Under the pieces are notes generated by a model. It worked only from the letters and a program-made list of their open reading frames with translations, had not been told where the DNA came from and did no database searches. The position numbers were made by a program, and so were the translations under genes. A stretch of DNA of 38,013 nt from Bacteroidaceae bacterium (GTDB taxonomy: Bacteria > Bacteroidota > Bacteroidia > Bacteroidales > Bacteroidaceae). Positions 1 to 38,013 of the stretch are shown here, piece after piece (the stretch's first letter is position 1; every line of letters begins with the position of its first letter). The stretch covers positions 1 to 38,013 of the forward strand of contig JAGBBX010000035.1 in the NCBI GenBank assembly GCA_017938245.1, in the 5' to 3' direction.

Positions 1-339
1 AGCCGAGTCACCTATATGAGAAATTTCCTTTGGAAGAACTATTAATACACCTTTATAGGCATTTTTACTCTTCCAGTTATAAAATGCCTTTCGAGGTATT
101 GAGTCAATCGTAGCATCGCGCAGGTTCAACACCTCCATATTCACAAGATTGTCTTCACGTATGAACCTGTAATCCTCGGCCGACATTGTACCTGTCACCG
201 TTAGTTTTGTAAGTGTACTTTTCTGCTCCTCGGTAAAGGCATTTTCCAAACGTATTGTATCAACATTCACCGTTGCCTCCTGCGCTGTTGCAGCCATTGT
301 TGCAACTGCCATTATTGTAAAAAGTAAAATACCTTTCAT
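1..339 (-). CDS. BspA-type leucine-rich-repeat surface protein, N-terminal part (runs off window)
   Basis: The reading frame starts at an ATG at 339 (alternative at 345) and is open for 113 codons to the window edge, so only the N-terminus is visible. It begins with a signal peptide (MKGILLFTIMAVATMAATAQ, cut after Ala-Gln). The next part reads as LRR_5/BspA repeats: a segment containing MEVLNLRDATIDSIPRKAF is followed by VLIVLPKEISHIGDSA, which has the leucine and 'I..IGD.A' spacing of BspA-like repeats. Family members are secreted or surface-exposed and often bind host matrix or other bacteria. The signal-peptide DNA is almost identical to that of the next gene. The family call is fairly safe; the ligand is unknown. 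The C-terminus is not in view. Confidence 0.75.
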   Translation of the reverse strand, partial: MKGILLFTIMAVATMAATAQEATVNVDTIRLENAFTEEQKSTLTKLTVTGTMSAEDYRFIREDNLVNMEVLNLRDATIDSIPRKAFYNWKSKNAYKGVLIVLPKEISHIGDSA

Positions 340-366
340 AAGCATTACTGTTTAAAGTGTTTGACA
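264..366 (-). repeat. Copy A of a duplicated 5' gene cassette (signal peptide plus leader)
   Basis: These 103 bases match 1333-1435 without gaps; I count 6 mismatches. The copy spans the first ~25 codons of the LRR gene and ~25 bases upstream of its start. Identity stops abruptly on both sides. Three of the differences are in codons and three are in the leader. Confidence 0.9.
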
Positions 367-403
367 ACTGTTTTTATCTCATTCAGTCATAAAGGTAGGT
401 TCT

Positions 404-1408
404 CTATTTTTTTAGAATCTTTTCTCCATTTATGATATAAATACCGGGCGATGTAATCTCTTTTAGCCTCTCTCCTCTAAGATTATAAATCCCTTTTGGT
501 CGTTTAGGGTCTATGGTAGTCTCTTCTATACTTTCCATTATGCCACCATGATGTTCAACTCTCCAATAGTCGCCATCAGGCATAGCTTTTATAGTGCCAT
601 CGGGCATCTGTTTCCAATACTTGCCATTTTGTCCTATTTTTATAGCGGCTTTCTCTTTGTCTACTGTAATGGTGTAGGCCATCCTGTTTAAGTAATGGAT
701 GCCTTCACTGCATCTAATAAAATCATTGTCATCGGTGATTACATCACCCAAAAGAAATCCATCAGCAATCCAATATTCATATTCATCTTCTTCTTGTATA
801 TTTATATAACCGTCAATGTTAACATAGGTATATTTTTTAGTTTTTTCAAATTCCCAATAAGGCAATTCAGTATTATGAAAATCCATATCTTCTATCTTTT
901 TGCATCTTAATAAAGCATCTTTGGATAAAGCATCTTCTTTATAACTTCTGTTATATTTGAAATAGCAGTAATCACCGGTTCTCATATTTCTTAGAGTAGT
1001 AAAATGTAATACTCCGGTACCTCGCGTTCGAATCGGAAGTTCAACAAAAACCGATTCAAATTTCCTTATTTTATCTTCTAACTCATGCAAAGCCTCTTTT
1101 ATCTTTAATAAACTACCTTCGTTTAAGAAAAGACTCATAAGACTCAATTGAGTAATTTTCACACTGTCAAGATAATTTATAACGACCTCTTGTTCGACAA
1201 GAGGAATACCTATAAAATAGTCACGGTCTATTAGAAAGCTTATCTTATTACTTGTTTTATCGTCAATCTCTTCGGTGTCGCTATTATTGCTTGTAATTAT
1301 AGCATCTTTATTTTGTGTTATAAACAACTCGGCATTCACCGTTTCCTCCTGCGCAGTTGCAGCCATTGTTGCAACTGCCATTATTGTAAAAAGTAAAATA
1401 CGTTTCAT
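404..1408 (-). CDS. Secreted hypothetical protein with C-terminal sorting-like tail
   Basis: A 334-aa protein from the ATG at 1408 (an in-frame ATG at 1414 is also possible). It opens with a signal peptide (MKRILLFTIMAVATMAATAQ) nearly identical to that of the neighbouring LRR gene. The middle is charged, with a Tyr/Asp/Glu-rich stretch (YVNIDGYINIQEEDEYEYW), and I recognise no domain there. The last ~30 residues (GIYNLRGERL then GIYIINGEKILKK) have the 'IYxLxGxxL...GIYIxxGxK' form of C-terminal modules common on secreted Bacteroidales proteins and related to T9SS-type C-terminal domains. The gene lies 58-64 bp upstream of the LRR gene in the same direction. The two may be co-transcribed, or each may be expressed from its own copy of the shared leader. 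The function is unknown. Confidence 0.6.
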   Translation of the reverse strand: MKRILLFTIMAVATMAATAQEETVNAELFITQNKDAIITSNNSDTEEIDDKTSNKISFLIDRDYFIGIPLVEQEVVINYLDSVKITQLSLMSLFLNEGSLLKIKEALHELEDKIRKFESVFVELPIRTRGTGVLHFTTLRNMRTGDYCYFKYNRSYKEDALSKDALLRCKKIEDMDFHNTELPYWEFEKTKKYTYVNIDGYINIQEEDEYEYWIADGFLLGDVITDDNDFIRCSEGIHYLNRMAYTITVDKEKAAIKIGQNGKYWKQMPDGTIKAMPDGDYWRVEHHGGIMESIEETTIDPKRPKGIYNLRGERLKEITSPGIYIINGEKILKK

Positions 1409-1435
1409 AAGCATTGCTTTTTAAAGCGTTTGACA
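1333..1435 (-). repeat. Copy B of the duplicated 5' gene cassette
   Basis: This is the partner of 264-366, with a constant offset of 1069 bases. It encodes the signal peptide of the 404-1408 gene and its immediate leader. The mature parts of the two proteins show no similar relationship. Confidence 0.9.
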
Positions 1436-1529
1436 GGTATTTGATATGGCAAATGTATATAAATTTATTACAATTCCAAAGAAAAATTCATTAGTTCTTA
1501 TGGGGGTGAATGGCTGTGTATCAATAATA

Positions 1530-1559
1530 CACAAATAGCGCCAAAAGGCGCTGTTTGTG
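1530..1559 (-). terminator. Intrinsic terminator-like hairpin after the 1561-2085 lipoprotein gene
   Basis: A 13-bp stem (cacaaatagcgcc / ggcgctgtttgtg, one G-U pair) has a 4-nt loop and starts 1 nt past the stop codon on the minus strand. The T-run that follows is weak, so termination may be partial. Confidence 0.6.
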
Positions 1560-1560
1560 G

Positions 1561-2085
1561 TTATTTTACGATAACAACATGCAAGTCTCTGCTTACCCTC
1601 GTATCCTCGACAAGCCTGCCATTGACTTTTATGGTACGGTCAACTATTGCTTTCTTATTTTTTACTTTGCTATAATTGCTGAATGAGAGATTATCGGTTG
1701 TGCCATCGCCCCAATGGATTATTATCTGCTCATCGGTTACATTCTCATCTCCCGAGAACTCACCAAAAGAGAGAATATAATATCCATCCTGACGCATAAG
1801 TTTGCGCAAACCATAGAAATAGTGTTCCATAAATGTTCTTGTTTGCAGATTCATGTCATTCAGTGAATCTACAATGTTATATATTGTTCCCGAGTATTCA
1901 AACCTGGTGTCGTTGAACTGCTCAGATGCTAAAAGGTCGTTACCTACTGTATCTTGCACAGCAACAATTATATTGTAAGGAGCAAAATCAAAAATATAAT
2001 TACCATAATCATCTTCGTCACTGCACGAAAATAGGGTTAGTGATATTAGTGCTAATGAAAATAGGTACAAAGCTTTTGTTTTCAT
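1561..2085 (-). CDS. Putative lipoprotein, function unknown
   Basis: A 174-aa protein. The start at 2085 is chosen because it puts a lipoprotein signal at the N-terminus (MKTKALYLFSLALISLTLFSC, Cys 21 as the lipidated residue), followed by the acidic SDEDD stretch typical of surface-exposed Bacteroidales lipoproteins. The frame extends upstream to 2118, but the added residues precede the signal. The C-terminal half contains IIHWGDGTTDNLSF, which resembles a family of small Bacteroidales lipoproteins of unknown function. It is a single gene ending in a hairpin at 1530-1559. No enzymatic motif is seen. Confidence 0.6.
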   Translation of the reverse strand: MKTKALYLFSLALISLTLFSCSDEDDYGNYIFDFAPYNIIVAVQDTVGNDLLASEQFNDTRFEYSGTIYNIVDSLNDMNLQTRTFMEHYFYGLRKLMRQDGYYILSFGEFSGDENVTDEQIIIHWGDGTTDNLSFSNYSKVKNKKAIVDRTIKVNGRLVEDTRVSRDLHVVIVK

Positions 2086-2273
2086 AATATAGATACTTTT
2101 AATTTGTTTTATTATCACATAAAAGCTAAAGTGTTATTTGTCGTTCTTGGAAAGTTATTAGTAGATAATAATATTCTCACTATTTTCTATTTAACTTTTT
2201 GTAATTTTGATTGTCACTATAACATACTAAGTCTATAATGTGTTAAATTTGTCACATAAAAGTTAAAGTCTTC

Positions 2274-2681
2274 TTAAATATCGAAAAGACATCCGAAAAA
2301 CCTTTCTTCAATTTTCAATACAATTCTGTAAGAACCGATGGGGAGCTGTGTTAATGGTAGTTCTATCTCAACACCTGTTGAAATAAATATCTCGTCTTGT
2401 TGCAATAAAGAACCATTTCTGTCAATAATATAATATGTAACGTTATCAAATGTTGCGAAGTCACTTTTAATATATAAATTGCCACTTACTGAATCAATAA
2501 ATACCTTAGGTAATATTGATATCAAATCAATGCATCTTTTCTTGTTTAAATTATCACCTACTTCAATATTAACAATTTCTTCAAGAGGAATTAAAATAGA
2601 ATCATTGCTTGACCGTGAAAAGGCATTAACGCATAACAACGAAAAAACAAGGGAAAGAATAAATGTTTGGATACTCCTCAT
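2274..2681 (-). CDS. Small secreted DUF3244-type protein
   Basis: A 135-aa protein from 2681 (alternative ATG at 2687) with a signal peptide (MRSIQTFILSLVFSLLCVNA, cut near Ala-Phe). The mature part follows the DUF3244 plan, a short Ig-like beta-sandwich: after a charged linker come 'DSVSGNLYI', 'DNVTYYIIDRNGSLL', 'STGVEIELPLTQLPIGSYRI' and a final beta strand. DUF3244 proteins are found mainly in Bacteroidales and have no established function. The gene is divergent from the membrane TPR-HTH regulator at 2933, with an operator-like repeat between them, so regulation by that protein is a reasonable inference. Confidence 0.65.
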   Translation of the reverse strand: MRSIQTFILSLVFSLLCVNAFSRSSNDSILIPLEEIVNIEVGDNLNKKRCIDLISILPKVFIDSVSGNLYIKSDFATFDNVTYYIIDRNGSLLQQDEIFISTGVEIELPLTQLPIGSYRIVLKIEERFFGCLFDI

Positions 2682-2770
2682 AATCATTAATTTTAAATTT
2701 GTATTAACGTAATTTAGATTCTTCTATTGCAAAGAAACAATACCTTTTTTAAATATAAGGGGATTTTGCA

Positions 2771-2846
2771 TCCGACAATATCCGATTTTCAATAAAGAGA
2801 GGTTCTAAAGCCACTCTGCAATACAATATTCGGATATACTCGGATA
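2771..2846. promoter_or_regulatory. Operator-like inverted repeat with paired TCGGA half-sites
   Basis: The arm tccgacaatatccga (2771-2785) and the arm tcggatatactcgga (2830-2844) are inverted copies matching at 13 of 15 positions. Each arm contains two CGGA/TCCG half-sites one helical turn (10 bp) apart. The element sits between the divergent DUF3244 and TPR-HTH genes. A TAATTTTG box (2888-2895), fitting the Bacteroidota -7 consensus, lies just downstream and could drive the regulator gene. Confidence 0.5.
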
Positions 2847-2932
2847 AAAAGCGCTTCAATTTATTCTGTAATTAGACAAATAGATGCTAATTTTGTATAA
2901 TTAACAAAATCGACAATTGCAACACAAACTAT

Positions 2933-4612
2933 ATGATTAGGACTATTTACTATCTGTTTATAACATTCGCATTTCTTTCTTGTTGCGAAAGAGATATTAA
3001 AATGCAGTTATCACTTATATCAGACATCGAAGCAATGGGAGACACTATGCCTGAGATTGCAATGATGCAGCTCGATTCTATACGAACACAATTCGAGAAA
3101 GGAACTGAGTATATGCAAAAAAAAATGGCACTGCTTGATATCAGATTACGTGACAAGGCTTATTTAACACATACCTCCTCTAAAGAGATGAAGGAGATAT
3201 GTAATTATTTCGAAGAAAAAGGAACAACAGAAGAAATACAAGAAGCATATTATTATATGGGTAGTGTATATCGTGACCTTAATGATTACCCAAACGCAAT
3301 AACTTTCTTCTTAAAATCTAAGTCAATTGCCGAGAGCAACAGTAATATTGATACAATATTATGGGAAAATGCTTGTTCACAATTAGCAGGACTATATAAT
3401 CAACAATATAATTACACTGAAGCTCTAAGAATCTCGTTACAAGAACTTGAAATAGCTAAAAGAATCAATCATGATGATTCGCATACGTATATGTATGTTG
3501 CAGAATGCTATTGGGATTTGATGGACACAATTAATTCTCTTAAATATACAAAAATTGCTTTGGATAGAATCAACGATAGGATAAACAAAAAAAATGCAGA
3601 TGTAATAGCAAAAGCTATGGAAATATATGCTTATCTCGGATGTAACAATGAAGCATCACAATGTTTTAAAAGGTTGCAACTATTACCAAAGGATGAGATT
3701 CCATATAATTACCTCATTAGCCTTTCTATTTATTATAGAAAGTGCGTTTCTCCCGATAGTGCAGCAACAGTTATGCAAGAACTTTATGATAAGTCTATAA
3801 ACATCGAAGGAAAATACGATGCATCTTATTGGCTTACATTATACTACGCAAGCAAAGGAGAATACAAAATAGCTACTCAATATGCAATAAAATTCATCTA
3901 TGCCAATAAAGATATAATAGAAAAAAGGAACTTTGAGCATACAACAAATGCAAACAATTTCTTTAAATATCAGCGTGACAAAGAGGAAGAAACAAGAATT
4001 ATACAACAAGCTGCCAATGATAGGTTTCACCTTATGTCTGGCATATCGGTATCACTAATATTTATTACCATAGTATTATCATTCTACTACTACCGCAAAA
4101 AGCAGATGATAGAAAAAATATTAAGCACTGAGAGATATATTAAAAATGCGAATGAACTTATAGAACAGAAAGAAAATGAGATTGTAAAGAAAAAAAGTGA
4201 ATTAGAGTTATTATCTACAACTAACGATAAACTATCGGAACAACTACTAAAGGCACAGGATGACTTTAAGATGCTTGTCGCACAAAACCGCGAATTGACA
4301 AAATTGACTTTAATGGAAAACCTATCGATTAATGCAGGCGAAATAATCGAGAAATGCAAAAGGACAATTAAAGGTAAATATTTATTAAACGATGAAGAAT
4401 GGAAAGAGTTACTTGGCGCCATAGACAAGCTATACCCAGAATTTACATACGAGGTGCAAGCCAAGTTCAAACGAATTAAAGAACCTATGCTACGTGTTTG
4501 CTATCTTGTAAAAATAGGGCTATCGAATCCTGAAATAGCCAAAATTACCGGTTATCCTCCACAAACAGTATGGGATAGAGTTAAAAAGGTGCGAAACACG
4601 CTGAACCTTTAG
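2933..4612 (+). CDS. Membrane-anchored TPR regulator with C-terminal HTH
   Basis: A 559-aa protein with an unusual order of parts. A lipoprotein-like signal (LFITFAFLSCC, about residues 8-18) is followed by TPR-like helical pairs up to ~345, with recognisable TPR units around 104-135 (YYYMGSVYRDLNDYPNAITFFLKS) and 148-177. One membrane span (about 367-387) precedes a basic patch and a coiled coil (about 390-455), and a LuxR/GerE-like helix-turn-helix lies at about 510-559 (GLSNPEIAKITGYPPQTVWDRV). This matches a Bacteroidales regulator family in which periplasmic TPRs sense a ligand and a cytoplasmic HTH binds DNA. The targets are unknown; the divergent DUF3244 gene is the natural candidate. 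The gene is AT-rich like its neighbours. The architecture is clear, the mechanism inferred. Confidence 0.75.
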   Translation: MIRTIYYLFITFAFLSCCERDIKMQLSLISDIEAMGDTMPEIAMMQLDSIRTQFEKGTEYMQKKMALLDIRLRDKAYLTHTSSKEMKEICNYFEEKGTTEEIQEAYYYMGSVYRDLNDYPNAITFFLKSKSIAESNSNIDTILWENACSQLAGLYNQQYNYTEALRISLQELEIAKRINHDDSHTYMYVAECYWDLMDTINSLKYTKIALDRINDRINKKNADVIAKAMEIYAYLGCNNEASQCFKRLQLLPKDEIPYNYLISLSIYYRKCVSPDSAATVMQELYDKSINIEGKYDASYWLTLYYASKGEYKIATQYAIKFIYANKDIIEKRNFEHTTNANNFFKYQRDKEEETRIIQQAANDRFHLMSGISVSLIFITIVLSFYYYRKKQMIEKILSTERYIKNANELIEQKENEIVKKKSELELLSTTNDKLSEQLLKAQDDFKMLVAQNRELTKLTLMENLSINAGEIIEKCKRTIKGKYLLNDEEWKELLGAIDKLYPEFTYEVQAKFKRIKEPMLRVCYLVKIGLSNPEIAKITGYPPQTVWDRVKKVRNTLNL

Positions 4613-4651
4613 AAGGTACCATCCATATTTTTGTGTAAATGGATAAAACAG

Positions 4652-4680
4652 GGTGCCGGCAAACATAGTTTACCGACACC
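4652..4680 (-). terminator. Intrinsic terminator for the padR-pspC-DUF4252 operon
   Basis: As minus-strand RNA, GGTGTCGGTAAAC and GTTTGCCGGCACC pair over 13 bp with two G-U pairs, followed by CCTGTTTTATCC. The pairing is complete only on the minus strand (C-A mismatches on plus), so it serves the operon ending at 4731. Confidence 0.65.
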
Positions 4681-4730
4681 GCTTACCTTATTATTAACAA
4701 GAAAAAGAGTTTTGTATTTTGCCCTATTAA

Positions 4731-5225
4731 TCAAAAGTTGAACAAGGAGTTAAGAGTCTTATTATCGCTATCTATCTCTACAAAGCCACTGTTATCGTCT
4801 TTGGCATAAAGAATGAGTACTTTCATACTGCCCTTACGTTTATTAAGATAGATACTGAAAAATTGCTCATCGTCGCCCATACGCATAAAGCTTTCGTACC
4901 CTCGGGGAACAGCCTCGAGCACATCCCTGGCAAAACGTGTTCTGACTTCGGCGCTACACTCTTGTAACTGTAGCATACGCATATCCTTAACACCAGCTTC
5001 GCGCATCTTGGCAATGAGTTCCTCGATGCCATCGTGCTCTTTGCCTTCGTTTTTAACAACCACTTTTGCGCTATATTGGTTGCCAAGTTTTTCGACCTCG
5101 TCTATTGATGCAGCATACACCACTCCATCGTATTTCTTATATTTACGTGCCAATTTATCAAGGGTATCGGCATTGGCTAATGCTGAAACCAACAGCATCA
5201 GCGGCAAAAGAACAAGTTTCTGCAT
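4731..5225 (-). CDS. DUF4252 family exported protein
   Basis: A 164-aa protein from 5225 (an ATG at 5231 is also in frame). It has a signal peptide (QKLVLLPLMLLVSALANA) and then a small alpha/beta protein with the DUF4252 pattern: 'LARKYKKYDGVVYAAS', 'DMRMLQLQECSAEVRTRF', 'ESFMRMGDDEQFFSIYLNK', 'MKVLILYAKDD'. DUF4252 proteins are small exported Bacteroidota proteins of unknown function, often next to PspC or sigma/anti-sigma genes. It is the last gene of the padR operon. Only a few bases separate it from the preceding stop at 5235, which suggests translational coupling. A role in the envelope-stress function of the operon is inference. Confidence 0.7.
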   Translation of the reverse strand: MQKLVLLPLMLLVSALANADTLDKLARKYKKYDGVVYAASIDEVEKLGNQYSAKVVVKNEGKEHDGIEELIAKMREAGVKDMRMLQLQECSAEVRTRFARDVLEAVPRGYESFMRMGDDEQFFSIYLNKRKGSMKVLILYAKDDNSGFVEIDSDNKTLNSLFNF

Positions 5226-5234
5226 AATCATAAA

Positions 5235-6923
5235 TTATAATGTATCGGTTGGTTCCATTATCATTTCATCGTGTGCATCGCCGTCATCATCGTTGTCGTC
5301 ATCTATTCTCACATTGAACTTCTTCTTAAGCGAAAGGCGGGTACTGACGGGCTTGACAAGTAGTCCATTGATAGTGTCGTTGCCATAAACAGTAAGCTCG
5401 GGAATAGCATTTCTAATAAATTTCATCTCCAATGGAACCTTGCCATAGTCCATTGCATTACCATACTGCACACTATCCGACAGTTTCAAGTAACGCAACT
5501 GAACCCCCTCGGCACTCGACTCAATACGCATAGAGGCGCCTAATGTGGCATCCATACTCACAAGCAGTTCATTGGCAATGCTATCCCATACGAAACGAAT
5601 ATCACCAACACTGTCACCCCAAAGATATACATCCATTGAGCTTGCATCAAAATAGTGATACTCGGTATTCCCGCTACTTCGCCAGTCGTTGCGGTCTATA
5701 AACCTTAAACAAACTCTATCATTATATCCGCTGTATATTTTGGCATCTATGGCAAAAGGCAGAGCATCGTCGTCCCACGCCGTATATGTCTCGCTTTGCG
5801 CCTGCTCCAGATTTTCCTTTATAACTTCTTTCCAGAAATCCTCGTCAAAGAAGCGTTTGTCGACAATCTGTTGCTGTATCTTCTCCCATCCGCCATTGTT
5901 CTCAACAACTGTATATATTTTATATCCTGCAAGCGCAAGTGTGACAAACCAACCTATTATAATAGCTAATTTAACATAAATATTGAGAGGACGGCATACC
6001 CCGCATTTTTTCAACACCCAATGCACGACAGCAATAAGTGGCAGAAGGAAAAGAATAACCACATACACATTCTCGAAAATAGCTGTACCCACTGTAGTAA
6101 AAACAGCAAAGAGGAACACTCCAAAAATAAATAATATTAATGCCAATACAAACAGAGCAGGAATCGCTATCACAAACAGAAGCATAAAGAATATAATCCT
6201 TATTCCTCCCGACAGACAACCGTTTGTCTTGGGAGCCGACAGTTCGTCCATAGCAACATCATAGTTGGTTTTCCAGGCTGTCTCTATCCCCGTAGCACTA
6301 TACTCCAAAGAGGCAGGCTTACGCATACGGGTTAAATCGACTATGCTACGTGCCTTTGGGATAACAACCCAAGAGATACAATAGGCCAAGAGCAACAGAA
6401 GACCACCTCCGCCTATAGAGCAAGTTGCCAAAAAGAAAAGGAAAAACAGTACACGTGTCAGCGCAATGCTCCATCCGCAATATTTTGCAACACCGGCGAG
6501 CACACCACCAAGAATTTGATTGTAGGGTTCACGGAACAATTTGGTACCCAGCATCATCGCAGCACGCCAGGGAGCATCATCGGCCGACGAAGAGCCATTG
6601 CTCTGTCCCGATGATTTTGCAGCCTCGTTATCAGCAGCAGCTCCACCTTGTTCGGTTACACTCTCGCAATCGACAGCGCCAAAAGGCAGACCAATATCAT
6701 CAAGAACACCCCTCAACAATTCTAAAGTAACGATACCATCGACACCTGCACGTTCCTTTAACTTTGCAGCAATACTCTCCTCGGTCTCGGCTACTTTTAG
6801 TTCTTCGCCTTTATCTTTGAAGTAATCGCCTACCTTTGCAATATATCTCTCTAACAGTTCCAAAGCATCCTCATCGAAACTAAAGGCTACCCCACCTAAA
6901 TTAACATTGAAAGACTTTTTCAT
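5235..6923 (-). CDS. PspC-domain membrane protein B with extended C-terminal extracytoplasmic domain
   Basis: A 562-aa protein. The N-terminal region (1-80, MKKSFNVNLGG...) is shared with the other PspC protein of the operon, followed by a Ser/Ala/Gly linker. A PspC domain lies at about 128-192 (KLFREPYNQILGGVLAGVAKY and a membrane span ending AYCISWVVIPKARS). Further membrane segments are near 240-275, 280-303 and 317-338. The last ~220 residues look like an extracytoplasmic beta-rich domain. In other bacteria PspC is an inner-membrane sensor or toxin-antidote of phage-shock stress; here no PspA or PspF gene is near. Length is several times that of classical PspC (~120 aa). It lies between the rhodanese and DUF4252 genes with 25-bp and 3-9-bp gaps, clearly in one operon. 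Confidence 0.8.
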   Translation of the reverse strand: MKKSFNVNLGGVAFSFDEDALELLERYIAKVGDYFKDKGEELKVAETEESIAAKLKERAGVDGIVTLELLRGVLDDIGLPFGAVDCESVTEQGGAAADNEAAKSSGQSNGSSSADDAPWRAAMMLGTKLFREPYNQILGGVLAGVAKYCGWSIALTRVLFFLFFLATCSIGGGGLLLLLAYCISWVVIPKARSIVDLTRMRKPASLEYSATGIETAWKTNYDVAMDELSAPKTNGCLSGGIRIIFFMLLFVIAIPALFVLALILFIFGVFLFAVFTTVGTAIFENVYVVILFLLPLIAVVHWVLKKCGVCRPLNIYVKLAIIIGWFVTLALAGYKIYTVVENNGGWEKIQQQIVDKRFFDEDFWKEVIKENLEQAQSETYTAWDDDALPFAIDAKIYSGYNDRVCLRFIDRNDWRSSGNTEYHYFDASSMDVYLWGDSVGDIRFVWDSIANELLVSMDATLGASMRIESSAEGVQLRYLKLSDSVQYGNAMDYGKVPLEMKFIRNAIPELTVYGNDTINGLLVKPVSTRLSLKKKFNVRIDDDNDDDGDAHDEMIMEPTDTL

Positions 6924-6948
6924 AACTATGTTATCTAATTTTATTTAC

Positions 6949-7338
6949 CTATTTACCACTCTCGACCCAGCCGTTGTAACCCTTATCGAGTTCTACCACA
7001 TCGAATCCCATCATTGAGAGTATTTCGGCCGCTTTTTTACTGCGACGCCCACTGCGGCAATATATTGCCACCTTATTCTCTTTGTCGAGCAGACTATCGG
7101 CATCCGCACCAAAATGTCCGCTGTTAACATCAATATTTATGCTGCCGGGGATATTTCCTTGAGCAAACTCCTCGTGGGTACGCACGTCAACCAATTGAAC
7201 ATTGGAATCGGATATTGCAGTTGCAAACTCCTCGACCGTAACCGAGCTGATTTCACCCGCGCCACTCACACTCCTATTGAAAGAGAACTGGCAAGAGGTA
7301 AGCAGCAATAAGACAGAAGCAAAATATAACTTTTTCAT
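6949..7338 (-). CDS. Rhodanese-like lipoprotein
   Basis: A 129-aa protein with a lipoprotein signal (KKLYFASVLLLLTSC, Cys 16) and a complete single rhodanese domain: VQLVDVRTHEEFAQGNIPGS around residues 47-66 and the active-site loop YCRSGRRS with Cys 94. Rhodaneses transfer sulfane sulfur or act as redox/thiol sensors; a periplasmic, membrane-tethered form cannot be assigned a substrate from sequence. It sits inside the PspC operon, 4 nt after one pspC-like gene and 25 nt before the other. This implies a role in the same envelope response, for example sensing oxidative or thiol stress (inference). Confidence 0.85.
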   Translation of the reverse strand: MKKLYFASVLLLLTSCQFSFNRSVSGAGEISSVTVEEFATAISDSNVQLVDVRTHEEFAQGNIPGSINIDVNSGHFGADADSLLDKENKVAIYCRSGRRSKKAAEILSMMGFDVVELDKGYNGWVESGK

Positions 7339-7342
7339 ATTA

Positions 7343-8335
7343 TTAATAAAATACTGAACCTAAAGTAAAATACCCAACACCTGCCGACATAAACACAGCT
7401 ACCTGTATCAACGCAAGAATCCAATCGATAAGCAACAATAGCTTAGCCGAGCCGCCAACGGTACTCCATCGGTTAGAGAGCACAAGCACTATTGCGATAA
7501 CAGGGATAGCAACCAAAGATATTACACCAATCCAAGTGAACATAAAAAGGATGGGCAAAAACTTGAAATTTGCAAATATCGAATGAGAAGAGACACCAAA
7601 GACAAATGTGGTAAGAAAAAGCACACAGCCCAAAATTATAAGCAGATTAGTCAATCCTTTATTGTCGACCTCTTTTAGGTTACGGATAACCTTATCTATT
7701 GCCGGCTCTTCAACAGTAATCTTCTCGGCTATATTCTCGGGAGTAGGCTCGACACCCTGCATACGCAACTTATCGGTTGTAGTTACTGCCAAAGGCACTA
7801 CAGCCCACATTACAAGATAAATAAGGAATGTCCAGAATGCTGTCACAAAAAACAGAAAGACTGCAATCACGCGAAGCAACGTTACATTTACACCTAAATA
7901 TGCCGATAGTCCGGAAATTACTCCTGCGATGAGTTTATTGTCGCCATCGCGGAACAGTTTCTTCCCCATAGACATTCGTCTTATATACTCCTCGGCCGAG
8001 AAACCATTATCATTTTGCCCCTCAGCTCTATTTTCAGAGCCGTCTGTTGTGTCCGACGGTTGTTCGGGTTCATCCTCAACTATCGACTCGGGATTTCCCA
8101 TACGTGCTATCATCTCATTGACAAGAGAAATAGTAATAATACGTGTGCCATCACCCACACGCTCCTCGAATAGTTCGCCAAGACGTGCCTCAATATCGGC
8201 AGCAATCTCCTCGCCGCACTCATTATTCATAAAGCAGGTTCTGAGGCTCACAAGGTAGTCGTTGAGCTTCTCATAGGCATCCTCGTCTATCTGGAAAATT
8301 CTTCCACCGAGGTTAACATTAAATGACTTTTTCAT
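7343..8335 (-). CDS. PspC-domain membrane protein A
   Basis: A 330-aa protein from the ATG at 8335, chosen because it gives the same MKKSFNVNLGG start as the paralogue at 5235-6923 (the frame runs up to 8353). The N-terminal ~90 residues are soluble and shared with the paralogue (FQIDEDAYEKLNDYLV). A PspC domain is at about 125-184 (KKLFRDGDNKLIAGVISGLSAY, then a span ending YLVMWAVVPLAV). Three further hydrophobic segments fill the C-terminal third. It is the first structural gene after padR (45-bp gap). PadR-PspC pairs are common in Bacteroidota and are thought to be envelope-stress modules; the exact role is not established. Confidence 0.8.
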   Translation of the reverse strand: MKKSFNVNLGGRIFQIDEDAYEKLNDYLVSLRTCFMNNECGEEIAADIEARLGELFEERVGDGTRIITISLVNEMIARMGNPESIVEDEPEQPSDTTDGSENRAEGQNDNGFSAEEYIRRMSMGKKLFRDGDNKLIAGVISGLSAYLGVNVTLLRVIAVFLFFVTAFWTFLIYLVMWAVVPLAVTTTDKLRMQGVEPTPENIAEKITVEEPAIDKVIRNLKEVDNKGLTNLLIILGCVLFLTTFVFGVSSHSIFANFKFLPILFMFTWIGVISLVAIPVIAIVLVLSNRWSTVGGSAKLLLLIDWILALIQVAVFMSAGVGYFTLGSVFY

Positions 8336-8380
8336 ATGTGTGGTATTTTTCAATTATCTAACTAATAAACAACGCCAATA

Positions 8381-8707
8381 TTAAAGACTTTTTATACCCT
8401 CGACCGTACCCGAGAGAAGTTTCCAATTCTCGTCGAGAGCTGCGAGCACCGCCTTTCCCGCATCGGTAAGCCTATAATATTTTCGTGGTGGCCCCGATGG
8501 GCTCTCCTGCCACTCATAATCGAGCAGTTCCTCTTTTTTTAATCGCGACAGCAATGGATAAAGAGTACCTTCGACCACAATAAGATTTGCACGCTCGAGT
8601 TCGTCGATAATATCGGAGCTATAATAGGACTTCTTATCAAGAAGCAGCATCACACAATACTCAAGCATTCCTTTACGCATCTGCGATTTTACATTCTCTA
8701 CATACAT
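8381..8707 (-). CDS. PadR family transcriptional regulator
   Basis: A 108-aa protein, the size of PadR subfamily-2 regulators. It has the winged-helix signature of the family: MRKGMLEYCVMLLLDKKSYYSSDIIDEL (helices 1-2), a recognition region VVEGTLYPLLSRLKKEELL, and the wing 'ESPSGPPRKYYRLTDAGKAVL'. PadR proteins are dimeric repressors that respond to small molecules or stress. It is the first gene of the minus-strand operon, and its promoter (8770-8801) is overlapped by inverted repeats, which suggests autorepression. The start at 8707 leaves a leader of roughly 55-60 bases. Confidence 0.9.
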   Translation of the reverse strand: MYVENVKSQMRKGMLEYCVMLLLDKKSYYSSDIIDELERANLIVVEGTLYPLLSRLKKEELLDYEWQESPSGPPRKYYRLTDAGKAVLAALDENWKLLSGTVEGIKSL

Positions 8708-8769
8708 ATTATTAACTATTTATATTCCAATCGAGCGCACTCAGAGTGTTATACCCGATTTTCACACAA

Positions 8770-8809
8770 CAAATATATGTATTACATTAGTACCTTGCAA
8801 TACATAGTA
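8770..8809 (-). promoter_or_regulatory. padR operon promoter with overlapping dyad operators
   Basis: On the minus strand TATATTTG (8777-8770) fits the Bacteroidota -7 box TAnnTTTG, and a TTG (8800-8798) lies 20 nt upstream as the -33 element. A perfect 8-bp inverted repeat, tatgtatt (8776-8783) and aatacata (8799-8806), spans from the -7 to the -33 box. A second imperfect 19-bp palindrome, taccttgcaatacatagta (8791-8809), covers the -33 box. This layout fits PadR autorepression. Confidence 0.65.
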
Positions 8810-9034
8810 AGCATTTTAACACTATTTTAACAAAAAAAAATAAAAAGCTGTTTAAATTTATGTCCTTGAAATTTTTATAGGTCTTTTTTAGGATGTTTTT
8901 TTATTTTTCAAAGGCGCATAGCGGGCTATGTAACTGCGAAAAAGGGGAAAACAGACAAAAAAGAGCATAAAAAGGCAAGCACAACTCGCGGTCAATGTAA
9001 TCATTTTTTTTCGAAAGAAATTTAAACAGTTTCT

Positions 9035-9074
9035 AAAAAAAAGGGTACATCAAAATATAAATTTTGACATACCC
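9035..9074 (-). terminator. Intrinsic terminator of the 64-codon gene
   Basis: On the minus strand GGGTATGTCAAAAT pairs with ATTTTGATGTACCC (14 bp, two G-U pairs, 4-nt loop), followed by eight T. The plus-strand version has mismatches, so it works for minus transcripts. It begins 25 nt after the stop codon at 9100. Confidence 0.85.
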
Positions 9075-9099
9075 CGCTATAATAACACTTTTAGAGGAT

Positions 9100-9294
9100 T
9101 TAGTCGGCGCTCTTATGCATCTTTTGTCGACGCACAATTTTCTTTTCAACCAGATAGTGGCGAATCCTTTCGACCTTCTCGCCCTCGTAATGTTTGCAAT
9201 GAGCAATATCATAAACATAATCGGGCATACAACCAAATTTTATGGCTGTCATAAGATAGAACCACTTATGAGAAGAAGATAAGAATCTAAACAT
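9100..9294 (-). CDS. Small conserved-looking protein, 64 aa, function unknown
   Basis: The protein is basic and aromatic-rich (MFRFLSSSHKWFYLMTAIKF...) with an N-terminal hydrophobic patch, two Cys residues and a helix-like C-terminal half ending in a basic tail (EKKIVRRQKMHKSAD). No known domain is recognised. It is called a gene because an almost ideal Bacteroidota promoter lies 50 nt upstream (9344-9374) and a strong minus-strand terminator lies 25 nt downstream, so the frame exactly fills a monocistronic unit. It is divergent from the amino-acid antiporter gene at 9493. The 'CMPDYVYDIAHCK' segment may pack as a small helical bundle, but no function can be given. Confidence 0.7.
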   Translation of the reverse strand: MFRFLSSSHKWFYLMTAIKFGCMPDYVYDIAHCKHYEGEKVERIRHYLVEKKIVRRQKMHKSAD

Positions 9295-9343
9295 TTACTT
9301 GTTATTTTTTATTTGTAAACAATAACCAACTTATACGATAATG

Positions 9344-9374
9344 CAAATATATTCCATCTTTTTAATAAAAGCAA
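9344..9374 (-). promoter_or_regulatory. Promoter of the 64-codon gene
   Basis: On the minus strand there is a -33 TTG (9374-9372), a 20-nt spacer and a -7 TATATTTG (9351-9344), matching the Bacteroidota sigma-ABfr consensus. The ATG is 50 nt downstream of the -7 box. Confidence 0.75.
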
Positions 9375-9492
9375 GTATCTATACACTTTAATTGGACGTA
9401 AGAGCAGAGAACTGAATTTTGAACATAGACACATAAATTTTGTTATCGTATTTGTAGTATTAAACCAAAAAAACAATAAACAGTTCACTCTT

Positions 9493-10953
9493 ATGTCAAC
9501 AAATTCAGGAAAAACGGTAAAGTTGGGTGTTATCACACTCGCTATCATGAATGTCACAGCAGTAGTATCGCTGCGTGGCTTGGCAGCCGAGGCCGAATAT
9601 GGTCTTAGTTCGGCATTTTACTATCTTTTTGCAGCCCTTGTATTTCTTATCCCCACATCATTCGTTGCAGCCGAGCTTGCTGCAATGTTTCAGGATAAGC
9701 AGGGAGGAGTATTCCGTTGGGTTGGCGAGGCTTTTGGCAAACGCACCGGCTTTGTGGCAATATGGTTACAGTGGGTCGAGAGCACAATATGGTATCCTAC
9801 CGTGCTTACATTCGGTGCTGTATCGTTGGCGTTCATCGGTACCGACAGTGCAAAAGATATGGCGCTTGCATCTAATAAAGTGTATACGCTTGCAATAGTA
9901 CTGCTTATCTATTGGGCAGCAACATATATCTCACTAAAGGGACTGGGTTGGGTGAGTAAAGTAGCTAAGATAGGTGGATTGGTGGGAACAATTATTCCTG
10001 CCGGACTGCTTGTTATTCTTGCCATCGCATACCTTGTGAGCGGAGGAGAGTCGCAAATGAATTTCGGTGGCAACTTCTTCCCCGATATTGCGCGATTCGA
10101 TAATCTTGTACTCGCCTCGGGAATATTCCTTTTCTATGCAGGAATGGAGATGTCGGGTGTGCACGTATCAGAGATGGAGAACCCGACACGCAACTACCCT
10201 CGCGCGGTATTCATTGGTGCTGCAATCACTGTAGCGATATTTATTCTTGGAACATTTTCTCTGGGAATAATTATACCACAAAAAGATATTAATCTTACGC
10301 AAAGTCTGCTCGTTGGCTTCGACCGTTATTTCGACTATATACACGCCTCGTGGCTATCGCCCATAATTGCCATTGCCCTGGCCTTCGGTGTGCTTGCAGG
10401 AGTACTCACCTGGGTTGCAGGCCCCTCGAAAGGTCTTTTTGCCGTTGGAAAAGCAGGATATTTACCACCTTTTATGCAAAAGACCAATAAAATTGGTGTG
10501 CAGAAGAATATCCTGCTGATACAGGGTGGCCTTGTGACATTCCTCAGTCTGTTGTTTGTTGTAATGCCATCGGTACAGAGCTTCTATCAAATTCTATCGC
10601 AGCTCACCATTCTACTTTATCTTATAATGTATCTGCTTATGTTCTCGGCTGCAATATATCTGCGATACAATATGAAGGATTATAAACGTCCTTTCAGAAT
10701 AGGCAAAAGTGGCAATGCTCTTATGTGGATTGTAGCCGGTGTGGGATTTTTAGGAAGTCTTTTGGCATTTGTACTTAGTTTCATTCCTCCTGCACAGATT
10801 GCAGTGGGAAGCAGCACTGTGTGGTATCTTGTTCTTGTAATTGGCTGCATTGTTGTGGTTGGTGCACCGTTTATAATATATGCGATGCGCAAGCCCCATT
10901 GGGTCGACCCCGAAACAAAGTTGGAGCCGTTCCATTGGGAAGAGAAGAAATAG
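9493..10953 (+). CDS. APC-superfamily amino-acid antiporter, GadC-like
   Basis: A 486-aa inner-membrane protein with about 12 hydrophobic segments. It resembles glutamate:GABA antiporters (GadC) in residue patterns and length: 'PTSFVAAELAAMFQDKQGGVFRWVGEAFG', 'EMENPTRNYPRA', 'WVAGPSKGLFAV' and a C-terminal end 'DPETKLEPFHWEEKK'. In GadC systems the antiporter exchanges external glutamate for internal GABA and consumes protons with a decarboxylase. No glutamate decarboxylase or glutaminase gene is in this window, so the substrate could be another amino acid pair. It is a single-gene unit ending in a strong terminator at 10975. The start is the first ATG of the frame, preceded by an A-rich leader. 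Confidence 0.75.
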   Translation: MSTNSGKTVKLGVITLAIMNVTAVVSLRGLAAEAEYGLSSAFYYLFAALVFLIPTSFVAAELAAMFQDKQGGVFRWVGEAFGKRTGFVAIWLQWVESTIWYPTVLTFGAVSLAFIGTDSAKDMALASNKVYTLAIVLLIYWAATYISLKGLGWVSKVAKIGGLVGTIIPAGLLVILAIAYLVSGGESQMNFGGNFFPDIARFDNLVLASGIFLFYAGMEMSGVHVSEMENPTRNYPRAVFIGAAITVAIFILGTFSLGIIIPQKDINLTQSLLVGFDRYFDYIHASWLSPIIAIALAFGVLAGVLTWVAGPSKGLFAVGKAGYLPPFMQKTNKIGVQKNILLIQGGLVTFLSLLFVVMPSVQSFYQILSQLTILLYLIMYLLMFSAAIYLRYNMKDYKRPFRIGKSGNALMWIVAGVGFLGSLLAFVLSFIPPAQIAVGSSTVWYLVLVIGCIVVVGAPFIIYAMRKPHWVDPETKLEPFHWEEKK

Positions 10954-10974
10954 AGTATTCAGGCTGTAAAAAGC

Positions 10975-11006
10975 AACGAGGATGGCTCAAAAGTCATCCT
11001 CGTTTT
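10975..11006 (+). terminator. Intrinsic terminator of the antiporter gene
   Basis: A perfect 10-bp stem, aacgaggatg and catcctcgtt, has a 10-nt loop and is followed by TT and then a run of eight G (11009-11016). Confidence 0.85.
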
Positions 11007-11307
11007 GTGGGGGGGGTGAATAAAAAGCAAAGTTCGAGCTGACGAAAAGAGAAGTTGCAATGATTTCTTTTTTCACCAGCATATTTTGCGCTGTCAATGC
11101 ACAAATAAGTTTAGTCCGTTTTGGGGTATATAGCCAATGGGATAAACTAAACTTGTTGATTCATTTGTATTATTTTCTATTCTCATAAAACACTTTTTAA
11201 CTTTTTTGTTTCGATATGGAGCGGCTATATGCAGTTTCAGATATTCTATTGCCTTGAGGTTTTGTAGAATTTTGCACCGAGTTTAATGAATAAAAAATAG
11301 GTGTAAA
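11007..11307. promoter_or_regulatory. Upstream region of the efflux operon with a 9-bp dyad
   Basis: This 300-bp AT-rich region has no reading frame. It starts with a G8 tract. A perfect inverted repeat, aagtttagt (11107-11115) and actaaactt (11146-11154), with a 30-nt centre could be a regulator site, for example for the AraC protein at 15398-16264. I find no clean TAnnTTTG box; the closest is tagaattttg near 11265-11275. Confidence 0.4.
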
Positions 11308-12660
11308 ATGAAACTGAAAAGTTTATTGGTAATGATGTTCACCATCGGAGCTGTAGAGTGTATTGCTCAAAGCGACACTCTCACACTAAAACGGTGCATC
11401 GAAATTGGCATTGAGAATAATCTCACGCTACAGCAAAAGCAGCAGGATATTCACATTGCTGAGATTGGACAGAGTGAGAATCGGCATAAACTGATTCCCG
11501 TTATTCAAGGATATGCAAATTTCGTCCACAATGTTGAACGAGCCACATCTGTTACAGATGGTTCAAACCTAAGTAAGTTATTGGGCGTTGATGCTCCATA
11601 TATGGTAGGTCAAGGCTTGGATTTTCAAACAACGGGAGGGTTTCAATTATCGATGCCTCTTTATAATCAAACACTCTATACGGGAATTCAGATTGCCGAC
11701 AAGATGAAGGAGATTAGTGAGGCATCTTATGAGAAAGCTAAAGAGGATTTGACGGTAGAAATTTCTAAACTCTATTATTTAGCTCAAACTACTGCCAAGC
11801 AGATAGAACTCATACGCTCAAATATTGGGCGAATGGAGTCATTGAAGAGTATCACCTCAGCATTTTATGATAATGATATGGCATTGAAAGTAGATGTGCA
11901 GCGTGTAGATATAAATTTGGAGAATCTACGCACACAACTTACCAATGCCGAGGCAATGTATGAGCAGCAACTAAATCTATTACGCTATACGCTCGATTTC
12001 GCCCCCGATACACCAATATTGTTATCTACACTTAAAGGTTATATAGATTATGACGACAGTTATCTGTTGCGTGGTCTCTCCCCTGACCTATATGAAATGC
12101 AATTGCTTAATATGCAATCAGAGGTGTTGCAGAAACAGAAGAAGATGATTAATCAGGGGTATTTGCCTACACTCTCGTTGGTAGGAGCAACACAGTGGAC
12201 GGCTTTTACCGACAAGTTTGAGAACTATTTTCATACTCACCCGACAAATAAGTGGTATAACCATACCTATTGGGGGTTACAGCTGAATGTGCCTATTTTT
12301 GACGGATTGGCAAAGCGAAATAAATCCCGCAAAGTGGCGGCTCAATATACCCAACTTCAAACAACCATTGCAGATACTGAAAAGAAACTTCAGACGCAAT
12401 ATCAAAACTCGCTTAATGATTGGCACAATAACATTCGTAATGCCGAGCGTCAGCGAGAGAATTACCGCTTGGCAGAGAGCGTCTATCTTGTAACATCAGA
12501 CCAATACAAAGAGGGGGTGGCGTCAATGAGCGACCTGCTGCAAGATGAGATGCGTATGACAGAGGCACAGAACGGATATATATCGGCACTCTACAAATAT
12601 ATGGTATCAGAACTTTCTCTATTGAAATTGACAGGACAATTAAATCGCTTAACTGAATAA
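11308..12660 (+). CDS. TolC-family outer membrane efflux protein
   Basis: A 450-aa protein with a signal peptide (KLKSLLVMMFTIGAVECIAQ) and the two-fold alpha-helical-hairpin repeat of outer membrane efflux proteins: 'LTLKRCIEIGIENNLTLQQKQQDI' at the start of the first repeat, 'WGLQLNVPIFDGLAKRNKSRKV' in the second, and the usual end 'EGVASMSDLLQDEMRMTEAQNGY'. It forms the trimeric outer-membrane/periplasmic duct for the HlyD-like and MFS proteins encoded next (24-bp and 5-bp gaps). Length fits the family. Substrate is unknown; MFS-type tripartite pumps usually export drugs, bile compounds or other hydrophobic molecules. Confidence 0.9.
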   Translation: MKLKSLLVMMFTIGAVECIAQSDTLTLKRCIEIGIENNLTLQQKQQDIHIAEIGQSENRHKLIPVIQGYANFVHNVERATSVTDGSNLSKLLGVDAPYMVGQGLDFQTTGGFQLSMPLYNQTLYTGIQIADKMKEISEASYEKAKEDLTVEISKLYYLAQTTAKQIELIRSNIGRMESLKSITSAFYDNDMALKVDVQRVDINLENLRTQLTNAEAMYEQQLNLLRYTLDFAPDTPILLSTLKGYIDYDDSYLLRGLSPDLYEMQLLNMQSEVLQKQKKMINQGYLPTLSLVGATQWTAFTDKFENYFHTHPTNKWYNHTYWGLQLNVPIFDGLAKRNKSRKVAAQYTQLQTTIADTEKKLQTQYQNSLNDWHNNIRNAERQRENYRLAESVYLVTSDQYKEGVASMSDLLQDEMRMTEAQNGYISALYKYMVSELSLLKLTGQLNRLTE

Positions 12661-12684
12661 CAAACAAAGTAAAAGGAATAAACA

Positions 12685-13725
12685 ATGGAACAGAAAAAGA
12701 ATAAATCGGGTAAGATATTTACCATTTTGGGTGCAACCATCCTCGTAGGAGGTTTGGTGTGGATTGGGACACTCTTTTTTGGATTTGATTCAACAACCAC
12801 TACTGACGACGCACAAGTTGAACAATATCTGTCGGCGATCAATGTGAAAGTGCCGGGATATATTGATGAGATTAGATTTACCGAGCATCAATATGTTCAC
12901 AAGGGCGACACACTGCTTATCATCGATAACCGCGAGTATAAGATTCGTTTGATGGAGGCTGAGGCAATGCTCAAAGATGCAGAAGCAGGTAAGAGTACAA
13001 TCGGAGCAACGCTTGACCGAACTGAAAACAGCGTTTTGGTTTTTGACTCCTCGATTGCTGAAATTGAGGCTCGCATAGCCAAACTGCGAAAGGATAAGGC
13101 TCGCTTTGAGAATCTTGTTGAGCGTAATGCAGCTACACCAATTCAACTGGAGCAGGTCGAAACAGAACTTATTGCATTGGAGGCCAAATTGGAATCTGTT
13201 AGGCAGCAAAAACGCACAGCAAACTCTTCAGTAACAGAGGTCGTTACCAAAACAGAGAGTATTGAGGCTGCCATTCTGCGTGCTACGGCAGCAGTTGATA
13301 TGGCAAAGCTTAATCTATCATACACCGTCATTACTGCCCCCTGCGATGGCTGGTTAGGTCGTCGAGCTTTAGAGGTTGGTCAGTTGGTTAATGCAGGGCA
13401 AACCATTACTAATATTCTGCCAGATGAACAAAAGTGGATTATAGCCAATTACAAAGAGACTCAAATCAAAGAGCTGACAGTTGGTCAGCGAGTTAAGGTT
13501 ACTATTGATGCGTGGCCGGATGAGCAATTTGAGGGTATCATTACACATATTTCAGCCGCAACGGGTTCTAAATACTCGATGGTTCCAACCGACAACTCGG
13601 CAGGAAACTTTGTAAAGATTCAACAACGCATACCGGTTCGCATTGATTTTACACACCTCTCAAAAGAGGATAATAGAAAACTTGCCGCAGGAATGATGGC
13701 AGTAGTTGAAACTATTAATGACTAA
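12685..13725 (+). CDS. HlyD/EmrA-family periplasmic adaptor of the efflux pump
   Basis: A 346-aa protein with an N-terminal membrane anchor (about residues 11-33, FTILGATILVGGLVWIGTLF). The EmrA-type motif 'TTDDAQVEQYLSAINVKVPGYI' opens the barrel-sandwich (lipoyl-like) half, 'HKGDTLLIID' closes it, and a long coiled-coil hairpin fills about 80-190. The second half of the lipoyl domain is 'TAPCDGWLGRRALEVGQLVNAGQ', followed by a beta-barrel region ending near 'GMMAVVETIND'. It bridges the TolC-like duct and the MFS transporter. The stop is 5 nt before the next start. Confidence 0.9.
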   Translation: MEQKKNKSGKIFTILGATILVGGLVWIGTLFFGFDSTTTTDDAQVEQYLSAINVKVPGYIDEIRFTEHQYVHKGDTLLIIDNREYKIRLMEAEAMLKDAEAGKSTIGATLDRTENSVLVFDSSIAEIEARIAKLRKDKARFENLVERNAATPIQLEQVETELIALEAKLESVRQQKRTANSSVTEVVTKTESIEAAILRATAAVDMAKLNLSYTVITAPCDGWLGRRALEVGQLVNAGQTITNILPDEQKWIIANYKETQIKELTVGQRVKVTIDAWPDEQFEGIITHISAATGSKYSMVPTDNSAGNFVKIQQRIPVRIDFTHLSKEDNRKLAAGMMAVVETIND

Positions 13726-13730
13726 CGACA

Positions 13731-15401
13731 ATGACAGCAGAAACCGCTAACACTCCCCGTCCAAAACTTTTCTACGATTGGGTTCCAAAGTGGCTGGGCG
13801 GCTTAATGTTCTTCTTCATCTTTATTCCCACAATGTTCTTGAGCGGTGCTTACAGTAGTAACGCTGCCGATATTGTGGGCGGATTGGGCATACTCTCCGA
13901 GCATATAATGATGGCAACCTTTGCTGCTGCCATCGGATTGGTGATAGCCGGTCCTTATGTATTGCCCGTACTACAATCGTTTGGAGCAAGACGAATATAC
14001 ATAATGGGATTCACCATAATGTTAGCACTTAACATCGTCTGTGGATATACAGAGTCGGTTATTGTGCTCTCGGTGTGTAGTTTTGCAATGGGTGTAGTAC
14101 GAGTGTTTGTTATGTTGAATACGATATTCAGCCTGATTAAGCACTTTGCAGGTATTGATCCTATGTCGATGCTATCGCCTTCGGGAGATGTATCTCCAGA
14201 AGAGAAAAAAAAGAAGAATCAAGGTCGTGCAATGTTGCAGAGTGTAACATTCTTTATTTTCCTGACCATTGGTCAGGTTGGTTCATATCTCACATCAAAG
14301 ATTGCATACGAATACCGTTGGCAATACGCCCATTGGTATGTGGCAATATATGTTTTGGTTGCAATCTTGTTGGTTATGCTGATGATGGTGCCATCGCATA
14401 CCCGTGATAAATCCAAAATTGTGTGGCCACCATTGGGTCAAGCCTTGACAGCAACTGCATTTTTCTTCTCGCTGACCTTTGTCTTTGTATATGGCAAGAC
14501 TTACGATTGGTTTGATGATTGGCGCATTTCGTTGGCTGCCGGAGTGTCTCTTGTCAGCGCCGGTACATTTATTCTACAACACTGTTTCAGCCGAAAGCGA
14601 TTCATTGATCCCAAGGCGTTTACAGCTCCAAGTGTAAAAATGGCTGCCGTATTCTTCACTTTGGTGATGATACTCAACTCCTCATCGGCTCTTTCATCCG
14701 CCTTTATGGGTATGGCTATGAAACTCGATTCGGTGCAGACTGCATCAATGGGTAATTGGCAAATACTCGGGTTCTTTATAGCAATGGTTGTCAATATCAC
14801 ACTCATCAAGAAAGGGACACATCATCGTTGGGTGATTGTAGGAGGTTTTACGCTAATAACAGCCTCGTCAATATATATGTATTTCCTATATCAGGGAATG
14901 GCAACCTACGAGATGATGATTTTACCTACGGTGCTACGAGGAGCAGGAATGTGGATGATATATGCCTACTGCGGATGTATGGGAATGAATGATTTGGATG
15001 CAGGCAAGCAACTCGGTTCGTGGGTATTTATAATGTTGATGTTTCGAGCCGTATTAGGCCCCGTGGGAGGTTCATCTCTCTATTCCAATGCTGTGTATCA
15101 ACGCTCACAAAATCACATTGAGCGTTATGCCCAAGATATGGATGTAAGTAATTCCGCTGCGGCATCTTCGTTCCAACGCACACAGATGGGTATGGTGATG
15201 CAGGGCAAGAGTTATGTTGAGGCTACACAGATGGCATCAATGTCGGCAAAAGGTAGCGTACAGTTACAGGCTACGCTTGTTGCGCTGAAAGAGATTTCGG
15301 GTTGGACAATCTACGGAGGTATTGCCGTGATAATATTTGCACTGATTTTCCCTTATGAGAGAAGACGCAAACGATTGTTGCCAGATTCGGCAGCACCCTA
15401 A
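13731..15401 (+). CDS. MFS (EmrB-like, DHA2-type) drug exporter
   Basis: A 556-aa inner-membrane protein with about 14 hydrophobic segments, the count expected of DHA2/EmrB transporters. A cytoplasmic loop after segment 5 or 6 is Lys-rich (DVSPEEKKKKNQGR). It is the third gene of the tolC-emrA-emrB-like operon and would provide proton-driven transport. Its sequence is divergent from E. coli EmrB, so the pump name is by family and context only. The last 4 bases overlap, stop to stop, with the convergent AraC regulator gene, so transcripts of the two genes are antisense at their ends. Confidence 0.85.
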   Translation: MTAETANTPRPKLFYDWVPKWLGGLMFFFIFIPTMFLSGAYSSNAADIVGGLGILSEHIMMATFAAAIGLVIAGPYVLPVLQSFGARRIYIMGFTIMLALNIVCGYTESVIVLSVCSFAMGVVRVFVMLNTIFSLIKHFAGIDPMSMLSPSGDVSPEEKKKKNQGRAMLQSVTFFIFLTIGQVGSYLTSKIAYEYRWQYAHWYVAIYVLVAILLVMLMMVPSHTRDKSKIVWPPLGQALTATAFFFSLTFVFVYGKTYDWFDDWRISLAAGVSLVSAGTFILQHCFSRKRFIDPKAFTAPSVKMAAVFFTLVMILNSSSALSSAFMGMAMKLDSVQTASMGNWQILGFFIAMVVNITLIKKGTHHRWVIVGGFTLITASSIYMYFLYQGMATYEMMILPTVLRGAGMWMIYAYCGCMGMNDLDAGKQLGSWVFIMLMFRAVLGPVGGSSLYSNAVYQRSQNHIERYAQDMDVSNSAAASSFQRTQMGMVMQGKSYVEATQMASMSAKGSVQLQATLVALKEISGWTIYGGIAVIIFALIFPYERRRKRLLPDSAAP

Positions 15402-16264
15402 ATGTTTCGTTCACGATACTCGGTAGGTGATAACCCTGTCTCTCGTTTGAAGAACTTGGCAAAGAATGAGGCGTTCGGGAAGTTCAATGAGTCTGATATT
15501 TGCTGCACAGTATCGGAGGAAGATTTCAGTTTGGATTTTGCATAGAGGATAACGGCATCGGATATGATTTTCGATGCCGGCACCCCTCGCACATCTTTAA
15601 CTGCCACATTCAAATAGGTGGGAGTAATGCAGAGTTTCGAGGCATACCAGCCCACACTACGCTCTTTGTCATAGTGTTTGAAAACAAGCGAAATATAATC
15701 ACGAACAATCTGCTCTTTTCGCGATAATTCAATCTCTTTTCCCATCATACGATGATTGTCGTAGATGGAGCATACACCATAGAAGAATGACATCAGCAGA
15801 TTCTTCAACAAACCGTGATTGGCCGAAGGTTGAAGCCTTGAACGATGATAGATGCGTGAAAAAGTAGAATAGAGCTCGGTTACAAAAACAGATTCATCAG
15901 AAAACAATCCGACAACAGGATTTGCACTGATTGTCTCCATATTGGAAACTATCTGGCGCACTAAGTCAACATCTTGCACATAGTCGGGAGAGAATGCAAT
16001 TACATCGCACGCAAAATCCTCACTTGCATTCGCAATCTGAATAATACTGTTGGGGAAAATCATTACAATACTATTCGGAAGAAGAGAGTATTCAGATAAG
16101 TTGATAGATAGGCGAGCAGTGCCTTTGGTGGTAATCCACAAACAGCACAACTCCATCCTATGAGGTTGAAGATACTTGGCAACTTGTTCCTGTTGAACAA
16201 TTGATTTGAGGACAACACCATCTTCAAGTGATACTGCCGGAATGGTATTCTGCACTGTTTTCAT
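15398..16264 (-). CDS. AraC-family transcriptional regulator
   Basis: A 288-aa protein from the ATG at 16264. This start is chosen because it sits just downstream of a good promoter; the frame is open to 16318, inside the promoter. The N-terminal ~170 residues look like a cupin-type sensor (LSINLSEYSLLPNSIVMIFP). The C-terminal ~100 residues hold the two AraC helix-turn-helix motifs: 'VGWYASKLCITPTYLNVAVK' and 'VQQISDSLNFPNASFFAKFF', ending 'KRETGLSPTEYRERNI'. The gene is convergent with the efflux operon, overlapping it by 4 bp at the stop codons. AraC proteins next to pumps often control them; that is inference here. Confidence 0.9.
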   Translation of the reverse strand: MKTVQNTIPAVSLEDGVVLKSIVQQEQVAKYLQPHRMELCCLWITTKGTARLSINLSEYSLLPNSIVMIFPNSIIQIANASEDFACDVIAFSPDYVQDVDLVRQIVSNMETISANPVVGLFSDESVFVTELYSTFSRIYHRSRLQPSANHGLLKNLLMSFFYGVCSIYDNHRMMGKEIELSRKEQIVRDYISLVFKHYDKERSVGWYASKLCITPTYLNVAVKDVRGVPASKIISDAVILYAKSKLKSSSDTVQQISDSLNFPNASFFAKFFKRETGLSPTEYRERNI

Positions 16265-16288
16265 ACACTGAAATAAATTGTAAGAATA

Positions 16289-16318
16289 CAAAATTACAAA
16301 CAAAATGGATTGGTTCAA
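16289..16318 (-). promoter_or_regulatory. Promoter of the AraC regulator gene
   Basis: On the minus strand there is a TTG (16318-16316), a 19-nt spacer and TAATTTTG (16296-16289), matching the Bacteroidota -33/-7 consensus. The ATG at 16264 is 24 nt downstream of the -7 box. Confidence 0.7.
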
Positions 16319-16377
16319 TATCCGAAAATGTTAAAAGACCTGGGATTATTCTATTTTTATCGGACAGTAATATAAAA

Positions 16378-16417
16378 ATATAGCAGGCGCACCACTTGAG
16401 AGGTGCGCCTGCTATAT
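16378..16417 (-). terminator. Strong intrinsic terminator of the sialidase gene
   Basis: A perfect 16-bp stem (atatagcaggcgcacc / ggtgcgcctgctatat) has an 8-nt loop and is followed on the minus strand by TTTTTAT. It ends the sialidase transcript 18 nt after the stop codon. Confidence 0.9.
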
Positions 16418-16435
16418 TTGTTTAACCGACAATAC

Positions 16436-19400
16436 TTACTTTACAAATACTTTCTGTCCGTTAGATGTTACGTAAATACCGCGAACAGGAGCCTTAACCT
16501 CGCGACCGTTAAGGTCGTAGAGTTTAACATTCTCGCTATCTGTAACGACAGTTGAAATACCTGTTGCAACCTCGCTGAGTTCGAGAACATCGGCATTGCC
16601 GCTACCTACATAGTAAGCCTTGTTTGCAGCAATATTACCATTGGCAGCCGAACGCTTTTTCATTGTATTACCCGACAATGTATAAACATCGCTACCCGCT
16701 ACAGCTGCTGCCTTAAGAGTACCTTTGAGAGTGTTTGCATAACCCTCGGGCCGCTCAGTGGTTGCTGTGGCAACAAGAGCAAGACTATACTCGCCTGTCT
16801 CGGCAGCAAGAATCAACGGGGTGTTGGGAAGAACTGTCTCACCCTTATACTCGCTGATAGCAAGAGCCTCAACACCCTCAACAGTAATAGTCTCACCTGC
16901 AGTGTAAGCCTTTACACCCTCGGGGAGAGTATAAGCAAAGGGATAGTTAACCGCTGCAAAGCCATCGATATTAACAGCATACTCGTCAACAGGCTCAATG
17001 AACCAAAGCGAAGCCTCGGCATCGGCAGTCCAGGGCACAATACGAGTGTTATCGCCTGCGAGGTGCAAACCTACGTGACCACCGGTTTTGTTCTGACAAA
17101 CTACTGAGCTCTTACCATTGTTGCGAGTGATAAGTGTCCAAACACCTGCGCCATCGGTAGAAGCTGTTACAACAGGCTGTGTCTCGTTGTTTCCAAGAGG
17201 TCCAAGGTAGTACTCGAAGTTACCATTATAGAGGTAATACTCGCCCTCGTTCTTTGCAGGAACAAATGAGAAGAGCTGGTCGGCATCGGCAAGGTCGCCC
17301 TTAGCTGTTGATACGCGAGAAGCCTCGGGATTCATATATAGTGTAGCATTGCTACGTGCAACATTACGCAGACGATACCAAGCATTAGGAACAAGTTCCA
17401 CTGTGGGCAGATTGCCAAGAAGAGCATTGATAGCCTCGTAAGCCTCACGTGAGGGAGCCTCTTTGTACTTATTGATAGCCTCGTTGACTACATCCACTGC
17501 TGAAGGAAGCACACTACCAACATATTTCTCCTCGCCAATCTCAAGAGAAGCGGTCTTTTCCTCGATACCCTCGACAACGATTGCATTGCGATCGACCTCG
17601 CCACAGTATGTATAAGCGCTGTCTGTGATATACTCTAAGCTATAATTCTTATATACGATAGTGTAACCGCCACCGCTTGTTCCGTATGTATCCTCCTCGT
17701 AAAGGAAGCCGATAGTGCTATCCTGCTGCCAGCACATTGTAGAATAGGCCGAAGAGAGGTAGCTCGACTGATGGTCGCCATCCCAATCGGCTGCAATCTT
17801 GGCAGGTGTTACAAAGTCGGCAAGAGTCTCAAGTTCCTTATAATATATACCTACGTTAGAACGGCTGGGACCAAAAGGAACCGACTGTAAGATAAGATAC
17901 ATCTTCTTCTCATCGGCATTGCGAACAACGGGCACCAACAGCACCTCACCGTTACAAGAGTTAGAAACAGCTGTTACACCATTGTTCGATGAGCCCGAGA
18001 ATGCCATTGTACCCCAAGAGCCCTCGGCTTTCTCGCTGTTTGTGAACGAGAAGATATTGTAGTAACGTCCGCCGGTGCAACGTGAACTGATGATAACAGA
18101 ACCATCGGGGAGCTCGTCGGCCTTAGGCTCGTCACCACCACTGGGAATAGGAGATGTCTCTACACCACCAAGAACATCCCAAGTCTCACCGAAGTTATCG
18201 CTGTAGAGAACAAAGTTTGTATTGGTTCCGCTGTTATTCTTAAGAAGCACAGCGCAGTAGAGACGATAGTAGTCATCTACCTTGATAGTCTTGCTCTGAG
18301 TAATCTTACCCGAACCAATGAACATCGCCTTTACAGGACCGTGATTCTTGCTCTTATCCCACATTGCATAAATATCATCGGCAATGTCAACAGGCTCGCT
18401 CCAGGTAGCACCATTGTCGTTACTATAGAAACGTGCGATATTCTGGTGGTTGTTACGGGTACCGCTGGGGAACGAAACGTTACCTGCACAGCTGAGAACC
18501 ATCACCTTAGAGCTTTCTCTATCGGCAACGATGCAGGGGTCACCAAAGCCTACGTTCATAAAGTCGGGCGACTGCTTGCCCTTACCCTCGACGATGGGGA
18601 AAATCTCGCCCCAGGTCTTACCGTTATCCTTGCTTATACGAGCGTGCAGGTCGATACGGCCATAGCTTGCCATTCCAATATCGGCACGACTGTGACGGTA
18701 GTCGGCAACAGCAATAATATCGCCATTCGATGCTGTTGCAATGGCAGGGATACGATAAGGAATAGCCGCCGATGTAGGTGTGGGGAACACCTCGAAGTTA
18801 GGCTCGGGCTCCTTAGTATCGGGACGCAATGTCACGCGGAAATCAGAGAATGTGATACCCTTGTTTGCACCGCTCTGTACAAATGAGACAATACGTGCAG
18901 GTTCTTCAACCTCTACAGCAACGTGTGCTTTTGTTGCCGAGCTTGTATATGTCTTTCCTTCGATAGAGAGTGTGAGCGAATAAGAGGCATCGCCACCTGT
19001 GTTTGCATAGTCGAAGCTATATGCCGAAACAACATAACCCTCGGGAGCAGTAAGAGTATATGTAGAACTCTGTGACTGACCCGAATAACCGGCGATATAA
19101 TCACCTTCGACAGTCATATTGTTGGCACTTGTTGAGAGTGAGAAGCCATCGCATTTGCTGCTCTCCCATTTCGAATGCCAGGTTTTGTTTGCATTACTTG
19201 CAGTGAACTCACCCTCGGCAGCAAGAATCTCGATTGACATTACAGCTGCCTCGAACTGTACAGTTGAACCTGCGTCCATACCCTCGGCCCAGAAAGCAAG
19301 TTTACCAATACCTCCAAAATTGTTGATAGCATAGTTGGTACCGTGAATTTTAACAAAATAGCCCTCGACACCCTCGATTTTATTAGATGTTGCAACATCC

Positions 19401-19807
19401 CAAGTACCTATGTAACCGTCGGGAAGAGCGTCAACGGGCTGCATTGTTGGATAGGTGGAACCACCTGTGCCACCGTAACCGGCGATAGCGCTCATCTTTG
19501 TGTGTGAAGCAAGCACCTTACCCGAACCGGCCTGTTTGTTATAGATTGCATAGCCATCTGTGCCCTTGTCAACAAAGCACCAAAGGTCTTTATCCTCGTA
19601 TGAAGTTGTTGCACGACCTACCGAGATATATTCGGCACCATCGTTGTCGGTAATAACAGCATTACCTGTACCGATTCTCATCAGATACCAGGTAGTAGCA
19701 TCGTCAAACTTACCATCTGTAATGGTAGTTGTCTCAAAAGGAACCTGCGCACTCGCAAAGAGAGCAACAAAAAGTCCCAGGAAAGTGAATAGTAAAGATT
19801 TTTTCAT
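16436..19807 (-). CDS. Secreted multidomain exo-sialidase (GH33)
   Basis: A 1123-aa protein, about twice the length of a typical Bacteroides sialidase. The signal peptide ends near residue 21 (FVALFASAQ). Residues ~22-190 look like a beta-trefoil-type carbohydrate-binding module and ~200-330 like another beta-sandwich. The catalytic six-bladed propeller is at about 340-750: the FRIP-type motif is YRIP (351-354, Arg 352 of the Arg triad), and there are three Asp boxes, SKDNGKTW (392-399), SNDNGATW (462-469) and SDNFGETW (536-543). A further Arg region is SRCTGGR (575-581). C-terminal to it come a second trefoil-like module (~800-935) and a tail 'VKLYDLNGREV...GIYVTSNGQKVFVK' of the C-terminal sorting-like type. 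The enzyme should release terminal sialic acid from host glycans. It is a monocistronic gene with a strong terminator. Confidence 0.93.
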   Translation of the reverse strand: MKKSLLFTFLGLFVALFASAQVPFETTTITDGKFDDATTWYLMRIGTGNAVITDNDGAEYISVGRATTSYEDKDLWCFVDKGTDGYAIYNKQAGSGKVLASHTKMSAIAGYGGTGGSTYPTMQPVDALPDGYIGTWDVATSNKIEGVEGYFVKIHGTNYAINNFGGIGKLAFWAEGMDAGSTVQFEAAVMSIEILAAEGEFTASNANKTWHSKWESSKCDGFSLSTSANNMTVEGDYIAGYSGQSQSSTYTLTAPEGYVVSAYSFDYANTGGDASYSLTLSIEGKTYTSSATKAHVAVEVEEPARIVSFVQSGANKGITFSDFRVTLRPDTKEPEPNFEVFPTPTSAAIPYRIPAIATASNGDIIAVADYRHSRADIGMASYGRIDLHARISKDNGKTWGEIFPIVEGKGKQSPDFMNVGFGDPCIVADRESSKVMVLSCAGNVSFPSGTRNNHQNIARFYSNDNGATWSEPVDIADDIYAMWDKSKNHGPVKAMFIGSGKITQSKTIKVDDYYRLYCAVLLKNNSGTNTNFVLYSDNFGETWDVLGGVETSPIPSGGDEPKADELPDGSVIISSRCTGGRYYNIFSFTNSEKAEGSWGTMAFSGSSNNGVTAVSNSCNGEVLLVPVVRNADEKKMYLILQSVPFGPSRSNVGIYYKELETLADFVTPAKIAADWDGDHQSSYLSSAYSTMCWQQDSTIGFLYEEDTYGTSGGGYTIVYKNYSLEYITDSAYTYCGEVDRNAIVVEGIEEKTASLEIGEEKYVGSVLPSAVDVVNEAINKYKEAPSREAYEAINALLGNLPTVELVPNAWYRLRNVARSNATLYMNPEASRVSTAKGDLADADQLFSFVPAKNEGEYYLYNGNFEYYLGPLGNNETQPVVTASTDGAGVWTLITRNNGKSSVVCQNKTGGHVGLHLAGDNTRIVPWTADAEASLWFIEPVDEYAVNIDGFAAVNYPFAYTLPEGVKAYTAGETITVEGVEALAISEYKGETVLPNTPLILAAETGEYSLALVATATTERPEGYANTLKGTLKAAAVAGSDVYTLSGNTMKKRSAANGNIAANKAYYVGSGNADVLELSEVATGISTVVTDSENVKLYDLNGREVKAPVRGIYVTSNGQKVFVK

Positions 19808-19892
19808 AAATAAGTTTTAAAAAGTTATGTTACGTTTTTATCTGTTCCGATGTATAGCAGATGTCTTACACGACACGCATTCCCTTATTTTG

Positions 19893-19900
19893 CAAAAATA
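19893..19900 (-). promoter_or_regulatory. Candidate -7 box for the sialidase gene
   Basis: The minus strand reads TATTTTTG, fitting TAnnTTTG, about 85 nt upstream of the ATG. No clear TTG lies at the right distance, so the promoter may need an activator. Confidence 0.4.
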
Positions 19901-19962
19901 AACCAAAATTCCATATAAATTGTTATATATATAGTTAAATTTAATAAATATCCGATATTATA

Positions 19963-20068
19963 GAAAATCGCCCCTACACGCAATGAATTATATCGATGAA
20001 TATTAAGCGTTTATTTAGCAAACAGTAGGGGCGATTTTCAATCGCACACAACACGCCAGCAACAGTAA
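19963..20068. repeat. Palindromic element copy 1 (partial left end)
   Basis: It begins gaaaatcgcccctacacgca and ends cacgccagcaacagtaa, the same order as 20112-20219 with few changes and a 2-bp length difference. Its left terminal arm lacks the outer part seen in copy 2, so its palindrome is incomplete. It lies 149 bp from the second copy. Confidence 0.85.
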
Positions 20069-20099
20069 AGTTATGAGTAAAGTTATGAGTAAAGTTATG
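20064..20099. repeat. Three perfect tandem copies of a 12-bp unit
   Basis: The unit agtaaagttatg occurs at 20064-20075, 20076-20087 and 20088-20099 without change, between the two copies of the palindromic element. The first unit overlaps the right end of element copy 1. Confidence 0.95.
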
Positions 20100-20102
20100 A
20101 TT

Positions 20103-20219
20103 CGGGCGATTGAAAATCGCCCCTACACGCAATGAATTATATCGATGAATATTAAACATTTATATTTCGCGAACAGTAGGGGCGATTTTCAATCGCCCGC
20201 AACACGCCAGCAACAGTAA
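20103..20219. mobile_element. Palindromic element copy 2, MITE/REP-like
   Basis: A perfect 24-bp inverted repeat bounds 20103-20126 and 20176-20199. Each arm is itself a hairpin (gggcgatt-gaa-aatcgccc). The ~49-bp centre (acgcaatgaattatatcgatg...) and the right flank through 20219 are shared with copy 1. There is no coding capacity and no obvious target-site duplication. Similar short palindromes bearing GGGGCGATT-like cores recur in intergenic DNA of several gut bacteria (recalled, not searched). A non-autonomous transposable or REP-type element is the best reading. Confidence 0.55.
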
Positions 20220-20278
20220 TAATTATAGAATGAAACAGAGCCTCGATTATTCAGAACCCTTAAAACAGAATCGGGTAA

Positions 20279-22801
20279 TTATGCCATCTCAATGACAGTA
20301 ATTCCTGCACCTCCGAATTGTACGTGTTCATCGTGGAAAGTGCGCACCGACGGAACCGTGCTAAGATATTGACGTACAAGAGTGCGCAATATTCCATTTC
20401 CTGTACCGTGCAGAATACGCAGCTGATGAACACCGCACACTGTGGCATCATCGAGGAAGAAACTCACCGCTTGCATCGCCTCATCGCCACGCATTCCTCG
20501 AATATCAATCTCGGATTTGAAATTGAGGCGTTTGTTATGCAGGTTCTCCTGCGTCTCGCTTGTAAGGAACGAGACTTTGCGCACCTCCTCCTTTGGAGCT
20601 TCGGCAGGTTGCAGACGCGAGAGTGCCACCGTCGATTTTATGGCGCCGAAGCGCACCACAGCACAATTTTTGTTCACCGACATTATCTCGCCTACACTTT
20701 GCTGCCCCACTATGCGCACATACATTCCCATCTCGAGCTGCGGCTGCCTTGGTTTCTGTTGCTGTTCGGCTGTCTGAGGTTGTTGCGCAACTGCTTTCTG
20801 CTTTTCGTTCTTGCTGTTCTTGCGACGCTCCTGCCGCGCAATGATACGTGCCATCTCGCGGTCGGTGCGCATCTGTTGTTCCTGCGCTGCAAGCGCCTCT
20901 ATCTCCTTGCTAAAGTCGGCAAGTTCTTGACGCGCCTTGCGGGTGCGCTCTTTCTCGGCCTTAGCCTCAACGATAGAACGTATAGTATTCTCTATCTTTG
21001 CATTAGCCTCACGCAAAAGTCGCTCAGCCTCGTTTTGTGCATCGCGCAGAATCTGTCGGCGACTCTTTTTCAGCTCATCGGTAGAGCCCTGCACCTTTTC
21101 AAGCAGTTCGTCAAGTTCCTTCTCTTTCTGATGCACATTGCGACGTTTCGTCTCCCAATAGCGCTTGTCGCGCACAATATCTTGCAGATATTTATCGCTC
21201 TGAATATAATCGCTGCCGACAATCTCGGAGGCATCTTTTATAATCTCCTCGGGCAGACCTATTTTGCGTGCAATCTCCACAGCAAACGAACTTCCCGGGT
21301 TGCCTATTTGCAGCATAAAAAGGGGGCGCATTTCGGCGCGGTCGTAAAGCATTGCTCCGTTAACCACTCCCGGAGTAGAATCGGCAAAATGTTTCAGATT
21401 CTGATAGTGGGTGGTAATTATTCCGTAAGCACCGCGACTGTTGAAGCGTTTGAGAATAGCCTCGGCAATGGCGGCGCCAATGAGCGGTTCGGTACCGCTT
21501 CCAAACTCATCGATAAGAATTAGCGAACGACTGTCGCAGCTGCGCAGCGTCTGCTTCATATTCAGCAGATGGCTCGAATAGGTACTGAGGTCGTCCTCTA
21601 TACTTTGTTCATCGCCAATATCAATAAAGAGATTACGAAATATTCCTGCCTTACTGCGCTCGTGAACAGGGATAAGCAGTCCACACTGCAACATATATTG
21701 CAGAAGTCCCGCAGTCTTTAGACAGACCGATTTTCCACCTGCGTTAGGCCCCGAAATTAACAGGATACGAAGTTTCTCGTCGAGTGAAATATCAAGGGGC
21801 GACATCTTGCGGCCGTGTTTATGCAACGACAGTTCGAGCAAGGGATGCACTGCCGCTCCCCAATCAATCAGCGGCTTGTCGGCAAGCACAGGTTTTATTG
21901 CCCCGAAGCGTTCGGCAAGCAACGCTTTGGCGCGGATAAAATCTATCACACCAAGAAATATATATGCTTGAAGAAGCTGTGGCACGTGCGGGCGCAATTC
22001 GTCCGAGAATTTTGTAAGAATTAGAATAACCTCGCGACGCTCCTCGGCCTCAAGTTCTCGTATGCGGTTGTTCGCCATCACCACCTCGGCCGGTTCTATA
22101 AAAACCGTCTTTCCGCTTGCCGACTCATCGTGCACAATACCTCCCATCTTACGTTTGAGGGCCGGTGCAACGGGAATTACCAAACGTCCGTCACGCAGTG
22201 TGGGTGACGCATCTTTTTCGACAAGCCCCTCGGCCTGTGCACGTCGCAGAATGTTATTCAAAGTACGCGAAATGCCGTTTGATGTACGCACTAACTCGCT
22301 GCGAATGCCTGCCAGCGCAGGTGAAGCGCTATCCTTTACGTGTCCGAATTTATCGACAATAGCATCAATGGCACGAATAATCTGAGGGAACGCCTCGACA
22401 TCCCCCGCAAGAGCACGCAGACGCGGATATAGGCTGACTGCACCATCCACTCCTCCATCGTCGCTCTGACGGCGCAGGAGCGATAGCATACGCCCTATTG
22501 TATCGAGCGAACGGCGCAGAGCAAAAAGTTCCTCCTCACCCATATACATTCCCGGGATGCGTATGCGTTGTAGCGGCTCACGCACATCGAAATAGAAATC
22601 ATTGGGAAAATTCTGCTCTACACGCAACAGACGCACAAACTCATCGGTCTCGCCCAAACGTCCCTCAATGGCAACGTAGTCGGTAAGGAACGACATTTCA
22701 TCGACGCACTCCCGTCCCAACGTACATAGACACAACTCCTTGAGCATTGTGCGAATGGCATCAAACTCTATCTTCTTCTCAAAATTCTGCGGATAAATCA
22801 T
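20279..22801 (-). CDS. mutS2: MutS2 ATPase/nuclease with C-terminal Smr domain
   Basis: An 840-aa protein from the ATG at 22801 (the frame extends to 22837, but MIYPQNFEKKIEFDAIR is the family-typical start). It has the MutS core without the mismatch-binding domain I, a Walker A GPNAGGKS (about 351-358), a Walker B LILIDEFGSGTEP (about 427-439), a long coiled coil rich in Glu/Lys/Arg, and a KOW-like segment. It ends in a Smr nuclease domain with IDIRGMRGDEA and LHGTGNGILR. MutS2 acts on branched DNA in recombination, or on collided ribosomes in some bacteria. Length is close to the usual ~780-830 aa. The gene is divergent from the GH31 gene and has no partner in an operon. Confidence 0.95.
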   Translation of the reverse strand: MIYPQNFEKKIEFDAIRTMLKELCLCTLGRECVDEMSFLTDYVAIEGRLGETDEFVRLLRVEQNFPNDFYFDVREPLQRIRIPGMYMGEEELFALRRSLDTIGRMLSLLRRQSDDGGVDGAVSLYPRLRALAGDVEAFPQIIRAIDAIVDKFGHVKDSASPALAGIRSELVRTSNGISRTLNNILRRAQAEGLVEKDASPTLRDGRLVIPVAPALKRKMGGIVHDESASGKTVFIEPAEVVMANNRIRELEAEERREVILILTKFSDELRPHVPQLLQAYIFLGVIDFIRAKALLAERFGAIKPVLADKPLIDWGAAVHPLLELSLHKHGRKMSPLDISLDEKLRILLISGPNAGGKSVCLKTAGLLQYMLQCGLLIPVHERSKAGIFRNLFIDIGDEQSIEDDLSTYSSHLLNMKQTLRSCDSRSLILIDEFGSGTEPLIGAAIAEAILKRFNSRGAYGIITTHYQNLKHFADSTPGVVNGAMLYDRAEMRPLFMLQIGNPGSSFAVEIARKIGLPEEIIKDASEIVGSDYIQSDKYLQDIVRDKRYWETKRRNVHQKEKELDELLEKVQGSTDELKKSRRQILRDAQNEAERLLREANAKIENTIRSIVEAKAEKERTRKARQELADFSKEIEALAAQEQQMRTDREMARIIARQERRKNSKNEKQKAVAQQPQTAEQQQKPRQPQLEMGMYVRIVGQQSVGEIMSVNKNCAVVRFGAIKSTVALSRLQPAEAPKEEVRKVSFLTSETQENLHNKRLNFKSEIDIRGMRGDEAMQAVSFFLDDATVCGVHQLRILHGTGNGILRTLVRQYLSTVPSVRTFHDEHVQFGGAGITVIEMA

Positions 22802-22897
22802 AACATCTAAATTCTGCGCGAAGATAGTAAAAATCAACCATATAAAAAATACAAATTAAATAACCTGCAAAAAACATACTTTATCATATAAAATTTT

Positions 22898-22905
22898 TAT
22901 ATTTG
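22898..22905 (+). promoter_or_regulatory. Candidate -7 box for the GH31 gene
   Basis: TATATTTG fits TAnnTTTG, 51 nt upstream of the ATG at 22957. No TTG is visible at the usual -33 distance. Confidence 0.5.
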
Positions 22906-22956
22906 CACTTACAATTAAAAATATACGACAAAAGACACAACCCCTTAAACAGAATT

Positions 22957-25900
22957 ATGCGAATCAATTATTTAACAAAAGTGTCAGCTATAATGCTGAC
23001 AGCGTCGATGCTTATAATGGGACACCTATCTGCTCAAGCTACAATCGACGACGAGAGAGTTTCGAGCGTAGTAAGCGTCAACAAGATTAACCCCACCACC
23101 GTCGAGGTGAAACTAAAAGAGGGGAAACGAATGACAATTGACTTTTATGGCGAGAACATCTTCAGACTATTCCGCGACGACAACGGTGGCATTCTACGCG
23201 ACCCAAAACCCTACGATGGTTACCCAGAAGCACAAATTTTGGTTGATAACCCCCGTAAATCTGTAACAAGCCTAAACATCGAACAGACAGACAAAGATTA
23301 CACAATAAAAACCAACAAAATCGAAGTCTCAGTTTGTAAAATAAGCGGACAAATTAAAGTAAAAAACCTTGCAACCGGCAAAGTGGTTATTGAAGAGACA
23401 GCCCCCGTCTTTTTCAAAAAGGACAAAGCTACAATCACTCTTAAAGGCAACTCTCAGGAGTACTTTTTTGGCGGTGGTGTACAGAATGGGCGCTTCTCGC
23501 ACGCGGGCAAGATTATTGCCATTGAAAATCAGAACAGCTGGACAGATGGTGGCGTTGCATCGCCCGCTCCTTTCTTTTGGTCGACACAGGGCTACGGCTT
23601 TATGTGGCACACATTTATGAAAGGCAGTTACGACTTTGGCGCTACCGAGAGCAACAAAATAACACTCACACACGACAGCGACTATATCGACGTATTCTTT
23701 ATGGTCAACAGCGACGGCATTGCACTTCTGAACGACTTTTATCAGCTCACCGGAAACCCAGTCCTTATCCCTAAATTCGGATTTTACGAAGGACATCTTA
23801 ACGCCTACAATCGCGACTATTGGAAAGAGAGTACCGATGGCAGCGGCGTTCTCTTCGAGGATGGCAAGCGTTACCGCGAGAGCCAAAAGCACAACGGTGG
23901 TACACAAGAGACACTCAACGGCGAGAAGAACAACTACCAGTTCTCGGCACGTGCTGTTGTCGACCGTTACGAAGCACACGATATGCCCCTTGGCTGGATT
24001 CTTCCCAACGACGGTTACGGTGCAGGCTATGGACAGACCGAGACACTCGAGGGCAACATACAGAACCTGAAAGAGTTTGGCGACTACGCACGTGAGCGAG
24101 GCGTCGAGATTGGCCTTTGGACAGAATCGAATCTGCATCCTCGCAAAGGTGTTCCCGCACTCTTGCAGCGCGACCTTGTCGGCGAGGTGCGCGATGCCGG
24201 AGTACGCGTCCTAAAGACCGACGTAGCCTGGGTGGGCGCAGGCTACTCATTCGGTCTGAATGGAGTAACAGATGCTGCCGGCATTATGACCTACTATGGC
24301 AACAACGCGCGTCCTTTCATCATTTCACTCGACGGATGGGCAGGCACACAACGATTCGCAACAATATGGAGCGGCGACCAGACTGGTGGCGATTGGGAAT
24401 ATATCCGTTTCCACATCCCAACATACATCGGCTCAGGACTTTCGGGACAGCCTAACATCACATCAGATATGGACGGAATCTTCGGAGGTCGCCATCTTCA
24501 GGTAAACATCCGCGATTATCAGTGGAAGACCTACACCCCAATGGAGCTTAATATGGACGGTTGGGGAGCAAATGAGAAATATCCTCACGCTCTTGGCGAG
24601 CCTGCAACATCAATCAACCGTATGTATCTTAAGATGAAGAGCGAGCTTATGCCTTACGCCTACAGCATAGCACGTGAAGCGGTAGACGGCAAGCCTATGA
24701 TTCGCGCAATGTTCCTCGAGGAGTCTAACCCCTACACATTAGGCGCAGCCACACGCTATCAATATATGTACGGTCCCTATCTGCTTGTAGCACCCATCTA
24801 CCAAGAGACTGCAATGGACAAAGAAGGCAACGACATACGCAATGGAATCTACCTCCCCAACGGAGTATGGTTCGACTGGTTCAGTGGCGAGAAATATGAG
24901 GGTGGTCGCATCCTGAACAACTACGCTGCCCCCTTGTGGAAACTACCCGTATTTGTAAAGGCCGGAGCAATAATTCCGATGAACGAGCCTCACAATCAGC
25001 CCTCACAGGTTGACGCAACAATGCGCATATACGAACTTTACCCCGCAGGAAACAGCTCATTTACCGAATATGACGACGATGGCAAAACCGAGCTCTACCG
25101 CTGCGGAGAATTTACAACCACCCTCATCAACAGCAGTTGCGACGAGAAAGGCAACGTAACCGTAACAATCAACCCCACCGAAGGCACATTCGAGGGATTT
25201 GTAAAAGAGAAAGCAACTACCTTCCGCGTAAATGTAAGCGAACAGCCCAAGAAAGTAAGCGTAAAAATTGGCAAAAAAAGCATCAAACTTATACAGGTCG
25301 AGAACATAGAAGATTTCAACAACGGTACAAACGTATATTTCTACGACGCAGCACCACAGTTAAACCGATTTGCAACCCCAGGTAGCGACTTTGCAAAAGT
25401 CAATATTACAAAGAACCCCGTTCTTATGGTAAAGGTAGAAAAGAGCGACATTACAGCCGCAGCCACCACCCTCAGCATCAAGGGCTATAAATTCGAGACT
25501 ACCAACAGTCTTCTTACACAAGAGGGTACACTCGCAGCACCAACAGCCACTGTTACCGACGAGAATTGTCAGGCCTATACAATCACCCCAAGTTGGGAGA
25601 AAGTAGCAAATGCCGACTATTACGAGATTATGTTCGAGGGTCGTCTATATACAACCATCAAAGAATGCAAGCTACTATTCGAAGACCTCGTTCCCGAAAC
25701 CGAGTACGCATTCCAGGTGCGCGCGGTAAACAAGAGCGGTGTATCGGATTGGACATACATCAAGAGCACAACAAAGAGCAATCCTCTTGAATTTGCACTC
25801 ACAGGCGTAAGCGCACAGACAACCTGTCCTAACCAGGGCGGTCAGGGCCCCAACCGTCTTTTCGACTTCGAGGAGGGTAATATATGGCATACCGCATACG

Positions 25901-26796
25901 GCGAGAATGCTGTTCCATTCGACCTTATCATAGACCTCAACTGCAAGGCAACATTGGACAAACTCCACTATCTTGGACGCGAGGATGGCGGTAACGGTAC
26001 AATCCTTGAGGCTACAATAAGCTACAGCACCAATAAGCGCAACTGGAGCGAGCCCGTTGCCATAAGTTGGGAGCGTACACCCGAAACTAAAATCTTTACA
26101 TTCGACAACAAGCCTGTTGCACGCTACATCAAGATTAGCGTAAGCAAAGCTATCGGCAACTTCGGTTCGGGACGCGAGATGTATATCTTCAAAGTACCCA
26201 ACACCGAGACCTATATCCCCGGTGATATCAACAAGGACAAGAAGGTAGATGAGAACGACCTCACATCGTACCTGAACTACACAGGATTGCGCAAGAGCGA
26301 CTCCGATTTCGACTACATCAGCATAGGTGACATTAACGAAAACGGCCTCATCGACGCCTACGACATTTCGGTTGTGGCAACAAAGTTAGAAGATGGAGTA
26401 AATGCGCACCGTGCAGCCGTAGCAGGAGCCCTCTCAATCAGCAGCGACAAGAAGAGCTACAAAGCCGGCGACAATGTTGTTGTAACCATTAAGGGAACAG
26501 GACTTGCACACGTAAATGCACTGAGCCTTGCACTCCCCTACAGCACCGACGAGTATGAGTTTGTAAGTATCGAACCCATCACTGTTGGCACACTGCAGAA
26601 TTTCAGCAAGAACCGTCTGCACGGCAATGGCGAGACTGTAATTTATCCCACATTTGTCAACACAGGTGAGAAAGCCGTACTCGAAGGCGACATCGAGATT
26701 GCCAAGATAACATTCAAGGCAAAGAAGAACATCAAGTTCAAGCTCGAGGCCAAAGACGCTGTCTTAGTAGACAAGGCTTTGAATACAGTAGAGTAA
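22957..26796 (+). CDS. Secreted multidomain GH31 glycosidase with CBM32-, dockerin- and cohesin-like modules
   Basis: A 1279-aa protein from the ATG at 22957; the upstream extension of the frame to 22903 would precede the signal peptide. Order (residues from this start): signal peptide to ~28; GH31 N-terminal beta domain to ~270; the (beta/alpha)8 barrel with likely nucleophile Asp 422 in VLKTDVAWVG and likely acid/base Asp 474 in WSGDQTGGDW; GH31 C-terminal sheets to ~800; FN3 ~865-938; F5/8 type C (CBM32-like) ~945-1080; a dockerin-like pair of Ca-binding loops, GDINKDKKVDENDL (~1089) and GDINENGLIDAYDI (~1124); and a cohesin-like beta-sandwich from ~1160 to the end. The barrel details (GYGAGYGQTE, EIGLWTESNLHP) recall the GH31_18 alpha-N-acetylgalactosaminidases, but other alpha-glycosidase activities are possible. 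Single gene with its own terminator. Confidence 0.85.
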   Translation: MRINYLTKVSAIMLTASMLIMGHLSAQATIDDERVSSVVSVNKINPTTVEVKLKEGKRMTIDFYGENIFRLFRDDNGGILRDPKPYDGYPEAQILVDNPRKSVTSLNIEQTDKDYTIKTNKIEVSVCKISGQIKVKNLATGKVVIEETAPVFFKKDKATITLKGNSQEYFFGGGVQNGRFSHAGKIIAIENQNSWTDGGVASPAPFFWSTQGYGFMWHTFMKGSYDFGATESNKITLTHDSDYIDVFFMVNSDGIALLNDFYQLTGNPVLIPKFGFYEGHLNAYNRDYWKESTDGSGVLFEDGKRYRESQKHNGGTQETLNGEKNNYQFSARAVVDRYEAHDMPLGWILPNDGYGAGYGQTETLEGNIQNLKEFGDYARERGVEIGLWTESNLHPRKGVPALLQRDLVGEVRDAGVRVLKTDVAWVGAGYSFGLNGVTDAAGIMTYYGNNARPFIISLDGWAGTQRFATIWSGDQTGGDWEYIRFHIPTYIGSGLSGQPNITSDMDGIFGGRHLQVNIRDYQWKTYTPMELNMDGWGANEKYPHALGEPATSINRMYLKMKSELMPYAYSIAREAVDGKPMIRAMFLEESNPYTLGAATRYQYMYGPYLLVAPIYQETAMDKEGNDIRNGIYLPNGVWFDWFSGEKYEGGRILNNYAAPLWKLPVFVKAGAIIPMNEPHNQPSQVDATMRIYELYPAGNSSFTEYDDDGKTELYRCGEFTTTLINSSCDEKGNVTVTINPTEGTFEGFVKEKATTFRVNVSEQPKKVSVKIGKKSIKLIQVENIEDFNNGTNVYFYDAAPQLNRFATPGSDFAKVNITKNPVLMVKVEKSDITAAATTLSIKGYKFETTNSLLTQEGTLAAPTATVTDENCQAYTITPSWEKVANADYYEIMFEGRLYTTIKECKLLFEDLVPETEYAFQVRAVNKSGVSDWTYIKSTTKSNPLEFALTGVSAQTTCPNQGGQGPNRLFDFEEGNIWHTAYGENAVPFDLIIDLNCKATLDKLHYLGREDGGNGTILEATISYSTNKRNWSEPVAISWERTPETKIFTFDNKPVARYIKISVSKAIGNFGSGREMYIFKVPNTETYIPGDINKDKKVDENDLTSYLNYTGLRKSDSDFDYISIGDINENGLIDAYDISVVATKLEDGVNAHRAAVAGALSISSDKKSYKAGDNVVVTIKGTGLAHVNALSLALPYSTDEYEFVSIEPITVGTLQNFSKNRLHGNGETVIYPTFVNTGEKAVLEGDIEIAKITFKAKKNIKFKLEAKDAVLVDKALNTVE

Positions 26797-26835
26797 TTCT
26801 ATCACAACAAAAGAGTTTCTGATAACTATTTATAA

Positions 26836-26880
26836 TCTTTACCCGATAGTGCACCCCACACTATCGGGTAAAGATTTTTT
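26836..26880 (+). terminator. Strong intrinsic terminator of the GH31 gene
   Basis: A perfect 16-bp stem (tctttacccgatagtg / cactatcgggtaaaga) has a 7-nt loop and is followed by six T. Confidence 0.95.
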
Positions 26881-26961
26881 ATAAAAAATCGGGCAAATTC
26901 GCACAAATTACATTACTTCTTGCTATCTTCGCAAGAATTTAGAAGAGTAGCACCAAACAGT

Positions 26962-27720
26962 ATGATTTTCAGATATAACAACCATAATATATTCATCGAC
27001 AAACAGGGCGAAGGAGAGCCTGTGCTGCTGTTGCACGGTTGGGGCTGCACACACGAGATTTTCAAGGCATTGCAGTTGCAGTTGGCACAAAAATACACAG
27101 TCTACAATTTCGATTTTCCCGGCTTTGGCGCCTCGGACGAGCCATCTGAGGTATGGGGTACCGAGGAGTACACCCGTATGGTAGAAACTTTTGTCAGGGA
27201 ACATAATATTGAGCGTCCCGCCCTTGTAGGACACTCGTTTGGCGGACGAATAAGCATAATATTCGCCTCGCGTAACGAGGCGAGCCGTGTAGTCCTTGTC
27301 GATGCGGCAGGCATAAAACCCAAGCGTCCACTGAAATATTACTACAAAGTATATACCTTCAAACTGCTAAAGTGGCTGTGCAACACATTCCTACCAAAGA
27401 AAAAGGCACAGGAGATAATAGAAAAGCGCCGCAAGGGCGCAGGGTCGAGCGACTACAATAACGCATCGCCCAAGATGCGCGCAATACTCTCGAAGGTTGT
27501 AAACGAAGACCTTACGCAGCTTCTACCTAAGATAAAGGCCCCCACTCTGCTCTTTTGGGGCAACCTCGACACCGCGACTCCACTGAGCGACGCAAAGACA
27601 ATGGAGCGTCTAATCCCCGATGCAGGACTTGTGATTGCACACGGAACAGGGCACTTCTCGTTCCTTGAGAATGCGGGACTTTTTACAACAGTAATGAAGA
27701 ACTTTTTTAAGATTAACTAA
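26962..27720 (+). CDS. Alpha/beta hydrolase, first gene of the Mur-ligase/Ddl unit
   Basis: A 252-aa cytoplasmic protein from the ATG at 26962; the frame opens at 26920, but MIFRYNNHNIFIDKQG is the natural start of the fold. It has the oxyanion-loop motif LLLHGWG (22-28), the nucleophile elbow GHSFGG with Ser 92, an acid in FWGNLDTATP and the His in GTGHFSF: a complete triad. A basic insert (KPKRPLKYYYKVYTFK and KKKAQEIIEKRRKG) forms the lid and might sit on a membrane. The substrate is unknown. The stop is 2 nt before the next start, so the two genes are almost certainly co-translated. Confidence 0.85.
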   Translation: MIFRYNNHNIFIDKQGEGEPVLLLHGWGCTHEIFKALQLQLAQKYTVYNFDFPGFGASDEPSEVWGTEEYTRMVETFVREHNIERPALVGHSFGGRISIIFASRNEASRVVLVDAAGIKPKRPLKYYYKVYTFKLLKWLCNTFLPKKKAQEIIEKRRKGAGSSDYNNASPKMRAILSKVVNEDLTQLLPKIKAPTLLFWGNLDTATPLSDAKTMERLIPDAGLVIAHGTGHFSFLENAGLFTTVMKNFFKIN

Positions 27721-27722
27721 CT

Positions 27723-29270
27723 ATGGAGAAATTCAATGTCATATATGCGGTAATTGCAACGGTAATGTATCTTATCGTTGCAAAGTACGACATTCATATG
27801 TTCCAGCTTAATTCCTACCGCTATAGCCGTTATTTTCGTTGGTTGGCACCGGAGAATATCGTCTCGACCAAGAGAGTATTCGCCCTGCTTGCCCTTGTAT
27901 CGGCCTTTTTACCCGATTACTACGGATTGGGATGCTTATCGGGTATAACAGTTGTTGCACTACTACACGCCCTAAGAGAGAAATTCAAGACACCGCTTGT
28001 GTTTACAATGCGTGTGAAGCGACTTTTTGCCACAAATATTGCGCTATTTGCTATTGCTGCAATTTTGTCGATGCTCTTTGCAGATACATACGCAAAAATA
28101 ATCATCGGCGTACTCCTTACACTATCTAACCTTATAATGTTACTTGCCAACCTTATAAACACACCCATAGAAAAGGGTATCAATCGTCACTATTACAACG
28201 ACGCAAAGAACATTATCCGCTCGCATAAAGGGCTTATTATAATAGGTATAACCGGCAGTTTCGGAAAAACGAGTACCAAGAACTATCTTGCCAGCCTATT
28301 GGCCGAAAAATACAACGTACTTGTAACACCCGGCAATTTCAACACACTGCTGGGAGTTGTACGCACAGTGCGCGAGCAGTTACGTCCATACCATCAGGTG
28401 TTTATTGTCGAGATGGGCGCCAAACAGCCAAATGACATAAAGGAGATTTGCGACCTTGTAGAACCCACCATTGGCATTGTGACTGCTGTTGGTGAGATGC
28501 ACCTTGAAACATTTAAATGCGTCGAGAACATACAAAAGACAAAGTTCGAGTTAATTGATTCGTTACCCGCAAACGGTCTTGGGGTAATAAATTACGACTC
28601 ACAACTGATACGAGAATACAAAGGCAGCACAAGCCCCTGCAAAATGCTTAAATATGGCGTTGAGCAAAAAGCCGATTTTTGTGCCACCGACATTATCTAT
28701 AACGGAAGCGGAGTATCATTCATACAGGGCGACGACCGTTTCGAAAGCCGCCTTTTGGGTCGAGGTAACCTATTGAACATCCTTGCCTCTATTGCCGTTG
28801 CCGATTATCTTGGCGTACCACGCAACAAGCAGAGAAATGCCATCGCCCGACTGCAACCCGTCGAGCACCGCCTATCGATGAGCCGCACAGGAGGCCTCAC
28901 CATCCTCGATGACGCCTATAATTCGAACCCTATGGGAGCACAGATGGCACTCGAGGTTCTGAAGAATTTCTGTGTTGGCGAGGGCAACAAACGCATAATC
29001 GTAACCCCGGGATTTGTCGAGATGGGCAGCCGTCAAGCCGATGCCAACAGAGAACTCGGACGCGCCATTGCCTCGTGTGCCGACTATGCGATAGTGGTCA
29101 ATGCCACCAACCGCGAAGCTATAAAGGGAGGCATCGACGAAGGAGGAATGTCGGCCGACAAAATATTCCTTGCCGATTCTCTTGCCGAGGCACGTGCCCA
29201 TATGGCTACAATTCTAAAAGTGGGCGACGTAGTATTATACGAGAACGACCTTCCCGACAATTTTAAATAA
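27723..29270 (+). CDS. Membrane-anchored MurF-related Mur ligase
   Basis: A 515-aa protein. The first ~150 residues hold hydrophobic segments (about 5-20, 52-85, 102-146) where normal MurF has its UDP-MurNAc-binding domain. The Mur ligase ATPase follows: P-loop GITGSFGKTSTK (175-186), VEMGA with Glu 230, VTAVGEMHLETF (253-264). The C-terminal Mur domain contains the MurF-type ILDDAYNSNPMG (394-405) and ends GDVVLYENDLPDNFK. Classical MurF adds D-Ala-D-Ala to UDP-MurNAc-tripeptide in the cytoplasm. This form keeps the catalytic core but not the UDP-substrate domain, so its acceptor may be membrane-bound or non-canonical (inference). It lies between the hydrolase and the Ddl homologue. Databases are likely to label it MurF; I would keep it separate. 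Confidence 0.8.
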   Translation: MEKFNVIYAVIATVMYLIVAKYDIHMFQLNSYRYSRYFRWLAPENIVSTKRVFALLALVSAFLPDYYGLGCLSGITVVALLHALREKFKTPLVFTMRVKRLFATNIALFAIAAILSMLFADTYAKIIIGVLLTLSNLIMLLANLINTPIEKGINRHYYNDAKNIIRSHKGLIIIGITGSFGKTSTKNYLASLLAEKYNVLVTPGNFNTLLGVVRTVREQLRPYHQVFIVEMGAKQPNDIKEICDLVEPTIGIVTAVGEMHLETFKCVENIQKTKFELIDSLPANGLGVINYDSQLIREYKGSTSPCKMLKYGVEQKADFCATDIIYNGSGVSFIQGDDRFESRLLGRGNLLNILASIAVADYLGVPRNKQRNAIARLQPVEHRLSMSRTGGLTILDDAYNSNPMGAQMALEVLKNFCVGEGNKRIIVTPGFVEMGSRQADANRELGRAIASCADYAIVVNATNREAIKGGIDEGGMSADKIFLADSLAEARAHMATILKVGDVVLYENDLPDNFK

Positions 29271-29302
29271 AAGATAACAAACAAAAAAACATATATAACA
29301 CA

Positions 29303-30505
29303 ATGAAGACAAATGTAGGCGTAGTTTTTGGCGGCCGCTCCGTCGAGAATGAAATTTCGGTAATTACAGCCAATCAAGCAATACAGGCAATGGATAGGGA
29401 GAAATATAACATTATCCCCATCTACATAACAAAAGAGGGTAAATGGTACAGCGGTGAGGCACTCTTCGACGTATCGAACTACCGCGACACAAAGAAACTG
29501 CTTGCAATGTGCGAGGAGGTATATATGAAGCCTATCTACGGCGACACCAACCTTTACCGCACAAAAAAAGGATTCTTCGGGAAAGAGGTAGTAGCCAAAC
29601 TCGACGTTATTCTGCCTGCACTGCACGGCACAAACTGCGAGGATGGCACCTTCCAGGGTGTGATGGAATTTTCGGGCATTCCCTATACAGGCTGCAACAC
29701 CCTTGCATCGGCAAACGGAATGGATAAAATCACAATGAAGATGATTCTTAAAGAGTGCGGTATTCCCGTTGTCGATTACTGCTGGTTCAGCGATAAGGAG
29801 TGGGACGACAAGAAAGACGACACAGTGGCACGCATCGAGAACAAGTTGGGTTATCCCGTTATTGTAAAGCCCGCTAACAGCGGTTCAAGCGTGGGCATAC
29901 GTGCGGCACACAACCGCGAAGAGCTTATAGATGCCATCGACTATGCAATCTCATTCACCAGCCGAGTGATTATTGAGAAATATGTGCAGAAGCTGAAAGA
30001 GGTAAACTGTGCTGTACTCGGAAACTACTACGAGTGTCAGCCATCGGTGTGCGAGGTTCCCGTGCGTAGTGGCGAGATTCTCTCGTATCAGGATAAATAT
30101 ATGAATGGTGGCGGCAAACAGTCCGAGGGTATGCGCTCTACTGTGCGCGAGATTCCCGCCAACCTCCCCGAGGAGAGCACGAAATTCATTCAAAAAGCAG
30201 CCTGCGACACCTTCCGCGCTCTCTCGTGCGACGGTGTTGCCCGCATCGACTTTATCATCGACGAGGCTACAGGTGAGATTTTTGTAAACGAGATAAACAC
30301 AATTCCCGGTTCACTCTCTTTCTACCTGTGGGAGTACAGTGGAATAAATTTCGGTACACTCATAGACAAACTCATCGACATTGCCCTGCGTCGCAAACAG
30401 GATGCCGGATTCAAGGCCGTCAACTACGGCGAGAATATCTTTGCGGCTGGAGGCAGTGGTGGTGCCAAGATGGGCGGCAAAATGGGTGGAAAATTCGGGA
30501 AATAA
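29303..30505 (+). CDS. D-alanine--D-alanine ligase family protein with Gly/Met/Lys tail
   Basis: A 400-aa protein (typical Ddl ~310-370). The ATP-grasp fold is complete: GRSVENEIS (Glu 16 near the first D-Ala), LPALHGTNCEDGTFQG (105-119), VKPANSGSSVGI (188-199), SYQDKYMNGG (the omega-loop with the Lys-Tyr typical of D-Ala-D-Ala rather than D-Ala-D-Lac ligases), and the metal site VNEINTIPGS (328-337). In place of the usual GEDG there is CEDG. The last ~20 residues (AAGGSGGAKMGGKMGGKFGK) are a low-complexity Gly/Met/Lys tail not usual for Ddl. It lies 32 nt after the Mur-ligase gene, and a terminator closes the unit. It would supply D-Ala-D-Ala or a D-Ala-D-X dipeptide to its neighbour. Confidence 0.85.
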   Translation: MKTNVGVVFGGRSVENEISVITANQAIQAMDREKYNIIPIYITKEGKWYSGEALFDVSNYRDTKKLLAMCEEVYMKPIYGDTNLYRTKKGFFGKEVVAKLDVILPALHGTNCEDGTFQGVMEFSGIPYTGCNTLASANGMDKITMKMILKECGIPVVDYCWFSDKEWDDKKDDTVARIENKLGYPVIVKPANSGSSVGIRAAHNREELIDAIDYAISFTSRVIIEKYVQKLKEVNCAVLGNYYECQPSVCEVPVRSGEILSYQDKYMNGGGKQSEGMRSTVREIPANLPEESTKFIQKAACDTFRALSCDGVARIDFIIDEATGEIFVNEINTIPGSLSFYLWEYSGINFGTLIDKLIDIALRRKQDAGFKAVNYGENIFAAGGSGGAKMGGKMGGKFGK

Positions 30506-30526
30506 AGATATATTTTAACCACACAG

Positions 30527-30574
30527 ACGGTGCGCCTCTCGAATAAAGACGATTGGTGCACCGTAGTTTTTTTC
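30527..30574 (+). terminator. Intrinsic terminator after the Ddl homologue
   Basis: The stem acggtgcgcctctcg / cgattggtgcaccgt has a 7-bp perfect base, one G-U pair and a 2-nt internal loop, and is followed by AG and a run of seven T (30566-30573 region). It separates the ligase unit from the hydrolase-umuDC unit, whose first start is at 30581. Confidence 0.75.
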
Positions 30575-30580
30575 GACAAT

Positions 30581-31516
30581 ATGAGAACAATAGCAACCAT
30601 TATACTATTTCTATCAGTGATATTCGGTGCAACAGCACAAGAGTACATTCTATCGACCCCAACAGGCAAGATATATGGAGAATTGCTTATGCCCGAAGGC
30701 GACACCCCCTGTCCCATCGTACTTATTATAGCAGGCAGCGGCCCCACAAATATGGATGGAAACAGTTTAGGTACCGACTACAAGAGTAACTCACTGCGCT
30801 ACCTTGCCGAAGAGCTTGCAAAGAGAGGCATTGCCACCCTTCGCTACGACAAACGAGGTATTGGCAAAAGCAGAGAAGCCCAAGCGAGCGAAGAGAATCT
30901 GCGATTCGAGCATTATATCGACGATGCAGCAGCGTGGGCCGACACACTTTTTAAAGACGGTCGCTTCACAAAAGTAATAATTGCCGGACACAGCGAGGGG
31001 TCGCTCATTGGAATGGTAGCAGCCCAAAAGAGCAACAACATCAAAGCCTTTGTCTCTATTGCAGGCTGCGGCAGCCCCGCACATCAAATTATAGAGGAGC
31101 AGATGAGCAAACAACCCGAGCAGATACGTGATGAGGTTGCAAAAATAAACAAAGAACTGTGCGAAGGACGTACCGTCGAGAATGTCCCCTCCTATCTTGC
31201 ATCACTCTACCGCAAGAGCGTACAACCCTATCTAATATCGTGGTTCCGCTACGACCCGTCCAAAGAGATTGCAAAACTGAAGATTCCCGTACTGATACTG
31301 CAAGGCGACAAGGATATACAGGTAGGAGTAAAAGAGGCACAGAAACTATATATGGCACGTATCTTCTCGTCGTTCTATATTATAGAGAATATGAATCACG
31401 TACTCAAAGATTGCGACAGCGATAATACGCTTATGCAGTTAGAGACATATAAAAACCCCGACCTTCCCATAAAGAGCGAACTTGTTGAGCATATAACCCG
31501 TTTCATAAAACAATGA
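30581..31516 (+). CDS. Secreted alpha/beta hydrolase (esterase/peptidase-like)
   Basis: A 311-aa protein from the ATG at 30581. The frame is open from 30530, but that region forms the upstream terminator, and this start gives a signal peptide (RTIATIILFLSVIFGATAQ). The fold markers are LIIAGSGPTNMDGNS (oxyanion region), LRYDKRGIGKS, the nucleophile elbow GHSEGS with Ser 138, the Asp in LQGDKDIQV and the His in IENMNHVLKD. This is a common family of exported Bacteroidota hydrolases with unknown natural substrate. Its stop overlaps the umuD start by 4 bases (ATGA), so an exported hydrolase and a DNA-damage gene share a message. Confidence 0.85.
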   Translation: MRTIATIILFLSVIFGATAQEYILSTPTGKIYGELLMPEGDTPCPIVLIIAGSGPTNMDGNSLGTDYKSNSLRYLAEELAKRGIATLRYDKRGIGKSREAQASEENLRFEHYIDDAAAWADTLFKDGRFTKVIIAGHSEGSLIGMVAAQKSNNIKAFVSIAGCGSPAHQIIEEQMSKQPEQIRDEVAKINKELCEGRTVENVPSYLASLYRKSVQPYLISWFRYDPSKEIAKLKIPVLILQGDKDIQVGVKEAQKLYMARIFSSFYIIENMNHVLKDCDSDNTLMQLETYKNPDLPIKSELVEHITRFIKQ

Positions 31517-31941
31517 GTGACAATCTTAACATATACAGCCCCGATGCCGATAACGGCATAGAAATTCCCTTATCGGACGAGCGCGTGGCAGCAGGCTTTC
31601 CCTCCCCTGCCGATGACTATGCCTCGCTTAAGCTCGACCTTAACAGAGAGCTAATTAAAAACCCTGCATCCACATTCTATGCACGGGTGAGCGGACTCTC
31701 AATGGTAGACGAAGGAATAAACGAGGGCGACCTGCTTGTTATCGACAAAAGTCTTGAACCACGCGACGGCAGCCTTGCCGTCTGCTACATCGATGGAGAG
31801 TTCACCCTTAAACGGTTCGAGCGGCACAGCGAATATGGGCTTCTTATCCCTGCGAACAAGGAATTTCGTCCCATCAAGGTAACAGCCGAGAACAACTTTA
31901 TCATCTGGGGCATAGTCACCTATATCATTAAGAAAGTATAG
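31513..31941 (+). CDS. umuD: UmuD-like translesion-polymerase accessory protein (S24 peptidase)
   Basis: A 142-aa protein. The self-cleavage site is Ala 27-Gly 28 ([12 protein letters not shown]), the nucleophile is Ser 63 in [10 protein letters not shown] and the general base is Lys 100 in GEFTLKRFE. All three sit 3 residues later than in E. coli UmuD (24/25, 60, 97). After RecA-stimulated self-cleavage, UmuD' joins UmuC to form polymerase V. The start overlaps the preceding hydrolase stop, and umuC follows 7 nt downstream. No LexA-type box is apparent upstream of either, so how damage induces the pair is open. Confidence 0.93.
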
Positions 31942-31948
31942 TATAGCA

Positions 31949-33208
31949 ATGCTTGGTCTTTGCGACTGCAACAACTTTTTTGTCTCGTGCGAGAGAGTGT
32001 TCAACCCCTCACTCGAAGGGCGTCCCGTCGTTGTACTCAGCAACAACGACGGATGCGTCGTCTCGCGTAGCAACGAAGCAAAAGCATTGGGAATAAAAAT
32101 GGGGCAACCACTCTATCAGATACGCGACCTTGTAAAGAGAGAGAATGTGGCGGTACACTCGGCCAACTACCATCTCTATGGTGATATGTCGCATCGCGTG
32201 ATGACAATGCTGAAAGAGAATGTCGAGTACATCGAGATTTACTCTATCGACGAAGCCTTTCTATGGTTCGGTGGAATACCCTGCGAACAACTGAAGGAGT
32301 TTGGCGAGAAACTCGCCCGCACCATTCGCAAAGGGACAGGCATACCTGTGAGCATCGGCATCTCACACACAAAGACCCTTGCCAAGATAGCAAGCAAACT
32401 ATGCAAAAAATACCCCAAACTGAACAGTTGCTGTCTTATGCAGCGCGACGAGGAGATTGCAAAAGTTCTATCGACCTACCCTATAAGCGATATCTGGGGC
32501 ATCGGACGCCGTCACAGCAAGATGTTGGAGGGGTGTTATATACGCACAGCGGCACAGTTCTATGCACTGAGCGAGGAGTGGATACGCAACCGAATGAATA
32601 TCAATGGTGTACGCACGTGGCGCGAACTACACGGAACACCCTGCATAGAGTTCAACCATCAGATAGCCGACAAGCAGACAATAACCGTCTCGCGCTCATT
32701 TGCCAAAGAGCTATATGAGTTTGATGATATTCACGAGACAATATCCACATTCGCATCACTGGCCGCCGAAAAACTAAGACAGCAACACTCGCTGACACGT
32801 ATGCTGCAAGTGTTCATCCTCACCAACCGCCACCGCGACGACCGGCCACAGCACTACGAGGGAGCAGCGGTGCATTTTCCCGTACCCACCGACAGCTCAT
32901 TAGAAATCGTTAAGGCAGCAACCACACTGCTAAGAAAAATATACCGTAAAGGCTACGGTTACAAAAAGACAGGTGTCACGCTTGGAGACATATCATCGGC
33001 CACAATTATTCAAGGCGAATTATTTGACACTATAGACCGGCCCAAGCACCGAATGTTAATGGAGGCAATAGACAAAATAAATGCCACACAGGGTCACGAG
33101 GCAGTGCGATTAGTATCGCAAGGCAGCATATCGGACCACAGCAACCGACAGTATCTATCGCCGCAATATACCACAAAGTGGGAGGATATTCCACTCGTAA
33201 AGGTGTAA
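31949..33208 (+). CDS. umuC: UmuC, Y-family DNA polymerase V catalytic subunit
   Basis: A 419-aa protein (E. coli UmuC 422). It has the N-terminal active-site motif [15 protein letters not shown] (Asp 6), the second metal site [10 protein letters not shown] (Asp and Glu near residue 100), a helix-hairpin-helix thumb region ([15 protein letters not shown]) and a little-finger domain with the ending seen in UmuC ([14 protein letters not shown]). It performs error-prone synthesis across lesions together with UmuD'. It is the last gene of the hydrolase-umuD-umuC unit. No hairpin terminator is evident in the 160 bp before the next gene. Confidence 0.95.
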
Positions 33209-33335
33209 GAAGCTGACTTTTCATTAGGTTTGTTTGCATTCTTTCATTATTTAACCACCATTTGCCCCCTCTTTTCATTTTTTTTTATTATTTTCGCAAA
33301 ATTAGCGAAAAGCATACGCTGTATGCCGCATTTGA

Positions 33336-37400
<4,065 letters not shown>

Positions 37401-37421
37401 GATAAAGCTTCTTGATACCCT

Positions 37422-37460
37422 AAGCGAGTGAGCCGCAAAAATCGACTCACTCGCTTTTAT
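37422..37460 (+). terminator. Intrinsic terminator of the GH2 gene
   Basis: A perfect 11-bp stem (aagcgagtgag / ctcactcgctt) has a 13-nt loop and is followed by TTATT. It starts 22 nt after the stop codon. Confidence 0.85.
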
Positions 37461-37773
37461 TACATAACTTATTGATTTTCAACAACCTTACAAGTGTAAT
37501 CAAAGCTTAGCCTATAACACATTGATAATCAACAGATTACAAACAACAAAAATTCCTGTAAGAAAACAAAATTCAAACAGCGTTATATGTCATTCATTAT
37601 CAGCTGCTTACAAATAGTACTTGTAAGATTTTGAAAGAGTGTTTTTTGTAATTGTTTGGAAAAACTATACTATTTTTGCAATGTGAATAATGGGATTCTG
37701 TAGCGCTGCTGCATATCATTATTATATTAGACAAAAGAGTAAAGCGATAACAAACAATTTAAAATTTTAAAAT
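37461..37773 (+). promoter_or_regulatory. Upstream region of tonB with repeated TTACAA-type motifs and a promoter
   Basis: This 313-bp AT-rich region has no gene. It contains cttacaagtgtaat (37487-37500), attacaaac (37536-37544) and a perfect 7-bp dyad, cttacaa/ttgtaag (37607-37627). Two similar blocks, attgattttcaacaa... (37471) and attgataatcaacag... (37521), are 50 bp apart. The -7 box TATTTTTG (37671-37678) has a TTTG 22 nt upstream (37645-37648), about 100 bp before the start. Confidence 0.55.
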
Positions 37774-38013
37774 ATGAGTAACGAGAAAAATTACATCGAA
37801 CAAAAGAAGAGCCGGTCGGCTAATCTTGAGACAAGAAAGACCACTTGGTTGCTCTTGGGTTACATTATGGTATTCGCGGTATTGTTTGCCGCTTTCGAGT
37901 GGACCGCTACCGAGAAGAAGCACACAGGTGAGATTATTCAGCAGGGTATACTGCTCGAAGAGGAGATTATGGTGCCTATTACACTACCCGAGAAGAAGGT
38001 GGTACCTCCCCCT
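37774..38013 (+). CDS. TonB-type energy transducer, N-terminal part (runs off window)
   Basis: The frame runs open for 80 codons from the ATG at 37774 to the window end. It has a cytoplasmic basic start (KKSRSANLETRKTTW), one membrane span (about residues 27-43, LLLGYIMVFAVLFAAFEW) and then a periplasmic region turning Pro-rich (VPITLPEKKVVPPP). This is the Bacteroidota TonB pattern. TonB carries proton-motive energy from ExbB/ExbD to outer-membrane receptors such as SusC-type glycan importers. The C-terminal domain is not visible, so the call rests on the N-terminal pattern. Confidence 0.8.
   Translation, partial: MSNEKNYIEQKKSRSANLETRKTTWLLLGYIMVFAVLFAAFEWTATEKKHTGEIIQQGILLEEEIMVPITLPEKKVVPPP

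Follow-up and report, generated by a model that had tools for sequence, protein, structure and literature searches.

The cell-wall enzyme MurF, an essential protein and a target for drugs, is generally regarded as soluble. Among the described systems closest to the one reported here is MurT of the MurT/GatD complex, a Mur ligase that lacks the UDP-binding domain at its N-terminus and, according to the available part of PMC6113224, acts on lipid II. Another is the MurF-Alr fusion (PRK11930), in which a MurF-type ligase with its UDP domain is joined to alanine racemase. A second enzyme for a supposedly universal peptidoglycan-precursor step is documented in Kitasatospora, where MglA is an alternative MurG (accessible portion of PMC8092295); MglA differs from the present ligase in serving another step, in being a distant homologue and in taking over in a condition-dependent manner rather than as a standing replacement across genome groups. 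The MurF-like archaeal protein of Methanomassiliicoccales, linked to methanogenesis in the accessible text of PMC4153887, was rejected as a relative. A search of the open-access literature, which does not prove absence in print, found no description of the present system; the available part of PMC11915815, a 2025 article about the Mur family, does not mention a membrane MurF, no usable paper on Butyrivibrio stem peptides was found, and a paper on vancomycin and thermophiles holds nothing on Rhodothermus or Salinibacter (PMC4814524).

The window, that is, the whole stretch of 38,013 nucleotides from a Bacteroidaceae bacterium that was analysed, carries a hydrolase (H), a membrane-embedded MurF-type ligase (mMurF) and a D-alanine–D-alanine ligase homologue (Ddl) in a tight run with intergenic gaps of 2 nt (hydrolase/mMurF) and 32 nt (mMurF/Ddl), exactly the three-gene anatomy described in the initial annotation. 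The features are as follows.

26834..26876, + strand: terminator-like 18-bp stem-loop, a pattern match only; the upstream gene ends at 26796 and the hydrolase gene lies 3′
26962..27720, + strand: alpha/beta hydrolase gene, ORF from ATG 26962, 252 aa; an alternative TTG at 26920 gives 266 aa
27723..29270, + strand: mMurF gene, ORF of 515 aa (domains, alignment, tree)
27723..28217, + strand: membrane-helix region replacing the UDP-MurNAc-binding domain, about residues 1-165 (hydropathy, AlphaFold2 model, alignment)
28248..28802, + strand: Mur ligase middle (ATPase) domain, with P-loop GSFGKT at residues 178-183 (Pfam)
28866..29237, + strand: Mur ligase C-terminal domain with MurF-type DDAYNSNP (Pfam, alignment)
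29303..30505, + strand: Ddl gene of the PGS..FYLW subtype, ORF of 400 aa (domain and family profiles)
30296..30331, + strand: Ddl motif NTIPGSLSFYLW, the shortened loop accompanying mMurF (alignment)
30416..30502, + strand: Gly/Lys-rich C-terminal tail of Ddl (alignment)

The stem-loop is the longest of six terminator-like sites in the region, where 5.6 were expected, and neither promoter nor terminator scans of the region gave more sites than shuffles. Conservation of the gene order, which the initial annotation had proposed to check, was borne out across Bacteroidales and Clostridia: H-mMurF-Ddl recurs in 14/18, 8/9 and 15/15 cases of three sets. Neighbouring genes were compared with the hydrolase, mMurF and Ddl, and at some loci with lists of ORFs as well. 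Counts from one set of relatives, the best 80 of 568, are not independent, since some of its loci belong to genomes that were also examined individually. The hydrolase adjoins mMurF more often than Ddl does.

The proposal that membrane helices replace the UDP-MurNAc-binding domain holds. Pfam assigns Mur_ligase_M to residues 176-360 (E 1.7e-37) and Mur_ligase_C to residues 382-505; with the threshold set at E 0.001 it detects nothing of the N-terminal Mur domain. The murF profile TIGR01143 aligns over model positions 72-402 only, leaving positions 1-71 unmatched, and its score of 225.6 bits is below the curated cut-off of 288.6; matches of mMurF relatives in the phylum and in Clostridia begin at model position 59-74. 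A simple hydropathy scan predicts four membrane helices within residues 4-144, the AlphaFold2 model (mean pLDDT 82) has long helices in the N-terminal region, and membrane helices occupy the position of the UDP domain in the other mMurF sequences scanned. Within this region, at about residues 87-101, lies a conserved basic loop, K.K.PLVFT.R..RL.

With soluble MurF, mMurF shares the middle and C-terminal domains, the P-loop and the residues E158, H188, R316, D331, N334, N336 and E363 (E. coli numbers). The P-loop GSFGKT, E230, H260, R383, DDAYNSNP and E433 are all retained in the alignment; the P-loop Lys and catalytic Glu, like the catalytic residues, are present in 23/23 mMurF sequences, as are the counterparts of N336 and E363. 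The P-loop and Glu noted at the outset are in place, but the retention of MurF C-terminal motifs is only partial: Lys and Ser at E. coli positions 432 and 434 are replaced in all 23, by Glu and Asp of an mMurF-specific end, ENDLPD (residues 507-512), that follows the C-terminal domain. The ten best matches of a fold search were all MurF, with 4qf5 and 1gg4 the best structures. In the tree, all 23 mMurF rows form one clade (support 100/100) separate from soluble MurF, and this clade is the sister of MurF under an assumed root on MurC/D/E. For soluble MurF, the order is represented by seven loci that were chosen among the best mMurF matches, not at random. By these sequence comparisons, mMurF is an intact Mur-type ligase that adjoins MurF in the tree and lacks the UDP-binding domain. 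It was rejected as a MurT/GatD member (NF045635, 26.1 bits against a cut-off of 800), and its match to MurT is weak (E 1.7e-8). As far as the available text on MurT goes, the two have in common the missing UDP domain, MurT having a membrane-bound substrate; MurT differs in its partner GatD, in amidating D-Glu and in an N-terminus that is short where mMurF has helices (PMC6113224).

Full-length relatives of mMurF are encoded in 25/27 genomes of the genus of the window, and mMurF occurs in Bacteroidales, elsewhere in the phylum (many genomes outside the class of the window) and in Clostridia (Butyrivibrio). Soluble MurF was found in 50 of 60 Lachnospiraceae genomes and mMurF in the other 10, with no genome holding both; in 123 Clostridia genomes the counts were 105 and 16, none with both and two with neither, all among the profile matches listed. 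Both names come from the classification of Butyrivibrio, as its family and its class, and are applied to the groups searched around one genome (G623). The Clostridia pattern would arise by random chance with a probability of 3e-18 if kinship is ignored; because two genomes show neither form, absence of MurF can also mean a gap. No full-length soluble MurF was listed for any of the 36 mMurF genomes of the phylum, five of which are listed as single contigs (G520, G359, G508, G332, G402). Any other MurF-type ligase beside mMurF was likewise missing from Butyrivibrio INlla18 and, among the matches listed, from 23/36 genomes of the phylum. Match tables were sorted by E-value, and the counts cover the strong matches listed. 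Weaker full-length TIGR01143 matches (about 110-152 bits) were considered as a hidden MurF, and the stretches examined (20 plus three) gave MurE; some genomes, for example G672, G677 and G682, were left out of this reassignment. MurF paralogues whose match starts at model position 26-44 (G719, G766) were rejected as mMurF, the two copies scanned having no membrane helix by hydropathy. As judged from these profile matches, three genome groups have mMurF where soluble MurF would be expected.

The surroundings of the triad point the same way. In Clostridia genomes of 0.8-0.9 Mb it adjoins murE-mraY-murD, the order being H-mMurF-Ddl-MurE-MraY-MurD at two loci (L286, L290) and the same, with one opposite-strand gene inserted, at a third (L289). 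A murF between murE and mraY was absent from 18/18 stretches holding both genes (14 phylum genomes, 4 Clostridia); eight Clostridia stretches from seven genomes have murE without mraY, where position says nothing about a missing murF.

The Ddl partner has the N- and C-terminal Ddl domains, Glu15 and the Lys-Tyr pair (Pfam, alignment), and matches NF002528 (PRK01966.1-4 subfamily) over its whole length with 334.1 bits against a cut-off of 262. It departs from that subfamily in its Gly/Lys tail and in its PGS..FYLW loop, four residues shorter in the alignment than that of Staphylococcus aureus Ddl. PGS..FYL recurs in 21/22 Ddl genes from mMurF genomes, whether linked to mMurF or not, and the Ddl of other genera of the order has PGM or PGL (17/17); mMurF was absent, among the matches listed, from the 11 of these 17 genomes that were searched. 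By alignment, a distinct Ddl subtype goes with mMurF even where the genes are unlinked. The initial annotation had expected a standard ddl elsewhere; no second Ddl was found in the window genome (86% complete), that at 29303..30505 being the only one. One strong Ddl was listed for 11/12 genus relatives (the exception, G002, has two and is 7% contaminated), and a single Ddl was found in 29/30 mMurF genomes and in 17/18 genomes of the order, the 18th carrying one extra fragment. A Van-type D-Ala-D-Lac or D-Ser ligase was rejected, all Van models among the 25 of 55 families listed scoring below both the Ddl subfamily and their own cut-offs.

The first gene encodes what looks like an active serine hydrolase: the triad Ser106, Asp217 and His245 (numbering from TTG 26920) is identical in 129/129 rows, and the structure model has an alpha/beta fold (pLDDT 93.6). 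Its fold neighbours are general esterases and lipases, a membrane phospholipase A first, which does not fix the substrate. A genome as small as about 0.8 Mb still carries the gene. Our best guess at the task of the enzyme, well short of an even chance, is that it cleans up or edits an intermediate close to the membrane.

Taken together, the mutual exclusion, the place beside murE-mraY-murD and the accompanying Ddl subtype make a housekeeping role the most likely one, and we consider it probable that mMurF and the adjoining Ddl are a D-Ala-D-Ala module rather than a spare. The second murF that the initial annotation predicted does exist: contig C53 of the window genome encodes a MurF-Alr fusion (1190 bits against the PRK11930 cut-off of 804) that retains the UDP domain and has no membrane helix in a hydropathy scan, so that an absence of any other murF from this genome proved wrong. 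MurF-Alr was listed for 12/16 other mMurF genomes of the order (13/17 with the window genome), and a frame of 827-843 aa matching mMurF is present in 27/27 genus genomes, three of which were read as MurF-Alr. Such frames would suit a paralogous module that passes the dipeptide to a recycled fragment or another envelope polymer while housekeeping murF and ddl lie elsewhere, as first proposed. This is very improbable: none of the genomes checked combines mMurF with soluble MurF, no second Ddl was found in the window genome, no other MurF-type ligase is listed for Butyrivibrio and most of the 36 phylum genomes, and the triad sits among murE, mraY and murD. The opposite possibility raised at the time, a housekeeping enzyme with a membrane anchor, largely describes what was found, MurF-Alr being the reservation. 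Since the MurF-Alr of the window genome passes PRK11930 and the aligned sequences keep P-loop Lys, E158 and H188 (13/13) and K432 (12/13), such genomes may have an active MurF besides mMurF, and that the two ligases divide the work by growth phase, place or acceptor is a possibility of some weight, though short of an even chance. The co-occurrence and the conserved P-loop Lys and catalytic Glu favour it, while Asp at Asn336 and the lack of Glu at 363 in 13/13 MurF-Alr, positions that mMurF retains, argue against it. The sub-threshold TIGR01143 score and the replaced Lys/Ser count against the housekeeping reading.

As to chemistry, Ddl would make the D-Ala-D-Ala dipeptide, and mMurF, which several predicted helices would keep in the membrane, would do the work of MurF, spending ATP to attach this dipeptide to the tripeptide stem; the exclusion of soluble MurF makes this dipeptide ligation, already suggested by the initial annotation, the most likely activity. 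It is unlikely that stems end instead in D-Ala-D-X, with X other than Ala, and that the short-loop Ddl and mMurF are matching ligases: the Ddl subtype that follows mMurF and lacks four loop residues would fit, but the Lys-Tyr pair characteristic of Ddl enzymes that add D-Ala is present in 101/102 aligned rows (the remaining row is gapped), and the NCBIfam subfamily is named D-alanine--D-alanine ligase. The loss of the UDP-binding domain, together with the conserved basic loop adjoining the helices, makes MurNAc-tripeptide on its lipid carrier (lipid I or II) the most likely acceptor; we rate this at about an even chance. By analogy with MurT, mMurF may add the dipeptide after MraY, in keeping with the membrane-proximal acceptor, a lipid-linked muropeptide first, envisaged earlier. 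Alternatively, mMurF may perform ordinary MurF chemistry on UDP-MurNAc-tripeptide, the helices merely keeping it near MraY and the order of the pathway being unchanged. This less probable but serious candidate requires no altered acceptance by MraY and agrees with the replacement of soluble MurF and with a catalytic core nearest MurF in fold; against it, helices stand where the murF model places the UDP domain, and MurT, with the same domain loss, works on lipid II in the available part of PMC6113224. A changed order of the pathway, in which MraY would load UDP-MurNAc-tripeptide, mMurF would then add the D-Ala-D-Ala of its dedicated Ddl, the hydrolase would act on the same lipid-linked intermediate, and soluble MurF would have been lost therewith in three separate genome groups, is as a whole put forward tentatively, at slightly under an even chance.

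If mMurF has indeed replaced soluble MurF, as it appears to have done in Butyrivibrio, other Clostridia, some Bacteroidales and many genomes of the phylum outside the class of the window, inhibitors of the UDP site of MurF should fail there, and the last cytoplasmic precursor step may be movable to the lipid stage. The gene run also points an uncharacterized serine hydrolase towards cell-wall synthesis.

The initial annotation had described a hydrolase, a Mur ligase with membrane helices and a D-alanine–D-alanine ligase (Ddl) encoded in a tight run, an anatomy that the open reading frames, the intergenic gaps (2 nt between hydrolase and Mur ligase, 32 nt between Mur ligase and Ddl) and domain searches confirm. 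The elements of the locus are:

26834–26876, + strand, long stem-loop with a T-rich tail, between the preceding gene and the hydrolase gene (pattern match only)
26962–27720, + strand, hydrolase gene (ORF)
27723–29270, + strand, Mur ligase (mMurF) gene (ORF)
29303–30505, + strand, Ddl gene (ORF)

On the 3′ side of this triad lie an ORF for a secreted-looking EstD-like hydrolase (30530–31516) and a umuDC-like pair, UmuD-like at 31513–31941 (4-nt overlap) and UmuC-like at 31949–33208; at two other loci (L120 and L121), matches to all three genes are likewise found 3′ of the triad.

The Mur ligase (P0002; mMurF, together with its relatives) has lost the N-terminal domain: a Pfam search returned the Mur ligase middle and C-terminal domains with no match N-terminal to the middle domain, and the alignment to the murF profile TIGR01143 begins at model position 72. 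A simple scan places four hydrophobic helices in residues 4–144 (2 to 5 in relatives), the predicted structure (13 sequences, mean pLDDT 82) has long helices in the same region, and all ten best PDB matches in Foldseek are MurF. The active site is conserved, since across 71 aligned Mur ligases (E. coli MurF numbering) K111 of the P-loop, E158, H188, R316, D331, N334, N336 and E363 are kept in all 23 mMurF rows; K432 and S434 are replaced by Glu and Asp, respectively, in all 23. The membrane region is best conserved in a part that contains a basic loop ahead of the final helices, with the window sequence K.K.PLVFT.R..RL; a simple pattern detected this loop in 21 of the 23 rows (missing loci L235 and L289), including two of the three shortest forms (473–484 aa). 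In a tree of the 71 ligase domains, the 23 mMurF rows form a single clade (100/100) between the MurF and the MurC/D/E groups; with a root on the MurC/D/E side, mMurF would be the sister of MurF.

Full-length forms of mMurF occur in 25 of 27 genomes of the genus; the two remaining genomes also lack a match to the Ddl N-domain, and a missing contig is therefore the likely cause. mMurF was found in 19 of 295 genomes of the order, in nine families (2.6e-113, with a clean gap to the next match at 2.3e-44), and in 61 of 296 genomes of a phylum sample (E ≤ 2.4e-121; next 3.4e-55), both counts including the window genome; the other 60 of the phylum sample all lie outside its class. Among the best 80 of 568 relatives in a search of genome contigs, the nearest named relatives of the window are Bacteroidales MAGs, and Butyrivibrio sp. 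INlla18 is also present.

In terms of gene content, mMurF takes the place of soluble MurF. A full-length soluble MurF exceeded the cut-off in 50 of 60 Lachnospiraceae genomes, and the other 10 had an mMurF-type match (model start 61–73); among 123 Clostridia genomes, 105 had soluble MurF, 16 the mMurF type and two neither. The two forms co-occurred in none of either set among the matches listed (p = 3e-18 under random placement for Clostridia, a guide only, as the genomes are related). Similarly, none of 36 mMurF genomes of the phylum had a soluble full-length MurF among the matches listed. Thirteen of them, all in the order, contained a long frame (825–1019 aa) that was matched over the full length of the model, each reading as a MurF fused to alanine racemase (MurF-Alr); the other 23 (four from the order and 19 from outside the class) had neither soluble MurF nor MurF-Alr among the matches listed. 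Six further genomes had no soluble-size MurF; one has a MurF-Alr (830 aa), and in another a frame of 738 aa is partially matched. Full-length matches with weaker scores, considered as a hidden MurF, turned out to be MurE wherever the stretch was fetched. No murF lies between murE and mraY in any of the 18 stretches carrying both genes (14 phylum genomes, four Clostridia); eight Clostridia stretches showed murE but no mraY. Order genomes without mMurF had a soluble MurF of 427–474 aa in 7/7 loci, chosen non-randomly as best matches, one of them (398.6 bits with TIGR01143) from G168, a genome of the window's own family. One Clostridia genome (G766, contigs C19 and C34, locus L291) has three extra MurF-like fusions in open frames of 772–990 aa besides a normal MurF; one of these falls on a long branch within the soluble MurF group.

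The window genome (2.70 Mb, 63 contigs of which the window is one, G000:C24, 86% complete, 6.9% contaminated) itself encodes a MurF-Alr of 826 aa (PRK11930, 1190 bits; contig G000:C53, locus L100, 1795–4275). In 13 MurF-Alr sequences, from 12 of the 13 order mMurF genomes with this protein and from genome G628, N336 is always Asp and E363 is always Gln, His, Ala or Gly, so that the ligase half may be weak, changed or inactive. The P-loop Lys, E158 and H188 are nevertheless kept in 13/13 and K432 in 12/13. For the window genome it is therefore less clear than for Butyrivibrio whether mMurF is the sole MurF or shares the role with a second.

Gene order is complete in 14 of 18 order loci (in one of them a contig end truncates Ddl), with hydrolase and mMurF only in one and mMurF alone in three. 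Of the 80 best contig loci among 568, which overlap with the order set, 61 have the full triad, 18 the hydrolase only and one an opposite-strand Ddl. The triad is present in eight of nine Lachnospiraceae loci (mMurF alone in the ninth), and in all 15 fetched Clostridia mMurF-type loci, the Butyrivibrio one apart, the hydrolase precedes and Ddl follows; the triad of locus L287 is 97–99% identical to that of Butyrivibrio. Outside the class, a hydrolase lies upstream in 11 of 17 loci (once across ~1.1 kb), none is found at E 1e-8 in the other six, and Ddl is adjacent in none of the 17. The hydrolase thus accompanies mMurF more often than Ddl does. Its predicted structure is confident, the nearest structures being esterases and lipases, with a membrane phospholipase A first, and Ser106, Asp217 and His245 are identical in 129/129 aligned rows. 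In three Clostridia of 0.8–0.9 Mb (L286, L289, L290), the triad is followed by murE and mraY, with murD next in L286 and L290; in L289 a gene on the opposite strand intervenes, and the stretch ends within the frame that follows mraY. Upstream of these three triads lies a protein of 1007–1114 aa with a similar hydrophobic N-terminus.

Searches for Ddl recovered a single gene from the window genome, and likewise from 17 of 18 mMurF genomes of the order (the 18th has one additional fragment) and from 29 of 30 other mMurF genomes. The window Ddl motif, NTIPGSLSFYLW, is shorter by four residues in alignment than the corresponding S. aureus Ddl loop. Of 22 Ddl genes taken from mMurF genomes, 21 carry PGS..FYL, the exception being the second Ddl of G637 (L256, L329, L330; motif NTIPGLTAVSRYP), the only one of the 30 with two, which also has two MurE genes. 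PGS is found in 12/12 Ddl genes of the genus and in 0/17 from other genera of the order, 11 of whose genomes were screened for mMurF and all lacked it. Outside the class, this Ddl subtype still accompanies mMurF though the genes are not adjacent, suggesting that Ddl and mMurF share a substrate or are in contact. At its C-terminus the window Ddl carries a tail rich in Gly and Lys (GGAKMGGKMGGKFGK, 30416–30502); aligned tails have a mean G+K fraction of 0.33, with few Gly in the reduced Clostridia, and the tail could serve membrane or protein contact.

Since ATP is needed and residue counts of the basic loops fit the positive-inside rule, mMurF would be oriented towards the cytoplasm. MraY accepts tripeptide precursors in vitro. 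By analogy with MurT, the acceptor of mMurF would most likely be a lipid-linked tripeptide: MurT, whose substrate is lipid II, lacks the same N-terminal domain, which in the view of the authors who described this is not required for a lipid II substrate and would probably collide with the membrane (PMC6113224). Alternatively, mMurF may still use UDP-MurNAc-tripeptide. The initial proposal of a paralogous side module, with standard murF and ddl elsewhere in the genome, gives way to a probable housekeeping role for mMurF and its Ddl, as mMurF replaces soluble MurF and the search of the window genome gave no second Ddl. We regard mMurF as a new variant of MurF. If it takes a lipid-linked tripeptide, the boldest reading is that the order of the peptidoglycan precursor pathway may be changed.
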